DNA of 64,000 nt from Rhodocytophaga aerolata (GTDB lineage: Bacteria; Bacteroidota; Bacteroidia; Cytophagales; 172606-1), in assembly GCF_030503435.1 (NCBI RefSeq), contig NZ_JAUKPO010000003.1:1-64000 (forward strand). The letters are read 5' to 3'. Of this stretch, positions 1 through 64,000 are shown piece after piece. Each line of letters starts with the position of its first letter. Position 1 is the stretch's first letter. The notes under the pieces are model-generated. The model had not been told where the DNA came from. It did not search any database and worked only from the letters and a program-made list of their open reading frames with translations. Position numbers and translations under genes: made by a program.

Positions 1-59
1 TTCCTACCAAACTGATTCACACCGTGGTTGGCATGGGCTATATTATGAAAGAAGAGTAA
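1..59 (+). CDS. OmpR/PhoB-family response regulator, C-terminal tail (partial)
   Basis: The window opens inside a gene. The frame starting at base 3 ends with residues KLIHTVVGMGYIMKEE and a TAA at 57-59. This matches the last beta-hairpin of the winged-helix DNA-binding domain of OmpR/PhoB regulators, where the family reads roughly xLIxTVRGxGYxL. The sensor kinase starts 89 bp downstream on the same strand, so the two probably form a two-component pair. Only 18 codons are visible, so the regulator's target cannot be judged. Confidence 0.75.
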   Translation, partial: PTKLIHTVVGMGYIMKEE

Positions 60-148
60 TACGCATAGATTTAACAAATACTCTTATTACAAGCAAGGCT
101 GCTGTGCCTGAACTACTGCCCGGAAATGGCAACTTTAACTACTAACCA

Positions 149-1516
149 ATGAAAATAAGGAATAAGCTTACTCTTCTGTTCACCTTACTGGTAGCCACTA
201 TTCTGCTGATCTTTTCCTTATCTATCCACTATTTTTACACCCTTTACCGGCGCATCGAGTTTTATAACAGGCTAGAAGAAAAAGCCTATACTACCGTACG
301 TTTACTAAAAGAAAATGGCATCAATGCCGGGGTTTTACACACGATTGACCAGAATGAAATAACTTCCCTGTATGAGGAAGAGGTTACCATCTATAATGAA
401 AAAAACCAGGCTATCTACGACAGTGGCAATACACCCTTCCCGGTGACTGCGGAATTTTTGCAACAGGTAAGAGATGGGAAAACCATACAACTGCATAGCG
501 GCCAGAAAGAAGTGCTGGCAGTCAGATACCTCCACGATAAAGATAATCTGGTTATTGTTATTTCGGCAGTGGATAAGTATGGATTCGACAAAGTAGATAT
601 CCTGACGAACTTACTAACCATAGGTGGTCTGGCTAGTGTGGTATTGGTGGCAGTAGCTGGTTGGTTTTTTTCCGGCAATGTGATGAAACCAGTAACTACT
701 ATTGTGCGGCAGGTAAAAGAAATTACTGCCTCTAATCTATCGGCTAGGCTGGAAACCAGCAATAATCAAGATGAATTGAACCAGCTGGCCCGCACCTTTA
801 ATGAGATGTTGGCCAGATTAGAGGAGTCATTTGCTGCGCAAAAAATATTTGTTTCTCATGCCTCACACGAACTACGTACCCCTCTGGCTATTCTAACCAG
901 CCAACTGGAGGTAGAACTTATGCAGCAAAATCTTCCGGATCTATACCGGGCAAAGTTTGAATCCATCCTGGGTGAAATCCACATGATGAATACCCTTTCT
1001 AATGGCCTACTGGAGCTTGCCAGAGCTAGTGCAGATGCTAATTCTATTAGCTTTTCCAGAGTACGTATCGATGAAATTCTCTGGCAGGCACGTAAAGAGT
1101 TGCTCAAAAAAAACCCCGACTGCCAGATTGTTATTGATTTTGAAGAGCAGCCTAATGAAGAAGATGATTTAATTGTATATGGCAACGAAGCCCTGCTGAA
1201 AAGGGCCTTGATGAATTTAATGGAAAACGGTTGCAAGTATTCTGCTAGTAAACCTGTACATATCTGGCTATTATTTAAACCTGAAAATATAATTATCCGC
1301 TTTAAAGACCAGGGAGAAGGCATATCTTCGGAAGACCTTCCTCATATTTTTGAACCTTTTTACCGGTCCCACCGCACCCGGCACATAGCTGGTCACGGTA
1401 TAGGATTGCCCCTTGCCCTTAAAGTAATCCAAATGCACAAAGGCAGCCTACAGATAGAATCGGATGAACACCAGGGTACAATTGCTACGGTTACCTTACC
1501 AGTAGTAGCTGCTTAA
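149..1516 (+). CDS. Two-component sensor histidine kinase (CusS/ArlS-like, HAMP-HisKA-HATPase)
   Basis: Inner-membrane sensor kinase of 455 aa. A first membrane segment lies near residues 7-29, a periplasmic sensor of about 120 residues follows, and a second membrane segment lies near 152-175. A HAMP linker (about 176-228) leads to the HisKA domain with the phospho-acceptor in SHELRTPLA (His240). The HATPase_c domain shows the N-box around NLMENGCKYS and the G-boxes DQGEGIS and GHGIGL. Length and order are those of the CusS/ArlS class. It follows the response-regulator tail at 1-59 and should phosphorylate that protein. No metal-binding motif is obvious in the periplasmic part, so the signal is unknown. 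ATG 149 is the only start that keeps the N-terminal membrane segment. Confidence 0.9.
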   Translation: MKIRNKLTLLFTLLVATILLIFSLSIHYFYTLYRRIEFYNRLEEKAYTTVRLLKENGINAGVLHTIDQNEITSLYEEEVTIYNEKNQAIYDSGNTPFPVTAEFLQQVRDGKTIQLHSGQKEVLAVRYLHDKDNLVIVISAVDKYGFDKVDILTNLLTIGGLASVVLVAVAGWFFSGNVMKPVTTIVRQVKEITASNLSARLETSNNQDELNQLARTFNEMLARLEESFAAQKIFVSHASHELRTPLAILTSQLEVELMQQNLPDLYRAKFESILGEIHMMNTLSNGLLELARASADANSISFSRVRIDEILWQARKELLKKNPDCQIVIDFEEQPNEEDDLIVYGNEALLKRALMNLMENGCKYSASKPVHIWLLFKPENIIIRFKDQGEGISSEDLPHIFEPFYRSHRTRHIAGHGIGLPLALKVIQMHKGSLQIESDEHQGTIATVTLPVVAA

Positions 1517-1596
1517 TGAACTGTTTCACTTAACGCATATTAAGCCTGCTGCAGAAATGCCTTGCGATTAATTCTGTTTGCCTTTCTACCTTTCAT

Positions 1597-2439
1597 TCAG
1601 GCGTTTCCTGTTGGAGGCAGATCATATTTGAAGGTTAGAGGATTGGGATAAATGAATCTATAACCTAATGCTGTTACGACTTTATCGCTATTTACCAGCT
1701 TATAGGCAGGCGTGTTGCCCTCCTGAAAGGTAGGTGCTTGCCAGCCAAAATCCCGGGCATTACTTAGGTAGATATCTTTACGGACAGGGTGCTCCGGTGC
1801 TACTACATTGTATAGTTCGCCCCATTTTTCTTGCCGGATTACTTCGTAAATAATACCAATTACATCGTCGCGGTGCACAAAGTTTACCGGTACATTTCCG
1901 GTAGGCAAATCGATCCTTCCAATAAAATACCTTCCCGGCACACGATCATACCCCATAAGGCCGCCGCAACGCAAAATGGTGGGTTTTCGGTGCAAGCCAC
2001 ATAAAATTTCTTCGGCACGGCGTAAAGAGGCGTTGCTATCTTCCCCAGAGATATCGGTCTCTTCTGTTACTTCTCCCTTATCCGGATATATGGAAGTGGA
2101 ACTGACATAAATAATTTTGTTAAGCCGGGAGAGCTTCAAATGTTCACTTAAATGCAGAATTTGCATGGGATGAAACTCTTCTCCATGCTTACTTATACCT
2201 GGCGGAATAGCCACAATAAGTATATCGGCCCTGAGAAAATCAGGAATAGCATCTAGTTGTTCTTTTTGTGGATGGGGCGTAAAGTTGAGTAAAAAAGGTT
2301 GAATCCCCGCCTGTTGAAGCCTAACCAGTTTATCTTCATGCCTGGTAGAACCCTTTACAGTGAATCCTTTCGTTACCAGAAATTCCGCCAATGGTAATCC
2401 TAACCATCCGCAGCCAAGTATACTTACGGTTGTTGCCAT
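1597..2439 (-). CDS. NAD(P)-dependent epimerase/dehydratase-like SDR protein (YeeZ-like)
   Basis: A 280-aa Rossmann-fold protein. The N-terminus carries GCGWLGLPLA (residues 9-18), a variant of the GxxGxxG dinucleotide loop characteristic of the YeeZ subgroup of extended SDR proteins. YVSSTSIYPD, near residue 100, corresponds to the Ser/Tyr catalytic region, although the usual YxxxK is not clear. Substrate and pathway are unknown for this family; a role in nucleoside-sugar or cofactor metabolism is possible. It is convergent with the sensor kinase and stands alone. The ATG at 2439 starts directly on the first beta strand, which supports this start. Confidence 0.75.
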   Translation of the reverse strand: MATTVSILGCGWLGLPLAEFLVTKGFTVKGSTRHEDKLVRLQQAGIQPFLLNFTPHPQKEQLDAIPDFLRADILIVAIPPGISKHGEEFHPMQILHLSEHLKLSRLNKIIYVSSTSIYPDKGEVTEETDISGEDSNASLRRAEEILCGLHRKPTILRCGGLMGYDRVPGRYFIGRIDLPTGNVPVNFVHRDDVIGIIYEVIRQEKWGELYNVVAPEHPVRKDIYLSNARDFGWQAPTFQEGNTPAYKLVNSDKVVTALGYRFIYPNPLTFKYDLPPTGNA

Positions 2440-2617
2440 ATAAATTTCGCCTGTTACATGAAACGTTAACGGCTATGCGTCTAAAAGGATAACTGCCTGA
2501 AGAACGAATTAGCCCTATGACTACAGATACACCGGACTCAACACCCATAGCTATAAATCATGGAGCTTACTATTCTATAACCATTCTCCTCTGGCAAATA
2601 GCCGGATCAGCTTTCTA

Positions 2618-4249
2618 TTATTCTTCCTGCAAAAAAGGATACCTGTAATCCGTAGCTGGTACAAAGGTTTCTTTGATGACTCTTGGCGACACCCAGCGGA
2701 GCAGATTAATCATAGAACCTGCTTTATCATTGGTACCAGATGCCCGGCTACCCCCAAAGGGTTGTTGCCCTACCACCGCACCAGTAGGCTTGTCGTTAAT
2801 ATAGAAATTACCGGCTGAGTGAAGCAGTTTTTTCTCACCCAGTTCAATGGCATACCGGTCCTGGGCAAAGAGGGCGCCAGTAAGGGCATAAGGAGAGGTT
2901 TTGTCGGCTAACTCTAAGGTCTGTTCGAAGTTTTCAGCATGATATACATAGATTGTTAGCACAGGTCCAAATATCTCTTCACACATGGTTACTGAAGAGG
3001 CGTCCGCAGTTTCTAATACGGTAGGCTCTACAAAGTACCCCTTGGATTTATCATACCTACCCCCGGCAACAACTTTAATTTTAGAATCTTTCCGGGCTGC
3101 TTCTATATAATTAGCAATTTTGTCAAACGACTTTTCATCAATCACGGCATTGAAGAAGTTGGTAAAATCTTCCACTCCGCCCATTTTTATACTTTTCAGG
3201 TCTTCTATAATATAGCCTTTTACTTCTTCCCACAAATTAGAGGGTACATAGGCCCTGGAAGCAGCCGAACATTTCTGGCCCTGGTATTCAAACGCACCGC
3301 GAACCAATGCTGTCGCAAAAGCCCTGGCATTGGCCGATTTATGTGCAATAACAAAATCTTTTCCGCCGGTTTCGCCTACAATTCGCGGATACCCTTTGTA
3401 GCGTGCAATATTCTGCCCAATGGTGCGCCAGATATGCTGGAAAACGCCGGTACTTCCCGTGAAGTGGATGCCGGCAAAATCGGGATGGTTAAAAATAATT
3501 TCTCCGGCAGCCGGGCCATCTACATAAATTAAATTAATTACTCCGTCGGGTACACCGGCTTCCCGGAATACTTGCATGAGTACCTGTGCAGAATATATTT
3601 GCGTATAGGCAGGTTTCCATACTACCGTATTGCCCATCATCGCTGGAGCGGTAGGCAGGTTGCCGGCAATAGCCGTAAAATTAAAGGGAGTTAATGCAAA
3701 CACAAATCCTTCCAAGGCACGCTGCTCAATCCGGTTCCAGATCCCCGGGCTTGACTCCGGCTGCTGACTATATATCTGGCTCATGAAGTGTACATTAAAC
3801 CGCAGAAAGTCAATTATTTCACAAGCAGAATCTATTTCGGCCTGGTAGGCATTTTTAGACTGGCCCAGCATCGTAGCAGCATTCAATCTGGCGCGGTAAG
3901 GTCCGGCAATCAGATCGGCAGCTTTTAAAAATATGCTCGCCCGGTGTTCCCAGGCCAGGTTTTCCCAGGCTTCTTTGGCATTCAGGGCAGCTTGTATGGC
4001 TTGCTCTACATGGGAGGCATCTCCTTCATGAAAATACCCAAGAATATGCTGATGGTCGTGGGGAGGCGAAAGGGCATGTTTGTTTCCGGTCCGGACTTCT
4101 TCACCACCGATGTACATGGGTATATCTACTTGTTGCGAACGTGCAGCAGCGATGGCTTCTTTTAATTGTTTTTTCTCTGCAGATCCTGGGGCATAGCTCA
4201 ACACAGGCTCATTAACTGGTTTGGGTGTATGAAAGAATCCTTTTGACAT
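2618..4249 (-). CDS. pruA: 1-pyrroline-5-carboxylate dehydrogenase (L-glutamate gamma-semialdehyde dehydrogenase)
   Basis: A 543-aa aldehyde dehydrogenase that oxidises L-glutamate 5-semialdehyde to glutamate with NAD+, the second step of proline catabolism. The general base is in VGETGGKDF (Glu293) and the catalytic cysteine in GQKCSAASR (Cys327). The region ALTPFNFTAIAGNLPTAPA is the cofactor-binding strand seen in the eukaryotic ALDH4A1-like form of P5CDH. Length fits the monofunctional enzyme rather than the PutA fusion. No proline dehydrogenase lies in the window. The gene is monocistronic, with about 180 bp to the SDR gene downstream and about 250 bp to the divergent gene upstream. Confidence 0.93.
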   Translation of the reverse strand: MSKGFFHTPKPVNEPVLSYAPGSAEKKQLKEAIAAARSQQVDIPMYIGGEEVRTGNKHALSPPHDHQHILGYFHEGDASHVEQAIQAALNAKEAWENLAWEHRASIFLKAADLIAGPYRARLNAATMLGQSKNAYQAEIDSACEIIDFLRFNVHFMSQIYSQQPESSPGIWNRIEQRALEGFVFALTPFNFTAIAGNLPTAPAMMGNTVVWKPAYTQIYSAQVLMQVFREAGVPDGVINLIYVDGPAAGEIIFNHPDFAGIHFTGSTGVFQHIWRTIGQNIARYKGYPRIVGETGGKDFVIAHKSANARAFATALVRGAFEYQGQKCSAASRAYVPSNLWEEVKGYIIEDLKSIKMGGVEDFTNFFNAVIDEKSFDKIANYIEAARKDSKIKVVAGGRYDKSKGYFVEPTVLETADASSVTMCEEIFGPVLTIYVYHAENFEQTLELADKTSPYALTGALFAQDRYAIELGEKKLLHSAGNFYINDKPTGAVVGQQPFGGSRASGTNDKAGSMINLLRWVSPRVIKETFVPATDYRYPFLQEE

Positions 4250-4501
4250 AGGTGGCTAGGTTAATTTTACAGCTGGACGTATACAAACATGGAAAGTATA
4301 CAAGACTACACTTCTTTCCATGGCCTGCTCCATCCGGGTTGCAAAGGTAGCAAAATCTGATGGTTCAGCAGATATATGATTTGTCCTTCCTTATAAACAG
4401 AACTCTTGTAAAAAAGATGCGATTTTGCCTGCCAGTAAATATTTTTCCTGAAATATCATATACCTTTGCGGTAGCCGTTATGGAATAATAATCTTTTGCT
4501 T

Positions 4502-4963
4502 ATGAGCGCACTGCATACTATTGAAAATTTATACGAGGAATATACCGATTTTAGAAAACTCAGAATTACCTTAAATCAGTTTACCCATATTGTACATTTC
4601 TACCCGGTTTTGCTGATTATCAGTACGGATGGAAAAGTGGATGAAAAAGAATGGAAATATGTTCAGCACCTGTCTGATAGCCTGGGCGATCTTTACCTGA
4701 AAGACATTACAGACGCGGAGTTGCTCAGCGATTTAAAAGCTCTGTATTTGAATGAGTTTAAATTCCTGTTAATGAATTTTGATACCTGGGAAAGAAAATT
4801 TATCAAAACACTGCGGCAGTATCTGGCTGAAAATCCGGAGAAAAAAGAAGAGATACTCCAGACTATGTATTTGTTTGCCAATGTATCGAATGGTATACAC
4901 GAGAAGGAGGAAATTATGATAGAGCATGTAAAAAAAGAATTAGGGATTGAGCATTCATTATGA
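4502..4963 (+). CDS. TerB-like helical protein of unknown function
   Basis: A 153-aa, mostly helical protein. The segment IISTDGKVDEKEW (about residues 38-50) resembles the acidic DGxxxxxE loop of TerB/DjlA-like folds, so a TerB-like domain is likely but not certain. No signal peptide or membrane segment is seen. A TTG two codons upstream extends the frame; the ATG at 4502 is preferred. The stop overlaps the start of the acetyltransferase gene (ATGA at 4960-4963), so the two are translationally coupled and probably work together. Confidence 0.65.
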   Translation: MSALHTIENLYEEYTDFRKLRITLNQFTHIVHFYPVLLIISTDGKVDEKEWKYVQHLSDSLGDLYLKDITDAELLSDLKALYLNEFKFLLMNFDTWERKFIKTLRQYLAENPEKKEEILQTMYLFANVSNGIHEKEEIMIEHVKKELGIEHSL

Positions 4964-5439
4964 GCACTGAACACATACAAATCCGCACCGGAACCAGAGA
5001 CGATATACCTGCTGCTTTTGCCCTGGTGCAGGAACTGGCTTTGTTCGAAAAAGCACCTCACGAAGTAGATAATACACCAGAACGGATGCTACAAGATGGC
5101 TTTGGAGAAAATCCGGTATTTGGATTTCTCATCGCCGAAGTAGACGGGCATGTTGCCGGCATGTCATTATATTTTTTCCGGTACTCTACCTGGAAAGGCC
5201 GACGCTTGTATCTAGAGGATTTAATAGTGACGGAAGCCTACCGGGGCAAAGGGTTAGGTAAACTGCTGTTTGAAGCTACCATGAAAAAAGCCCTGGAACT
5301 GGATTGTTATGGCATGGCTTGGCAAGTACTCGACTGGAACACCCCGGCCATTGACTTTTATAAAAAATACGGTGCCTCGCTGGATAGCGAATGGATTAAC
5401 TGCAGCCTCAGCCGCAAACAGTTAGAAATGATTAAATGA
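4960..5439 (+). CDS. GNAT-family N-acetyltransferase (SAT1/thialysine acetyltransferase-like)
   Basis: A 159-aa acetyltransferase with a complete GNAT fold. The acetyl-CoA loop reads YRGKGLGKLL (about residues 92-101), preceded by the strand YLEDLIV. The pattern IRTGTRDDIPAAFALVQELA at the start, the central YFFRYSTWKGR segment and WNTPAIDFYKKYGA near the end are the signature of the diamine (spermidine/spermine) and thialysine acetyltransferase subgroup. The probable substrate is therefore a polyamine or lysine analogue; other small amines cannot be excluded. The start codon overlaps the preceding gene by 4 bp. Confidence 0.85.
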   Translation: MSTEHIQIRTGTRDDIPAAFALVQELALFEKAPHEVDNTPERMLQDGFGENPVFGFLIAEVDGHVAGMSLYFFRYSTWKGRRLYLEDLIVTEAYRGKGLGKLLFEATMKKALELDCYGMAWQVLDWNTPAIDFYKKYGASLDSEWINCSLSRKQLEMIK

Positions 5440-5480
5440 CATTTAAGTACTACATACTGTTCTTCATCCACTGAAAATCA

Positions 5481-5786
5481 TTAGTCTACCACTTCCAGCA
5501 ATGTCTGGAATGTAACAAACTTACCGTCGTATCTTTTTGCATGAGCCATTTGTAACTGGGGCGCATGGTCATTTTCATAGCGGATATAATCTTCCATACT
5601 TTTTAAATAATACTGAAAGGAATAGGTAATGCCACCATTATCAAATTCATTCAGTAGCCGGAGCATTTTGTTTTCTACAAATAAGCCGGTTGCCATCATT
5701 TCGGGTACATGTTTAGTCCGCATCCAGTGCAGCCATTCGTCATGTACCTGATGGTCTATATTTACGGTTATGCTATAAAGGATCAT
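5481..5786 (-). CDS. DUF4286 family protein
   Basis: A 101-aa cytoplasmic protein starting MILYSITVNID. The pattern of an N-terminal beta strand, HDEWLHWMRTKHVPEM and the later ITYSFQYYL matches the DUF4286 family, a small alpha/beta (dimeric ferredoxin-like) protein common in Bacteroidota and of unknown function. The open frame extends upstream to 5900, but that extension is Cys/Phe rich and unrelated to the family, so the ATG at 5786 is chosen. It is convergent with the acetyltransferase gene. Confidence 0.8.
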   Translation of the reverse strand: MILYSITVNIDHQVHDEWLHWMRTKHVPEMMATGLFVENKMLRLLNEFDNGGITYSFQYYLKSMEDYIRYENDHAPQLQMAHAKRYDGKFVTFQTLLEVVD

Positions 5787-6180
5787 GGCAGTAAACAAGG
5801 GTAAAACAGGGCCGAAGTTAACGGAATATTTTTGTATACACGAAAAAAAGCATAGCAGGTTTACAGACAGCAAATCCTTACTAGTACCTGCCTTACCCAA
5901 CGCTTAGAGAAAAATACCGGATAAGAACAAGCCTTTTACTGTTGAAAAAGCAAGATACTACCACCTATTTGAAGAGAATATCCATCCGTTGCCTCTCAGG
6001 CAAGGAAGGTATGCCTGTAACCTTATGTGCGTGTAAAAGTATTAGGTAAGAATAGGATTACAGGCCTGGTTTATACAGTTGCTTTTTATAAGTAGTACTC
6101 TTAAGAAGACGTACCCTATCCGTTGTTTAGGCAGTTGGATATTTGTAAATCAGACCTTTTCAGCCTTGCATCAACCATAT
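5787..6180. other. Intergenic region, no gene seen
   Basis: This divergent gap lies between the DUF4286 gene (minus) and the PAS kinase locus (plus), so it should hold both promoters. I found no convincing TTTG/TAnnTTTG pair and no hairpin. The frame that feeds the PAS fragment is open from 6079, but codons 6079-6180 do not look like a PAS domain or a signal peptide. Confidence 0.4.
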
Positions 6181-6393
6181 ATGGAACATATACCTATACT
6201 ACCTACAATAGATTGGCGCGACTTCCTTTCCGGAATTCTACCGCATGTGGAAGAAGGCGTAGCCGCCCTGGATAATTCTGGCCGTATCCTGTACTGCAGT
6301 CCTGCTTTTCGGGCTATCGCTCAAAAATCTGCTCAGCAAGTGCAGGGAGAGGTATTGCAACAGATTTTTGACGGACCAACCTCTGCCCGATAG
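6181..6393 (+). pseudogene. N-terminal fragment of the multi-PAS sensor kinase, cut by an in-frame TAG
   Basis: A 70-codon piece beginning MEHIPILPTIDW and ending at TAG 6391-6393. It carries the first half of a PAS domain: GVAALDNSGRILYCSPAFRAI is the classic opening strand-helix. The stop lies in the same frame as the large kinase gene. Reading through it gives LYHENSTKEL and then the kinase's first ATG at 6424, with the PAS core continuing as QALQITLVPSF. The two ORFs are therefore one gene of about 1169 codons interrupted by a nonsense codon, a sequencing error or a recoded stop. ATG 6181 is preferred over the upstream start at 6079. Confidence 0.7.
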
Positions 6394-6423
6394 CTTTATC
6401 ATGAAAATTCCACCAAAGAGCTT

Positions 6424-9400
6424 ATGTATCAGGACCAGGCTTTACAGATCACTCTGGTGCCTTCCTTCACAGAATCGCAAGCCCACAACGGATGTGCAGC
6501 CGTGATAAAAAAAATAGCCTATGCAAAAGGTAGCCAGGGTAGAGTGTTTCAAAAAAGTGCCCTTGAAGTTGACTTACAGTTACCGGGTGAAACCCAGGAA
6601 AGAGAACAGGCGCCATCTCAGCTGGCAGGCATCTCTACAGAAGTTCCTGAGAAAAATTTTGCCCAGGAAGAAGCCCGTTACAAAAATCAGCTGATTGAAA
6701 ATATGACTGCTGACTTTCCGGTAATACTATCCAGAATCGATAAACAAGGGATTGTACAGGAAATGGTTGGCCTGGGTTTACAAAGTTTTGGGTTAACAGA
6801 CAATCAACTGGCAGGGTATAATGTACTGGAACATGATGCGCAACTAGCTTTGTACCTCCGGAGAGTTCTGGCAGGTGAAAAGGTGTCGTTTATTTTTGAA
6901 CATACATATAAAGGCAGGAAAATCTATTTTCAGTGCTTCTACTTTTTGGATTCAACAAGACAATGTGCAAGCGGCTTTAGCATAGATATTACAGAACAAA
7001 AAGAAACCGAAACAAAACTGAAGCAGAATGAAACTCAGTTAACACGGCTGAATGAACAATTGGAATCTAGCGTTCAGGAACGTACAAAAAAACTATCGGA
7101 TAGTGAAGAGCGGTACAGGTCATTAATTATTGCCTCTTCCTCCATCGTCTGGACAGCCAACAGTGCAGGTGAAATGACGGAGCAAAACAGCCAATGGGAA
7201 CAATTTACCGGGCAAACTTTTGAACAATACCGGCAAATGGGCTGGTTACAGGCTATACTTCCCATAGACCGTGTAAAGAACAAACAGCTCTGGGCCAATG
7301 CCTTTCTGGAAAAAGTACCCGTAGATACCGAGTGCCGCCTGCAGCATCGCGGTGGGCAATACCGCTATGTAGCGGTTCGGGCCGTACCTATTATTGGTCC
7401 GCAAGGAGAAGTAAAAGAGTGGATAGGCACTTGCAGCGATATACACGACCGTAAAATGGCAGAAGAGGCGCTTCGCAAAAGTGAAAAACGCTACGAAATA
7501 GCGGCTTCCGTAACACACGACGCCATCTGGGACTGGAATTTACTTACCAACGAATTAACCTATACCAGCGGGTATTATGCCATTTTTGGATTTACAGAAG
7601 CAGAAGTGCAAGGCACCATAGATGAGTGGTATAACCATATTCATCCAGAGGATGTACAGCAAGTGACAGAGAGCATCCAGGCAGTTATTGATAGTGGTAA
7701 AAAACTGTGGACCAATGAATACCGCCACTTACGGAAAGATGGCTCCTTTGCCTATGTCTATGACCGGGGCTATGTTCAGCATGATGCTTTTGGCAAACCT
7801 ATCCGGATGGTAGGTGCCATGGCTGATATTACTGAACGTAAACGTGCGGAAGATGCGCTACGCGGAAATGAAGAACAACTTCGGCTAATTACAGATTCGC
7901 TGCCGGTCCTTATTGCGTATGTAAATGCCAATGAACAATACGAGTTCATTAATAAAACGTACGAAGAATGGTTTGCTATAAAGCGTGAACAAGCACAAGG
8001 TATGTATGTACGGGAATTTGTTGGAGAACAAGCATATCTTGCAATAAAGCCGTACATAAACTCTGTACTGGCGGGTAATCTGCTTACCTTCGAACTGCTT
8101 ATTAATTATAAAGGTGCCGGATTTCGTACGGTAAATGCCACCTATATCCCCCTCCGGGAAGAAGGCATAGTAAAAGGATTTTACGTGATGGTGCTGGATA
8201 TAACTGAACGAAAAAAAACCGAGCAAGCACTTATCGCCAGTGAAGCCAAGTTCAGAAGTGTATTTGAATCGGATATGCTTGGTATTATGATTTTCCAGGA
8301 AGATGGTAGTATTGTGGAGGCCAATGATAAATTCTTGCAACTGGTAGGCTACTCGCGTGAAGACTTACGCAGCAGCGGAATGAACTGGTACCGGATGACG
8401 CCGCCAGGCTACGAACACGCTGATGCAGATGCCGTGAATCAACTGAAGAAAACCGGCCTTGTGCCTCCTCTTGAAAAAGAATATATCCGGAAAGATGGAA
8501 GCTATGTATCGCTGCTGATAGGTGGAGCCGCTCTAGAAGAATATCCCAGCGGAGGGGTGGCTTTTGTGTTAGAAATAACCGAACAGAAAAAAGTTCAACA
8601 ACGACTGGCACTTAGTGAAGAGCGTTTCCGGCTGGTTTCCAAAGCAACCAATGATGTAATATGGGACTGGGACCTTGCAAATGACAGCATCTGGTGGAAC
8701 GAAGGGTTACGGGTACTATTTGGCTACAAGCCTGAAGAAATTGAACCAGGCTCCGAATCCTGGTATAGCCGCGTTCATCCCGCAGATATGGAAAGGGTTT
8801 TGTCCGGAGTTCATTATGTGATAGATACTGGTGGAGAACAATGGTCAGATGAATACCGCTTCAAAAAAGCCGATGGTTCCTATGCCTTTGTTCTGGACAG
8901 AGGCTACATTCTGCATGATAAGCAAGGAAAATCTATCCGGATGATTGGCTCTATGGTAGATATTACCTATATAAAAGAGGCACAGGAAGCCCTGGAGCAC
9001 CAGGCCTTGGAGCTAAAACAATCTAATGCTGATCTGGAGCAGTTTGCCTACATTTCTTCCCATGATTTGCAAGAGCCACTTAATACGGCTGCCAGTTTTG
9101 CTAAGTTGCTAGCCCGTAAATATCAAACACAGCTGGGTACGGAAGGAAGTGAATTTATTGATTTTATAGTAAATGCTACCGACCGCATGAAAATCCTGAT
9201 CCGCTCTCTGCTGGATTATTCTAAAATAAATTCATCTGGTAAGCTGCTGGAACCGACTAATCTGGCCAATGTGCTTGCACAGGTACAAGAGAACCTGAAA
9301 GCAACCATTCTAGAGAGTGGCACGCAAATTACAGTAGGCACCTTGCCAGTTGTACAGGCTGTTCCCTTACAGATGGTGCAGTTGTTCCAGAACCTGGTCA

Positions 9401-9690
9401 GTAATGCCATCAAATTTAAAGGGCCATCGCCTCCGGTGATAGATATCCGGATGAAAGAAGGAGAAAATCATTACCTGTTTCTTGTGGAAGACAACGGGAT
9501 TGGCATGGATATGAAATATACAAATAAAATATTTCAGGTATTTCAGCGGTTACACAGCCGCGATGAATACGAAGGAGCCGGCATTGGGTTAGCTACCTGC
9601 AAACGTATTGTAGAAAGGCATGGCGGGCTAATATGGGTAGATTCTAAGCCCGGTAAAGGTTCGGTTTTTTATTTTACTATCCGTAAATAG
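6424..9690 (+). CDS. Multi-PAS sensor histidine kinase (main part, 5' end truncated by a stop)
   Basis: A 1088-aa soluble sensor kinase without membrane segments. PAS/PAC units lie at about residues 85-195, 228-345, 350-475, 485-597, 604-720 and 730-850; several close with the PAC signature DITERK. A coiled coil near 190-228 joins the first two. The HisKA domain has its phospho-acceptor in SSHDLQEPL (His880), the form typical of phytochrome-type and Bacteroidota hybrid-PAS kinases. The HATPase_c domain shows VEDNGIGMD and GAGIGLATC. No receiver domain or adjacent regulator is present, so it is an orphan kinase. The first ~30 residues belong to a seventh PAS domain that begins before the TAG at 6391. 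If translation starts at 6424 the kinase core would still be intact. Confidence 0.85.
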   Translation: MYQDQALQITLVPSFTESQAHNGCAAVIKKIAYAKGSQGRVFQKSALEVDLQLPGETQEREQAPSQLAGISTEVPEKNFAQEEARYKNQLIENMTADFPVILSRIDKQGIVQEMVGLGLQSFGLTDNQLAGYNVLEHDAQLALYLRRVLAGEKVSFIFEHTYKGRKIYFQCFYFLDSTRQCASGFSIDITEQKETETKLKQNETQLTRLNEQLESSVQERTKKLSDSEERYRSLIIASSSIVWTANSAGEMTEQNSQWEQFTGQTFEQYRQMGWLQAILPIDRVKNKQLWANAFLEKVPVDTECRLQHRGGQYRYVAVRAVPIIGPQGEVKEWIGTCSDIHDRKMAEEALRKSEKRYEIAASVTHDAIWDWNLLTNELTYTSGYYAIFGFTEAEVQGTIDEWYNHIHPEDVQQVTESIQAVIDSGKKLWTNEYRHLRKDGSFAYVYDRGYVQHDAFGKPIRMVGAMADITERKRAEDALRGNEEQLRLITDSLPVLIAYVNANEQYEFINKTYEEWFAIKREQAQGMYVREFVGEQAYLAIKPYINSVLAGNLLTFELLINYKGAGFRTVNATYIPLREEGIVKGFYVMVLDITERKKTEQALIASEAKFRSVFESDMLGIMIFQEDGSIVEANDKFLQLVGYSREDLRSSGMNWYRMTPPGYEHADADAVNQLKKTGLVPPLEKEYIRKDGSYVSLLIGGAALEEYPSGGVAFVLEITEQKKVQQRLALSEERFRLVSKATNDVIWDWDLANDSIWWNEGLRVLFGYKPEEIEPGSESWYSRVHPADMERVLSGVHYVIDTGGEQWSDEYRFKKADGSYAFVLDRGYILHDKQGKSIRMIGSMVDITYIKEAQEALEHQALELKQSNADLEQFAYISSHDLQEPLNTAASFAKLLARKYQTQLGTEGSEFIDFIVNATDRMKILIRSLLDYSKINSSGKLLEPTNLANVLAQVQENLKATILESGTQITVGTLPVVQAVPLQMVQLFQNLVSNAIKFKGPSPPVIDIRMKEGENHYLFLVEDNGIGMDMKYTNKIFQVFQRLHSRDEYEGAGIGLATCKRIVERHGGLIWVDSKPGKGSVFYFTIRK

Positions 9691-9846
9691 AGAGGAATAC
9701 TACGGATTTGTAGGGGTGGTGAGGAAGAAAATCAACTGGCATACTGTAACCATGCGGCGTGTTTACCGTAGTAACATATACAATTTTTTTGCCACTACTC
9801 AGGCAAATTGTTCGACAACCACACATTACTAAAACCTCAAAAAATT

Positions 9847-10395
9847 ATGGACAACACAACAAGCAATTATTCTACAGGGTCAACTGGCCAGAGACGAATG
9901 CTCACAGGTATGTTTAGAGACCGCGATAGCGCAGAACAGGCTTATACTTCACTAAGAAGCCGTGGCTATTCAGATGAAGATATTAACCTGTTAATGTCTG
10001 ATGATACCCGTAAAAAACATTTCAAGCATGATGATTCTGCTATAGGTAATAAAGCCATGGAAGGCGCAGGCGTAGGTTCTGCTATTGGTGGTACACTTGG
10101 TGCTATCGTAGGAGCAATTGCTGCTGCAGGTACTTCTATTGCCTTACCTGGTCTTGGCCTGGTAGTAGCCGGCCCAATAGCTGCCGGATTAGCAGGTGCT
10201 GGTGCAGGCGGATTAACCGGCGGTGTACTAGGCGCACTGGTTGGTGCAGGTATTCCAGAAGACCGTGCCAAAGAATATGAGTCTGGTATAAAGGAAGGAG
10301 GCATTGTAATGGGCGTAAGTCCACGTTCAGATGATGATGCTACTTACCTGGAGAATGAGTGGAAAACTTACCGGGGCGAAAAAATTTATAGATAA
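9847..10395 (+). CDS. Stress-protein-like glycine-zipper protein (YflT-type N-terminus)
   Basis: A 182-aa protein. The N-terminal part, MLTGMFRDRDSAEQAYTSLR followed by GYSDEDINLLMSD, resembles the YflT/general stress protein 17M module, a small alpha/beta domain that senses or packs against membranes. The middle (about residues 60-135) is an almost uninterrupted Gly/Ala glycine-zipper stretch that probably inserts into or lies on a membrane. The C-terminus returns to a short soluble domain. The frame opens at 9808, but ATG 9847 fits the family start better. A strong hairpin follows. It resembles in theme the DUF892-YtxH protein at 25028; both suggest general stress or desiccation response. 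Confidence 0.75.
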   Translation: MDNTTSNYSTGSTGQRRMLTGMFRDRDSAEQAYTSLRSRGYSDEDINLLMSDDTRKKHFKHDDSAIGNKAMEGAGVGSAIGGTLGAIVGAIAAAGTSIALPGLGLVVAGPIAAGLAGAGAGGLTGGVLGALVGAGIPEDRAKEYESGIKEGGIVMGVSPRSDDDATYLENEWKTYRGEKIYR

Positions 10396-10435
10396 GCTCT
10401 CAGAAAACTGGCGGTAAGCCCGTTTTGTATAAATG

Positions 10436-10477
10436 AAAAAAGCAGTGGCTGTAGCAATATGGTCACTGCTTTTTTAT
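10436..10477 (+). terminator. Intrinsic terminator of the glycine-zipper gene
   Basis: Stem AAAAAGCAGTG / CACTGCTTTTTT with a 16-nt loop, about 40 bp after the stop codon at 10395. The T-run on the plus strand marks it as the terminator of that gene. Confidence 0.8.
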
Positions 10478-10562
10478 TGGCTCTGTTAATAATTTAACCT
10501 TATAAGCTATTTACAGCACTAATAAAATGCCAGTTTTGGCTAGGCAGGCAGTGAGGTAAAAC

Positions 10563-10609
10563 AAAAGCCTGTTTGAAAATTTATACAATTTTCTAACAGG
10601 CTTTTGCTA
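10563..10609 (-). terminator. Intrinsic terminator of the prolyl oligopeptidase gene
   Basis: Long stem made of AAAAGCCTGTT and AACAGGCTTTT plus an inner AAAAT/ATTTT part, lying 12 bp past the stop of the minus-strand peptidase gene. On the minus strand it is followed by a T-rich stretch. With the hairpin at 10436 it separates two convergent genes. Confidence 0.8.
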
Positions 10610-10620
10610 AAAAGACACTA

Positions 10621-12753
10621 TTACTGATTTTTTTGCAGATTCGGGGTAACGCCCATTGTATACCACACAAAAGACCATATATCAGCCGCTTCTTCTATTT
10701 GCTTGGAGGTAGGTTTGCCCGCCCCGTGTCCGGCTTTGCTTTCTATCCGGATAAGCACTGGGTTGTTGCCTTTATGTTTTTCCTGCAAAGTAGCCGCAAA
10801 CTTGAACGAATGGGCAGGTACTACCCGGTCGTCGTGGTCAGCGGTGGTAACCAAAGTAGCTGGGTAGTTTATTCCTTCCTTCAGGTTATGTAAGGGAGAG
10901 TATTTAATTAGATAATTGAATTGCTCTTGCTTATCGCTGGAGCCATATTCTACTGCCCATCCCCAACCAATAGTAAATTTGTGGTAACGCAGCATATCCA
11001 TTACTCCTACTGCCGGCAGAGCTACTTTAAACAGCTCCGGACGTTGCGTCATTACGGCGCCTACCAGTAAACCTCCATTAGAGCCACCGGCGATAGCTAA
11101 TTTTTGTGACGAGGTATATTTTTCTTTAATCAGGTATTCAGCAGCACCAATAAAGTCGTCGAAAACATTTTGCTTTTTCTCCAGCATGCCTCCTTTGTGC
11201 CAGTTCTCTCCGTATTCACCGCCACCTCTCAAATTAGGCATGGCATAGATTCCGCCATTTTCCAGAAATACCATCATTTTGGCACTGAAAGAAGGAGTTA
11301 AGCTAATATTAAACCCACCATAGGCATACAAATACGTAGGATTATTTCCATCCATTACCAAGCCTTTTTTGTGTACAATAAACATAGGTACTTTGGTACC
11401 ATCTTTACTTGTATAAAAAATCTGTTTGGTTACATAGTCGTCAATACTGAATTTTACCTCTGACTTCCGGAATATTTCAGACTTGCCTGTGGCGATTGTA
11501 TACCGGTATATGGTTGTAGGATAGGTAAAAGAAGTAAAGGTATAAAACAATTCTTTATCTGTTTTTTCTCCAGAAAAACCGCCTGCTGAGCCAATAGCCG
11601 GTAGTTTTATTTCATTTTCGGTTTTTCCATCTATGCTCAACTGGTAAACTTTGCTACTGGCATCTTTCAGGTAGGAGGCAAATAATTTTCCGCCAGCCGA
11701 GTTAACTCCTTCCAATAACTCTGGTTTCTCCGGGATAATGGTTTTCCAGCTGCTGCTATGCGTTTGCCGAGGGTCTATGGAAACCAGGCGGTAGTTAGGA
11801 GCTCCATAATCGGTATGTACTAACAGTTTGTTGCCCACATTATCGATCACCGAATAATTATTTTCAAATCCTTTACAGATCAGCTGAAAACCTTGCGAGT
11901 TGGTATCCATGTCTTTGGCATATAATTCTGTGCCGTGGGTACCTTCAGATGCATAGACGATTACATAGCGTTCATCGTCTGTAACCTGGGCAAAGAAATA
12001 GCGGAGCGGATGTTCTTTATCTTCAAATACTAATTCGTCTTTTTCTTGAGAAGTGCCAAGAGTATGGTAATATACTTTCTGATACTGGTTCTGTGTGGAA
12101 AACTCTTTTCCTTTAGCAGGTGCATCGTAGCGGCTGTAGTAAAATCCATTACCCCGCCAGGAAGCATTCGAAAACTTCACCCATTTCACCTGATCGCTTA
12201 ATAGTTTTTTTGTAGCTACTTCCATTACATAGATCTGTTGCCAATCAGAACCACTTTCAGAAACTGTGTATGCGGCGTACTTATGATTTTTGGAGAACGT
12301 AATACCAGATAAAGCTACGGTGCCATCTGCTGACAAGGTATTGGGGTCTAAGAAAACTTCAGGTTCAGCATTTAAGCCTTTCTGATAGTACAGCACACTC
12401 TGGTTTTGCAAGCCATCATTCTTATAAAAGAAATAATACTCACCTTCTTTGAAAGGGGCAGAGTATTTAGGATAATTCCATATCTGCTCCAGCCGTTTTT
12501 TTACGGCATCCCGGAAAGGAATATTGGCTAAATATTTTTGAGTGACCTGATTCTGGGCGTTTACCCACTGGCCAACATTGGCCGCCGTATCGTGTTCCAG
12601 CCAGCGGTAAGGGTCTGAAATTTTTACGCCGAAGTAGTCATCTGTCTGATCTACTTTTTCTGTTGCCGGATACTGAATAGGTGAAGTTTGTGCGTGGGTG
12701 AGATGTGTAAGTAACAAAACAGGTAAAATAATGGATAGCTTTTTAAAATACAT
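10621..12753 (-). CDS. Prolyl oligopeptidase, S9A family, secreted
   Basis: A 710-aa serine peptidase that cuts short peptides after proline, probably in the periplasm. A signal peptide (MYFKKLSIILPVLLLTHLTHA) is followed by the seven-bladed propeller and the C-terminal alpha/beta hydrolase. The nucleophile is in GGSNGGLL (Ser558), the acid in ADHDDRV and the histidine in AGHGAGKP (about residue 676). The family start motif YPATEKVDQ is present right after the signal peptide. A TTG four codons upstream is open, but the ATG at 12753 starts the signal peptide directly. Single gene with its own terminator. Confidence 0.93.
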   Translation of the reverse strand: MYFKKLSIILPVLLLTHLTHAQTSPIQYPATEKVDQTDDYFGVKISDPYRWLEHDTAANVGQWVNAQNQVTQKYLANIPFRDAVKKRLEQIWNYPKYSAPFKEGEYYFFYKNDGLQNQSVLYYQKGLNAEPEVFLDPNTLSADGTVALSGITFSKNHKYAAYTVSESGSDWQQIYVMEVATKKLLSDQVKWVKFSNASWRGNGFYYSRYDAPAKGKEFSTQNQYQKVYYHTLGTSQEKDELVFEDKEHPLRYFFAQVTDDERYVIVYASEGTHGTELYAKDMDTNSQGFQLICKGFENNYSVIDNVGNKLLVHTDYGAPNYRLVSIDPRQTHSSSWKTIIPEKPELLEGVNSAGGKLFASYLKDASSKVYQLSIDGKTENEIKLPAIGSAGGFSGEKTDKELFYTFTSFTYPTTIYRYTIATGKSEIFRKSEVKFSIDDYVTKQIFYTSKDGTKVPMFIVHKKGLVMDGNNPTYLYAYGGFNISLTPSFSAKMMVFLENGGIYAMPNLRGGGEYGENWHKGGMLEKKQNVFDDFIGAAEYLIKEKYTSSQKLAIAGGSNGGLLVGAVMTQRPELFKVALPAVGVMDMLRYHKFTIGWGWAVEYGSSDKQEQFNYLIKYSPLHNLKEGINYPATLVTTADHDDRVVPAHSFKFAATLQEKHKGNNPVLIRIESKAGHGAGKPTSKQIEEAADIWSFVWYTMGVTPNLQKNQ

Positions 12754-12865
12754 TGATTTCGGCAATTGGTTTGTTAGACATGAATACCTTGAAAATTACT
12801 GAAATTATGCATATACAACAAACCTACTGCCTATATGGTTGCAGGGAGACAATTATTTCTCAGGT

Positions 12866-15800
12866 TCAGCCAATGGCCAGTTCTTTCTTTTCTGTAGGAA
12901 TACCCAGGGATTTTCTGCTTCTGGACAAGTAGGAATACATAGCCGGCACAATGTATAAAGTAAGAAATCCGGAAATGATCATTCCTCCTACTACCGCAAT
13001 CCCCAGCGACTGGCGGCTACCTGCTGCAGTACCTAAAGATAGGGCAATAGGCAAAATACCTAAAATGGTTGCCATACTGGTCATTAGAATTGGGCGGAAG
13101 CGGGTAGTTGCTGCTTCCAGTACAGCCTCCAGCCGGCTGGCACCTTCCAGCTTGCGTTGATTGGCAAACTCTACTATCAGGATACCATTCTTGGTAACCA
13201 GGCCAATGAGCATAATAATGCCTATCTGGCTGAAAATATTCAGTGTTTGCCCGGTAAAATACAGCGTTATTAATGCGCCCGCCATAGAGGTAGGCACGGT
13301 AAGTAAGATAATGAAGGGATCAATAAAACTTTCAAACTGGGCCGCTAAGATAAGATATATCAATACCAAGGCCAGTATTAAAGCAAATATCAGGCTGGAG
13401 GAGCTATCAGCAAATTCTTTGGATTGTCCGGCAAGGTCTGTTTTTACAGATGGAGGTAATACTTTACGGGCTACTTCATCCATTGCCTGGATGCCTTCTC
13501 CCAGGGTTTTTCCCGGAGCCAATCCTGCAGAGACGGTAGCAGCTACATAGCGGTTATAGCGGTAAATAGCCGCTGCACTTACGGTTTCATCATAGGAAAT
13601 CAAATTATCCAGAGAAACCATGCTGCCATTTCGGCTGCGTACATACAAATTTTTTATATCTATGGGTTCATTCCGGTTATTGCGCGCCAGCTGCCCGATT
13701 ACCTGGTATTGTTTACCATTCATTACAAAATATCCATACCGCTGGCCGCTGTAGGATAATTGAAGTGTACGGGCAATTTCTTCCACAAATACATTCAGTT
13801 CAGACGCTTTTTCCCGGTTTACTTTTAATACTAGTTCAGGCTTGTTTACTTTAAAATCGGAATCTACAAAGCGGAGTGTGGGATGCTGCTGTGCTTCTTC
13901 CAAAAACTTTGGCAGTATTTCTATCAAGCTGTTTACATCACCTGTTTGTAGCACGTATTGTACCGGCTGGCCACCAAACCTGGAACCGATGGTGGGTGGC
14001 TGTGATGGAAAAGACCGCACCCCGGTAAACTCTTCTAATCCTTTAGAAATTTGTTGAAAAATCTGCTCCTGGGTTCGTTGCCGTTTGTCAGGATCTACCA
14101 GAAAGATGTTTTCTAAGCCGGCGTTTACCGGGCTGAAGGTACTACTTCCCGGAGTAACAGCTGTCAGTGAAATAGTGGTGAACAGTTCAGGAACCGAATC
14201 TACAATATAGCTGTCTATAGCCTGCATATACTGGTCCATGTATTCAAACGAAACGCCTTCAGGGGCTTTTACATTTACCCGGATTATAGACCGGTCTTCC
14301 AGAGGAGAGAGTTCAGAGGGTATAGATTTACCCACAAACCAGATAATGCCAAACATGCCCAGTAAGATCAGAAAGGCAGACCAACGGGCTTTCATAAACA
14401 GCTGGAGAGATTTCAGATAACCATCTGTTATGGCTACAAAAAACTTCTCCGTGCTTGCATAAAATTTACTTGGCTTGTCCTGATGCTTCAACATGTACGC
14501 ACACATCATCGGAGAAAGTGTAAGGGCTACCAGTGCAGAAATCAATACGGAACCTGCCAGTACTACTCCAAACTCCAGAAACAGCCTTCCGGTTAACCCC
14601 CGCAAAAAGATAATGGGAATGAAGATAGCTGCCAGCGTAATGGTAGTAGAGATTACGGCAAAGTAGATTTCTTTAGAGCCAACAAGAGCGGCCTGAATCG
14701 GATTCATTCCTTTTTCTACCTTGGCATAAATATTTTCCAGCACCACAATGGCATCATCGCATACCAGTCCAATGGCTAATACAATGGCTACCAGCGTAAG
14801 TACATTAATAGAGAACCCGGCCAGGTACATGATAAAGAAGGTAGAGACGATAGAGATTGGAATGGCAATTACCGGGATCAGGGTAGAACGCCAGTCGCGC
14901 AAAAACATAAATATAACTATCGCCACCAGCATAAATGCTATGATCAGCGTTTCCTCTACCTCTGCAATTGACCGCCTTACCGGTTTGGTGTAATCATTGG
15001 CAATAGCCACTTTGAATTCTGGTGGAATTTCATCTTTTATAGCTTCTAAACGGCGGTAAACTTCGTCAGCAATAGCAATTTCATTCGCATTCGGTTGCGG
15101 TTGTATGCTTAGGTTTAATCCCGGCACGGTTTCCCTTCTAACAGAGGTACGTTCATTTTCAATGCCTAATTCTGCATACCCTATATCGGAGAACCGGATG
15201 ATACGGCCATTCTCAGATTTAATAATCATGCGGTTGAATTCATCAGGTTTGGTTAGGCGGCTGTCGGTACGCAGACCTAATTCGGTGGTATTGCCTTCAA
15301 TGCGGCCGGTAGGCAAATCTATGTTTTCACGGTTCAACGCAGCAAATACATCTGAGGGAACAATTTTGTAGGCAGAGAGTTTTAAGGGGTCCATCCATAG
15401 ACGCATGGAGTAGCGGCGGGCACCACGTACCTGGGCAGAGCTTACGCCAGGAATGGTTTGCAGCCGTTCTTTGAGTACGTTCTCTGCAAAATCTGTAATC
15501 TCCATCAGGTTTTTGGTGTCGCTCTGAATGGTGAGGAATATGACAGACTGGGAGTTGGCATCGGCTTTATCTATAACCGGCGGGTCGGCATCTTTAGGAA
15601 GGTTTCCGGAGGCAGCAGAAACTTTGCTTCGCACATCGTTGGCAGCTGCTTCCAAATCTACATTGATATCAAACTCTACTGTTATCTGGCTTACCTGCTC
15701 ACGCGAGGTAGAAGAAATAATGCGTACACCAGAAATCCCATTGATGGCTTGCTCCAGCGGTTCGGTAATTTGCGACTCTATTACATCCGGATTAGCGCCT

Positions 15801-15955
15801 GCATACGTAGTACTAACGGTGATAATCGGTGGATCTACAGCCGGATATTCTCTGGTACCTAAAAAACTAAATCCTACCACGCCGAATATAACCAGCAGGA
15901 TGGATAATACAATGGCTAGTACTGGTCTCCGGATGCTTAGTTCTGATATGCTCAT
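12866..15955 (-). CDS. RND efflux pump inner-membrane permease (AcrB/MexB-like HAE1 family)
   Basis: A 1029-aa proton-driven exporter starting MSISELSIRRPVLAIVL. It has the RND layout: TM1, a large periplasmic loop, TM2-6, TM7, a second large loop and TM8-12. The proton-relay Asp pair is visible in GLVCDDAIVVLENIYA (TM4), and the family motif GxxxDxAxxVxEN is intact. The open frame extends 18 codons upstream but overlaps the intergenic spacer; ATG 15955 matches the family N-terminus. It lies 40 bp after the adaptor gene and is surely co-transcribed with it. No TolC-type outer-membrane factor lies next to the pair, so an outside channel must be used. Substrates are unknown. Confidence 0.93.
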   Translation of the reverse strand: MSISELSIRRPVLAIVLSILLVIFGVVGFSFLGTREYPAVDPPIITVSTTYAGANPDVIESQITEPLEQAINGISGVRIISSTSREQVSQITVEFDINVDLEAAANDVRSKVSAASGNLPKDADPPVIDKADANSQSVIFLTIQSDTKNLMEITDFAENVLKERLQTIPGVSSAQVRGARRYSMRLWMDPLKLSAYKIVPSDVFAALNRENIDLPTGRIEGNTTELGLRTDSRLTKPDEFNRMIIKSENGRIIRFSDIGYAELGIENERTSVRRETVPGLNLSIQPQPNANEIAIADEVYRRLEAIKDEIPPEFKVAIANDYTKPVRRSIAEVEETLIIAFMLVAIVIFMFLRDWRSTLIPVIAIPISIVSTFFIMYLAGFSINVLTLVAIVLAIGLVCDDAIVVLENIYAKVEKGMNPIQAALVGSKEIYFAVISTTITLAAIFIPIIFLRGLTGRLFLEFGVVLAGSVLISALVALTLSPMMCAYMLKHQDKPSKFYASTEKFFVAITDGYLKSLQLFMKARWSAFLILLGMFGIIWFVGKSIPSELSPLEDRSIIRVNVKAPEGVSFEYMDQYMQAIDSYIVDSVPELFTTISLTAVTPGSSTFSPVNAGLENIFLVDPDKRQRTQEQIFQQISKGLEEFTGVRSFPSQPPTIGSRFGGQPVQYVLQTGDVNSLIEILPKFLEEAQQHPTLRFVDSDFKVNKPELVLKVNREKASELNVFVEEIARTLQLSYSGQRYGYFVMNGKQYQVIGQLARNNRNEPIDIKNLYVRSRNGSMVSLDNLISYDETVSAAAIYRYNRYVAATVSAGLAPGKTLGEGIQAMDEVARKVLPPSVKTDLAGQSKEFADSSSSLIFALILALVLIYLILAAQFESFIDPFIILLTVPTSMAGALITLYFTGQTLNIFSQIGIIMLIGLVTKNGILIVEFANQRKLEGASRLEAVLEAATTRFRPILMTSMATILGILPIALSLGTAAGSRQSLGIAVVGGMIISGFLTLYIVPAMYSYLSRSRKSLGIPTEKKELAIG

Positions 15956-15995
15956 GGTACTAAAGGCTCTGAGGTAAAATAGTGAATTACAGCAA

Positions 15996-17057
15996 TTAAT
16001 TCTTGGCAAAAATAGCCCGTACTGGTATACCAGGTTTGGCGCGTAATATATTGGTTGTCATAACCGTGTCGCCCAGTTGCAAGCCGCTTGTAATCTGTAC
16101 GTGCGAACTGGTACGCAGGCCAATTGTAACTTGTGCATTTTGTGCTTTTCCGTTTCTTACCACTAATACATTGTTGCCTTGCAGGCCTGGAATTAATGCC
16201 TGTGCCGGTACCATCTTGGTATCAGTTATTTCATTCAGTGGAAGAGAAATAGTAGCAGAAGAGCCAGGAATGAGTTTTTTATCAGTATTACTGGCAATAG
16301 CCCGTACAAACAAACTTCTGGTATTAAGATCAATAAAGGGTTCTATCACCTTCACCAGGCCAGTATAAGTTGTATCACTGTTTTCCACACGGAACTGAAT
16401 GGGTTGGTCTAACCGCAGGCTGTTTGCATATTTTTCCGGAACGGCAAATTCTATTTTTACAAGATTGATATCTTCCAAAGTAACCAGAGGCATGTTTTGC
16501 GTAACAAAAGCTCCTTCGCTTACTTTACGTATCCCTGTTTTGCCGCTGAATGGTGCTCTGATTTCGGTTTTATTAATTTCTACTTCTATTAGTTCTATAT
16601 CTGCATCCAGGCTTTCAATAGAGCCGGCCACTCGTTCATACTCTTGCTTGCTTACTCCTTCCAGCTTTAAAAGGGCAGCTGTACGTGCCTCGTCACTGGC
16701 AATCAGTTTCCGTTGAGCGTGTAGTTTTTTCAGTTGAGCCTGCAGGTCGGCGTCGTCCAGTTTAAAAAGTAACTGGCCTTTTGTTACATTCGCGCCTTCC
16801 CGGAAGTTTACTTTAACAAGTCTTTTAGCACTTTCGCTAACAATTTGTACCTGCTCATTGGCTACCAGGCTTCCCAGTACATCCAGATACTCCTGAATAG
16901 TGGTGTCTTTTACTATATATACTTCTGCCGCAATTCCTTTATTACTGGCAACCGGAGCCTTGCCTTGCATGGCTGGTTGCTTTTCAGGAGAAAATACAAA
17001 GTACGATACAATAGCTAGCAGGACAACAACAGAAATAATAGTAACCGTTTTTTTCAT
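15996..17057 (-). CDS. RND efflux periplasmic adaptor (membrane fusion protein)
   Basis: A 353-aa HlyD/AcrA-type adaptor with one N-terminal membrane anchor (residues 4-24) and no lipobox. The biotinyl-lipoyl half motifs flank a short coiled coil (about 105-150): GANVTKGQLLFKLDDADL before it and IRAPFSGKTGIRKVSEGAFV after it. The beta-barrel and membrane-proximal domains follow. The short hairpin is typical of the MexH/BepF-type adaptors common in Bacteroidota. It is the first gene of a two-gene operon with the permease. Confidence 0.93.
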   Translation of the reverse strand: MKKTVTIISVVVLLAIVSYFVFSPEKQPAMQGKAPVASNKGIAAEVYIVKDTTIQEYLDVLGSLVANEQVQIVSESAKRLVKVNFREGANVTKGQLLFKLDDADLQAQLKKLHAQRKLIASDEARTAALLKLEGVSKQEYERVAGSIESLDADIELIEVEINKTEIRAPFSGKTGIRKVSEGAFVTQNMPLVTLEDINLVKIEFAVPEKYANSLRLDQPIQFRVENSDTTYTGLVKVIEPFIDLNTRSLFVRAIASNTDKKLIPGSSATISLPLNEITDTKMVPAQALIPGLQGNNVLVVRNGKAQNAQVTIGLRTSSHVQITSGLQLGDTVMTTNILRAKPGIPVRAIFAKN

Positions 17058-17240
17058 CAGATAACAGCAGTTATTGCCGTATTAAAGTCAATAGTATATT
17101 AAAAAAGTGCAAACAGAAACAGGAATGCATATAGTTAGAAAGTATCTACTAAAATAATAATTTTATTTGTAGATAGATAGGCAGCCAACAGCCTAAACGC
17201 AAAATATTCTACAAAACCGTAGAATATTCCGCAAGAAAAG
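17058..17240. other. Upstream region of the efflux operon
   Basis: An AT-rich leader that should hold the promoter of the adaptor-permease operon. I saw no TetR/MarR-type palindrome of clear quality and no regulator gene beside it. Confidence 0.35.
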
Positions 17241-17272
17241 AGAAAGCCCGGAAGGTTAGCTTCCGGGCTTCT
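17241..17272 (-). terminator. Intrinsic terminator of the repeat lipoprotein gene
   Basis: Perfect 10-bp stem AAGCCCGGAA / TTCCGGGCTT with a 7-nt loop. On the minus strand it is followed by TCTCTTTTCTT. It lies about 22 bp past the stop of the 17295-19361 gene and separates it from the efflux operon. Confidence 0.85.
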
Positions 17273-17294
17273 GGGGATGGTATCAACGGATAAG

Positions 17295-19361
17295 TTATTT
17301 TTTCACTTTTCCGGCAGGATTGTTAATGAATGTATTTACTGTTTCTACATTCTCATTAATAACGGCACCATCTACATAGATACCCCAACCACTGCTATTG
17401 CTGATAGTAGAGTTAGTAATCTTCAGCTGGGCATTTGTATAGGTATTCATGGCAATATTGGTTTTGATTGATGAACCCATACCAGACAAATTGTAGCTGC
17501 CGCCATAAGATACTTCTACGTAATCCATTTCATTCAATGGATTTCTGGAATCAATTTTTATACCTTTCCAGTAGCCATTGACGGTTTGTTGTTTGCCTGT
17601 GAATACTACTTTCTGAGCAGCAGTTCCTTTGGCGATAATATATCCATCATCATTTACATATAAAGCTTTGTCTGCATTGAATAAGAATTTAGCACCAGGA
17701 GCTACCTTTACACCGGAATTTAATCCCAGGTCATTAATTACATAGTAAACAGATCCGTCTGTAAATCCTTGCCAGGTTACTTCCTCCGCTGTGCCTGAGG
17801 TTTCTCCATATATTTCAATGCCATTGAACATATTTACATCGTTAAATTTGGAAACAGCATCTAACATATGTACCTGGTCAGCAGCAACTGAAGCAGCATA
17901 TCCGGCATTGAAGCTAAACTTATTATTGGCAAATTCTTTCAATATTGCACCCTCTTGTACATACATGCCATACCCGCCACTTTGAGTAAAGGTAGAGTTG
18001 GTTACTTTCAGTTGTGCTTTGGTATAGCCATTCAGGGCCAGGTTCGTTTTGATAGAAGAACCCATACCAGACAAGTTAAAGCTACCACCGTAAGCTACTT
18101 CCACATTGTCGAACTGATTAAGCGGATTAGCGGAGTTAATTTTTATACCTTTCCACATTCCTCTGATTTTATTTACAGCCGTGAAGGTAATTTTCTGTTG
18201 AGCAGTACCCAAAGCTACTATATATCCTTCATCTTCTACATACAAGGCTTTGTCATTGGCAAATTCAAAAGTAGCACCCTCTTTAATTTTTACACCTCTG
18301 ATAATCTCAATATCATTCATTACAAAATATTTAGATCCGTCAGTAAAAGCATTCCAGGTAACTTCACCTGACCCGGTAGCTTCTCCTTCAACTTCAACTC
18401 CATTTTTGCCATTGTTGCCTGTGAACTTAGAAGCAGCATCCAGCATGTGCAGCTGATCAATGGTTACATACATAGAAGCGCCAGTATTGCTGGTAAATGT
18501 ATTGTTAGCAAAGGCTTTCAATTCTGCTCCCTCCTGAGAAAATATGCCATAGCCACCGCTTTGAGTAAAAGTAGAGTTGGTAATCTTCACCTGTGCTTTA
18601 GTAAATCCGTTCAGGGCCAGGTTTGTTTTGATAGCAGAACTCATACCGGACAGATTGAAGCTACCACCATAGGCAATTTCTACATAATCAAGTTCGTTTA
18701 ACGGATTGGCAGAGCTAATTTTAATCCCTTTCCAGAATCCGTTGGTTTTATTTTTTCCTGTGAACACAATTTTTTGAGCTTCTGTACCTTTGGCCACTAT
18801 ACTACCTTGATCGCCAATATACAAAGCACCATTCGATTCAAACTCAATGACAACACCTGGATTAATTGTCAGCTTTGCCGATACATCAATATCTTTTGTT
18901 ATAAAATAATCCGGCTTGGTAGGATCGGCAATAATGTTGGCCAATACAAGGTCGGTTGTAATATTCTCACTGATTACCTGAGCTACTACGCTACCAGTGG
19001 CTGTTACCATAACCTTGTCTTTCGCTGTTCCATTTTCGCTGGTAACTGTCAGTTCAAACTCAAATTCACCTGCTAAATCCGGCGAAAAGGTTGGTTTAGC
19101 CACTGTCATACTGCTCAATGTAGCTGTGCTAGCGTTGGGTTTCTTCGTGATTGCCCAGGCATAGGTAAGCGTTTTGCCGCTATCGTCTTTTGAGGCACTT
19201 CCGTCTAACGTAACCGTTTGTCCGACAGTTGCCGATTGATCAGCTCCTGCATCGGCGGTAACCTTCACTTCTGGTTTGGGTGGATTATCATCTTTTTTAC
19301 AACTTGTAATAAATGCTGCTAATAGGGCTAGCAGACTCAGTAGAAAGTTTACTTTTTTCAT
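17295..19361 (-). CDS. Surface lipoprotein with PKD-like domain and three beta-helix repeats
   Basis: A 688-aa lipoprotein. The signal peptide ends at a lipobox with Cys21 (FITSC), followed directly by KKDD. This Lys/acidic signature resembles the lipoprotein export signal of Bacteroidota and predicts display on the cell surface. Residues ~33-125 form a PKD/REJ-type Ig domain (ADAGADQSATVGQTVTLDGS). The rest is three tandem copies of a ~190-residue unit, the last one shortened. Each copy contains KGTxxQK(I/V)xFT, WKGIKI, NPLNxxDxVE(V/I)xYGGSxNLSGM and a TNST motif. The spacing suggests right-handed parallel beta-helix coils. No catalytic residues are evident; adhesion or glycan binding is a guess. 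Monocistronic. Confidence 0.8.
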   Translation of the reverse strand: MKKVNFLLSLLALLAAFITSCKKDDNPPKPEVKVTADAGADQSATVGQTVTLDGSASKDDSGKTLTYAWAITKKPNASTATLSSMTVAKPTFSPDLAGEFEFELTVTSENGTAKDKVMVTATGSVVAQVISENITTDLVLANIIADPTKPDYFITKDIDVSAKLTINPGVVIEFESNGALYIGDQGSIVAKGTEAQKIVFTGKNKTNGFWKGIKISSANPLNELDYVEIAYGGSFNLSGMSSAIKTNLALNGFTKAQVKITNSTFTQSGGYGIFSQEGAELKAFANNTFTSNTGASMYVTIDQLHMLDAASKFTGNNGKNGVEVEGEATGSGEVTWNAFTDGSKYFVMNDIEIIRGVKIKEGATFEFANDKALYVEDEGYIVALGTAQQKITFTAVNKIRGMWKGIKINSANPLNQFDNVEVAYGGSFNLSGMGSSIKTNLALNGYTKAQLKVTNSTFTQSGGYGMYVQEGAILKEFANNKFSFNAGYAASVAADQVHMLDAVSKFNDVNMFNGIEIYGETSGTAEEVTWQGFTDGSVYYVINDLGLNSGVKVAPGAKFLFNADKALYVNDDGYIIAKGTAAQKVVFTGKQQTVNGYWKGIKIDSRNPLNEMDYVEVSYGGSYNLSGMGSSIKTNIAMNTYTNAQLKITNSTISNSSGWGIYVDGAVINENVETVNTFINNPAGKVKK

Positions 19362-20005
19362 TTGAAAATTAATTGTAGTGTGAAAAGTGATTGTTGGTTA
19401 TAAAATTTTTGGATTTTATTAGTATTCACGCAGAAGTATAGACCCAGCGTTATCAGGAGTGTATTGTTTAAATCCACTGCTTGATGAAGAGCACCAAGGG
19501 CTAGTAACCCGCCGAAAAAAGAAAAATTTTAATAAAAACCATTAAAAAAACCAGTCAATTGAGGATCAATTAATTACATGTAAGAAAAAGGAGTAGATTT
19601 TGAAAAAGTGAAATTTATTAGTTGATGTATTTGCAGAACTTATATAGAATTAGCTGTTATTTAGTGCTGCAAACCCGGTAGAATCTACAGGAAACAGTAA
19701 TTTATTGAGCACCGGTCAGTAGTGAGAACTTATGAGAAGTATTTTAATGGGCGGTTTACTTTTTTTCTGTTTATTTATTAACAAATGTTTTAAAATACTG
19801 CGTTGCTTTCCTGTAAGTGATATAATAGTTCTGGAATGTAAACCTTATTTATCTTATTATTGTAATAAGCTAAGAAGGTATGGATGTTGGCCTGAAAGGA
19901 AATTGAAATAAAAGGCTGCTTTATGCGTTTGGAAAAGGTACCTTTCAAGAAGTCGCATCCGTATAAAAGCTATATAAAATTTTTACGTATACAACCCATC
20001 ATTAA
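19362..20005. other. AT-rich intergenic region between divergent lipoprotein genes
   Basis: This 640-bp stretch holds the promoters of two divergent genes. The only ORF of note is a 59-codon frame at 19732-19911 (plus) that starts with a short hydrophobic run but is Cys-rich and has no clear family; I do not call it a gene. No hairpin, repeat or tRNA was seen. Confidence 0.4.
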
Positions 20006-21199
20006 ATGAATAGAATTGCTTTACTATTTGGTGTATTTGCCCTAGCTACTGCCTGTAAGTCAGGTAAGGATCTGGCTACTGCCAGTAAGGTAAATACTAC
20101 TATTACCACGATTAAACAAGCATATGCCCCCGATAAACGTGTAGCCGTTTTCAAAGTAGAACCTATCCGCAATCAGGGCACTGTATTACTAAGAGGCGAG
20201 ACTAATCTGCCAGAAGCCAAAGACAAACTATTGGCCCAACTACGGACAGATAATGTTCCATATATAGATAGCATTCAGGTGTTGCCTGCCCAGGCTTTAG
20301 GTGCCCAAACGTATGGAGTTGTTTCGGTGTCAGTAGCTAATATCCGTTCGCAGCCAGCCCATTCTGCCGAACTGGCTACACAAGCAACCTTAGGAACACC
20401 AGTAAAGGTGTTAAATAAAAATGGAAGCTGGTATCAGGTACAAACACCAGACAATTATATTTCCTGGGTTGATGAAGGCGGTATTAAACTGATGAATAAA
20501 CAGGAATTTGATACCTGGCAACAGGCTAAAAAAATCATTTACCTGAATATGTATGGCCTTTCCTATAGTGAGCCCAACACAGATACCCAAACTGTTTCCG
20601 ATCTGGTAAGCGGCGATGTATTGTGGCTGAAAGGAGAAAGAGCTGATTTTTATCAGGTAGCCTACCCAGACGGACGGGAAGCATACATTCCTAAGGCATC
20701 GGCACAAGTTTACGAAAGCTGGGTGGCATCGTTAAATCCCACAGAAGAGTCGTTAATTAGTACAGCCAAAAAGCTGATGGGTATTCCTTATTTATGGGGT
20801 GGTACCTCTCTAAAAGGTATGGACTGTAGTGGATTTACTAAAAATGTATACTTTTTGAATGGTCTGGTATTACCCAGGGATGCTTCCCAGCAAGTGCACA
20901 CTGGCAATTTGATAGATACTTCTAATGGATTTGAAGATTTGCGGCCGGGCGATTTAGTGTTTTTTGGCAAGCCTGCTGCCAACGGTGGTACAGAAAAGGT
21001 TACCCATGTTGGCATGTGGATTGGCAACTATGAATACATTCACGCTTCCGGGTCGTCGGGCAAAGTAACGGTTAATAGCTTCGACAAGCAGGCGAAAAAC
21101 TTTAATAGATCCATTTTTGACTCTTTCCTCCGGGCTAAACGCATTCTGAATTCTACTCAGGGAGATATTCTGAAGTTGCAAAGTGCCAAAGTTTATTAA
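20006..21199 (+). CDS. NlpC/P60 family lipoprotein peptidase with SH3 domains
   Basis: A 397-aa lipoprotein (lipobox ATAC, Cys17) that should cleave gamma-D-Glu-diaminopimelate bonds in peptidoglycan. A small N-terminal domain (about 45-95) is followed by two bacterial SH3 modules (about 100-160 and 175-235), one containing VANIRSQP. The C-terminal NlpC/P60 domain has the catalytic Cys274 in GMDCSGF, His334 in THVGMW and a polar third residue at His346 in YIHASG. This is the YkfC/Spr-like layout common in Bacteroidota. It is a single gene with a strong terminator. Confidence 0.92.
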   Translation: MNRIALLFGVFALATACKSGKDLATASKVNTTITTIKQAYAPDKRVAVFKVEPIRNQGTVLLRGETNLPEAKDKLLAQLRTDNVPYIDSIQVLPAQALGAQTYGVVSVSVANIRSQPAHSAELATQATLGTPVKVLNKNGSWYQVQTPDNYISWVDEGGIKLMNKQEFDTWQQAKKIIYLNMYGLSYSEPNTDTQTVSDLVSGDVLWLKGERADFYQVAYPDGREAYIPKASAQVYESWVASLNPTEESLISTAKKLMGIPYLWGGTSLKGMDCSGFTKNVYFLNGLVLPRDASQQVHTGNLIDTSNGFEDLRPGDLVFFGKPAANGGTEKVTHVGMWIGNYEYIHASGSSGKVTVNSFDKQAKNFNRSIFDSFLRAKRILNSTQGDILKLQSAKVY

Positions 21200-21232
21200 T
21201 AGGCTGAAGGTGCATTTACAGGCGTAGAAATT

Positions 21233-21264
21233 AACAAAAGCGGCTTAAGGCCGCTTTTGTTGTT
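21233..21264 (+). terminator. Intrinsic terminator after the NlpC/P60 gene
   Basis: Stem ACAAAAGCGGC / GCCGCTTTTGT with a 5-nt loop and a T-rich tail, about 35 bp after the stop at 21199. Confidence 0.85.
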
Positions 21265-21345
21265 TAGTGTGGTTCTACGTTCAGAAACTCGATTCACCAG
21301 TTTTATAGGCCGGTGTTTATGGTAGCTATATCTGCCAACTCATTG

Positions 21346-22683
21346 CTAATACCGTTCATGCAATGTCTGTAAAATAGTTGTCATCTCTTTTCGTATGTCG
21401 GAAGACGGGCGTACCATGTTATTGTGCATAAAGCTAAAAATAAGCACCGTTCCTTTTTTAGTTAGCAGGTAGCCACTCAAACAATGTACATTGGATAAAG
21501 AGCCTGTTTTGGCATACACATACGGCTGCCCGGTAGCGGTAGCATACCAGTTTTTAAGGGTGCCCGATTGCCCGCCAGCAGGAAAAAGCGAAAACAACCT
21601 TTGCTGAGGTATTTGTTTGTACATTTTTTCCAGCAGTTTAACAATGCTTGCCGGTGTAAACAAGTTGTAACGAGATAGCCCGGAACCGTCCCGCCAGATG
21701 GGTTTATGAGGCAGATCCTGTAAAAGGGTTTCCCGGGCAAATTCTATGGTTTTTTCAGACTCTAAGGTATCCCATTTGGTGGAAGCACATAGCAATAAGA
21801 GTTGCTCCGCCAGAAAATTGTCACTTTCCTGCATCATTCTTTTATACAAGGTGTCGGCAGGCAAACTATATAAGGTATGTACTTCTCCTGTTACGGATGG
21901 TTTATTCAGCAGGGTAATATTTTTGTGCAGGGTATCACTAAGCAGTTGAAGCAGCAGGCTGGGAGAATATTTGTAAGGAATATCTTTCGTAAAACTAAGC
22001 TGCGAAGCATTCGGATAATAGGTAAATAGGTTTTCTGAGAGGTCTCGTTGGATGATATCAGCTTTATAAGGCCGGATAGAGTCTTGTATGAGATAGCGGG
22101 AAAAAAAAGAAGGGTATGGTACTATTTGCTTCACACTATCTACAGCAAAACGCACAATGTTGCCATACACGGGAAAAGCTGATTTCTCTGGCTGGTAATA
22201 ATCATTGTAATCGTCCCAGGCCCAGCCAGGACCAAAAGGCCTCCCTTGGTAAGTCGATACATAGTACAAGGTTGTATCTGCCCTCTTGCAAAGAAACTGA
22301 TAGGCTTTTGTGCTTTTTAAGTCCGGATGCAGAAAAGATGGGTCGCCAGTTCCCCAAAAAATTAAAGAATCATTTTTGAGTGTATATTGCAATGCAGGAA
22401 TAGAATCGCCAAGAATTTGTAGAGAAGTATATAAAGTGAATAACTTTGTATTGGAGGCTGGTGTGAAATATTTATCCGCCTGCCGTGCATATACCATATG
22501 CTGCTTGGAAGGGTCGTATAGAGCAAATCCCGTAAAATGGGAAGAAAATACAGCCGAGGTATTTATTGTTTTGTGAAGCCTTCTGGCAATACGCTTATAC
22601 GGGGAGGAAATACAAGCTATATGGCTAAACACAAGCAGGTATAGTACAGTTCTACAAGAGAAATACAGTAATTTTACAGCCAT
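21346..22683 (-). CDS. dacB: D-alanyl-D-alanine carboxypeptidase/endopeptidase, S13 (PBP4 type), lipoprotein
   Basis: A 445-aa penicillin-binding protein that trims or cleaves peptidoglycan cross-links in the periplasm. It has a lipobox-like FSHIAC near residue 24, the SxxK nucleophile motif in SNTK (Ser77-Lys80), the second motif in DGSGLSRYN and the KTG motif in YAKTGSLSN. It is shorter than the E. coli enzyme because the inserted domain between SxxK and SxN is small. It is divergent from the M14 peptidase gene at 22776. A second S13 paralogue lies at 27909. Confidence 0.88.
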   Translation of the reverse strand: MAVKLLYFSCRTVLYLLVFSHIACISSPYKRIARRLHKTINTSAVFSSHFTGFALYDPSKQHMVYARQADKYFTPASNTKLFTLYTSLQILGDSIPALQYTLKNDSLIFWGTGDPSFLHPDLKSTKAYQFLCKRADTTLYYVSTYQGRPFGPGWAWDDYNDYYQPEKSAFPVYGNIVRFAVDSVKQIVPYPSFFSRYLIQDSIRPYKADIIQRDLSENLFTYYPNASQLSFTKDIPYKYSPSLLLQLLSDTLHKNITLLNKPSVTGEVHTLYSLPADTLYKRMMQESDNFLAEQLLLLCASTKWDTLESEKTIEFARETLLQDLPHKPIWRDGSGLSRYNLFTPASIVKLLEKMYKQIPQQRLFSLFPAGGQSGTLKNWYATATGQPYVYAKTGSLSNVHCLSGYLLTKKGTVLIFSFMHNNMVRPSSDIRKEMTTILQTLHERY

Positions 22684-22775
22684 ACAACGTTAGTTAATTA
22701 CAACTTTACAGGTTTATAGTTCCTGCTTGGTCCGGATAATAGTTTCCATTCGTCAAATTATTAAATAATTCCTTA

Positions 22776-24320
22776 ATGCGTATGTATACTTCCTTTAAAA
22801 AATATTCCCTTATTTATACATACCTCTATAGTATATTTTATATGAGTTTTATTTCCTGTGAGCCTGGCCGTACAACCGACAAAAAAGCCAATGTTGTGCC
22901 GGCAACGCTCACATCAAGCCCAGTATCCGATAAGTTTCATGAGTTACATGAGCAGTACAAAGAAACAAGTATTACCAACCGCCGGTTTAAACATGCCGAT
23001 GTTGTACGCCTGCTGGAAGAATTACAAACAGATAACCGGTTTGATGTAAAAAAAATAGGCCAATCTTATGAAAACAGAGACATATATCTGGTAAAAATTG
23101 GTACTGGTAAAACTACCGTATTAATGTGGTCGCAGATGCACGGCGATGAGCCAACAGCCACCATGGCCTTAATGGATATATTTAACTACCTGCGCCAGAC
23201 AAGCACAGCAGACAAAGAACGTGATGAAATACTAAAACAGATTACACTATATGTAATACCCATGCTAAACCCAGATGGCGCAGAAGTATACAAGCGCCGC
23301 AATGCCCTGGACGTAGACCTAAACCGGGATGCCATAAGCCTGCAATCACCAGAGTCCCGGTTGTTAAAAAGTGTACGCGACAGCCTGAAACCTGAATTTG
23401 GATTTAATTTGCATGACCAGAATACCAGGTACACGGCTGGTAAAAATGGAAATCCGGCTACTATTTCTTTTTTGGCTCCTCCCTATAATTATGCAAAATC
23501 AGTGAACGAAGTACGGGGCAATGCCATGAAGTTGATCGTAAGGCTGAACAAAACGCTGCAATTATATATTCCTAATCAGGTAGCAAAATATTCCGATGAA
23601 CACGAACCACGGGCTTTCGGCGACAACATACAGAAATGGGGCACCAGTGTAGTATTAATAGAATCTGGCGGATATAAGAATGACCCGGAAAAACAATATA
23701 TCCGGAAACTGAATTTTGTGGCATTGCTCACGGCTATGCAATCTATTGCTACACAATCATATGCCAGAGAATCTATTGAGCCTTATTATGAAATACCACA
23801 AAATGAAAGATATCTGTATGATCTGGTAATCCGGAATGTAGAAGTGCCCAGAAATTCTAGTTCTTATAAGGCAGATATAGGGATAAACCGTTATGAAACG
23901 ACAATTGAACCCTATACAAACTTTTATTACCGGAGCCTGGTAGAAGAAATTGGGGATATGTCGGTAAATTATGGCTACCAGGAACTGGATGCTACTGGTA
24001 TGCGTCTAGTTCCAGGAAAAGTATACCCTAAAGAAGTTAAGAATGTGACAGCCTTAAAAACTCTGGATGTAAAAAAGCTCTTGCAGCAAGGCTATACGCA
24101 TGTACGGCTGAGTAATTATTTGCCGCCTGAGCAGTTTACGAACTTACCCATTAATATATTATCTGGCAAGAAAATACCAAACAACGACCTAATACTCAAC
24201 CGGGCTCCCAATTTTGTGCTGGAACAGAATGGTGAAGTCCGGTACGCGGTTATAAATGGGTTTGTATATGATGTGCAGGCAGACAAAAATGGAGTAATTA
24301 ATGCTTTAGTAAATCAATAA
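22776..24320 (+). CDS. M14-family zinc carboxypeptidase
   Basis: A 514-aa secreted peptidase, probably a lipoprotein (SFISC near residue 28). The zinc ligands are in MHGDEPT (His122, Glu125) and NLHDQ, the substrate-carboxylate arginine is in VDLNRDA, and the general-base glutamate is probably in VLIESGGY. After the M14 core (about 70-330) comes a ~180-residue C-terminal domain with no motif that I recognise. It starts 93 bp from the divergent S13 gene and is followed by kptA 23 bp downstream, so M14 and kptA may share a transcript. Confidence 0.85.
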   Translation: MRMYTSFKKYSLIYTYLYSIFYMSFISCEPGRTTDKKANVVPATLTSSPVSDKFHELHEQYKETSITNRRFKHADVVRLLEELQTDNRFDVKKIGQSYENRDIYLVKIGTGKTTVLMWSQMHGDEPTATMALMDIFNYLRQTSTADKERDEILKQITLYVIPMLNPDGAEVYKRRNALDVDLNRDAISLQSPESRLLKSVRDSLKPEFGFNLHDQNTRYTAGKNGNPATISFLAPPYNYAKSVNEVRGNAMKLIVRLNKTLQLYIPNQVAKYSDEHEPRAFGDNIQKWGTSVVLIESGGYKNDPEKQYIRKLNFVALLTAMQSIATQSYARESIEPYYEIPQNERYLYDLVIRNVEVPRNSSSYKADIGINRYETTIEPYTNFYYRSLVEEIGDMSVNYGYQELDATGMRLVPGKVYPKEVKNVTALKTLDVKKLLQQGYTHVRLSNYLPPEQFTNLPINILSGKKIPNNDLILNRAPNFVLEQNGEVRYAVINGFVYDVQADKNGVINALVNQ

Positions 24321-24343
24321 ATAGGTTAGTTTTTTTGAAAGAA

Positions 24344-24901
24344 ATGATTAATGAACAGGAAAATACCAGAATCAGCAAGTTATTAAGCCTGGTATTGCGG
24401 CATCAGCCAGAGCATATTGGCATTGAACTAGACGAGCATGGCTGGACAGATGTAAACACGTTGATAGCAAAATCACAGAAAAAAGGCGTAAACCTGACTC
24501 CCGGCATTCTGAAGTATGTAGTAAATACCAATGTTAAAAAACGGTTTGCCTTCAACAATGACCTAACAAAGATCAGAGCCAGCCAGGGACATTCGGTAGA
24601 AGTAGATCTACTGTATACTCCACAAATACCGCCTGTCTTATTGTATCATGGCACTGGAACACAGTCCGTAAATAGCATACTCCAAAACGGATTGCAGAAA
24701 ATGACCCGGCACCATGTACATCTGAGTGCCGATCAGGATACGGCCATAAAAGTTGGACGGCGGCATGGCAAACCTGCTGTATTATGTATTGATGCCAAAC
24801 AGATGGCCGGTCAAGGGTACACTTTTTTTCAGTCAGCTAATGGGGTATGGCTTACAGAGCATGTGCCTGCCAAGTATATTTCTCTGGCAACGGGAGAGTA
24901 A
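24344..24901 (+). CDS. kptA: RNA 2'-phosphotransferase (Tpt1/KptA family)
   Basis: A 185-aa enzyme that moves an internal 2'-phosphate from RNA to NAD+, giving ADP-ribose 1'',2''-cyclic phosphate. The N-terminal half is the winged-helix RNA-binding lobe (SKLLSLVLRHQPEHIGI, DEHGWTDV). The C-terminal lobe is the ADP-ribosyl-transfer fold with LYHGTG, HVHLS and the GRRHGKP segment. Length is normal. A TTG three codons upstream is open; the ATG at 24344 is preferred. No RNA ligase or other tRNA-splicing gene is next to it, and bacterial KptA substrates are largely unknown. Confidence 0.93.
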   Translation: MINEQENTRISKLLSLVLRHQPEHIGIELDEHGWTDVNTLIAKSQKKGVNLTPGILKYVVNTNVKKRFAFNNDLTKIRASQGHSVEVDLLYTPQIPPVLLYHGTGTQSVNSILQNGLQKMTRHHVHLSADQDTAIKVGRRHGKPAVLCIDAKQMAGQGYTFFQSANGVWLTEHVPAKYISLATGE

Positions 24902-24926
24902 AACATGTGCTAAAATTTTGGTACAC

Positions 24927-24962
24927 AAAAAAACCTGTATTGAAAACAATACAGGTTTTTTA
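24927..24962 (+). terminator. Intrinsic terminator after kptA
   Basis: Perfect stem AAAAAACCTGTATTG / CAATACAGGTTTTTT with an AAAA loop, 26 bp past the kptA stop. It can work on both strands and separates kptA from the convergent DUF892 gene. Confidence 0.9.
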
Positions 24963-25027
24963 AGTTTGAGTAAGAAGTTTATGTCGGTATAAACCTCTAC
25001 TTTTTTAACCCCTTATTAAAAGTAATC

Positions 25028-25858
25028 TTATAAATTAGCTGGTGAACCAAAATCATTATAGCCTGTTGAAGACGGGCGGTTATAATTTGGTGTTACATAA
25101 GTTTCTGTATCCGATCTTTGAGAGGAATAATCAGAAGACTTATCTTTTTTAAATGTGTTATTAAATTGATCTCCTATTTGTCCGCCAAATTTATTGGCTT
25201 TGTTGGTAATAAACCGACGGGAATCTGCCCCACTGGATGGAGCCAGCAACATGCCAGCCGCTATACCAGCTGCCGCACCTATGAGTAACGAAACAATAGA
25301 AAAGCCAATACCGCTGGCTGATTCATAATCGTAACTATCATCTCCGTTGTTTTGATCATACTGATATGACCGGTACGCATCACTATTAACAAAGCTCTTA
25401 GCCAGAGTAGTTAGCAGTTTGTCTGTTCTCTTTTCTTCTTCCAGTGAAGTAGTAAGTAATTGCAGTGCCTGCCGTTCGCCTAACATTTTGGCATACGTAG
25501 CCACCGTACCATAATTAGCTATTTCATAATGTTCAATTTTCTGGGCAGCTCCAATTAATCCGGCATCTCTCACATCTGCATCTCCTCCTGCGCTAATCAT
25601 TTCCTGACCCTCTTTAATTAGTCCCAGCGTAGCTTCGCAAGTTTCGCCTTTAGGGCTCTGACCCAATGCATCAAAAATCTGTTCCAGCCTTCTTATTTGT
25701 TCCTGAGTTTCAGATTCATGTCTTTCAAAAGCTCTTTTCAATTGCGGATGTTGTGCTGCTTCAGCCATTTGTGGCAAAGCTTTTAAAATCCGGCTTTCTG
25801 AATCGTAGATGTCTCTCAATTGAGTGACATACAGCTTTTTAAGGGTTTCTAATTTCAT
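25028..25858 (-). CDS. DUF892 (YciE/YciF ferritin-like) protein fused to a YtxH domain
   Basis: A 276-aa protein starting MKLETLKKLYVTQLRDIYDSE, the exact opening of DUF892 proteins. The ferritin-like four-helix bundle spans about residues 1-160 and carries Glu/His positions (ALPQMAEAA, FERHESET, QKIEHYEIANYG) able to bind a di-iron site. After a short linker a Gly/Ala-rich segment (about 205-235, LLIGAAAGIAAGMLLAPSSG) matches the YtxH family and probably anchors the protein in a membrane. The tail is Ser/Tyr/Asn rich and disordered. The open frame extends 73 codons upstream, but that part is AT-rich intergenic sequence. DUF892 proteins are linked to osmotic, oxidative and desiccation stress. 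Confidence 0.85.
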   Translation of the reverse strand: MKLETLKKLYVTQLRDIYDSESRILKALPQMAEAAQHPQLKRAFERHESETQEQIRRLEQIFDALGQSPKGETCEATLGLIKEGQEMISAGGDADVRDAGLIGAAQKIEHYEIANYGTVATYAKMLGERQALQLLTTSLEEEKRTDKLLTTLAKSFVNSDAYRSYQYDQNNGDDSYDYESASGIGFSIVSLLIGAAAGIAAGMLLAPSSGADSRRFITNKANKFGGQIGDQFNNTFKKDKSSDYSSQRSDTETYVTPNYNRPSSTGYNDFGSPANL

Positions 25859-26236
25859 AGTGGTTTGTGTTATCTGGTTTAAATAATATTTATACGAATG
25901 CCTTTGAAAAAAGATATAAATAAATTGATCCATTTTTATAATCAATTGAACGATACATAGATAAATTTTTTTACCATAGAGCATAACGTTATGGCTAAAA
26001 TATGCGTGCTCTTTACAGGGTAAGCAGTGTCCATTATATCTGCTAATACCCATGCACAGATGGCAATTTGTCAGCAATGCTACCTGATTAGGTAAATATG
26101 GCTAGCTTTGTAGGTTACTATATAATTTGCATGAAAATTGTACCATGTGAGAATTAACTAATAATACCTGTCTCATTCTTATATTTTTTATTTAAAATAG
26201 CGGGTTAGATTATCTACCTATCAAGGAATTACTTAG

Positions 26237-27844
26237 ATGAAATCAACTGCTTTGTTTTATATTCTTTTTGTATTTGCCTGTATTTTTTCAACTTCCCAGC
26301 TATACGCCCAGTCAGAAGCCCAAGCCCAAACCGGGAGCCAGACACAAGCAAATGATTCCAGTGCGTTGCAAATTCAGCTGGCTGTACAGCCCGGTTGGAG
26401 CCATATACAGGAAGGACAGAAAATAGAGTTTGCCCTAACCACTACTGGCGGTACAGGCAACACAGTAACGTATGCCTTAGTACATGGCAAAACAGACAGT
26501 ATGCAACTGGATTCTACTGGCCGCTTTACCTGGATACCGGGTTTTGATTTTGTAGACCGCCTCACCCCCAACCGCACGATACAAGTACTATTTGAAGCCA
26601 GAAACGAAAACAATGAATTTGCCAGCAAAGAAGTAGAATTCCGCGTATGGCATGTAAACCGCCCGCCGCAGGTAGAAGATCTTAAACCATTTTATGTACG
26701 CTACAATGTCGTAAATACTTATACAATAGATGCTACCATGGTAAAAGATGCGGACAATGATCCATTGGTATTTGTTTCCATTCCCGACCAGATGCCAGAA
26801 GGCGCTAAGCTGACTGCGCAGGGCGAGTTTACCTGGAAGCCGTCGGTTACGCAGTATAACCAGCTGAAAACGAAACCGCTGACTATTGAATTTTATGTGG
26901 AAGACCAACCCGCTAAAACCCGTACCAAAGGCCGTTTCAAGATTGAAGCCACCCAGATGGACCTTGCACCCGAAATTTCTGTAGTGCCTAAAACTACAGC
27001 CATCCGCTATAACGAAAATGCAGCCGTAAACCTGCGTTTCTACCTATCTGATCCGAATGGAGATAATGACATTGCTACGTTTAATTTTGTTTCTGAAAAT
27101 CCGGCCGTACCGAAAAGCGCTCTGGTGCAAAATACGCCCAATCAGTATGAGTTTATCTGGACTCCGGGCTACGACTTTGTAAAAGATCCTCTGGACTCTC
27201 TCAGCTTCGATATTAGCTTTTTTGTGATTGACAAATCTCAGAAACGGGATGAGAAAACAGTGCAGGTAACCATTGTGAATACGGTAAATGAAGAAGAAAA
27301 AGACCGTAAGTTTTACACCGAATACCGGACAAGCCTGGTAAGAGCCTGGGATTTGCTTGAGCAGTTAAAAGACACTGAAAAAGACCTGAAAAAGAAGTTT
27401 AACCAGGCAAGAAAGGGCAAAAAAGGCCGGTCGGTTGTAAATGCTTCGCTGGGAGCTGCCTCGGGTTTGTCACCAGTAGTTATTCAGGCACCTACCACAC
27501 AAAAGATTGTTTCTACCGTAGGGGGTACTACCGTAATGACGATGGGTACATTAGAGGCTACAGAAGTAATAGGCCGCTCCACCAAAGACCTTCTAGATAG
27601 GGTAAATTATGTAATGGAAAAACGCCATGAGATACAGACAAAGGGCGATATTTTTGCCCGGAAATATGCCTTAAAATCGTCGCGCCGCCGCCCGGAATTT
27701 ATAAAAGACCTGGATGATTTTGTAGCGGCTATGAATCTGAAAGGCTTAGTAGCTCTGGAATTAGATGCCGGTTGGGAAAATAAGCAGAAAGCAACCGATG
27801 CCCAGATTAGCAAAACCTTTAAAGATTTTAATGGGGAGAACTAA
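26237..27844 (+). CDS. Secreted protein with cadherin-like Ig repeats and a helical C-terminal domain, function unknown
   Basis: A 535-aa protein with a signal peptide (cleavage after QLYAQ, about residue 25) and a Gln/Ala/Ser-rich linker. Three Ig/cadherin-like units follow (about 50-145, 150-250 and 255-350). Each ends with a repeated GxFTWxP or YEFIWTPGYDFV element, and each contains a Dx(D/N)xDP/xxN loop that could bind calcium (DADNDPL, DPNGDND). The C-terminal third (about 355-535) is helical and basic, with KDTEKDLKKKF and a hydrophobic Gly/Thr/Val-rich patch. No enzyme motif is seen. The upstream 26078-26236 region should hold its promoter. Confidence 0.65.
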   Translation: MKSTALFYILFVFACIFSTSQLYAQSEAQAQTGSQTQANDSSALQIQLAVQPGWSHIQEGQKIEFALTTTGGTGNTVTYALVHGKTDSMQLDSTGRFTWIPGFDFVDRLTPNRTIQVLFEARNENNEFASKEVEFRVWHVNRPPQVEDLKPFYVRYNVVNTYTIDATMVKDADNDPLVFVSIPDQMPEGAKLTAQGEFTWKPSVTQYNQLKTKPLTIEFYVEDQPAKTRTKGRFKIEATQMDLAPEISVVPKTTAIRYNENAAVNLRFYLSDPNGDNDIATFNFVSENPAVPKSALVQNTPNQYEFIWTPGYDFVKDPLDSLSFDISFFVIDKSQKRDEKTVQVTIVNTVNEEEKDRKFYTEYRTSLVRAWDLLEQLKDTEKDLKKKFNQARKGKKGRSVVNASLGAASGLSPVVIQAPTTQKIVSTVGGTTVMTMGTLEATEVIGRSTKDLLDRVNYVMEKRHEIQTKGDIFARKYALKSSRRRPEFIKDLDDFVAAMNLKGLVALELDAGWENKQKATDAQISKTFKDFNGEN

Positions 27845-27875
27845 TGAGGAGTTGAGTCTTATAGTAATTTTGTTA

Positions 27876-27910
27876 TGTGCCGGTACTTGCAAGTACCGGC
27901 ACATTTTTTT
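27876..27910 (+). terminator. Intrinsic terminator with perfect palindrome
   Basis: GTGCCGGTACTTG is followed at once by its exact complement CAAGTACCGGCAC, then TTTTTTT. It ends the 26237 gene, and the T-run overlaps the stop codon of the convergent S13 gene. Confidence 0.9.
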
Positions 27911-29441
27911 AAGGTAAGTCCGTCAGTAAAGCCATGAGCCTTTCCATTTTTTTCCGCATGGGTGAATTGTGCCCGGCATAGTCATTGGCAATAAAGGCAA
28001 AAGACATCATCTCTCCTGACCGGGTAGTAAAGTACCCTGAAAAACTCATTACCCGTTCTAAACTACCAGTTTTAGCATGTAAATTTCTGGCAGCTCCTGT
28101 TCCTTTCCCAATATTTTTCATGGTGCCCGATACGCCTGCAACCGGTAAGGAAGCATACAAAGAAGCAAACATGGGTGCTTTTGCACAGTAGACAAGTATA
28201 TCTGTTAAAGTGGTGGCCCGTATCGAATTATTTCTGGATAATCCGCTGCCATCCCGCATAAAGAATCCATTTATATCTATGCCATTCTGCTTCCAGAATT
28301 CCATAACCGTTTCTGTGCCGCTGTAAGTAGTACCATCTTCATATTTTGCTATACCCAGCTGTTTAAGAATGGCCTCAGCATACAGATTCACACTTTCTAA
28401 ATTAGTTTCAGTAACAATAGCAGGTAATGCTGGCGAAGAATGTGTGTAAATAGGTTTGCGGTCTGTACTTACTTTTTTCTTTTGGATTTGCATCAGGCGG
28501 ACAGAGGTGGCGGGTAACCCTATTTTTATGCCCCGTTTCACAAGTTTTTGATGCAATAATCCGGCACAGGTCATCCCTGGCTCAGGCAGGGAGCCTTTTA
28601 TCGAAAATTCTTTCACCCCTGCCGGGATCGTTCCCTGCACATAGCGCAAGTGGGTGTAAGGCGCTCCATAGATATAGGCATTATCGCCAGAGCCAGGTGC
28701 ACCAGTAGTTACTTCATTTACAAATTGTATCTCTTTTATCGCAGGTATGGTACGCAGAATGGTAGCTGCCTCGCCCACTTTTGCTCCTGGTTTGAAATAC
28801 AAATAATATAAGTTATCATGAAAATTTAACCCGAAAGCCGGGGCACCATAATAATTTCCTGCATCTGCCCAGGTCCACCCGCTGGGAATCGCATTGGCAT
28901 TGTATAGTTCACTATCGGCAATAATAGCCCCACTAACCTGCCGGATTCCATACTCCCACAATTTGTTTACCCACATATCTAACAGGTCATTCAGGGGCAG
29001 GCTACCGGTGACTTTATTAGAGCCCAAGGTTGGATCGCCACCACCAGTAATGTAAATATTACCCCGTAATGTGCCATTGGCTTCCAAGGTTCCGTCGTGC
29101 GCTAGTTCTGTTTTAAAGGTAAAATCCTCACCTAACACAGCCAGTCCGGTGGCGGTTGTTACAAGTTTCATATTGGAGGCAATCACCAGACTTTTGTCTG
29201 AATTATATTCCAGCAGGGATTTTCCGGTGGAAGTAGATTTGATAGACAGCGCCAGTTGCCCATGTTTTATTAGCGGGTCAGTGCTTAGCTCTGTAAGGGC
29301 ATTTTCAATATCCCGGATCGCAACCGGAGGCCGCGGAACGGCTTTTACAATTTTCTGTTCTGTTTCGGAAGTTTCTGCACAGGCGTATATCAATAGTAAT
29401 AAAAGAAAATTATAGCAGGCTAAGCGGTTGATTAAAGGCAT
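27909..29441 (-). CDS. dacB: D-alanyl-D-alanine carboxypeptidase/endopeptidase, S13 (PBP4 type), second paralogue
   Basis: A 510-aa lipoprotein (lipobox IYAC, Cys21) of the S13 family. Motifs: SxxK in ASNMKLVT (Ser89-Lys92), SxN region in DGSGLSRNN, and KTG in HAKTGSLERV. The longer inserted domain between motifs one and two is closer to the classic PBP4 layout than the protein at 21346. The two differ clearly in sequence, so this is an old duplication and not a recent copy. It lies 278 bp from the PhoX gene upstream and is probably its own transcript. Confidence 0.9.
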   Translation of the reverse strand: MPLINRLACYNFLLLLLIYACAETSETEQKIVKAVPRPPVAIRDIENALTELSTDPLIKHGQLALSIKSTSTGKSLLEYNSDKSLVIASNMKLVTTATGLAVLGEDFTFKTELAHDGTLEANGTLRGNIYITGGGDPTLGSNKVTGSLPLNDLLDMWVNKLWEYGIRQVSGAIIADSELYNANAIPSGWTWADAGNYYGAPAFGLNFHDNLYYLYFKPGAKVGEAATILRTIPAIKEIQFVNEVTTGAPGSGDNAYIYGAPYTHLRYVQGTIPAGVKEFSIKGSLPEPGMTCAGLLHQKLVKRGIKIGLPATSVRLMQIQKKKVSTDRKPIYTHSSPALPAIVTETNLESVNLYAEAILKQLGIAKYEDGTTYSGTETVMEFWKQNGIDINGFFMRDGSGLSRNNSIRATTLTDILVYCAKAPMFASLYASLPVAGVSGTMKNIGKGTGAARNLHAKTGSLERVMSFSGYFTTRSGEMMSFAFIANDYAGHNSPMRKKMERLMALLTDLP

Positions 29442-29719
29442 TCGTTAGTTGGACAAATAGTAGAATTAAACTAGTAAAACTCTTTATATAGTTTGTTTAG
29501 TATAAAAAGCAGGTAGATACGCAAAGCAATGAGTTTTTTATGCAAATTACATGCAAAGCGTTGAGGAAACAAAAGCACAGCTACACTTTTGGTTGCCATA
29601 TATGCTTATACGAAAAATAAATAGTCAGCAATCAACTTGACTACTGACTAGTACATTATTCTTCTATAAACACTTACGCTTAGGGCACTAAGTTAGGTAG
29701 GCAGCAGGCATACTGAAGC

Positions 29720-31141
29720 TTATGCTTTGTTGGTATTATTCCACGGGCCTGTAACAGCTATGGTGAGTCCGGCTCCCTGAATATTCACAAAATAGGTGCT
29801 GCCATCTGGTGAAAATACCCCCCCGGCAAATTCAGACCTGAAGCCTACGTTTTCTCCCAACTTATAATATTCGCCCTTAGGAGTAATGCCCACAATAAAG
29901 GGGTGCGGGTCATCTTCGCATAGCACCAGGTCGCCCCATGGCGCAATGGTCAGGTTATCGCAGCTTTTCAGAATTTGAGAATCATTAGGTTCTGCAAATA
30001 GCTCTACTTTTCCTGGGTTGTCTTTTTCACCTGGCTGACCTTCAAGTGCACTAGGTATATAGCGGAATACCTGGCCGTGTGATAAGTGGCCGCCATTGGT
30101 ACAGGCAAAATAGCATTCATTCTTTCCAAACCACATTCCTTCGCCGCGGGCAAAACGGGCAGCTCCTTTCTCAAAACCCCGGTAGCGCAAATCATCATCC
30201 GGCGATTCTACATTATCTATATCCAGCCACTCTACCTCCATAGGTTTATTTGATTCCATCTTAGCTGTTTTCAGGTCTTTCCAGTTACGGGTATCAAAGC
30301 TTTTCTGATCACGGATAGATAGTACCTGTAAGCGGCCTCCTTTAGCAAAAGCTTTTGGCTCATTGGGTAGAAACCGGTAGATTAACCCATCAGGCCGGTC
30401 CTCGGTGAGGTAGACAATACTAGTTACGGGGTCTACAGCTACGGCTTCATGGTTGAAGCGGCCCATGTCTTTCAATGGAATCGGTTCTGCCAGACTAATG
30501 GTTTCAGTGGCAGGTACTTCAAAAGTGTATCCGTGGTCTTTTTCTGTTTTTTCGCCTGCTTTCTCTATGGTCTCTTCACAGGTGATCCAGCTATTCCATG
30601 GGGTAGGGCCGCCAGCACAATTTCTGGTGGTACCGGCCAGACTCAAAAATTCCCTTTCCACTTGTTGTGTCTGATGATTATACACGAGTGTAGAGGTTCC
30701 TCCCAGAGCAGGATATTCTCCCCGGCCATAATCATACACTTTGTTGCGGTCTATTAACTTTAGCAATTCATTTTTACTGCCAAAAGGACTACTTTCCAGC
30801 GTAGCAGGGCTTACTTCATGGTTGCGTACAATAATTGTTCTGCCACCAGGGCCGGCAAATGTAGCCATACCATCAGGAGCACCTGGGGTAAAAAAGCCAT
30901 CACTCATTTTATTTCCTTTCCGGGAAATAATCTTATACGTAAACCCTTTTGGCAGATTAAGTATCCGGTTCGGATCGGGTACTAAAGGTCCATATCCTCC
31001 TCCTTTAACGGCTTTGGTAGCAGAAGCTGGCGCTGGAGTGCAGGAGGTAAAATTATATAAGCCCATAAACCCAAGGCTAATGACAGCGGAATGCTTTAAA
31101 AAATTTCTTCTGGAGGAGTTGTTTTGCTGTTTGGTATGCAT
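29720..31141 (-). CDS. PhoX/DUF839 family Tat-exported protein (alkaline phosphatase-like)
   Basis: A 473-aa protein with a twin-arginine signal: SSRRNFLK (residues 9-16) followed by a hydrophobic stretch ending near GLYNFTSC. The body has the PhoX/DUF839 features GGPTPWNSWITCEET, GRFNHEAVAVDP and the repeated acidic, metal-binding loops of a beta-propeller. PhoX enzymes are Ca2+/Fe3+-dependent phosphatases induced by phosphate limitation. The Cys after the Tat signal could make it a lipoprotein. The TTTAAT arrays found at the dabA locus are not visible upstream of this gene. The phosphatase activity is inferred from the family and not certain for every DUF839 member. Confidence 0.82.
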   Translation of the reverse strand: MHTKQQNNSSRRNFLKHSAVISLGFMGLYNFTSCTPAPASATKAVKGGGYGPLVPDPNRILNLPKGFTYKIISRKGNKMSDGFFTPGAPDGMATFAGPGGRTIIVRNHEVSPATLESSPFGSKNELLKLIDRNKVYDYGRGEYPALGGTSTLVYNHQTQQVEREFLSLAGTTRNCAGGPTPWNSWITCEETIEKAGEKTEKDHGYTFEVPATETISLAEPIPLKDMGRFNHEAVAVDPVTSIVYLTEDRPDGLIYRFLPNEPKAFAKGGRLQVLSIRDQKSFDTRNWKDLKTAKMESNKPMEVEWLDIDNVESPDDDLRYRGFEKGAARFARGEGMWFGKNECYFACTNGGHLSHGQVFRYIPSALEGQPGEKDNPGKVELFAEPNDSQILKSCDNLTIAPWGDLVLCEDDPHPFIVGITPKGEYYKLGENVGFRSEFAGGVFSPDGSTYFVNIQGAGLTIAVTGPWNNTNKA

Positions 31142-31294
31142 GACTAATTAGTAGAAAGGGGTATAATGTTTGGTGATAGCCTGTCAGAAATTTACTAAAT
31201 AATTGTATAAACTTCTACTCATCAGGCGTAATATGCTATATTACCACTCCAAAATGATGCAGACATGTACTGCAGGTTAAAACACTGTTAAATT

Positions 31295-31555
31295 ATGGAT
31301 CAGAAAGTATGGATAGATGGTATTGGCTGGCTGGGTTCTGTATGTGTGGTAGCAGCCTACTTCTCTGTAAGTTACGACAGGTTCCGGATGAGCCCTTTTT
31401 TATATCAGTTACTGAACGCCGCTGGAAGTTTATGCTTAATTGTTAATACAGCTTATTACCGGGCGTATCCTTCGGCTTCTGTAAATATTATCTGGTTAGG
31501 TATTGCCTTAATGGCGCTGCTCCGCAACAGGGTGAAAACAAAAGTAAAAAGCTGA
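31295..31555 (+). CDS. CBU_0592-like small membrane protein
   Basis: An 86-aa integral membrane protein with three predicted helices. The sequence pattern (IGWLGSVCVVAAYFSVS, YQLLNAAGSLCLIVNTAYYRAYPSA) is that of the CBU_0592 family, a tiny membrane protein that often pairs with transporters or dehydrogenases and has no known role. Single gene, divergent from PhoX. Confidence 0.8.
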   Translation: MDQKVWIDGIGWLGSVCVVAAYFSVSYDRFRMSPFLYQLLNAAGSLCLIVNTAYYRAYPSASVNIIWLGIALMALLRNRVKTKVKS

Positions 31556-31591
31556 TAACGGAATATTGTATCTACCTTTGTTCCCTATCTA

Positions 31592-32158
31592 CTACAGGCC
31601 CTCGGGCATTAAGTTGTGTGTTGTGAGCAACGCAGTTAATTTGCGCCGGAAATTGATCTGCTGGCCAGAGTTAGGAAACTCAATCATAGTTTCATTGATT
31701 ACCTGGTAGCCAGATTCTACCAAACCTTCAAAACAAGCTTCATATACCACAGCAGACACCAGCACAATAGGAATAGATTTTCCTCCTGAAGAATCAATCT
31801 GCTTCATCAGAACCGGTAGATTAGCCCTGTAGGTGTTACGCCGCTCAGTGGCTGTTGTATTGGGCAAGGGCATATCGGAAGCATGGATCAGGTGAAACCC
31901 GACTGACTGGAAGCGTTCCAGGAAATACACTTTTTCTGCACGTAAGGCTTTCACCGTATCAAAAGAAGCTACCTCTTCTGTAAATAACACTTTCATCAAC
32001 TCCAGAAACAGGCTGTCGCCTTGCTTTACCTGTTCAAAAAAGAAATAACGGTTGCGGTCTGGCGTAGGTGGGGCTTCGGTGATAAAAAGAAGCTTCACTT
32101 TTGAAGGAAGATACTTTTTTCTGGCTTGCGCAAATATACTCGTAGATGTCATAGCCAT
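31592..32158 (-). CDS. Uncharacterised protein, possibly uracil-DNA-glycosylase-like fold
   Basis: A 188-aa cytoplasmic protein. It opens KVKLLFITEAPP followed by RYFFF, a pattern like the first strand and active-site loop of the uracil-DNA glycosylase superfamily (FIxEAPG with an aromatic after it). PIVLVSAVVYEACF later could be the central strand. The true catalytic residues of UDG (the motif A Asp/Asn and the motif B His) are not clear, so a DNA-repair role is only a possibility. It lies 90 bp after the Dabb gene, from which a terminator separates it. Confidence 0.55.
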   Translation of the reverse strand: MAMTSTSIFAQARKKYLPSKVKLLFITEAPPTPDRNRYFFFEQVKQGDSLFLELMKVLFTEEVASFDTVKALRAEKVYFLERFQSVGFHLIHASDMPLPNTTATERRNTYRANLPVLMKQIDSSGGKSIPIVLVSAVVYEACFEGLVESGYQVINETMIEFPNSGQQINFRRKLTALLTTHNLMPEGL

Positions 32159-32197
32159 ACTTACGAAGAAAAGCTACCAGGTGATACTTCTACAAAA

Positions 32198-32230
32198 CAA
32201 AAAAAGCGAAGTGCGTAACTTCGCTTTTTT
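32198..32230 (-). terminator. Intrinsic terminator of the Dabb gene
   Basis: Stem AAAAAAGCGAAGT / ACTTCGCTTTTTT with a 5-nt loop, 18 bp past the Dabb stop on the minus strand. Because both arms are A/T-flanked it could work in both directions. Confidence 0.88.
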
Positions 32231-32247
32231 CCACATATATATGCTAA

Positions 32248-32643
32248 TTATTTAGGCTCGTAATCTACCACAAACACATCTTCCATAATGCCTAATTTGC
32301 CTAATAACTCACCAAATTTTTTATGTTCTGGATGAGGCAGATAGGTATCCCTGGACTTGGCATCTTCAAAGGTGAGCATATATACATGGGTGAAACCCAG
32401 GTTTTTGCCTTCCGGACTATTGTTAATCCCATGCTCAAAAGCAGTAATTCCGGGAATTTTAGACTTGAGTCCACCAAAGGCATCGGTTACTTGTTTAATT
32501 TGTGCTTCTGTAGCAGAAGGCTTGTACTTAAAAACTACCACATGGCGCACAGGTTGTTTTTTCTGTGTTGTAGAACTGCTTAGTGTCATGGCAAATGGAA
32601 TAGATAAAGCTAAAATCAGCAAGGAAAAAAGTATTTTCTTCAT
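32248..32643 (-). CDS. Secreted Dabb (stress-responsive A/B barrel) domain protein
   Basis: A 131-aa protein with a signal peptide (MKKILFSLLILALSIPFA) and one Dabb domain: VRHVVVFKYKPSATEAQI, then FEHGINNSPEGKNLGFTHVYMLTF and YLPHPEHKKF. The conserved histidines of the barrel are present. Dabb domains form dimeric ferredoxin-like barrels, and some are polyketide cyclases or aldolases; the secreted Bacteroidota version has no known substrate. Monocistronic, with a terminator just downstream. Confidence 0.88.
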   Translation of the reverse strand: MKKILFSLLILALSIPFAMTLSSSTTQKKQPVRHVVVFKYKPSATEAQIKQVTDAFGGLKSKIPGITAFEHGINNSPEGKNLGFTHVYMLTFEDAKSRDTYLPHPEHKKFGELLGKLGIMEDVFVVDYEPK

Positions 32644-32747
32644 TTGAGTTCCGGTTTAAACGTATGGATATTCCCGTCAAATATATAATTTTATCGGGTG
32701 TAACAAATAAAATTTACGTTTCTTTTTAACACCTACTTTCTGTTCCC

Positions 32748-33581
32748 TTACTTTTTACCTAGTACGCCTATCGCATTCTCCATTCGGATAAGGGGAATTT
32801 TGTTCATTGCTTGCCATAACGTAAAATTCATTACTAGCAGATATACCAAAGCAAAACACACGACCAATGATGTTTTGGCTTTTAAAGAAAGCGTTTTGTT
32901 GAATCTGGAAAGGAAATAGGCTATTAAGGGAAAAATCTGTAAGGCGTGCATTCCCAGAAAATGTGCCACCCGTAAATCTCCGGCAACAGTGCTCCAGTTT
33001 ACACCAGGCAGCCCCGGACCGCCATCTGCTGCACCTATTGTATGAGAAAGCATACTTGTCATCAGAAAACCCTCCAGACTGCCAAGAATCATCAGCAACA
33101 AACCAAGCCGGATGGCCCAAAGCATAGGCTGGGTGAGGCTGGTTTTCTGGATAAAAAAATCAATAAGCAGCACAACAAGGGTAATCAGGATAAGGGTAAT
33201 AAACACACCCATTATAGAGAACAGAATGGCATTGAGTGGCGAAGTAAATACGTTGAAATGAGAAGTTGTGCCTCTGGCCGCTTGTGTCCCAATAATAATC
33301 ATCTCAACCAGCATACCCCCAGCAAACATAGTACTATATATCTTGATCCTCCGTGGTTTTTCCCGGAAATAATAAAGAATCCAGGCCATAGTCCAGGCAA
33401 AAATAGTAATACTGGCAGCAAACTTGGCTGGCTTAATCCAGGGGTTACTACCTGTAACCAGCCGGTCATCGAATGGCATAAGCAGAAAAAACAGGAGTAA
33501 TAAAGCCACATGCACCCAGCCGGTTATGGTTAGTAATTTGTTCCGGATATATAATTGGCTGAAAACGTTAAGCACTTTCAT
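32748..33581 (-). CDS. Polytopic membrane protein, function unknown
   Basis: A 277-aa integral membrane protein with about seven hydrophobic helices. Conserved-looking polar residues include WIKPAKFAAS near residue 49 and HFLGMHALQ near residue 207, where two histidines sit in or near a helix and could hold heme or a metal. Its start overlaps the end of the ABA4-like gene by 14 bp, so the two are made from one transcript and may act together. No family name can be given with confidence. Confidence 0.65.
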   Translation of the reverse strand: MKVLNVFSQLYIRNKLLTITGWVHVALLLLFFLLMPFDDRLVTGSNPWIKPAKFAASITIFAWTMAWILYYFREKPRRIKIYSTMFAGGMLVEMIIIGTQAARGTTSHFNVFTSPLNAILFSIMGVFITLILITLVVLLIDFFIQKTSLTQPMLWAIRLGLLLMILGSLEGFLMTSMLSHTIGAADGGPGLPGVNWSTVAGDLRVAHFLGMHALQIFPLIAYFLSRFNKTLSLKAKTSLVVCFALVYLLVMNFTLWQAMNKIPLIRMENAIGVLGKK

Positions 33582-34008
33582 AAGACGCTGATTTTTTTAC
33601 AATGATCCGTTTACTCAGTTGATACAGAAGAAAGCCTATTGGCCCAAGCATAAAAGTAAAGAATAGGCAAGGAACCACTACCAGGTGACTCATACCCTGC
33701 TGTTGGGCATCTTTGCTTATCCAGCTTCCAACTACTAAATCGAATGCCAGATAATGTATCCAGCCAGCCAGAAGCAGAAAATCATTGGCAAATAAATTTT
33801 TCACCTGTGTAAGGCTGGAAAATCCACTATCAGGTGCTTCGCCCATATGTGCAGCAATCAGATACCCGTACACGACTGCCAGCAAAAGTGGTATGCTATA
33901 GGTGTCTCTCAACCACTTTGTCCATTTCCAGCGGGGTGCAAAAATAAGTAGCAGCCATTGTGGAAGGACCAGGGTGCTACAGATAGAAAATAGTACTTCA
34001 GCAGACAT
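33568..34008 (-). CDS. ABA4-like (DUF4281) membrane protein
   Basis: A 146-aa protein with four predicted helices. The features LVLPQWLLLIFAPRWKWT at the start, WIHYLAFDLVVGSWI in the middle and the GPIGFLLY near the end match the ABA4-like family. In plants ABA4 is needed to make neoxanthin; bacterial members are uncharacterised and may act on carotenoids or retinal-like lipids. It is the first gene of a two-gene unit, overlapping the downstream membrane-protein gene. No carotenoid genes lie in the window. Confidence 0.8.
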   Translation of the reverse strand: MSAEVLFSICSTLVLPQWLLLIFAPRWKWTKWLRDTYSIPLLLAVVYGYLIAAHMGEAPDSGFSSLTQVKNLFANDFLLLAGWIHYLAFDLVVGSWISKDAQQQGMSHLVVVPCLFFTFMLGPIGFLLYQLSKRIIVKKSASYESA

Positions 34009-34139
34009 ACGATCATCATTTGTTTACGTGAAGATACGACGCCTATTAGCTGAGGTGCTGACAAAGAAAAGCAAAAGGAAAATAGTTAGGGCTGAACCGT
34101 ATGGAACAGCCGGGGAAACGTATGATTCCGGTATAGCCT

Positions 34140-34757
34140 TTACGCAGGGATAGTACGAATGGCCTGATCAACCTGGCTGATAATAAAACTCATATCCCCG
34201 GGATTATTTACAAAATCCAGGTTGTTTACGTCAATAATCAACAGCTCTCCGGCTGTGTAGCCGCTAATCCAGTTTTCGTAATGTTGGTTAAGGCTTTGCA
34301 GGTATTCCACACTGATATTGGCTTCATAATCCCGGCCACGTTTGCCAATTTGTTGCAGAAGCTTTGGCAGATCTGCCCGTAGGTATACCAGTAAATGAGG
34401 CGGCTGCACCAGTTGAATCATGGACTCAAATAATTGTAAATAGTTTTTGTATTCGCGCGGAGCCATTAGGCCAGACACATACAAATTATTCGCAAAAATA
34501 TAGGCATCTTCATAAATAGATCGGTCTTGTATCAGGTTGCGGGGATTATTGTAGATCTGCACCACCTGCTTAAACCTGCTGCTCAGAAAAAATACTTGCA
34601 GGTGAAACGACCAGCGGGGCATATCTTCATAAAAATCTTTTAGATACGGATTGGTTTCTACCGTTTCAATAAAAGCTTCCCATCCATAATGGCTGGCTAG
34701 CTTTTTAGTCAGCGTTGTTTTTCCTGCTCCTATATTCCCTGCAATGGCTATGTGCAT
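34140..34757 (-). CDS. Deoxynucleoside kinase
   Basis: A 205-aa kinase of the dCK/dGK/TK2-like family that phosphorylates deoxynucleosides for salvage. The P-loop is GNIGAGKT (residues 7-14). Downstream lie the substrate-site glutamate in FIETVETNPYL, the DRS motif in LIQDRSIYED (the arginine that holds the phosphates) and the lid region in IGKRGRDYE. Length is normal for the bacterial enzymes, which often occur as pairs; a second copy is not seen here. The specific base preference cannot be told. Confidence 0.9.
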   Translation of the reverse strand: MHIAIAGNIGAGKTTLTKKLASHYGWEAFIETVETNPYLKDFYEDMPRWSFHLQVFFLSSRFKQVVQIYNNPRNLIQDRSIYEDAYIFANNLYVSGLMAPREYKNYLQLFESMIQLVQPPHLLVYLRADLPKLLQQIGKRGRDYEANISVEYLQSLNQHYENWISGYTAGELLIIDVNNLDFVNNPGDMSFIISQVDQAIRTIPA

Positions 34758-35173
34758 GTAGATTAATAATATATTAACAGATCATCAGACCGTGAGCTCT
34801 GATACTTTTATTAAATAACAAAATGAAAACAAACTGGTGTTGCTAAGCAATTATTAATTATACATATCTTTTAAAATAAATGTTTTGAATGTTTATTTGG
34901 CACTCTACATATGCACGTAGTTATTTATTTAAGACAGCACTTTTTTTGCTTTAGATTTATTGATTTTATATTGTAATTTTCTGTTAGTCATAAAGTTACA
35001 TCACATAAAGCATTCATATATCAAATTTTTAGGAAGAAAAAACAGATTTATAATTTCAGTTTCCTCTACTATTTTTTACCTCTGTTTTAATTATTACATA
35101 ATCTTTATTGAGTAGAAAACGACTACTTTCACATTGTGACAGGTAAATAGTATTTAGCCAGAAATTTTTTTCT
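34758..35173. other. Very AT-rich intergenic region
   Basis: About 415 bp, clearly richer in A/T than the surroundings, between the kinase gene and an orphan lipoprotein gene. I saw no ORF, RNA gene or convincing promoter pair. The same base composition continues through the lipoprotein gene to about 35740. Confidence 0.4.
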
Positions 35174-35605
35174 ATGAGATTTCTACTACTCTTTCTGGCA
35201 CTCACTTTTTTTACTTCTTGTGAAAAAATTTATATTAAACCTCCTCATAAAACTGACCCCAATCATATACCTATAGCTATTAAAGGATCTCATTTAGTTG
35301 GAAAATACACCCTTACTGAAAGCAGCTCTAATTTACAGGTAGTTGAACAAGAGTTATCAGTAAAGTATGAGGATAGTAATTTTAGGATTTTCTATAAAGG
35401 AATACCTTACGACTTCATTTACGATGCAAACAGCAATAGTTTGTATCTTCAAAAAGACAAAGCCTGTACTAGTGACAGAATTCAACAAATAAGGTTTTTT
35501 GAGCAGTCTGAAAATAGCTATGGATTATATATTACTCATTACAATGCTAATGTATGTAATGGATCGGTTTATGCAAGTACGGCCACATACAAGAAAATCC
35601 AATAA
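35174..35605 (+). CDS. Small lipoprotein of unknown function
   Basis: A 143-aa protein with a signal peptide and lipobox (FFTSC, Cys16). The body has a beta-rich pattern (GKYTLTES, FRIFYKG, LYLQKD) and two cysteines (in KACTS and ANVCNGS) that could form a disulfide, like small lipocalin-type lipoproteins; no named family was recognised. Codon use is more A/T-rich than neighbouring genes, which fits a recently gained or fast-evolving gene. It stands alone between AT-rich flanks. Confidence 0.6.
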   Translation: MRFLLLFLALTFFTSCEKIYIKPPHKTDPNHIPIAIKGSHLVGKYTLTESSSNLQVVEQELSVKYEDSNFRIFYKGIPYDFIYDANSNSLYLQKDKACTSDRIQQIRFFEQSENSYGLYITHYNANVCNGSVYASTATYKKIQ

Positions 35606-35830
35606 TTCGCTATTTTCTTAGGAGCCAAGCTAATTTGGTAAGCTATATGTATATATAAACATATAGATATTCAATATATATTGGACATAAATATAAAAGT
35701 TAGCTATTAACCTATGAATTGTTCTCGTTAGTACTTTTGAATGTTGCTAAAGACACTGAAGAAGCATAGTAAACACCCACACAAGGATATGGCCTTCCGT
35801 ATGGATGTTTGAGGGTAGCTGTGATTGTTG

Positions 35831-36625
35831 TTACAATCCTTGTGATTTAGCAATAAGTTCAGCTATATCGTACACCTTCACTTGGGCCTCTTTTTCTTTG
35901 TTCTTTACTCCATCGGAAAGCATGGTCATACAGAAGGGACAAGCCGAGGCTATGACAGATGCGCCTGTAGCCAGAGCTTCTTCTGTGCGTTCAATGTTTA
36001 CTTCTTTTTTACCTGGTTCGGCTTCTTTAAACATTTGTGAGCCACCCGCACCGCAGCACAAGCCATGTGCCCGTGACCGCTTCATCTCCACCAGGTCGGC
36101 ATCTAATGCAGCTAATACTTCCCGTGGAGCTTCATAAATTTTATTGGCGCGGCCCAGGTAGCAGGAATCATGAAATGTAATCCGTTTTCCTTTAAACTCA
36201 CCACCACCCTTTACTTTCACCCTACCTTCATTAATTAGTTGCTGCAAAAATGTAGAATGATGAATAACTTCATATCTGCCCCCCAGTTCCGGATATTCAT
36301 TTTTGATAGTATTGAAACAGTGCGGACAAGCGGTAACAATCTTTTTAATGTTATATCCATTCAGCACCTGTATATTAGATATAGCCTGCATCTGGAATAG
36401 AAAATCATTTCCGGCCCGGCGGGCAGGGTCGCCAGTACAGCTTTCTTCTGGGCCCAGTACAGCGAAATTAATTCCGACAGTGTTTAAAATTTTTACAAAA
36501 GCAATGGTTACGGCTTTATACCGGTCGTCGAAAGAGCCTGCACAGCCTACCCAGAAAAGTATCTCCGGCTCTTTGCCTTCGGCCATCATTTCTGCCATAG
36601 TAGGCACTTTATATGTATCACTCAT
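35831..36625 (-). CDS. CCG-domain Fe-S protein (HdrB/LutA/GlpC-like subunit)
   Basis: A 264-aa protein with two CCG-type cysteine modules: WVGCAGSF ... ACPHCFN and HDSCYLGR ... GLCCGAGG ... ACPFCM. In heterodisulfide reductase and related enzymes such modules bind a non-cubane or 4Fe-4S cluster that meets the substrate. It is encoded 78 bp after the membrane Fe-S protein gene on the same strand, so the two probably form one membrane redox complex that passes electrons between quinone and a soluble partner such as ETF or a thiol. Confidence 0.85.
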   Translation of the reverse strand: MSDTYKVPTMAEMMAEGKEPEILFWVGCAGSFDDRYKAVTIAFVKILNTVGINFAVLGPEESCTGDPARRAGNDFLFQMQAISNIQVLNGYNIKKIVTACPHCFNTIKNEYPELGGRYEVIHHSTFLQQLINEGRVKVKGGGEFKGKRITFHDSCYLGRANKIYEAPREVLAALDADLVEMKRSRAHGLCCGAGGSQMFKEAEPGKKEVNIERTEEALATGASVIASACPFCMTMLSDGVKNKEKEAQVKVYDIAELIAKSQGL

Positions 36626-36703
36626 TTGTATCTAATTCTTAAGTAAAGTTTATTTTATTACTATTTACTCTATTTGCAAGTATTGTTTACAGCCTAAAAT
36701 TGC

Positions 36704-38083
36704 TTATTCTTTGTTTCCATTTACCGGCGTTTCTTTCAGCTTATCAGCCCAGTTAAACCGGTCAGATGGCGAAAATTTCCAGGGAGCCATATTGTTTTCA
36801 ATGTTAGAGAACATAGCCCCCCAGGATCCAGGCACTTTGGCATCTTCCATGGCCATATACCGGCGAAGCTCAATAATAATATCTAATGGATTAATATTGA
36901 CTGGGCACGCTTGTACACAGGCATTGCAGGTAGTACACGCCAGTAACTCCTCGCGGCTAATGTAAGTATCTATCAACGATTTGCCATCCTCTATTCCGGG
37001 GCCACCTTTCTCCAGGCTACGGCCTACTTCTTCAACCCGGTCGCGGGTGTCCATCATTATTTTACGTGGCGACAATTTTTTGCCTGTTATGTTTGCCGGA
37101 CAGGCTTCCGTACAACGGCCGCATTCAGTGCAACTGTAGGCATCCATTAAGTGTTTCCAGGTAAGGTCGTTTATATCTTTGGCTCCAAAGCGGCCTATTT
37201 CGGCAGGTGTTTCTGGCTGTGGTGTTTCAGGAGCCGTTTCTATGGCTGGTTCGGCAGGCAAACCAAGCATCATTTTTACCTCATTTGTTACGACAGGCAT
37301 ATTCTGGAATTTACCTTTGGGCGCCAGTTTAGAGAAATAGGTATTAGGAAAGGCCAGGAAAATGTGCAGGTGTTTAGAATAGGTAACATATACACTAAAA
37401 GCAAATACCCCCAAAATATGAAACCACCAGGCAAAACGCTCATACGCAATTAAAGCTGTATCGCTCCACCCTTCAAACAATGGCATGAGAAACTGGCTGA
37501 ATAGAAAAGGTCCGGCATTTACGTTGGCATAATGGCCTACTCCTCTTTGTTGCAACACTGAATCGGAAGCATTCCAGGTAAGGAACGCCAGCATCAGCAA
37601 TATCTCTGTGATTAGAATAATATTAGCATCGGTGCGGGGCCACTTAGTAAGCTCATATGCTTGAAATCTTTTTAACTTTAGTATGTTTCTCCGGACAAGA
37701 AAGATAATACACGTAACCAGTACGCCAACGGCCAAAAATTCGAATATGCCTATCAGAATAGGGTAAAATGTGCCTAGAAAAGGCGCAAACAGGCGGTGTG
37801 TGCCCAGTAAACCGTCAAATACAATTTCCAGAATTTCGATATTGATGATGAGAAAACCCAGATAGATTACCAGGTGCATAAAGGCTACCAGAGGTTTGTC
37901 GAACATTTTTTTCTGGCCCAGCGCAACCATAGCCATTATTTTAAACCGTTCAGAGGGATTATCGCTACGGTCTTCCGGTTTGCCTAGCTGAATGTTCTTC
38001 CGGATACGGGTTATGCGTTTGGTGAAGAAATAAATTACTGCTAGTAAGCTAATAAAAAATAGAATTTGGCTTATATACGTCAT
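36704..38083 (-). CDS. Membrane-bound 4Fe-4S ferredoxin-type electron-transfer protein (NarI/HdrE + HdrC-like fusion)
   Basis: A 459-aa protein. The N-terminal ~240 residues hold five or six membrane helices resembling the heme b-binding NarI/HdrE domain, with histidines in MHLVIYLG and WWFHILG. The C-terminal part (about 310-440) is an HdrC-like two-cluster ferredoxin with CTECGRCTEACP and CTTCNACVQACPV. With the CCG protein encoded next it reconstructs an HdrDE-like complex. Physiological donors are unknown; ETF:quinone or glycolate/lactate-type oxidation are options seen for related complexes. Confidence 0.85.
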   Translation of the reverse strand: MTYISQILFFISLLAVIYFFTKRITRIRKNIQLGKPEDRSDNPSERFKIMAMVALGQKKMFDKPLVAFMHLVIYLGFLIINIEILEIVFDGLLGTHRLFAPFLGTFYPILIGIFEFLAVGVLVTCIIFLVRRNILKLKRFQAYELTKWPRTDANIILITEILLMLAFLTWNASDSVLQQRGVGHYANVNAGPFLFSQFLMPLFEGWSDTALIAYERFAWWFHILGVFAFSVYVTYSKHLHIFLAFPNTYFSKLAPKGKFQNMPVVTNEVKMMLGLPAEPAIETAPETPQPETPAEIGRFGAKDINDLTWKHLMDAYSCTECGRCTEACPANITGKKLSPRKIMMDTRDRVEEVGRSLEKGGPGIEDGKSLIDTYISREELLACTTCNACVQACPVNINPLDIIIELRRYMAMEDAKVPGSWGAMFSNIENNMAPWKFSPSDRFNWADKLKETPVNGNKE

Positions 38084-38213
38084 GTTTCCTATGCTAGTGT
38101 GTGGATATATTGTTATGCTGCTTGAAGTTTACTATTTGGGTACATGTATTTAACATATATATCGATAATGGTTTTCTTTAAAATGATTTATTTCTGATAA
38201 ATTTTTAAAAAAT

Positions 38214-38244
38214 TTTGTGTTAGTTGTAAAAATATATAGTTTTG
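38214..38244 (+). promoter_or_regulatory. Housekeeping promoter of tRNA-Phe
   Basis: TTTG at 38214-38217 and TAGTTTTG at 38237-38244, 19 bp apart. This fits the Bacteroidota sigma-ABfr consensus TTTG-N19/20-TAnnTTTG completely. The predicted start of transcription falls about 12 bp before the tRNA. Confidence 0.8.
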
Positions 38245-38262
38245 CACCACTCTAATTCAGGG

Positions 38263-38335
38263 GGTGATGTAGCTCAGTTGGTAGAGCAAAGGACTGAAAA
38301 TCCTTGTGTCGGTGGTTCGATTCCACTCATCACCA
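38263..38335 (+). tRNA. tRNA-Phe (GAA)
   Basis: A 73-nt cloverleaf: acceptor GGTGATG / CATCACC, D-arm GCTC-AGTTGGTA-GAGC, anticodon stem AAGGA / TCCTT with loop CTGAAAA (anticodon GAA at 38296-38298), a 5-nt variable region and T-arm GGTGG-TTCGATT-CCACT. The discriminator base is A; the 3' CCA is not encoded (the genome reads ACG). A consensus promoter lies upstream and a terminator downstream, so it is a single transcription unit. Confidence 0.97.
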
Positions 38336-38349
38336 CGTAATTATTTATA

Positions 38350-38387
38350 AAAGCCCTTAATATATGTATTGAGGGCTTTTGCTTTTT
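38350..38387 (+). terminator. Intrinsic terminator after tRNA-Phe
   Basis: Stem AAAAGCCCTTAATA / TATTGAGGGCTTTT with a short TATG loop and a T-rich tail, 15 bp after the tRNA. Confidence 0.88.
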
Positions 38388-38716
38388 ACCAGGCAGCAGT
38401 TTAGGTAAACGCTACCTAAATAGAAACAAAAATAAATGCTATCTGTTTTGCTTTTCATGCGGACTAATAAGCTGCTTTGCGCCGTAAATATAGCCATTCG
38501 GCTATGACTAACGTATAATAAGTGCAATTATTTAAATAAATTGTACAAAGAAAAAGTACAGGCATTCTTACAAATAGTGGTAACTTTTTGTGTATAGTGC
38601 TGTTTAGTCAATATAGCCTTTGGTACGTTTTTTCCAGCACATGCCCGTAAACAGACCATACAGAAGGGCCGGCGGGATATTATCTTACTTTTATCAGTAA
38701 TGCATTTTAATAGTCT
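38388..38716. other. Intergenic region before the M16 peptidase
   Basis: About 330 bp. A minus-strand frame of 68 codons (38528-38734) overlaps the start of the M16 gene and has no recognisable protein features. No RNA gene or repeat was seen. Confidence 0.4.
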
Positions 38717-39955
38717 ATGATACACTACCAGCAATTTACCCTAGATAATGGTTTACAGGTCTATGTTCATGAAGACCATACTACGCCTATTGCCGCTGTT
38801 AATATTTTATATAACGTCGGTTCACGCGATGAAGACGAGAACAAGACCGGCTTTGCCCACCTGTTCGAGCATCTGATGTTTGGAGGTTCCAGGAATATTT
38901 CAGTATACGATGAACCTTTACAGCGCGTAGGCGGAGAAAATAATGCCTTTACTTCGCCGGATATTACAAATTACTATATAACCCTACCAGCCGTAAACCT
39001 GGAAACCGCTTTCTGGTTGGAATCTGACCGGATGCTTAGCCTGTCTTTCGATCCGCAGGTGCTGGAAGTGCAGCGGAAAGTGGTAATTGAAGAGTTTAAG
39101 CAACGGTACTTGAATCAGCCCTATGGTGATGTGTGGCTAAAATTGCGTCCGTTGGCTTTTCAGCAGCACCCTTACCGCTGGGCCACTATCGGCAAAGATA
39201 TTAGCCATATTGAAAGTGCTACACTTGACGATGTAAAAGAATTTTTCTTCAAATATTATATTCCCAATAATGCCATTATGGTAGTGGCAGGCCCGGTAAA
39301 ACTAGAAGAAGTAAAAAAACTCGCAGAAAAATGGTTTGGACCTATTCCTGCAGGTAAACCCTATATCCGCCGGTTACCCGCAGAGCCCATACAAGAGCAT
39401 GCCCGGTACATGGAATTAGAAGCCAGCGTACCCCTGGATGCCATCTACAAAGTATTTCATATTCCAGGCAAGAGCTCTGAAAAATATTATACAGGCGACT
39501 TACTAAGTGATATTCTGGGCCGGGGTAAATCGTCCCGCCTATATGATAAATTAGTAAAAGAGACAAAGCTTTTTAATTCTATTAATGGGTATGTGTCAGG
39601 CTCAGTAGATCCGGGTTTACTGGTTATACAAGGGCATTTGAATCAGGGAGTAAGTATTGAGAGAGGAGAAGAGGAAATAAATGCGATTCTTGCCGAAATA
39701 AGGGAGCAACGGGTGCCAGAGCTGGAGCTGGAAAAAGTAAAAAACCAGGCCGAATCTACTATTGTGTTTTCTGAGGTAGAATTACTAAACCGGGCTATGA
39801 ACCTGGCGTTTTATGCAAACCTGGGAAAACCAGAGCAAGTGAACCAGGAATCGGAATATATTCAGGCAGTAAGCCCGGAAAGTTTACAAGCAATGGCCAG
39901 AGAAGTGTTACGCAAAGAAAATTCGTCTACCATTTATTACCGGGCTAAACAATAA
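38717..39955 (+). CDS. M16-family zinc peptidase (PqqL/MPP-like)
   Basis: A 412-aa peptidase with the inverted zinc motif HxxEH in HLFEHLMF (His48, Glu51, His52) and the third ligand in VVIEEFKQR (about Glu126). The second M16 domain, without the zinc motif, spans about 215-405. The size fits the single-gene two-domain type that usually pairs with an inactive homologue; no partner gene lies next to it here. No signal peptide is evident, so it may act in the cytoplasm. It is convergent with the Tat-protein gene at 40145. Confidence 0.9.
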   Translation: MIHYQQFTLDNGLQVYVHEDHTTPIAAVNILYNVGSRDEDENKTGFAHLFEHLMFGGSRNISVYDEPLQRVGGENNAFTSPDITNYYITLPAVNLETAFWLESDRMLSLSFDPQVLEVQRKVVIEEFKQRYLNQPYGDVWLKLRPLAFQQHPYRWATIGKDISHIESATLDDVKEFFFKYYIPNNAIMVVAGPVKLEEVKKLAEKWFGPIPAGKPYIRRLPAEPIQEHARYMELEASVPLDAIYKVFHIPGKSSEKYYTGDLLSDILGRGKSSRLYDKLVKETKLFNSINGYVSGSVDPGLLVIQGHLNQGVSIERGEEEINAILAEIREQRVPELELEKVKNQAESTIVFSEVELLNRAMNLAFYANLGKPEQVNQESEYIQAVSPESLQAMAREVLRKENSSTIYYRAKQ

Positions 39956-40144
39956 CCGAAATCTGGTAAGCGGACGTATCGCAGTTAAGAATACTAAGCT
40001 ACCTGTACGCTTGAGGAGATAATACATAGACCGGCTTATTATGTATTCAGGACTTGACGTTCTAGGAAGATAGTTCTATGCACCAGTGTTTGTATAACAG
40101 GATTTACATACTTTAAATTATCTACGCTTGCTCATAGCTGCTAA

Positions 40145-40564
40145 TCAGGTGTGCGCTTCCGGATAGAATTGCGCAGAAAACGGATTGGCACAGGGAGAGT
40201 TGTAGGGATTATAATAACCTATATAATTGATCTTCCGGCTTTCGTCCATATTCTTCAGAAAGAAATCTGTGGATAGTAAATATTTTTCTATTAATGCACT
40301 CACAATGCTAGACTTTTCTGAGTTAACGCCTAACAGGCGGTACATTTTAAGCTTCAACTCTATACGTGGCACATTACCTTCATACTGTAGATAATCTGCC
40401 GCGTATTGCTCTATTCCTTGTTTATCTAAATTCAGATAACTTAATTCCTTTTGTATAATTCCAGTTATAGCCGACTTTGTGGATACAGCCCCAAACCCAA
40501 TAGCTGGAATGGCTATTGCGGTAGCGCCTATTGCTGTTAAACCAAGAAATTTTCTCCGTTGCAT
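40145..40564 (-). CDS. Small twin-arginine-signal protein, partner of the GMC oxidoreductase
   Basis: A 139-aa protein opening MQRRKFLGLTAIG, a Tat-type signal followed by an Ala/Ile-rich stretch. The mature part is helical, about 110 residues, with YLNLDKQGIEQYAADYL; this resembles the small (subunit 3) partner of gluconate-2-dehydrogenase-type GMC enzymes, which carries the flavoprotein through the Tat system. It starts 11 bp after the GMC gene. The assignment as a partner comes from context and size; the family match is weak. Confidence 0.7.
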   Translation of the reverse strand: MQRRKFLGLTAIGATAIAIPAIGFGAVSTKSAITGIIQKELSYLNLDKQGIEQYAADYLQYEGNVPRIELKLKMYRLLGVNSEKSSIVSALIEKYLLSTDFFLKNMDESRKINYIGYYNPYNSPCANPFSAQFYPEAHT

Positions 40565-40575
40565 TTTTTGTTTTA

Positions 40576-42000
40576 TTAAAATGAATTATAGGCCGCGTAC
40601 AGAGACAATGCACTTAACGTTAAGGTAGGGTTAGAAGGAGTATACGTAGTAAAGCTACTGCTACCCAAAACAAATAAATTCCTGTACTGGTGATGGATCA
40701 TGTGTTTATCTACTACTCCTTCTGACGCAGTTTTGCTCATACGGGTAGTACCAATAATATGGGATTCTGTTTCAAAAGGCTCCTCAAATTCTATTTTTTC
40801 CACTGGCAAACAAGAGAAAAGCTGAGGGATCATTTTTTTCATCCGTTCAATCCCTTTCAGGGTATAGGCTGATGTTCCCTTGTGGTATACTTGAGGCCTT
40901 GTACGGTCATCAGAAATGGCTACATAGTTCTGTTCATCCGGCAGTTCTTCAAATATCATCCGGAACTTTGCCATATCTCTCCACTTACCTTTTTCCAAGC
41001 GTATAAAAGGATTATTGCTGGTTTCTATTAAACAAGCGGCTGCTTCTGTCCGGTGAGGGCCATCATATAGCATATATCCATTAGCATTCACCAGCGTACT
41101 CCCTCCTAGTGTTGCCAGATCTTTGAGATAAACTGTTGTTTCCATTCCTACCTGCTCTCCTAAACCTCTGCCCGTAAAAGGGTTAGTATCTCCGGAACTG
41201 AGTAATATATGGGCATTAAATAAGGCGTTTGCTCCTAAAGCTATTACGTCACCAGTAACTTGTTTTTCTTTACCCTCTTTAATAAATGTTAATTTTTCTA
41301 CGCTATTTTGCTTAAATGATAAGTGAAGCACCTGTGCCCCATATAGGAGCTCTACCCGTGGATCTTCATATACAGGTATATTAGAGTTTTCAATAGTAAA
41401 CTTGGCATTTACCGGGCATAGTCTGCAAATAACACTGCCACAGCACTGTCCTCTGCCATTCACAGCCCTGCTTGCTCTGGCAGTTGGCTGACTAATGTAC
41501 AAATTGCCATATTCCTTCTGCAAAATACGGTCAACGGCAGTAAAGGTGTGAGCGGGTAACGGATAGGGTTGTTTTTTAGGAAAAGGTGTATCATCTGGAC
41601 CTGATATAGCCATAAGCTCCTCAGCTTCCGTATAGTAAGGGTCCAACTCCTGATAGGTTACAGGCCAGTCATTGGCTACCCCATACAGCGTTTTCATCTG
41701 GAAATCGGCAGGTAAAAACCTGGGGGTACAACCCGACCAGCAGTTTGAACTTCCACCAAAAGCAGGCTGGAACACCCAGCGCTTCTCAGGCGTGTTGTTA
41801 ATAAAGGTATCTGTGTAATTTACATTCAACTTTGCGAAAGGCGTATCCTCTCCTCTGCCTTTTTTTACCCGTTCTACATGGGGATACAGATGCCCTCTTT
41901 CCAGCACAAGTACTTTGGCAGAAGCAGGAGCTTTACTTAAATAAGCTTTCAGAAAAAAGGTGGAAGCAAAGCCAGTGCCTACTACTACTAGATCGTACAT
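40576..42000 (-). CDS. GMC-family FAD-dependent oxidoreductase
   Basis: A 474-aa flavoenzyme. The FAD-binding loop is VVGTGFASTF (GxGxxx) at the N-terminus; the second FAD contact is in FGGSSNCWSGCTPRF and the C-terminal GMC region carries ESHIIGTTRMS and NLFVLGSSSFTTYTPSNPTLT. Cysteines in CCGSVICRLCPVNAKF near residue 190 recall the cluster-like Cys motifs of sugar-dehydrogenase relatives. There is no signal peptide of its own, so export, if any, would rely on the small Tat partner encoded 11 bp downstream. The substrate is an alcohol or sugar of unknown type. Confidence 0.85.
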   Translation of the reverse strand: MYDLVVVGTGFASTFFLKAYLSKAPASAKVLVLERGHLYPHVERVKKGRGEDTPFAKLNVNYTDTFINNTPEKRWVFQPAFGGSSNCWSGCTPRFLPADFQMKTLYGVANDWPVTYQELDPYYTEAEELMAISGPDDTPFPKKQPYPLPAHTFTAVDRILQKEYGNLYISQPTARASRAVNGRGQCCGSVICRLCPVNAKFTIENSNIPVYEDPRVELLYGAQVLHLSFKQNSVEKLTFIKEGKEKQVTGDVIALGANALFNAHILLSSGDTNPFTGRGLGEQVGMETTVYLKDLATLGGSTLVNANGYMLYDGPHRTEAAACLIETSNNPFIRLEKGKWRDMAKFRMIFEELPDEQNYVAISDDRTRPQVYHKGTSAYTLKGIERMKKMIPQLFSCLPVEKIEFEEPFETESHIIGTTRMSKTASEGVVDKHMIHHQYRNLFVLGSSSFTTYTPSNPTLTLSALSLYAAYNSF

Positions 42001-42204
42001 ACATTTTTATTAACTAAATTACTACTTTTATCCTATATAGCCAAAATCAACTAATACAGAATAGCCCATACTTTCATAAAAGTACACAAGTTCCTTTAAA
42101 TTATGTAATAATGCTACAGAAAGTTTACGGAAATTAGGAATTCATATAAAAAAAATATATATTTTTGAGGTAGTATTTGCGAACATTTTTTGGTCTGAAC
42201 ATCC

Positions 42205-43668
42205 ATGCTTACACAAACATCATTAAATCCTAGACGAGAGTTAGCTACAGAGGGATTGTATAGACAGGGACAGTCAGTTGCATTTAAGATTTTTTGCTGC
42301 CTGTGGGCTGTTGCCACCCTTTTCCATATGGCGCATTCAGATTTGTTCACCGATCGTTTTCACTATGTTTTGCTATCACTGGCAGCCGTATATGTTATTT
42401 TTAAGCCATCCATAGGTAGGTTGGTGTTGCTAATTACGATGCAACTAGTGGATATTGTGTATACGATGCCTGCCACCAGTAACCATTGGCTTTTTACAGC
42501 TTTCGTAAACCTCACGATTGTTCAGGCGCTTATCTATTTAATTATTAAAAACAGACGTTTCCAAATAAGAGAAGATGAGTTTTTTGAGACCTTTGCTCCG
42601 GTTATACGCATAGAAGTAATTATCCTGTATTTTTATGCGGTCTTTCATAAATTAAATTCTGGCTTTTTTACGCCGGAATCCAGTTGCGCCACCGATCTGT
42701 TGAAAGCGCAGCATCTGGATCTGATCTTTCCGCTATCGCCTGAAATGTTTGCGGCCAATGCCTATTTTACTTTAGTGGTCGAAGCAACTATCCCTCTCTT
42801 TTTATGCTTCAAAAGAACCAGAAACTGGGGTATTCTGCTAGGCTTAATTTTTCATTGGGTTCTTGGATATAGCTCTCATAATGCTTTTTATGACTTCTCA
42901 TCCATGATTTTTGCCACCTATTTTCTTTTTGCCAGCTATCCGCTCAGTTCCTATCTAACCAATTTATACAGTAGAATCAGGCATAGAGTGTCTAAGGTAC
43001 TTTCTCCGGGAAATGTATTTGGAAATTTGGCCCAGCTTATTAGTTTTTGGCTGGTAGGAATGGCTATCATTTTTATTATAACCAAAGTATTAGCCAAGGC
43101 CGAGTTGTTCTACTTACATATTTTCTGGACAGGGTATAGTTTGGTGTGTATTGGCCTTGTTGTAGTTTTTATGATTTCACATCGTAGAAAAGAACAAATA
43201 GTAGTAGCGTCTCCTTCCTTTGCTGTGCCTCATCCTTTGTTTTATGTATTGCCAGTAATGGTATTTCTTAATGGATTAAGCCCCTATATTGGCCTGAAAA
43301 CAGAAAATTCGTTTGCTATGTTTTCCAACCTGCGGACGGAAGGCAATATTTCTAATCATTATATTATCCCGGCAAGCTTTCAGATTTTTGATTTTCAAAA
43401 AGATATGGTAGAAATACTTTCTTCCTCAGACCGCTACTTGCAGGCTAATGCCGATAGTGGTAAGCTGATGGTTTATTTTGATTTCAAGAACTATGTGGCG
43501 CATGTTAAGCCACAAAAGATAGAATATATCAGAAATGGGCAACGGCACACTTTTTTACTGAAAGAAGCGTCTCCCAACCATGCCTTACTAACAAAAAATA
43601 TTGTTCTGGAGAAATTGCTGCGCTTCAGAAGAGTGAGCAAAGATGGCGCACAACCCTGCCTTCATTAA
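42205..43668 (+). CDS. HTTM/vitamin-K-carboxylase-like polytopic membrane protein
   Basis: A 487-aa membrane protein with about ten helices and a ~130-residue soluble tail. The segment IILYFYAVFHKLNSGFF is the usual core of HTTM-domain proteins, bacterial relatives of the gamma-glutamyl carboxylase, followed by a cysteine (SSCATDLL). The catalytic lysine of the true carboxylase may correspond to Lys in FHKLN. It is divergent from the GMC oxidoreductase genes by about 200 bp. Such pairs (GMC-type oxidase and HTTM protein) are only suggestive. The function is unknown. Confidence 0.7.
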   Translation: MLTQTSLNPRRELATEGLYRQGQSVAFKIFCCLWAVATLFHMAHSDLFTDRFHYVLLSLAAVYVIFKPSIGRLVLLITMQLVDIVYTMPATSNHWLFTAFVNLTIVQALIYLIIKNRRFQIREDEFFETFAPVIRIEVIILYFYAVFHKLNSGFFTPESSCATDLLKAQHLDLIFPLSPEMFAANAYFTLVVEATIPLFLCFKRTRNWGILLGLIFHWVLGYSSHNAFYDFSSMIFATYFLFASYPLSSYLTNLYSRIRHRVSKVLSPGNVFGNLAQLISFWLVGMAIIFIITKVLAKAELFYLHIFWTGYSLVCIGLVVVFMISHRRKEQIVVASPSFAVPHPLFYVLPVMVFLNGLSPYIGLKTENSFAMFSNLRTEGNISNHYIIPASFQIFDFQKDMVEILSSSDRYLQANADSGKLMVYFDFKNYVAHVKPQKIEYIRNGQRHTFLLKEASPNHALLTKNIVLEKLLRFRRVSKDGAQPCLH

Positions 43669-43727
43669 GAAGAAAATTCCGCCTGTTTGCTTTGTTGCGT
43701 TAGCATAGGAAATACCTTATTATTTTT

Positions 43728-43784
43728 ACCAGTAACGTGTACGACAAATGCTACTACCGCAGATGTGGCGTACACATTACTGGT
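43728..43784. repeat. Long imperfect inverted repeat between convergent genes
   Basis: ACCAGTAACGTGTACG and CGTACACATTACTGGT form a 16-bp stem with one mismatch and a 25-nt loop, between the HTTM gene and serS. It has no T-tract on the proper side, so it does not look like a standard terminator; a factor-dependent terminator or a protein site is possible. Confidence 0.55.
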
Positions 43785-43793
43785 TATACCCGC

Positions 43794-45068
43794 TTATCCT
43801 ATTCTATCAAACCCAGTATAAGGCTGTAATACCTGAGGAATAGCAATTCCATTTTCTGACTGATTATTTTCCAGGATAGCTGCTAAAATACGTGGCAAGG
43901 CTAACGCGCTGCCGTTTAAGGTATGAAGCAGCTGCGTACGTTTGTTTTCGTCGCGGTAACGTAGCTTCAAACGGTTGGCCTGGTAAGTTTCAAAATTACT
44001 CACAGAGCTAACTTCCAGCCAACGCTTCTGAGCAGCAGAGTAAACTTCCATATCATAGGTAAGAGCTGAGGTAAAGCCCATGTCGCCGCCACATAAGTGC
44101 AGTACCCGGTAAGGTAACTCCAGCTTCTGTAATAAGCTTTGAATATGCCGGCTCATTTCCTCTAATGTCTCATACGATTTATCAGGACGCTGAATCTGCA
44201 CAATTTCTACCTTATCAAACTGGTGCAGGCGGTTAAGGCCACGTACATGTGCTCCCCATGAACCGGCTTCTCTGCGGAAACAAGGGGTATAGCCAACGTT
44301 TTTTATAGGCAAATCTGCCTCAGGCAAAATTACATCCCGGTAAATATTTGTAATGGGTACCTCTGCTGTTGGAATCAGGAAGAAATCTTCTTCAGGAATA
44401 TGATACATCTGCCCGTCTTTATCTGGCAACTGACCTGTACCAAAGCCAGAATCTCGGTTGATTACGATGGGTGGCTGTATTTCCATGTAACCAGCTTTAG
44501 TAGCTTCATCCAGGAAGAAATTAACTAAGGCGCGTTGTATGCGGGCACCTTTGCCTTTGTACACCGGAAAACCTGCCCCGGTAATTTTTACACCTAGTTC
44601 AAAATCTATAATATCATATTTCTTAATCAGCTCCCAATGGGGCAAAGCTGTTTCGGGTAACTCGGGAACAGCCCCATGTTGATGAATGATTTCGTTATCT
44701 TCGGCACTTTTTCCTTCTGGCACACTACTATGTGGCAGATTGGGTAGGGTAACTAATAATTCATTCAGTTCTTTTTCCACACGTTCCAGGGTTTCTGCCA
44801 GATCTTTGGAAGAAGCTTTTAAACGGGAGGTTTCCGCTTTATTTTGTTCAGCTTCTTCTTTCTTGCCGGCTTTCATTAATGCACCAATTTCTTTGGCCAG
44901 TGCATTAGATTGGGCAAGGGTAGTATCGAGCTGTACCTGTGTTTCGCGACGTTTACGGTCCAGCAAAATAAGTTGCTCAACAGCTTCTCCGGCTTTGGCA
45001 AAACGCTTTTTCTGTAAGCCAGCGATTACCGCTTCTTTATTTTCTCTGATGTAGGTGAGTTGCAGCAT
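43794..45068 (-). CDS. serS: Seryl-tRNA synthetase
   Basis: A 424-aa class II synthetase that charges tRNA-Ser. An N-terminal coiled-coil arm (residues ~30-105, rich in Glu/Lys/Ala) binds the long variable arm of the tRNA. The core shows motif 2 as PCFRREAGSWG and motif 3 as NGSALALPRILAAILEN. The serine-site TAEVP (residues ~228-232) is present. Start and length are standard. It is encoded downstream of aspartokinase, with a stem-loop between them. Confidence 0.97.
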   Translation of the reverse strand: MLQLTYIRENKEAVIAGLQKKRFAKAGEAVEQLILLDRKRRETQVQLDTTLAQSNALAKEIGALMKAGKKEEAEQNKAETSRLKASSKDLAETLERVEKELNELLVTLPNLPHSSVPEGKSAEDNEIIHQHGAVPELPETALPHWELIKKYDIIDFELGVKITGAGFPVYKGKGARIQRALVNFFLDEATKAGYMEIQPPIVINRDSGFGTGQLPDKDGQMYHIPEEDFFLIPTAEVPITNIYRDVILPEADLPIKNVGYTPCFRREAGSWGAHVRGLNRLHQFDKVEIVQIQRPDKSYETLEEMSRHIQSLLQKLELPYRVLHLCGGDMGFTSALTYDMEVYSAAQKRWLEVSSVSNFETYQANRLKLRYRDENKRTQLLHTLNGSALALPRILAAILENNQSENGIAIPQVLQPYTGFDRIG

Positions 45069-45086
45069 AGTAAGTCAATTTGAAAA

Positions 45087-45153
45087 TCCGGAAATTTGAA
45101 AATATAGAAGTTACCGTATAACTCAAGCTAGGCATTTTCAAATTTCCGGATTC
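45087..45153. repeat. Stem-loop between aspartokinase and serS
   Basis: AATCCGGAAATTTGAAAAT (45087-45105) is the exact reverse complement of ATTTTCAAATTTCCGGATT (45135-45153), with a 29-nt spacer. A partial direct copy of the TTTGAAAAT word lies just upstream. Possible roles are a terminator-like processing signal or a member of a dispersed intergenic repeat family. Confidence 0.7.
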
Positions 45154-45165
45154 AGCATTTTTAAA

Positions 45166-46479
45166 TTAAAACAGACCTTCATTTAAGGCATTGAGTGCTT
45201 CATTTTTATGGCGGGTATCAATAAGAATAGATACATTGTAGTTGCTGCCGCCGTACGAAATCATCCGCACTGGTATGTGTTCGATAGAGTCAAAAACTTT
45301 AGCCACTACCCCTTGCTTCTGAGAGCCAAAGCTACCTACAATGCATATAATCGTCTGGTTTTTATCTACTTCTACGTTTCCAAACACGCTGATTTCATCT
45401 ATGATGCTATCCAGGTGAGTGGGATTATCAATAGTTAATGAAACAGCTACTTCAGATGTAGTAATCATGTCTACAGGTGTTTTATATTTCTCAAACACCT
45501 CGAATAATTTCCTTAAAAACCCATACGCCAGTAACATGCGGCTGGAACGGATTTTAATGGCAATAATTCCATCTTTTGCAGCTACTGCTTTTATATCTTT
45601 CTCAATGGTATGGTGGGCGATCAGTGTACCTTGTGCTTCCGGCTGCATAGTATTTAACAAACGTACCGGAATGTTGTACAATTTAGCCGGACGGATGGTA
45701 AACGGATGCAGAATTTTTGCCCCGAAATAAGCCAGTTCTGCGGCTTCATCAAATGTGAGCTCAGCAATCGGAAATGTTTTTTTTACAATTCTGGGATCGT
45801 TGTTATGCATCCCATCAATATCGGTCCAGATTTGTACTTCTTCAGCCCGAATAGCAGCCCCCACTAAAGAAGCTGTATAATCACTGCCTCCGCGTTTCAG
45901 GTTATCTACTTCATTTAACGGATTGCGGCAAATATACCCTTGCGTAATAAACAACACTGTATCCGGATGTTGTTCAATAGCTTTTCTCAGGTGCTCTTCG
46001 GCATATGGAATTACCGGTTCTTCATCGGCATCAATCCGCATAAAGTCTAATGCAGGAAGCAAGGCTGAACTTATGTTCTTTTCCTGTAAATAAGCAAAAA
46101 ATAACTGCGTTGAAATTAACTCTCCTTCGGCTACTAACTCCTTGCTTTCCTTTACAGTATATGGCTTCTCTGCTAAAGAACGGATAAAATCGAAGTGTTT
46201 GGAGACAACGGATTCGCCCTCTGCAAGGCCTTGAGGTGTAGCATAAAGCCCCTTAATAAAAACTTTATAGCTTTCATGTAGTTTATTGATGGCTTCGAAT
46301 GCTGCTTCGTGTGCGCTACGTGCAATAAGGTCTCCGATCTCAATCAGACTGTTGGTTGTGCCCGATACAGCAGACAACACTACCAGCTTTCTTTCTCCGT
46401 CTTTTGTGATCAGGCGGGCTACTTCGTGCATACGTTCGGGTTTTCCGACAGAGGTTCCTCCAAACTTCAAAACTTTCAT
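45166..46479 (-). CDS. lysC: Aspartate kinase (lysine/threonine pathway)
   Basis: A 437-aa monofunctional aspartokinase, the first step from aspartate to lysine, threonine and methionine. The N-terminal kinase motif KFGGTSVG and VVLSAVSGTTNSLI are conserved, as are RGGSDYTASLVGAA and FGAKILHP. The C-terminal half (about 300-437) carries two ACT domains for feedback control. The length is that of a monofunctional enzyme, not a ThrA fusion. No lysine riboswitch is apparent in the short 5' region. Confidence 0.93.
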   Translation of the reverse strand: MKVLKFGGTSVGKPERMHEVARLITKDGERKLVVLSAVSGTTNSLIEIGDLIARSAHEAAFEAINKLHESYKVFIKGLYATPQGLAEGESVVSKHFDFIRSLAEKPYTVKESKELVAEGELISTQLFFAYLQEKNISSALLPALDFMRIDADEEPVIPYAEEHLRKAIEQHPDTVLFITQGYICRNPLNEVDNLKRGGSDYTASLVGAAIRAEEVQIWTDIDGMHNNDPRIVKKTFPIAELTFDEAAELAYFGAKILHPFTIRPAKLYNIPVRLLNTMQPEAQGTLIAHHTIEKDIKAVAAKDGIIAIKIRSSRMLLAYGFLRKLFEVFEKYKTPVDMITTSEVAVSLTIDNPTHLDSIIDEISVFGNVEVDKNQTIICIVGSFGSQKQGVVAKVFDSIEHIPVRMISYGGSNYNVSILIDTRHKNEALNALNEGLF

Positions 46480-46526
46480 TGATTTATCTTCTTTAAGCGT
46501 GAAAAAATAGGTGTATACTGTATTGT

Positions 46527-47003
46527 TTAAAATCCTAACATTTTAATAGCTGTAATGGCTGCTTCATCTCCTTTGTTGCCATGTTTACCCCCGGCTCTAT
46601 CTAAGGCCTGCTCCTGATTATTGGGCGTGAGTACTCCAAAAATTACTGGCTTATTGTATTTCATGCCAACGTCCGTTAAGCCATGGGCTACGGCATTGCA
46701 TATAAAATCGAAATGCCGGGTTTCGCCCTGAATTACGCAACCCAGGCAGATAACAGCGTCAATGGTATTATTCTGAGCCATCCACTGGGCACCTAAAGTA
46801 AGTTCAAAGCTACCTGGTACGTTTTTCCGGATTATATTCTCTTCTTTGGCTCCTTCTTTCAGCAAAGTTTGGTATGCACCATTAAATAGAGCTTCTGTAA
46901 CCTCAGCATTCCATTCGGCTACTACAATGGCAAATTTCTTGGTGGATACATCTACCATGTTGGTTTGAGAATAGTCGCTGAGATTTTTTAAGGAGGTGGC
47001 CAT
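46527..47003 (-). CDS. ribH: 6,7-dimethyl-8-ribityllumazine synthase
   Basis: A 158-aa enzyme of the penultimate riboflavin step, normally a 60-subunit or pentameric shell. The family features are VVAEWNAEVTEALF, VPGSFELTLGAQWMA, ICLGCVIQGETRHFDFI and FGVLTPNN; the catalytic His is in TRHFDF. The open frame runs 15 codons upstream to 47048, but ATG 47003 gives the normal family length. It follows the TPR membrane-protein gene, a pairing frequently seen in Bacteroidota, but an intrinsic terminator separates them. Confidence 0.95.
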   Translation of the reverse strand: MATSLKNLSDYSQTNMVDVSTKKFAIVVAEWNAEVTEALFNGAYQTLLKEGAKEENIIRKNVPGSFELTLGAQWMAQNNTIDAVICLGCVIQGETRHFDFICNAVAHGLTDVGMKYNKPVIFGVLTPNNQEQALDRAGGKHGNKGDEAAITAIKMLGF

Positions 47004-47050
47004 GTGTAAAAATTGTGGGATGAATGAACAAATTTCGTTTTCAGACAAAC

Positions 47051-47083
47051 AAAAAAGGATAAAGCTAGGGCTCTATCCTTTGT
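47051..47083 (-). terminator. Intrinsic terminator of the TPR gene
   Basis: Stem AAAGGATA / TATCCTTT with GC pairs inside the loop, followed on the minus strand by TTTTTTG. It lies 24 bp past the TPR stop and before ribH, so read-through would be needed for co-transcription. Confidence 0.75.
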
Positions 47084-47106
47084 ATGGTTTAGCAAGTAGG
47101 CATAAT

Positions 47107-47823
47107 TTATTTACCTGTACCTGCTAAACCCTCAAGTTTTGACTTATATTTTTTTGCGTTCGTAATTTCAGCCGCATTCGGATACTCATTAATAATTTTA
47201 TTATAGGTATCTATAGCTGCACTTGTATTTTTATTTAACTCCTGGGCAAGTGCTAGTTGCATCAGGTATTGAGGGGTAAAGAAAGAATTAGGCTTATAAT
47301 TAGCTGCTTTTTCGTAGTAAGTAATAGCTTCGCCGAGCTGATTTTTTTCCATGTAGGCATCTCCTACCAAAGCGTAAGCCCGGGCCTGTACGAGCAGGTC
47401 AGAAGATTTAAAATCTTTCAGGTAATTAATGGCATTGTCAAATTTGCCTTGCTTCAAATACGCTACACCAGCATAAAACTGGGCCAGGTTACCGGCATCA
47501 GTCATGCCATATTCATCGGCAATGGTTTCTAACCCATCGTTAATGCCATCGCCTTTTAAGGCTTTATTCAATGAGTCGGCTTCAAAATGATATACAGCAG
47601 GAAACATATAGGTCTGGGCTTCCTGATTCTTCGTCTGCTTGTAATAGTTGTACCCAAACCAACCGGCTACCAATACTACCAAAGCAATTACTACACCTAA
47701 TAAAATATTCCTGTTTCTCTGGAGTCTTTGAACAATTTCACTGTCATTTGAAATATCGGCAGTCATAGTGTCGGGCTTCTCCATCAACTTAGAACCTGAT
47801 GCCGCTGTATTCTTTTTAGCCAT
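47107..47823 (-). CDS. TPR-repeat membrane protein (YfgM/ancillary-translocon-like)
   Basis: A 238-aa protein with a cytoplasmic N-terminus, one membrane helix (NILLGVVIALVVLVAGWFGYNYY, residues ~35-58) and a periplasmic part made of TPR repeats (about 85-230, with AYALVGDAYMEKNQLGEAITYYEKA). The layout matches YfgM, which assists SecYEG and periplasmic chaperones. Members of this family sit next to ribH in many Bacteroidota. The specific partner is inferred from layout only. Confidence 0.85.
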   Translation of the reverse strand: MAKKNTAASGSKLMEKPDTMTADISNDSEIVQRLQRNRNILLGVVIALVVLVAGWFGYNYYKQTKNQEAQTYMFPAVYHFEADSLNKALKGDGINDGLETIADEYGMTDAGNLAQFYAGVAYLKQGKFDNAINYLKDFKSSDLLVQARAYALVGDAYMEKNQLGEAITYYEKAANYKPNSFFTPQYLMQLALAQELNKNTSAAIDTYNKIINEYPNAAEITNAKKYKSKLEGLAGTGK

Positions 47824-47926
47824 TTTACTTAATTTAGAACCGCAAATTTAGGATAAAATTTCTTTTACATCAAAGAAATAGAGAACAATAGATGACTAAA
47901 ATGTTACATATTCCTTAAAGCACACC

Positions 47927-50059
47927 TTACTCTACTTCAATACGTTGCCCGGAAGTAAATGCCTGTATAGCGGCAAATGTAGCTTTAGTTGAGTTTATGA
48001 TCTGAGAGAAGGGAATAATAGGTTCTCCGCCTTTTTGTATGAAACTATAGTAGGCTTCAAACTGCTGTGCATGGCCTTTATTCTGCTTGCCGCTCATAGA
48101 AGAGAATCCTTTAAATCCATACCCTTCCAGCTTACGGAAGTTATCCAATATTAGCACACGCCCCATGGAGTATATTTCAATCCGCTCTTTAGAATAAGCT
48201 TTATGCCCGTTGGAGAAGTAATTTATAACACATTGCGATCCATTCTTACATCTTACAATCACCGAAACATTATCGGAATTCTGTGTAGGGTGGTTACCTA
48301 AGGCGGATGCCACTACCTGTGTTATTTCACTGCCTGCCAGGTAAGCAGCCAGGTCTATGAAATGACAAGCCTCGCCAATAATCCGGCCTCCGCCTACAGC
48401 CATATTCTGTGTCCAGTGCGTCGGTACAATAAAACCTGCATTTACGGTAATTACCAGGTTTAAGGGTTCTGGCGATGTACCCAGCAATGATTTCGCTTTT
48501 TGAATAAAGGGAGAGAATCTGCGGTTGAAGCCTACAGTAACGGAGGTATCGGGCTGCTGCACATACACCTCTATCACCTGTTGCAATTCTTCTGGCGTAA
48601 GCACCAGAGGTTTTTCTACAAACACATGCTTTCCAGCTTGTAAGGCCTGCACAGTCATAGAGGCATGCAGATTATGTTGAGTGGTAATAATTACGCTAGT
48701 GACAGTTTTGTCCTGTAATACATCTTCGTACTGCGTGCTGCTTAACGGGATATGATACTTCTTGGCCAGATGTGTTCCGCTTACCCCAGCAGCACTCACA
48801 ATGTATTTTATATCAGCTCCTATTTTACTCAGCACAGGCAGCATCGTCATCTTCGTGAAGTTGCCTGCTCCGACAATAGCCAGTACTGCCTTTCCTGGTT
48901 TAGAGAAGCTACCTGCCTTTCCATTAACTGCTACAGATGTACGCAGGTCTACTGCTTCTTTGTATGTCAAGATGGAAGCAATGGAGTTATTGCCTCCCAT
49001 ATTGCTGTAAATTCTCTGATACTCTCCTAGGGGTATTTCTTCAGTAATCAGCCGCTTTACGTCCAGTTTACCAGTAGCAATGGCCTGAAGTATGGTCTGG
49101 AAATTCCGGTTTTCCGTCCAGCGCACAAAAGGTAGGGGATAATCGATGCCCCGTTTTTCATACTCATCATCATACCGGCCGGGGCCATACGAGCAGGAAA
49201 CCTGAAAGGCAAGTTCTTTCTCATAAAAATCTGCCCGTTTAATATCTAAACCGATGACTCCTACCAGTACAATTCTTCCCCGTTTACGGCTCATTTGTGC
49301 TGCCTGCGAAATCAGATCATTGCTTTGCGTGGATGCTGTAATAATGACGGCATCGGCACCAATGCCTCCGGTGAGTTCCATTACCGTTTTCACCGGATCA
49401 GTCCCTTGAGATAAATTATACGCCTGTATGCCTTTTTCTTGGGCTAATGTTACTTTTTGTGCATCAAAATCAAATCCGATAACTGTACAGCCATTTGCCA
49501 GTAATAACTCAGCTGTAATCAATCCAATAAGCCCCAGCCCAGATACTACCACTGTCTCTCCTAAGGTTGGGTTCGTTAAGCGAATGCCTTGCAGGCCAAT
49601 GGCGCCTATTACTGTAAAACTGGCTTCTTCATAGGAGACTGTATCTGGTATACGGGCCACCAGATTTCTGGGCACACACACAATTTCCGCATGCGGGCCA
49701 TTGGAAGCTACCCGGTCGCCAGGTTTAAAGTCAAATACGCCTTCGCCCACTTCCAGTACTTCACCGGCATTGCAATAGCCCAAGGGCAGTGGTTCGCCAA
49801 GTTTCGTAAATACTGCTTCTAAGGTAGGAACAAGTCCATCCGCTTTTATTTTATCCAACACCATTTTCACTTTGTCTGGCTGCTGGCGTGCTTTTTCCAG
49901 TAGATTGGATTTGCCAAATTCTACCAGCATTTTTTCTGTACCCAGCGATACCAGTGACCGGTGTGTCTTAATGAGTACATACCCTTTCCGTACTTGTGGC
50001 CGGGGTACTTCTTCCAATATAGTTTCGCCAGTTTTAAACGACTGGATGATTTGTTTCAT
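47927..50059 (-). CDS. Bi-domain oxidoreductase: zinc-type alcohol dehydrogenase fused to Gfo/Idh/MocA
   Basis: A 710-aa fusion. Residues ~1-350 form a medium-chain dehydrogenase: PLPLGYCNAGEVLEVGEG replaces the zinc site, and VVSGLGLIGL is the NAD loop. Residues ~395-700 form a Gfo/Idh/MocA sugar dehydrogenase, with AIVGAGNFTKM, the EKP of HVFVEKPLVL and RRFSPF. Such fusions are found in capsule, LPS and O-antigen clusters, often with heparinase or glycosyltransferase genes, where they are thought to modify an activated sugar. It borders the AT-rich glycan genes, which supports that role. Confidence 0.9.
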   Translation of the reverse strand: MKQIIQSFKTGETILEEVPRPQVRKGYVLIKTHRSLVSLGTEKMLVEFGKSNLLEKARQQPDKVKMVLDKIKADGLVPTLEAVFTKLGEPLPLGYCNAGEVLEVGEGVFDFKPGDRVASNGPHAEIVCVPRNLVARIPDTVSYEEASFTVIGAIGLQGIRLTNPTLGETVVVSGLGLIGLITAELLLANGCTVIGFDFDAQKVTLAQEKGIQAYNLSQGTDPVKTVMELTGGIGADAVIITASTQSNDLISQAAQMSRKRGRIVLVGVIGLDIKRADFYEKELAFQVSCSYGPGRYDDEYEKRGIDYPLPFVRWTENRNFQTILQAIATGKLDVKRLITEEIPLGEYQRIYSNMGGNNSIASILTYKEAVDLRTSVAVNGKAGSFSKPGKAVLAIVGAGNFTKMTMLPVLSKIGADIKYIVSAAGVSGTHLAKKYHIPLSSTQYEDVLQDKTVTSVIITTQHNLHASMTVQALQAGKHVFVEKPLVLTPEELQQVIEVYVQQPDTSVTVGFNRRFSPFIQKAKSLLGTSPEPLNLVITVNAGFIVPTHWTQNMAVGGGRIIGEACHFIDLAAYLAGSEITQVVASALGNHPTQNSDNVSVIVRCKNGSQCVINYFSNGHKAYSKERIEIYSMGRVLILDNFRKLEGYGFKGFSSMSGKQNKGHAQQFEAYYSFIQKGGEPIIPFSQIINSTKATFAAIQAFTSGQRIEVE

Positions 50060-50093
50060 TCTGAGATGGTTGATAGTATCTACAAAGATAGAG

Positions 50094-51383
50094 TTATGCA
50101 GAAGGAAGCATGGGATATATTTTAGAATTTTGAATCCAGCTGTTTAATTTTCTGATTATGTCAAAATCATTTAGCAACTGAATAAATGCGCATATTATTA
50201 GTATATACCCACCAAACATATATGCTTGTATCGGAGGATAATATGGGGTAAAGGTAAGAGAATTAAAGGCAATGGCCATAATCCAAAGAAAATGCTTCTT
50301 CAAGAAAAGAAGTATAAAAAATATAAAGCCTGCCAGCGAACTTAGATAATTAACCCAAAGCGGATAGTCTACGAAATAACCTAAAGAAAAGGATTGAAAA
50401 AAGTTTAGTACAGCATTTTTGATAAGCAAAATTGGATGGCTCTTCAAAACTTGAAAATACTCATTTTTTAGAAATGTAAAGTATTCATTTCTTATTGATA
50501 AATCAGTATATACATTTCCTCCCGGAATGGTATAAGTAATGTTTTTAGCTGTTTTACGATTAAAGAAATTATAAGCTTCATTGTCCGATAATGTAGTAAT
50601 ATAATCATTTGGATAGGCTCCAATACCTACAAAAACAGTATGCCAATAGGTAGGTGCATTATCAAGTTTACGAGCAGTGAAAATGTTTATTAGGACTAAA
50701 AATAAAATTAATCCAATAATGCTCTTCCAAGGACTTTCAAAGAAAAAATACAATACAAAAAACAAAACAGGGATTAAAATAATGGTAGGTCTGGTTAGCT
50801 GGATTAGGGCTAATAAAGAGGCAACTAACCAAATGTAGTTTTTATACTTGAAACTTTTGTTCCAAAGATAAGGCACTATACTAGCCGTAGCCACTACCTG
50901 CCAAAAATAATAATAAGGGAACGTTACAAAGTATATAATTAACGGATTAAAAACATATAACATTATAAAAAGCAATCGGCTTATTGGAGTTCTGAGAAAA
51001 CCTAGTATCCAGATACTAGTTAAGCAATGTACAGCTATCTGAAACCATTCTAAAGCAGAAACATCTCCCAACCAAAAAAAGATGCTGGTTGCAATACTGA
51101 TAATATACACTAAGCCTATATGATTATAATTATATAGAACTGCTTTTGAGGCATTCACCTTAAAACGGTAATTTTCCTTTAAAGATGTATTCAGTAGTTT
51201 ATATGTGTACACCTCCTGTTCCAGAAAAAGCCACTTATTAGGTAATTGATAATTAGCTGCTCCAGAAAAATAAGGTACTAGATACACAGGCGATTGCTGA
51301 TTCTTATTATCTAGAATAACACAAAATAATATAATAAATAATGTAAGAGACGCTGAAAAAAAGAACCTGTTGTTAAAACGCAT
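50094..51383 (-). CDS. Polytopic membrane protein, probable GT-C-type glycosyltransferase
   Basis: A 429-aa protein with about ten membrane helices and a loop between the first two helices that contains no clear Asp-Glu (DE/ED) motif, the usual catalytic site of GT-C enzymes. The arrangement with many aromatic-rich helices is that of ArnT/PMT-like proteins. Position next to a GT2 glycosyltransferase and a sugar dehydrogenase supports glycan assembly. The gene is very AT-rich. A flippase/polymerase (O-antigen ligase-like) role is also possible. Confidence 0.55.
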   Translation of the reverse strand: MRFNNRFFFSASLTLFIILFCVILDNKNQQSPVYLVPYFSGAANYQLPNKWLFLEQEVYTYKLLNTSLKENYRFKVNASKAVLYNYNHIGLVYIISIATSIFFWLGDVSALEWFQIAVHCLTSIWILGFLRTPISRLLFIMLYVFNPLIIYFVTFPYYYFWQVVATASIVPYLWNKSFKYKNYIWLVASLLALIQLTRPTIILIPVLFFVLYFFFESPWKSIIGLILFLVLINIFTARKLDNAPTYWHTVFVGIGAYPNDYITTLSDNEAYNFFNRKTAKNITYTIPGGNVYTDLSIRNEYFTFLKNEYFQVLKSHPILLIKNAVLNFFQSFSLGYFVDYPLWVNYLSSLAGFIFFILLFLKKHFLWIMAIAFNSLTFTPYYPPIQAYMFGGYILIICAFIQLLNDFDIIRKLNSWIQNSKIYPMLPSA

Positions 51384-51465
51384 TAAGATTTTTGAACAAA
51401 ATTACAATTTATGTTTCATATTCATATATTAAGAGGCTAATTATTAACTTGCATGAAATTTTCAA

Positions 51466-52419
51466 ATGGAGACAAAGGACATGGTTTCGATAGATATGAC
51501 AGTTGTATTGCCTATTTATAATGAAGAGGCAAATATTAATACCTTATATGATAGGCTTACTATTATTCTTAAAAAAATGCAGTTAACATATGAATTATTA
51601 TTTGTTAATGATGGAAGCACAGACCAGTCTTTGAAAATTATTAAGTCTTTGGCAATGCATGACACACAAGTAAAATATTTAGATTTTAGCCGGAATTTCG
51701 GGCATCAAATTGCTGTAACAGCTGGATTGAACACTGCTAAGGGTAAAACAGTAACTATCATTGATGCTGACCTGCAAGATCCTCCCGAGCTAATACCAAA
51801 CATGTACGAAAAAATAATGGAAGGCTGGAATGTAGTATATGCCAGACGAAGAAACAGGAAAGGGGAAGGCATCTTAAAAAAGATTACTGCTAAATTATTT
51901 TACCGCCTACTCACCAAAGTAACGTCTGTTCCAATCCCTTTGGATACAGGAGACTTTAGAATAATTGATAAAAAGATAATACAAGTGCTCAAAAATATGC
52001 CTGAGCAGAGCAAATTTTTGCGTGGGCAAATTTCCTGGATAGGCTTTAAACAAACATTTGTGGAGTATGACCGAGATCCCAGATATGGCGGTAAGACAGG
52101 GTATACATATCGCAAAATGATCCGGTTTGCTTTGGATGGAATTACAGCGTTTTCAAATATACCATTAAAGATAGCTTCCTTAGCGGGTTTTATAGTTTCT
52201 GGTATATCTTTTCTATTAATACTTTATTCATTGTATGGCAGATTTATTCTGAAAAATTATGCCCCAGGGTGGGCTTCTATCATGATAAGCGTTCTATTCT
52301 TAGGGGGTATTCAACTTATTTGCTTGGGTATAATTGGAGAGTATATAAGCCGGATGAATATAAATATCCGTAACAGACCTTTATATATTGTTAATGAGTC
52401 GAATATAGAATATAGCTAA
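51466..52419 (+). CDS. GT2 glycosyltransferase, polyprenyl-phosphate type (GtrB/ArnC/DPM1-like)
   Basis: A 317-aa enzyme that moves a sugar from a nucleotide sugar to undecaprenyl phosphate. The GT-A core shows VVLPIYNEEANI, FVNDGSTDQS and the DxD in TIIDADLQDPPELIP. The acceptor region has ARRRNRKGEG. Two C-terminal membrane helices (about 230-255 and 268-292) anchor it. The layout is that of GtrB or ArnC. It is divergent from the membrane protein at 50094 and its product probably feeds lipid-linked sugar to a membrane GT-C enzyme, which that protein may be. Confidence 0.92.
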   Translation: METKDMVSIDMTVVLPIYNEEANINTLYDRLTIILKKMQLTYELLFVNDGSTDQSLKIIKSLAMHDTQVKYLDFSRNFGHQIAVTAGLNTAKGKTVTIIDADLQDPPELIPNMYEKIMEGWNVVYARRRNRKGEGILKKITAKLFYRLLTKVTSVPIPLDTGDFRIIDKKIIQVLKNMPEQSKFLRGQISWIGFKQTFVEYDRDPRYGGKTGYTYRKMIRFALDGITAFSNIPLKIASLAGFIVSGISFLLILYSLYGRFILKNYAPGWASIMISVLFLGGIQLICLGIIGEYISRMNINIRNRPLYIVNESNIEYS

Positions 52420-52423
52420 CTCT

Positions 52424-53176
52424 TTATTTTCCTCGATAAGCAATGGCAAAAACGCTTACACCAAAAGGAGATTTATAGTATGTTAAATACTTATTTTCTA
52501 ACTTAATATACTGTACTAACAGCTGATTTAAGAGGTGAGGCATTTTTACTAGTTGACCTTTTCCTTCAGTTGTTTTACCATCTACAGATCCAAAAATTTT
52601 CTGAAAAAGTCTAAATAAATAGGTTGGTACAAAAAGTGCAATATTCCAGTAACTGGATCGGCGAATCACAAATCCGGCAGCTTTAAGGTCATCAATTAAT
52701 TTTTTTTCAGTATAGCGTTGGAAGTGATGATTGATAACATCATGTTGACTCCATAAAAAATTAAAAGCTGGTACAAATACAATAACCTGCCCTCCCGGCT
52801 TTAATAGGGTGTACCAATTTTTAAGAGCAGTTTTTGTATCCTTTATATGTTCTAATACATCAGATGCAATAATTACATCAAAAGATTGAGGAGCAAAATC
52901 AGGATTCGTACCATCCATTACAAATACATTATTTAGTCCTCTGGACTTAGCCAAACTTATACCTTTTTCACTTATATCCATTCCATATACTTGACTATAC
53001 CCATTTGCAATCAGTTCTTTCATTAAAGGACCGCCAGAGCAACCTATCTCTAATATAGTTTTATCCTTACCAAGTTTAAGCTCTCTAAAGAGATGGTATA
53101 CTATATCCCTTCTAGCTACGAACCACCAATTATCTTCCTCTAACTGGTGGTACTGCTTTTCATAAATTACATCCAT
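52424..53176 (-). CDS. Class I SAM-dependent methyltransferase
   Basis: A 250-aa methyltransferase. The SAM loop is ILEIGCSGGPL (motif I); the later FDVIIASDVLEHI (motif II, methyltransf_11/23 type) and LLKPGGQVIVFVP (motif III) follow. The target may be a sugar, a lipid-linked glycan or quinone precursor; the glycan neighbours favour the first two. Its 3' end lies 4 bp from the 3' end of the convergent GT2 gene. Confidence 0.88.
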   Translation of the reverse strand: MDVIYEKQYHQLEEDNWWFVARRDIVYHLFRELKLGKDKTILEIGCSGGPLMKELIANGYSQVYGMDISEKGISLAKSRGLNNVFVMDGTNPDFAPQSFDVIIASDVLEHIKDTKTALKNWYTLLKPGGQVIVFVPAFNFLWSQHDVINHHFQRYTEKKLIDDLKAAGFVIRRSSYWNIALFVPTYLFRLFQKIFGSVDGKTTEGKGQLVKMPHLLNQLLVQYIKLENKYLTYYKSPFGVSVFAIAYRGK

Positions 53177-53304
53177 AAAGAGTTAATTCTAAATTTTATT
53201 TTGATGGATACCTAGCATTTTCTACAGGCAGAAATACCGGGTGCAAATAATATAAAGCGAAGATAGGTGATTAAAAATGCACATTGCGGAAAAAATGGCT
53301 TCAC

Positions 53305-53871
53305 CTACCGCGGGTTAACCACAATGGGATCAGTTAGGATGATATTGCTCTCATGAAGCTCTTTGTCCACAATTTGAATCTCAAACCTTAATGTATCGTT
53401 GGGCAGGGAACTGGATAATGGAAACAATAAGCTATACTCCAGCTCACCTTCAATAGGGCCAGGTTTGCCATCCGGCTTTAGGGGAGGAAAGGCACCAGAA
53501 AAGGGAACTCCTGCATTGGCATCTACAAACTCGCCTTTTACCTTCCGGAATACTCTGGCAAAGTAATTATAATAATAGCGGTTAGGTGTGCCATCTGCAT
53601 TGTTCTGCTGAAACTTAGGATTGCTCTGCCTGTCTTCTGAGGTTAATCCCAGGTCTCCGTCCCCATCTTCAAAATGTAATACCACTATTACGGAATCTAC
53701 CCGGTTACCTAACCTGGAATCTATTATATTGTAAAACACTTTGCTTGGCCTGGGTTCAATTTTGGGAACAACACCAAAATCAGGCCCTGTTATAAGTTCG
53801 CAGCCGACCGTAAGGGCGGCCATAGCAAGCAGGAGAAGAATAAAATATGTAGTTACCGGACGTTTAAACAT
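53305..53871 (-). CDS. Conserved-type lipoprotein with Asp-rich loop, function unknown
   Basis: A 188-aa lipoprotein (lipobox TVGC, Cys24). The mature part begins with a proline-rich linker and then a beta-sandwich-like domain. The loop FEDGDGDLGL (about residues 69-78) is a short calcium-binding-like DxDxDG motif; proteins with this loop are common in Cytophagales and unassigned. Probably periplasmic side of the outer membrane or surface. It stands alone. Confidence 0.7.
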   Translation of the reverse strand: MFKRPVTTYFILLLLAMAALTVGCELITGPDFGVVPKIEPRPSKVFYNIIDSRLGNRVDSVIVVLHFEDGDGDLGLTSEDRQSNPKFQQNNADGTPNRYYYNYFARVFRKVKGEFVDANAGVPFSGAFPPLKPDGKPGPIEGELEYSLLFPLSSSLPNDTLRFEIQIVDKELHESNIILTDPIVVNPR

Positions 53872-54219
53872 ATAGCAATATGCGCATTATAAATTTATAA
53901 CTGATTAGCCTGTCTGCTGGTTTCATATTTCAAACGAAAATATACAACCAGCAAGTATAGAACAGTAAGTACTTATGTGGCTGAAAATGAAATACCAGCT
54001 ACAAAAGTAAAGCAATATAGGTAAAGTACATGCATCAGGTGCTTTCTTTATCCAAAGACCCACCAAATGTTTACTAAGTTGCTAGGTCTACTCAAATAAA
54101 ATACAAAATGTATAGGTTGCCCGGGTAGCCTTCCGGCGATGCGTAAAAATATATTTTTGCATGTATCAGACAAGCGGCTAATACGGTATATTTGTTACCA
54201 ATTGATCATACTCTACAGA
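53872..54219. other. Intergenic region before the amylase gene
   Basis: Contains the promoters of two divergent genes. A candidate -7 element TATATTTG (54187-54194) lies 25 bp before the amylase ATG; no TTTG is found at the standard distance upstream. The frame open from 54139 lies across this element and is not coding. Confidence 0.4.
54187..54194 (+). promoter_or_regulatory. Candidate -7 element of the amylase gene
   Basis: TATATTTG fits TAnnTTTG exactly and would give a short leader before ATG 54220. The -33 TTTG is missing at 19-20 bp, so this is only a candidate. Confidence 0.35.
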
Positions 54220-56076
54220 ATGAACAAAGTTTTTCTATGCATAGGTATAGTTTTCTATCTATGCCTAAGCTCCTGTCAGACAACCACTCAAACTGAACGC
54301 ACCATGCAAATCGATAATGCGGACGAAAATTTACTGCAAGAAAATGTAGAAGATCATAAGCTGATTGTTTATCAACTATTCACCCGCCTTTTTGGCAATA
54401 CCAATACTACCAATAAAGTATATGGAACTTTAGCGGAAAATGGAGTAGGCAGGTTCCAGGATATTTCTCCCAAAGCTTTAGAGGAATTGAAGAAAATGGG
54501 TGTTACGCATGTGTGGTATACCGGCGTAATAGAGCATGCCACCATGACAGACTATACAAAATATAACATAGCCTTAGATGATGCAGATGTGATTAAAGGA
54601 CGGGCAGGCTCTCCGTATGCTATTAAAGATTATTACGATATAAATCCCGACTTGGCAAACGATGTACCTAACCGGATGAAAGAGTTTGAAGAACTTGTGC
54701 AACGTACTCACGCTACAGGCCTGAAAGTAATTATAGATTTTGTGCCTAACCATGTAGCCCGTTCTTACCGCTCGGATGCCAAACCATCAGGGGTGAGAGA
54801 TTTGGGTGAGACCGATGATACGTCCAAGTCGTTTGTTGCCAGTAATAACTTTTATTATTTGCCCGGAACTTCATTTGTTGTGCCACATGATTACAAACCT
54901 TTGGGTGATTTGCCCCATCCAACCAAAGATGGCAAATTTGATGAAACACCTGCCAAGGTTACCGGCAACGACCAGTTCACCCATGCACCGGGAATTAATG
55001 AGTGGTTCGAGACTGTAAAACTCAACTATGGGGTGGATATACAAAATAACCGCACGCCACATTTTGAACCCATACCCGATACCTGGGAAAAAATGCGGGA
55101 AATACTACAATTCTGGGCACGAAAAGGGGTAGATGGCTTCCGCTGCGATATGGCTGAAATGGTACCGGTAGAATTCTGGAACTGGGTAATTCCAAAAGTA
55201 AAAGAGGTAAACAAAGACATTATCTTTATTGCTGAAATATATAATCCATCTCAATACCGGAATTATCTGGAACAGGGCAAATTCTCGTACCTGTACGATA
55301 AAGTAGGGTTATACGACTCGCTGAAAGCAGTTATGCAAAACCGGGCCGGGGCTAATGAACTGCCGGCAAACTGGAAGCAACTCCAAGGCATTAATAAGTA
55401 TATGCTCCGTTTCCTTGAAAACCACGATGAGCAACGTATTGCTTCAGAAGGTTTTGCCGGCGATGCACGCAAAGGGATGCCGGCAATGGTTGTGAGTGCT
55501 ACACTTAACTCTGGCCCGGTAATGGTATATTTCGGACAGGAGGTAGGTGAACCAGGCAAAGGCACCGAAGGTTTCGGCGGGGAAGATGGCAGAACCACTA
55601 TATTTGATTATTGGGGGGTACCCGAACATCAGAAATGGATAAATGGCGGCAAGTTTGATGGGGCCTTGCTGAGCAATGAACAAAAAAAATTGCGGGCATT
55701 TTACAGTAATCTGCTCAACATCTGTACAAACCACGAAGCCATCCGCAAGGGGAGATTGTATGATCTACAAGGAGCAAATCTGCAAAATAGCCAGTATGAT
55801 GCAGCTAAGGTTTATGCGTATTTACGCTTTACTGAAAATCAACGGGTATTGATAGTAGTAAACTTTGATGCAGAAAATTCCAAAGAAATCAATCTGCGTA
55901 TACCGGCTAATGCATTGGCGGCTATGAATATATCTCCGGAAAAGGCCTATCGACTCACAGAACTGCTGCAAAATAAGCAAACAATATCTAGCAACGCCAG
56001 CGAGATGGGAGATTCTGGTATACGGCTGACGCTAGACCCTTTAGGAGCATATATATTCGACTTGCAGGAGAACTAG
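54220..56076 (+). CDS. Alpha-amylase family (GH13) lipoprotein
   Basis: A 618-aa lipoprotein (lipobox LSSC, about residue 19) with a GH13 (beta/alpha)8 barrel. The conserved regions are DFVPNHVAR (region I), GFRCDMAEM (region II, nucleophile Asp), FIAEIY (region III, acid Glu) and FLENHDEQR (region IV, second Asp). The C-terminal ~100 residues form the usual beta domain. The enzyme should cleave alpha-glucans at the cell envelope. The frame opens at 54139, but ATG 54220 starts the signal peptide directly. The K+ channel gene starts 6 bp after the stop. Confidence 0.9.
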   Translation: MNKVFLCIGIVFYLCLSSCQTTTQTERTMQIDNADENLLQENVEDHKLIVYQLFTRLFGNTNTTNKVYGTLAENGVGRFQDISPKALEELKKMGVTHVWYTGVIEHATMTDYTKYNIALDDADVIKGRAGSPYAIKDYYDINPDLANDVPNRMKEFEELVQRTHATGLKVIIDFVPNHVARSYRSDAKPSGVRDLGETDDTSKSFVASNNFYYLPGTSFVVPHDYKPLGDLPHPTKDGKFDETPAKVTGNDQFTHAPGINEWFETVKLNYGVDIQNNRTPHFEPIPDTWEKMREILQFWARKGVDGFRCDMAEMVPVEFWNWVIPKVKEVNKDIIFIAEIYNPSQYRNYLEQGKFSYLYDKVGLYDSLKAVMQNRAGANELPANWKQLQGINKYMLRFLENHDEQRIASEGFAGDARKGMPAMVVSATLNSGPVMVYFGQEVGEPGKGTEGFGGEDGRTTIFDYWGVPEHQKWINGGKFDGALLSNEQKKLRAFYSNLLNICTNHEAIRKGRLYDLQGANLQNSQYDAAKVYAYLRFTENQRVLIVVNFDAENSKEINLRIPANALAAMNISPEKAYRLTELLQNKQTISSNASEMGDSGIRLTLDPLGAYIFDLQEN

Positions 56077-56082
56077 GTTATT

Positions 56083-56916
56083 ATGGGTATAAGAAGGCAA
56101 CTATATGAAATACTAAAAATATCCGACAAGAAGGGTAGCCTTAGCTGGCAGTTTGATGTATTTCTGATAACTGTTATTCTACTGAATGTGCTGGTAACTA
56201 TTATAGAAACCGTAGAAGATATTTACAAACAATACCGGCTTTTTATTGATCTATTCAACTGGTTTTCGGTCATATTCTTCACTATTGAGTATCTGCTGCG
56301 TGTCTGGACAATTGTAGAGGTTCCCCGGTACCGGCACCCGGTACTTGGCCGGCTGAAATTTATGCTAAGCCCGCTAGCCATTATCGATCTGATGGCTTTC
56401 CTGCCTTTTTATCTGCCATTTTTAGGGTTCGATCTGCGGTTTGTGCGGTTACTGCGTATTTTCAGGCTTTTCAGAGTTTTCCGTGTTGCCAAATATATTA
56501 AAGCCATTGATGCTATCCGGCATGTAATCCGTCATAAAAAAGAAGAATTACTGGTTAGCCTGGTGTTTGTGTGTTTCCTGTTAATTATTTCCTCATGCAT
56601 TATTTACTACGTAGAACACGATGCCCAGCCAGATGCTTTTTCCAGTATTCCGGCCACTATGTGGTGGAGTATTGCTACCTTAACTACGGTTGGCTATGGC
56701 GACGTGTATCCGATAACTCCATTGGGCCGCTTTCTGGGTTCCATAATAGCTGTGCTGGGAGTTGGTTTGTTTGCTATACCCACTGGTATTCTGGCTTCGG
56801 GGTTTTCGGAGGAAATCAGCAAGAAAAAAAGTAAATCCACTGTATGCCCGACCTGTGGGCAACCAGTAAAGGAACATACGTTAAAAACACCGGAGGCCAA
56901 TAACTCCTCGAATTAA
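56083..56916 (+). CDS. Voltage-gated potassium channel-like protein with C-terminal Cys motif
   Basis: A 277-aa six-helix ion channel. Residues ~25-150 form the voltage-sensor domain; S4 carries arginines at regular spacing in LRFVRLLRIFRLFRVFRVAK. The pore helix and selectivity filter are WWSIATLTTVGYGDVYP. The C-terminus ends with CPTCGQP and a His, a Cys2 half-ribbon that could bind zinc with another subunit. It starts 6 bp after the amylase gene and is followed 24 bp later by a thioesterase gene, so the three form one operon. Confidence 0.9.
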   Translation: MGIRRQLYEILKISDKKGSLSWQFDVFLITVILLNVLVTIIETVEDIYKQYRLFIDLFNWFSVIFFTIEYLLRVWTIVEVPRYRHPVLGRLKFMLSPLAIIDLMAFLPFYLPFLGFDLRFVRLLRIFRLFRVFRVAKYIKAIDAIRHVIRHKKEELLVSLVFVCFLLIISSCIIYYVEHDAQPDAFSSIPATMWWSIATLTTVGYGDVYPITPLGRFLGSIIAVLGVGLFAIPTGILASGFSEEISKKKSKSTVCPTCGQPVKEHTLKTPEANNSSN

Positions 56917-56940
56917 TTAAGCTATATTATTTTAAAAGCT

Positions 56941-57507
56941 ATGCAGCAAAAACCCTGTAAACCTGTAAGTACGTCGGTAACTACACTCACAGAACTAATG
57001 ATTCCTTCGTATGCCAACTTTGGTGGCAAAATCCATGGAGGTATTTTGCTTTCGCTGATGGATAAAGTAGCATACGCTTGTGCATCCAAGCATGCAGGCC
57101 GGTATTGTGTAACGGTTTCTGTAGATACGGTAGACTTCCGCTTGCCAGTAGAAGTAGGCGACCTGGTATCGTTGCAGGCTTCTGTAAATTATGTAGGCAG
57201 AACTTCTTTAGTGGTAGGCATCCGGGTTACGGCAGAAAATGTAACCACCGGAGAAATAAAACATACCAACACCTCGTATTTCACCATGGTAGCCAAGCAC
57301 GAGGACGGAAGCCTGGCCGAAGTTCCCTGCCTGCTTCTGGAAAGCCGGGAAGATGTCCGCCGGTTTCTGGAATCTATTAAACGCAAAGAACTAAAAAATA
57401 CCTACAAGCAAGAGCTGAACAATGCCAAAACCAGTTTGCATATTGAAGAAGAACTCTATAAGCTGGAAGGAGAACGCTGCCAGATCACCGGGAACAATCT
57501 TACGTAA
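56941..57507 (+). CDS. Acyl-CoA thioesterase (hotdog fold, YciA/BACH-like)
   Basis: A 188-aa enzyme that hydrolyses acyl-CoA. The core ELMIPSYANFGGKIHGG and LLSLMDKVAYACASKHAG is typical of the acyl-CoA thioester hydrolase group (the acidic residue lies in LMDKVA). After the hotdog domain (~1-125) follows a helical tail rich in Lys/Glu. The catalytic Asn/Asp is consistent with the HGG motif. It is the last gene of the amylase-channel transcript. Confidence 0.88.
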   Translation: MQQKPCKPVSTSVTTLTELMIPSYANFGGKIHGGILLSLMDKVAYACASKHAGRYCVTVSVDTVDFRLPVEVGDLVSLQASVNYVGRTSLVVGIRVTAENVTTGEIKHTNTSYFTMVAKHEDGSLAEVPCLLLESREDVRRFLESIKRKELKNTYKQELNNAKTSLHIEEELYKLEGERCQITGNNLT

Positions 57508-57578
57508 TGTAATACAGGGGCCTGTTTTGCTAGCTGTGAATAAGAAGCCAGCTGCCGCCGGTTTGGTTTGCCGTATTA

Positions 57579-57830
57579 TCAGGCAGAGAGTAAGGCTAAA
57601 TCAATATGATCGGCATGCTGTTGCAAGCGCTGTATGTTTTTAAAAGCTACTACTTCGCTAATGCAATCGGAGGAGTAATTGGAATACAGTTCTACAAAAA
57701 AATCGCCTACTGCGTAGAGTTTTACTATCCCTTTATCACCGGAATAGTCTAACAGAAATGTACCATTCTGCTGGAGGTATTGGTTTTTTTCACTCAAGGG
57801 AAGCAGCAAAAAACGGAAATAAGTAATCAT
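57579..57830 (-). CDS. Small protein of unknown function with array promoter
   Basis: An 83-aa protein starting MITYFRFLLLPLSEKNQYL. It contains the segments QNGTFLLDYSGDKGIVKLYAVGDFFVELYSNYSSD and no membrane helix or signal peptide. It reads like a compact beta-rich protein; I know no named family, but LSEK...NGTFL...VKLY...FFVE resembles small proteins that recur in Cytophagales. The frame opens at 57884; ATG 57830 is preferred because the promoter described below ends at 57882. Its upstream region carries four TTTAAT half-sites and a -7 element in the same geometry as sulP and dabA, which links it to the anion-transport genes. Confidence 0.6.
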   Translation of the reverse strand: MITYFRFLLLPLSEKNQYLQQNGTFLLDYSGDKGIVKLYAVGDFFVELYSNYSSDCISEVVAFKNIQRLQQHADHIDLALLSA

Positions 57831-57881
57831 AAAAAAATAGATAAATAAGAAATATCCCCAAAGACAAGCTAAGCTGAGATA

Positions 57882-57938
57882 CAAAAATCTTTAGAGCTAG
57901 TTAAAAGGACATTAAATTAAAATTAAAAACAGATTAAA
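57882..57938 (-). promoter_or_regulatory. Third 4 x TTTAAT array with 11-bp period, promoter of the small gene
   Basis: On the minus strand TTTAA(T/C) begins at 57938, 57927, 57916 and 57905 (TTAAA on the plus strand at 57901, 57912, 57923, 57934). The period is exactly 11 bp. After the last half-site come 10 bp and then GATTTTTG (57889-57882), which matches nAnnTTTG. The start codon at 57830 is about 50 bp further. The geometry is the same as that of the other two arrays. Confidence 0.75.
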
Positions 57939-58026
57939 AAGGAAGCAGATTCACCCGCGCAATCCTCCAGATCAAGCGAATTTTGAACATACCTGAGTTA
58001 AAGAATTTGTGCTTTCTGAGTTAGCG

Positions 58027-59412
58027 TTAAATAAAGAGCTGATATTGCAGCACCACGCATCCTCTGCGGGTTGTTTGTATAATATTACCTGCCGGAGCCG
58101 CTTCATAAACCGGACGGTTCTGGTAATCCAGGGTTAATTTGCTGGTATGGCCTTTCAGGAGCCAGTTAATGCCCAGGTTATATACAGCCATTGGGTCGGC
58201 TAAGCGTTTGTAATTTGCATACATCAGGGAGGCATACGGAAGCAAGGTGCCATTGCCTTCGCCAAGTAAATTTTTTGGCAATAAGTACCCTACCTGGCTA
58301 TACAAAACATTACCGGTTCCAAACATAGGAAAAGCATTGCCATAGGTATTGCTAATCCCTGACAAAGGTGAAGTGGTGCCATTGGCCGGGTTCATAATGC
58401 CATTATACCGCAGATAGCCTTGCCCAAAATCGTAAGTAAAGTAACCGGCATAGGCGGAAATTGCAGTACCCTTGTTTTTATTCACGGGCATATCCAGAAA
58501 GGCAGCTACCGACCATAAATTCAGGTTAGTATATACAGTATCTTGCGTTTCGGAGCTATGCCACATGGCTTTTGCCTGGGTTATAAAGCCTCCTTCCAGA
58601 TTCAATACCCGTTTGCTGCCCAGGTAAGTGCCAGTCATGTAAGGCGTTGTATGCGGCTCTTTATCCCATAGTTGGTAGGTAAAAAAGCCCTGATATTGTT
58701 TATGATGGCTTTTCTGGGAGAAAGTAGAGTTGGTAGAAAGAGCCGGAGCTGTTTGTCCATTGGTAGTAATAGGGAATGGATCGCTTACGACTAGGCGGTA
58801 GTCAATTTTTCCTATTTGCCCCCGGGCATACACACTGAGTTTTCTGGAGAACTCATCGGTCTGGTCTACGGTAGCCTGGGCAAAAACCGGCACATCCATC
58901 GTAAGAATCGTACCAATACTTGGCTGACTAAACCTGGAAAGTCCATTGGCGATGGTTAGTCCGCCACCCAGTTTTAAATAGTTTTTTCCTTTAACTACCG
59001 CATACTCTGTTAAGGCATCGTGGAAGAAAACCTGCATTTTGCGGTTGCCTGCATTCTGCGATAAGAAATTAAAGTTATTCTGCCCAAACTGGAAGTAAAT
59101 AAATGCCCTATCGGTAAGTTGACCGTACAACTGAATTCTGGTGCGGCGCAACCCAACATCGAACGTATGAGCAGCAGGTTCTCCCAGAACCGTAGTGCCC
59201 GGATTACTCTGATCAAACCGCAGCCAGGTCTGGTTTAGAAACGTAACCTTAAAATAATGAGAGCCGCTTTCATTTAAATTATACTTTAGTTCAGTTTTGT
59301 CCGGCACTGGTTTGGGCGTTCGTACGGAACTACTATCGGCCTGTACCTGGGCTTTGGTAGGTAGTATCCATATACTTTGTAACAGCCAGATGATGAATAG
59401 AGTATTTTTCAT
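58027..59412 (-). CDS. OprP/OprO-like outer-membrane porin
   Basis: A 461-aa protein with a signal peptide (MKNTLFIIWLLQSIWILPTKA). The mature protein is made of alternating beta strands with Gly/aromatic ends. It shows the OprO/P-type segment VGLRRTRIQLYGQLTDRAFIYFQFGQNNF and the terminal aromatic residue Phe-Ile close to the end, as in other outer-membrane barrels. OprP-type porins favour phosphate or polyphosphate anions. The open frame extends 55 codons upstream through the hairpin at 59556; ATG 59412 is preferred. It lies 182 bp after sulP, behind a terminator, so partial read-through or an own weak promoter is needed. Confidence 0.8.
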   Translation of the reverse strand: MKNTLFIIWLLQSIWILPTKAQVQADSSSVRTPKPVPDKTELKYNLNESGSHYFKVTFLNQTWLRFDQSNPGTTVLGEPAAHTFDVGLRRTRIQLYGQLTDRAFIYFQFGQNNFNFLSQNAGNRKMQVFFHDALTEYAVVKGKNYLKLGGGLTIANGLSRFSQPSIGTILTMDVPVFAQATVDQTDEFSRKLSVYARGQIGKIDYRLVVSDPFPITTNGQTAPALSTNSTFSQKSHHKQYQGFFTYQLWDKEPHTTPYMTGTYLGSKRVLNLEGGFITQAKAMWHSSETQDTVYTNLNLWSVAAFLDMPVNKNKGTAISAYAGYFTYDFGQGYLRYNGIMNPANGTTSPLSGISNTYGNAFPMFGTGNVLYSQVGYLLPKNLLGEGNGTLLPYASLMYANYKRLADPMAVYNLGINWLLKGHTSKLTLDYQNRPVYEAAPAGNIIQTTRRGCVVLQYQLFI

Positions 59413-59553
59413 GGATTTGTGTGTAGTACTACCATTAGCATGACTGGTGGCATAGGCTGCCTGCATTTCAAAAATTGAACACAGCCTTTCTTCATCCCAA
59501 GAAAATTTCCTGAGAATACCCAGACCAGTTAATAGCTTATAAGTAGATGGATA

Positions 59554-59588
59554 AAAAGAAGGCAGTTGCTTTGTCACAACTGCCTTTG
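59554..59588 (-). terminator. Intrinsic terminator of sulP
   Basis: Stem AAGGCAGTTG / CAACTGCCTT with an 8-nt loop and a CTTTTT tail on the minus strand, starting just after the sulP stop (59595). It separates sulP from the porin gene. Confidence 0.85.
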
Positions 59589-59594
59589 ATGGGG

Positions 59595-61826
59595 TTAATT
59601 TTGAGGAGATAATTTTAATAAGCTTTCGACCAACTGTTCACTGAAAGTGAGCATGTCTTTGTATGTTTTACCATCTGCCAGCTTCTGGTTTCTGTGCACG
59701 AGCAGGGTGTTATCTTTGCTTTCTACATAATAATGCAGATTAGACTCTAGCAGGCCGATCAGTTGACTAGTAAACAATGACCGTACCCGGGCAGTATCTT
59801 TTCCTTTTAGCAGGTAATGAGCAGAGAATCTAGGGTAGTCCATAAAATCAATATCATTATATCCGCTTAATCCTTTCAGAGAATCAATAATGTCTTCTTT
59901 TTCAAGAACAAAATCTGGGAGCGGCACTGGTAATTTTGAAATCAAGATTACAGTAGCATGAATATCAGTTTCGCTTAGTTGTAGAAGTCTGGAACCTTTT
60001 ACATCGGTAATTTCTATTTTTACACCCTCTATTACTTTCGTTAAAGTATTCTCGCGGTAGCGGAGTTTTGCCCCTGCGAAAAGTGGAAACTGCCGGAAAA
60101 TGGCCACCGATAAATTTAACGTAGATTCAAAAGCCGCTTGTGTATGTAAGGCCGTGTTTTCAATTTGTTTTTGCCTTTCAGTTAATATCACACCAGTAGA
60201 TTGCGCTTTGGACACTCTTCTGGCGGCCATCGGATGAGCCGATACAGGTTTGTGTTTTTCCATACCCCGGATCTCTACTTTGCCGCCTGTCAGCTGGTAA
60301 TCATGCTCGAAGTGATGCAGGTTTTCCATAAAGGTATGGTCAATCATGCGGGTGCCTGCAAAATTAAGCACAATGTGTTTTCCCTGGGGAAGGCTGTCCA
60401 GGTGTTTTTTAAAGCCTAAATAATTAGAAAATATAGCTGCGTTCTCTACAATCAGTTCTATAGAGTCTTTTCCAAGATCCTTTATTTGTACAGTGGCCTT
60501 AAATAAATACTTAAGCGGAGCACCGGAAATAATATGGATAATAAACTTAGTAATAATCCCTGCAGCAATACCCACTAATAAGTCGGTGGCTAACGTAACA
60601 ACTATGGTTACTACGAATATGACTAGTTGCTCTCGTCCGATTTTAAACGTAGAAGTAAAATGTTTAGGAGAAGCAAGCCTATACCCTGTGAATACAAGCA
60701 TAGCCGCTAAAGCAGCCAAGGGAATCTGGTGGATCAGGAATGGAGCAAAGGCAACAAATACAAGCAGGAAACCGCCATGAAAAAAATTCGCCCACCGGGT
60801 TTTGGCTCCATTATTTACGTTTGCTGACGAACGAACCACCTCAGAGATCATTGGAAGGCCACCAATCAGGCCGGCTACGGTATTGCCTATTCCCACAGCT
60901 ACCAGGTCTTTATTGTAGTTAGACTTTCTCTTAAATGGATCTAGCCCATCAATAGCTTTAACGGTAAGCAACGATTCAATACTGCCGACCAAGGCAAACA
61001 TAAGAATGTATTTAAACGATTCAAATGTAAAAATCTGGGAGAAATCCGGAAAAGTAATACCATCAGCAATGTTAGCCGGTAATGTTACCAGGAACTTTGG
61101 ACCCAGCGTATATTCGTGTCCGTCTAAAAACAGGTATTTATGTTCATGCTCCAGATCAAAAAGGTGCCCGAGGGGAATAGCTATTAAAATAACCAGCATT
61201 GGGGCAGGTATCATCTTAATATACTTATTCTTTACCAGAGGCAAGGTAATAAGTATAGCTAAACTTACCAGACCTATAATAGCTATTTCCGGATTCATAG
61301 AGGCAATAGTATGCGGAATCTCTGCCAGCAATTCTAGAGGCTCTTTAGCTTCAGGCTTCACACCAAACAGCGTATGTATCTGTTTAGAAATAATAATAAT
61401 ACCAATAGCAGCCAGCATCCCATGTACTGCGGACGCTGGAAAAAAGTCGTTGAGTTTACCGGCTTTAATTAAACCAAATACAATCTGAATAAGGCTGGCT
61501 ACTACAATTACCGCCAGTGTAAGTTTATAGCCTGCCATCGCATCTCCTTTGCCTAAGGCTTCTACTGAACCTACTGCAATGGCTATTAAGCCTGCTGCCG
61601 GTCCTTTAATGGTTAACCTGGAGCCGCAAATAGGTCCTACAATAAGTCCCCCGATGATGGCTGTAAAAATACCTCCTATGGGAGGGAAACCGCTTGCCAG
61701 AGCTATGCCTAAGCAAAGAGGTAAAGCTATCAGAAACACGAGGAAGCCGGAAAGCATATCATCTTTCCAGTTTTGTTTAAGCCCATCTAGTCCGTCAGCA
61801 GGAATTTGCATTGTATTGTTTTTCAT
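59595..61826 (-). CDS. SulP-family inorganic anion transporter with C-terminal extension
   Basis: A 743-aa transporter that probably takes up bicarbonate or sulfate with Na+ or H+. Residues ~20-430 form the SLC26-type core, with GFLVFLIALPLCLGIALASG and GSRLTIKGPAAGLI as hallmark regions. A STAS-like domain follows near 445-530 (IVLNFAGTRMIDHTFMENLHHFE). About 200 further residues (from ~545 to the end) form an extra domain with no recognised family. The frame opens at 61871, but ATG 61826 fits both the family and the promoter. Array 1 lies 45-100 bp upstream. It is divergent from dabA, so both could serve inorganic-carbon uptake, as SulP (BicA) and Dab systems do elsewhere. Confidence 0.88.
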   Translation of the reverse strand: MKNNTMQIPADGLDGLKQNWKDDMLSGFLVFLIALPLCLGIALASGFPPIGGIFTAIIGGLIVGPICGSRLTIKGPAAGLIAIAVGSVEALGKGDAMAGYKLTLAVIVVASLIQIVFGLIKAGKLNDFFPASAVHGMLAAIGIIIISKQIHTLFGVKPEAKEPLELLAEIPHTIASMNPEIAIIGLVSLAILITLPLVKNKYIKMIPAPMLVILIAIPLGHLFDLEHEHKYLFLDGHEYTLGPKFLVTLPANIADGITFPDFSQIFTFESFKYILMFALVGSIESLLTVKAIDGLDPFKRKSNYNKDLVAVGIGNTVAGLIGGLPMISEVVRSSANVNNGAKTRWANFFHGGFLLVFVAFAPFLIHQIPLAALAAMLVFTGYRLASPKHFTSTFKIGREQLVIFVVTIVVTLATDLLVGIAAGIITKFIIHIISGAPLKYLFKATVQIKDLGKDSIELIVENAAIFSNYLGFKKHLDSLPQGKHIVLNFAGTRMIDHTFMENLHHFEHDYQLTGGKVEIRGMEKHKPVSAHPMAARRVSKAQSTGVILTERQKQIENTALHTQAAFESTLNLSVAIFRQFPLFAGAKLRYRENTLTKVIEGVKIEITDVKGSRLLQLSETDIHATVILISKLPVPLPDFVLEKEDIIDSLKGLSGYNDIDFMDYPRFSAHYLLKGKDTARVRSLFTSQLIGLLESNLHYYVESKDNTLLVHRNQKLADGKTYKDMLTFSEQLVESLLKLSPQN

Positions 61827-61868
61827 ACTATTCAATTGAAATGGTATTGAGTCAATAATTTGGATAGC

Positions 61869-61925
61869 CAAAATTGAGTGAAGGGAATTAAAAGGGTATT
61901 AAACCAGTATTAAAAACCAATTAAA
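61869..61925 (-). promoter_or_regulatory. Array 1: four TTTAAT half-sites, 11-bp period, promoter of sulP
   Basis: On the plus strand ATTAAA starts at 61887, 61898, 61909 and 61920, so TTTAAT reads four times on the minus strand with an exact 11-bp period. The last half-site is followed by 10 bp and CAATTTTG (61876-61869), a nAnnTTTG -7 element. The predicted transcript starts near 61862, about 36 nt before ATG 61826. An 11-bp direct-repeat period is the hallmark of OmpR/PhoB-family binding sites. Confidence 0.8.
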
Positions 61926-61940
61926 ACCTGCTCTATTCTT

Positions 61941-61997
61941 TTTAATGGCTTTTTAATCTGGGTTTAATCTAAGTTTAATTGTGTGGAAGCATTTTTG
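61941..61997 (+). promoter_or_regulatory. Array 2: four TTTAAT half-sites, 11-bp period, promoter of dabA
   Basis: TTTAAT starts at 61941, 61952, 61963 and 61974, an exact 11-bp period. After the last half-site there are 10 bp and then CATTTTTG (61990-61997), a nAnnTTTG -7 element. The predicted transcript starts near 62004, about 55 nt before ATG 62059. It mirrors array 1 around 61933. Confidence 0.8.
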
Positions 61998-62058
61998 ATG
62001 GGCAGTTTAGGAATGTTGTACACATGCACCTCCCAATTAACTGTCTACTGACTGATGT

Positions 62059-64000
62059 ATGAAAACGCAACTCTATTTTTTAGATGAGCAAGCGGTGAAT
62101 AAACCTCACAACACGCCTGCTTTTTTTAGTGAAAACGAAGTAATTCACGAATTGAAACATTACCTGCCTGCGCAGGCCCCCTTAAAAGATTTTATTCACC
62201 ATAACACCCTCCATGCCTTTCAACATTTGCCATTTGAGATGGCTATACGCCAGGCATCGGAGATACTAGGGTACAATGTATCCCTATCCCTGGAAGAATA
62301 CCGGTCACTTTTTGCAGCAGGTCGCATTGATCCCACGGTTTTAAATACAGTGCTTGTCCGTAGAAAAGGGGCCGCCTTGGCTAAAGAGTGGAAGCATAAA
62401 CTGCTCTCTGGCACCTACAAGCCTTCGCAATCACCCAGAATCGGAAGGCTCCGTTCTAACTGGAAGAGGTTATATAAAACAGATCTGGATTCTTTGGTTC
62501 ACCCGGTGCTGTTCCGGATTTTGTGTAGCTACCTGGATCAGGGAATTGCTATGTGGAACTTTCCGGTATGGCACAAAGGATTTTTAGCTTCTATCCGGGA
62601 AATGGAACGAACAAGCTTTACTAGTTTCTTCCGGACAAAACGGGCAAAAGAACTGCTACTCAATGGGAAGTGCCAGGTTAGCTACTTGTTGCATCTGTTG
62701 GTAGGCGATGAAACCCTGTACAAACATTATATCTTCGATCAGCAGTTTGCACATCAGGGATGGTCTGGTATGGTTTCTACGGTAGAAGACCAGCCGCATA
62801 CCTTGCTGGACCAGCGAAAAATTTCACTGCACGACCTGATTGTGTTTGAACTCCTGTTAGAAATAGATGCCCTGGATTACCAGCTGGGCGACAACTGGCA
62901 GCCTTTAGCCAGCCGCTTACCCGGCAAAATACCGGATCTTTTCGGGCCAGTAAAGCCAACCGAAAAAGATGAAGTACTGAGCATCTGGCAAGAGGCGTTT
63001 GAGTGGAGTTATTACGATAGTGTACTGGCGGGTATCACCCAACAAAAGCCAGCTGTAAAAAATACGACAAAGAAAACGTTCCAGGCCATGTTCTGTATAG
63101 ACGACCGGGAATGTTCGCTGCGCCGCTATCTGGAGAAATTAGACGCAAGTTGTGAAACCTTTGGTACGCCAGGTTTCTTTGGTGTAGAATTTTTCTATAA
63201 ACCAGAGCATGGCAAAGCGTATACTAAATTGTGTCCTGCCCCGGTTACGCCCAAATATTTAATTAAAGAAGTTGGGAATAATACAAAGCGGCAGCAAGAT
63301 GTGCATTTTACCAAGCATACCCATTCTTTATTCAGAGGATGGCTAATTACACAAACTCTTGGTTTCTGGTCGGCTTTTAAGCTGTTTTTAACTGTTTTCC
63401 GGCCATCTACAAGTCCGGCAGCGGCTTCTTCCTTCAAGCACATGGATAAATTTTCAAAACTGACCATTGAACATACCAATCCAGAGCATCAGGAAAATGA
63501 ATTACAAGTAGGTTTTACGCTGGAGGAAATGGCCACCCGGGTAGAAGGGCTTCTAAAAAGCATAGGACTGGTAAAAGATTTTGCCCCTATTGTATACGTA
63601 GTTGGTCATGGTTCCAGCAGTGTAAATAATCCGCATTACTCAGCGTATGATTGTGGCGCTTGCTCCGGCAGGCCAGGGTCCGTAAATGCCAGGGTAATCT
63701 GCTTTATGGCTAACCATCCAAAGGTACGGGAGTTGCTGCGTTCCAGAGGTCTGGATATTCCGGCTACTACTCAATTTGTGGGCGGCTTGCACGACACTAC
63801 CAGTGATGAAGTGGTTTTTTATGATGAAGATTCACTTACCGCCGGTAACCTGGAAAAGCACAAACAGCATGAGCAGATTTTTTCTCAGGCATTGGATTAT
63901 AATGCCAAAGAAAGATCCCGCCGGTTTGACTCTATTGATACAAAGTTAAGTTTGCAGGCCATCCATCATAAAATCCGGAAAAGATCGGTGTCTTTATTTG
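62059..64000 (+). CDS. dabA: DabA (DUF2309) inorganic-carbon transport protein, partial at the window end
   Basis: The frame from ATG 62059 is open for 647 codons to the window edge. DabA proteins are carbonic-anhydrase-like zinc subunits of the DAB system, which accumulates bicarbonate with help from the NuoL-like DabB. The expected zinc-site pattern is present: Cys346 and Asp348 in CIDDREC, His517 in VVGHGSSS and Cys532 in DCGACSG. The His-to-Cys spacing of 15 and the CxDxR pattern equal those known for Halothiobacillus DabA (C351, D353, H524, C539). The gene starts 232 bp from the divergent sulP start. No dabB lies upstream; it could lie beyond 64000. The C-terminus is not seen. Confidence 0.93.
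   Translation, partial: MKTQLYFLDEQAVNKPHNTPAFFSENEVIHELKHYLPAQAPLKDFIHHNTLHAFQHLPFEMAIRQASEILGYNVSLSLEEYRSLFAAGRIDPTVLNTVLVRRKGAALAKEWKHKLLSGTYKPSQSPRIGRLRSNWKRLYKTDLDSLVHPVLFRILCSYLDQGIAMWNFPVWHKGFLASIREMERTSFTSFFRTKRAKELLLNGKCQVSYLLHLLVGDETLYKHYIFDQQFAHQGWSGMVSTVEDQPHTLLDQRKISLHDLIVFELLLEIDALDYQLGDNWQPLASRLPGKIPDLFGPVKPTEKDEVLSIWQEAFEWSYYDSVLAGITQQKPAVKNTTKKTFQAMFCIDDRECSLRRYLEKLDASCETFGTPGFFGVEFFYKPEHGKAYTKLCPAPVTPKYLIKEVGNNTKRQQDVHFTKHTHSLFRGWLITQTLGFWSAFKLFLTVFRPSTSPAAASSFKHMDKFSKLTIEHTNPEHQENELQVGFTLEEMATRVEGLLKSIGLVKDFAPIVYVVGHGSSSVNNPHYSAYDCGACSGRPGSVNARVICFMANHPKVRELLRSRGLDIPATTQFVGGLHDTTSDEVVFYDEDSLTAGNLEKHKQHEQIFSQALDYNAKERSRRFDSIDTKLSLQAIHHKIRKRSVSLF

Follow-up and report, generated by a model that had tools for sequence, protein, structure and literature searches.

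Mirror-image arrays of 11-bp repeats between sulP and dabA as predicted operators of a CusR-like two-component system in Rhodocytophaga aerolata

Our analysis suggests that the two mirror-image arrays between the divergent genes sulP and dabA would be class II activator sites of a two-component system for inorganic-carbon transport, a reading to which we give a probability of about 0.8. The probable regulators of such arrays form a CusR-like subfamily of response regulators (RRs) linked to dabA/sulP. The RR encoded at the start of the window, i.e. the whole 64,000-nucleotide stretch analysed here, with the adjoining kinase as its partner, is most likely the one that acts on the arrays of this locus, as the comparisons below indicate. 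The features concerned are collected in Table 1.

Table 1. Positions of genes, arrays and promoter elements in the window (contig positions where stated)
Feature	Position	Strand	Remarks
Last 18 codons of linked RR gene, PTKLIHTVVGMGYIMKEE*	1..59	+	cut by contig end
Sensor histidine kinase	149..1516	+	first whole gene of contig; 71% identical to the dabAB-side kinase of the congener
Small ORF, 83 aa	57579..57830	-	target of third array; no Pfam family
-7 element of third array, GATTTTTG	57882..57889	-	10 bp past third array
Third array, TTTAAT x3 + TTTAAC	57900..57938	-	same layout; missed by the initial annotation
Porin-like outer-membrane protein	58027..59466	-	after sulP; no Pfam match
sulP, SulP-family (Sulfate_transp) anion transporter, 743 aa	59595..61826	-	Pfam PF00916
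sulP -7 element, CAATTTTG	61869..61876	-	10 bp past array, 42 bp ahead of sulP ATG
sulP-side array, TTTAAT-N5 x4, 11-bp period	61887..61925	-	predicted response-regulator site; kept in congener
dabA-side array, TTTAAT-N5 x4	61941..61979	+	kept in congener, Runella, Arsenicibacter
dabA -7 element, CATTTTTG	61990..61997	+	10 bp past array, 61 bp ahead of dabA ATG
dabA, 846 aa	62059..63999	+	continues past window end
dabB	64610-66484 of contig		downstream of dabA

The arrays at sulP and dabA

The initial annotation had placed ATTAAA words at 61887, 61898, 61909 and 61920 and TTTAAT words at 61941, 61952, 61963 and 61974, and we found every one of them there, with exactly the claimed spacing. Read in the direction of the genes, both arrays consist of TTTAAT-N5 repeated four times and are followed by exactly 10 bp and a -7 element, as had been described. 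It had also been argued that AT-richness is not sufficient to explain them. Our simulations agree, as no four-word arrays occurred in 9 Mb of simulated sequence, even with a model trained on the arrays' own AT-rich spacers, and chance occurrence in AT-rich DNA was rejected on these grounds as the source of the arrays. When up to 3 mismatches are allowed, the three-word pattern matches 7 times in the window, versus 0.66 expected.

The arrays, whose absence from close relatives was said to tell against the regulatory reading, are present at sulP and dabA in the single congener genome compared (G001). The mirror arrays at these two genes score highest of all array matches in its 9 Mb, and nAnnTTTG is found at N10 in both. 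The gap between the back-to-back arrays is 15 bp here and about 255 bp in the congener, hence the tight packing is not conserved. Arrays were also found upstream of dabA in four Runella loci and in Arsenicibacter, and upstream of sulP in Runella, Fibrivirga and the genomes G003, G016, G018, G025 and G035. Many dabA genes elsewhere in the phylum have no array.

The SulP protein would be a bicarbonate transporter; it scores below the BicA cut-off (NCBIfam). The sulP-porin gene order is kept in the congener, and the porin-like protein probably belongs to the same transport unit as sulP. We observed a porin-like protein accompanying sulP in three genomes (58027-59466 of the window, L214:3935-5317 and L274:8684-10090).

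Phasing of the arrays with the -7 element

We scanned the genomes with a sequence-only array model of 39 bp from which the -7 box was left out. The offset of nAnnTTTG from the array is an independent test because the model excludes the promoter. The exact nAnnTTTG stands at offset 10 in 13 of the 20 sites of the genome itself and in 13 of the 25 sites of the relatives (26/45), and at offset 21, i.e. one turn further, in three of the 45 sites (one of them among the relatives). At any other offset it occurs only three times over 66 offsets. For the 25 sites of the relatives, which lie outside the training set, the phasing has P = 4e-30, given a chance of 0.0017 per position for nAnnTTTG.

In Flavobacterium the -7 box occupies -12 to -5 (PMC9723704), and with the box at this place the array would span about -61 to -23, over the position of the -33 element. 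The earlier proposal of an activator-dependent promoter thus gains support, as the arrays appear to be placed at the -33 position and no good -33 element is seen. A TAnnTTTG-like -7 box at fixed spacing with an operator over the -33 region, as seen here, is the arrangement of a class II activator-dependent sigma-A promoter of the Bacteroidota.

Array sites across the genome

About 20 separate array sites were found in the 9.07 Mb genome at E < 0.1 with the array-only model, a count that is not independent of the model since it was trained partly on the genome's own sites. The sites precede sulP, dabA, a beta-carbonic anhydrase gene and a small ORF with a Na/H exchanger gene next to it. Further sites belong to three uspA-bestrophin operons, a czc-type efflux operon, a cation-efflux gene, a desaturase gene and others.

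The uspA-bestrophin operons on contigs C99, C122 and C156 (loci L166, L158 and L165) carry a TCTAAT-type array with TAGyTTTG at N10, and the one on C99 also carries a carbonic anhydrase gene and its own RR-kinase pair. A second mirror-image pair of arrays, of TCTAAG type, was observed at L110:7115-7213 (C118:39114-39212 of the genome). On one side of this pair lies an operon of a small ORF, a Na-H antiporter, an RR and a kinase, and on the other only a broken remnant of a universal-stress-protein gene (about 7816-7959 of L110). A non-coding RNA under the plus-strand array of this pair was considered and rejected, as there is no credible Rfam match and the broken remnant lies there.

Two small proteins under array control (L110:6740-7015 and L108:6723-7007) have 91 and 94 aa and no Pfam match. 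They look alike by eye, sharing FSK..., LGNL and ...GG..IP motifs, and possibly form a small-protein family of the regulon. Genes for a catalase, a cation-efflux protein and a desaturase (L109:5187-7418, 10022-10690 and 15200-16243) surround another RR-kinase pair with three arrays, and we regard this cluster as a stress island belonging to the same subfamily of regulators.

A CusR-like subfamily of response regulators

The initial annotation had linked the repeats to OmpR/PhoB-family regulators and their Pho boxes. The claim holds at the level of the family, given the 11-bp direct repeats and the winged-helix RRs linked to them, and does not hold for the Pho regulon. Tandem direct repeats near 11 bp (10-11) are the OmpR/PhoB type of operator, and the dab-linked RR of Runella has the domains PF00072 and PF00486, i.e. 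a receiver and a winged-helix effector domain. Immediately upstream of the array and dabA, Runella encodes an OmpR-type RR and a kinase, and the pair lies just beyond dabB in the congener. Overall, an RR-kinase pair adjoins dabA or sulP in Runella and Spirosoma telluris (at the loci examined), the congener, G003, G018 and G025.

The genome itself encodes five whole members of this subfamily, at 48-66% identity, with the next RR at 38%. All five have an array nearby, whereas the next nine OmpR-type RRs outside the subfamily have none within 5 kb. In the relatives, 12 of the 33 arrays are within 5 kb of a subfamily RR gene, where 0.2 would be expected (P = 9e-18), and in new genomes 35 of the 62 subfamily RR loci hold an array versus 1/62 in the reversed sequence. 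Arrays occur in all genomes with at least three members and in one of the 27 with fewer, by a test that ignores relatedness and genome size. Arrays also stand directly before RR genes, which suggests autoregulation.

Among the curated NCBIfam models the heavy-metal pair TIGR01387/TIGR01386 comes closest, both being matched below cut-off; TIGR01387 is the best model for all RRs tried, with 229-265 bits against a cut-off of 279.2. Members of the subfamily also adjoin genes for RND/Czc efflux, catalase, SPFH proteins and desaturase, and hence the subfamily cannot be called a carbon system in its entirety.

The regulator at the start of the window

The RR tail encoded at the window start aligns with the tail of the congener's RR, FPVKLIHTVVGMGYILKEE*. 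The cognate kinase gene adjoins the regulator gene, as in a two-component system, and the other kinases of the genome have only 35-48% identity to the dab-linked kinase versus 71% for the one at 149-1516. Contig C110 begins with the same 55 bp as the window, the 3' end of an RR gene, and a TTTAAT array begins at its base 280. The idea that C110 starts with a kinase tail was rejected; it carries the same 55-bp RR tail. The likeliest reading is that two near-identical RR copies broke the assembly at the 55-base overlap and that the RR was lost there.

A match between helix residue and operator word

We found that the helix residue of the RR at the position of PhoB R201 predicts the operator word across about sixty genomes, Phe going with TTTAA and Tyr with TCTAA. 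For 53 subfamily RRs we searched up to 4.5 kb away for the best-scoring array, with a score that does not distinguish T from C at word position 2 and takes no account of position 6. Of the regulators with an array, all 20 with Tyr show C at word position 2 in at least one word, and the 14 with Phe and the one with Leu show it in none. The residue (Phe/Leu or Tyr) and the base (T or C) thus agree in 35/35 pairs, with P = 3e-10 when Leu is counted with Phe. In an independent set of 24 genomes, 23 of them new for RRs, the match holds for 21/21 Tyr and 12/13 Phe regulators (33/34, P = 2e-8), and the sole exception has one C in a degenerate fourth word at a site shared with a second RR. On a tree made without the helix the residue changes about 5 times (bootstrap 4-6), with a matching change of word in every case, e.g. 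in L284 (Phe, TTTAAG) as against its supported relatives L267 and L295 (Tyr, TCTAAG). At position 6 there is a tendency for Asp to go with T and Glu with G (P = 5e-5, then 0.004 in the independent set).

In our own alignment to PhoB numbering, the Phe/Tyr column falls on R201, a base-contact residue of PhoB, and the Asp/Glu column on D196, which makes no contact in PhoB and for which a contact is suggested in Mycobacterium tuberculosis PhoP (PMC3264566). The Asp/Phe type is found in all the RRs linked to dab/sulP in Runella, Spirosoma, the congener and G003. The same type is expected here because the words are TTTAAT, and Phe is accordingly the expected helix residue of the RR at the window start, as read from its orthologs. 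On balance we believe that cognate regulators and their regulons can be assigned from sequence alone in this expanded CusR-like subfamily of the Cytophagales (up to 8 members per genome), with its four-word 11-bp operators, the Phe/Tyr code, a weaker Asp/Glu bias at position 6, one branch for the uptake of inorganic carbon by heterotrophs (SulP, DabAB) and others for carbonic anhydrase, bestrophin or metal efflux.

Proposed mechanism and alternative explanations

We propose that a phosphorylated RR of the OmpR/PhoB fold and CusR-like type would bind the four words head to tail as tandem dimers, reading the word through its recognition helix, with Phe for TTTAA and Tyr for TCTAA. By their spacing the four half-sites lie on one face of the DNA, and they end exactly 10 bp before the -7 boxes of sulP(-porin) and dabAB. 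The bound RR would stand in for the missing -33 contact (class II activation) and would switch on DabAB, the CO2/bicarbonate system, jointly with the SulP transporter. Judged from gene content only, the system probably responds to a shortage of inorganic carbon, or to a pH or ion cue linked with it. The carbon signal is preferred because the Asp/Phe systems adjoin SulP/Dab genes and other members adjoin carbonic anhydrase and bestrophin genes.

The arrays could also be Pho boxes of a PhoB ortholog, with the locus answering phosphate starvation. They do resemble the promoters of Escherichia coli PhoB and Bacillus subtilis PhoP, where 11-bp direct repeats end 10 bp upstream of the -10/-7 element. 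We rejected this as hardly credible because a search that was positive in control genomes found no PhoU in this genome, which is rated 100% complete; because the regulon content, proposed in the initial annotation as the way to name the signal, includes no pst or phoX among the annotated genes downstream of the roughly 20 sites; and because the PhoB models failed, the linked RRs and the genome's own paralogs scoring 152-213 bits against the TIGR02154 cut-off of 296.2 and 148-181 bits against the NF053854 cut-off of 270. That the arrays go with all five whole subfamily members and not with the next nine RRs speaks against it as well. Repression, or nucleoid binding to AT-rich, curved DNA, would be another role for the arrays in place of activation, since A/T tracts phased at about one helical turn bend DNA and some OmpR-family RRs act as repressors. 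It is very improbable, however, in view of the strict conservation of word and offset across genera, the covariation of the words with the RR helix, and the lack of a good -33 element, on which a promoter without an activator would depend.

Within the activator reading, a different subfamily RR of the same genome, encoded on C125 or C118, might read the sulP/dabA arrays in place of the window-start RR. The regulator on C125 has a helix of the Glu/Phe type, and its Phe matches TTTAA words. The C118 RR is the best whole-gene match (66%) to the dab-linked RRs of Runella and the congener, and it is linked to carbonic anhydrase and Na/H antiporter genes. But their own arrays have TTTAAG/C words (C125) and TCTAAG/T words (C118), neither of them TTTAAT, and the ortholog of the dab-linked kinase lies in the window, well above the other kinases in identity, which makes this unlikely. 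The C118 RR as the only regulator was first preferred for its carbonic anhydrase neighbour and was dropped because its helix Tyr and TCTAAG words do not match TTTAAT and the kinase ortholog is in the window. A signal of metal or envelope/oxidative stress, with the SulP/Dab genes being part of the response, is less probable than a carbon signal and yet deserves attention. The heavy-metal models are the nearest curated ones, though the scores stay below cut-off, the Asp/Tyr-type paralogs adjoin RND/Czc efflux genes in 21/34 cases, and catalase and cation-efflux genes lie near the system at C118:14.2k. Against it, the Asp/Phe types with TTTAAT words adjoin SulP/Dab genes in 7/24 cases versus 3/91 for the other types, a difference that is partly one of ascertainment, as dabA had served to retrieve the loci of Runella and Spirosoma.

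Significance and comparison with known systems

A pattern seen by eye has become a testable regulon with a candidate regulator, kinase, operator and targets, and it suggests how a heterotrophic member of the Bacteroidota may control its bicarbonate supply through DabAB and SulP. The match between residue and base gives a direct handle on the question, for the OmpR/PhoB family, of how closely related RRs of the same cell are kept from cross-reading. No report of a two-component system controlling a DabA/SulP locus came up in our literature search; the term 'two-component' does not occur in the DAB2 paper, and the paper on Porphyromonas gingivalis RprY offers no motif for comparison. In the literature searched, which covered few subscription journals, there was no account of the subfamily, of its four-word operator, of the match between residue and word or of the DabA/SulP regulon.

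The mechanism class, i.e. tandem 11-bp repeats with class II activation, is already known. The core binding region of B. subtilis PhoP has four TTAACA-like repeats about 11 bp apart. Our arrays are similar to it in having four TTAA-core half-sites at one-turn spacing upstream of an activated promoter, whereas the regulon and the phylum are unrelated. The likeness to E. coli PhoB lies in the direct repeats of 11-nt units read head to tail by a winged helix (PMC4415409), in a site that replaces the upstream promoter element, and in the base contact at R201 (PMC3264566). The differences are another subfamily, another word, four contiguous half-sites as the rule, the -7 box of the Bacteroidota, and transport and stress genes rather than phosphate genes as targets. 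The CusR/CzcR/CopR group (TIGR01387) provides the nearest curated RR and kinase models, and paralogs of our RRs adjoin RND/Czc efflux genes as well. The RRs here nevertheless fall below the 279.2 cut-off, and they have a direct-repeat tetrad and not an inverted repeat such as ATKACANNNNTGTMAT, which is bound by the metal-linked RR AgrR (PMC7380067). As for the targets, the gene products encoded here are the same as in the known DAB/DAC inorganic-carbon systems (DabAB, MpsAB) and among the SulP transporters.
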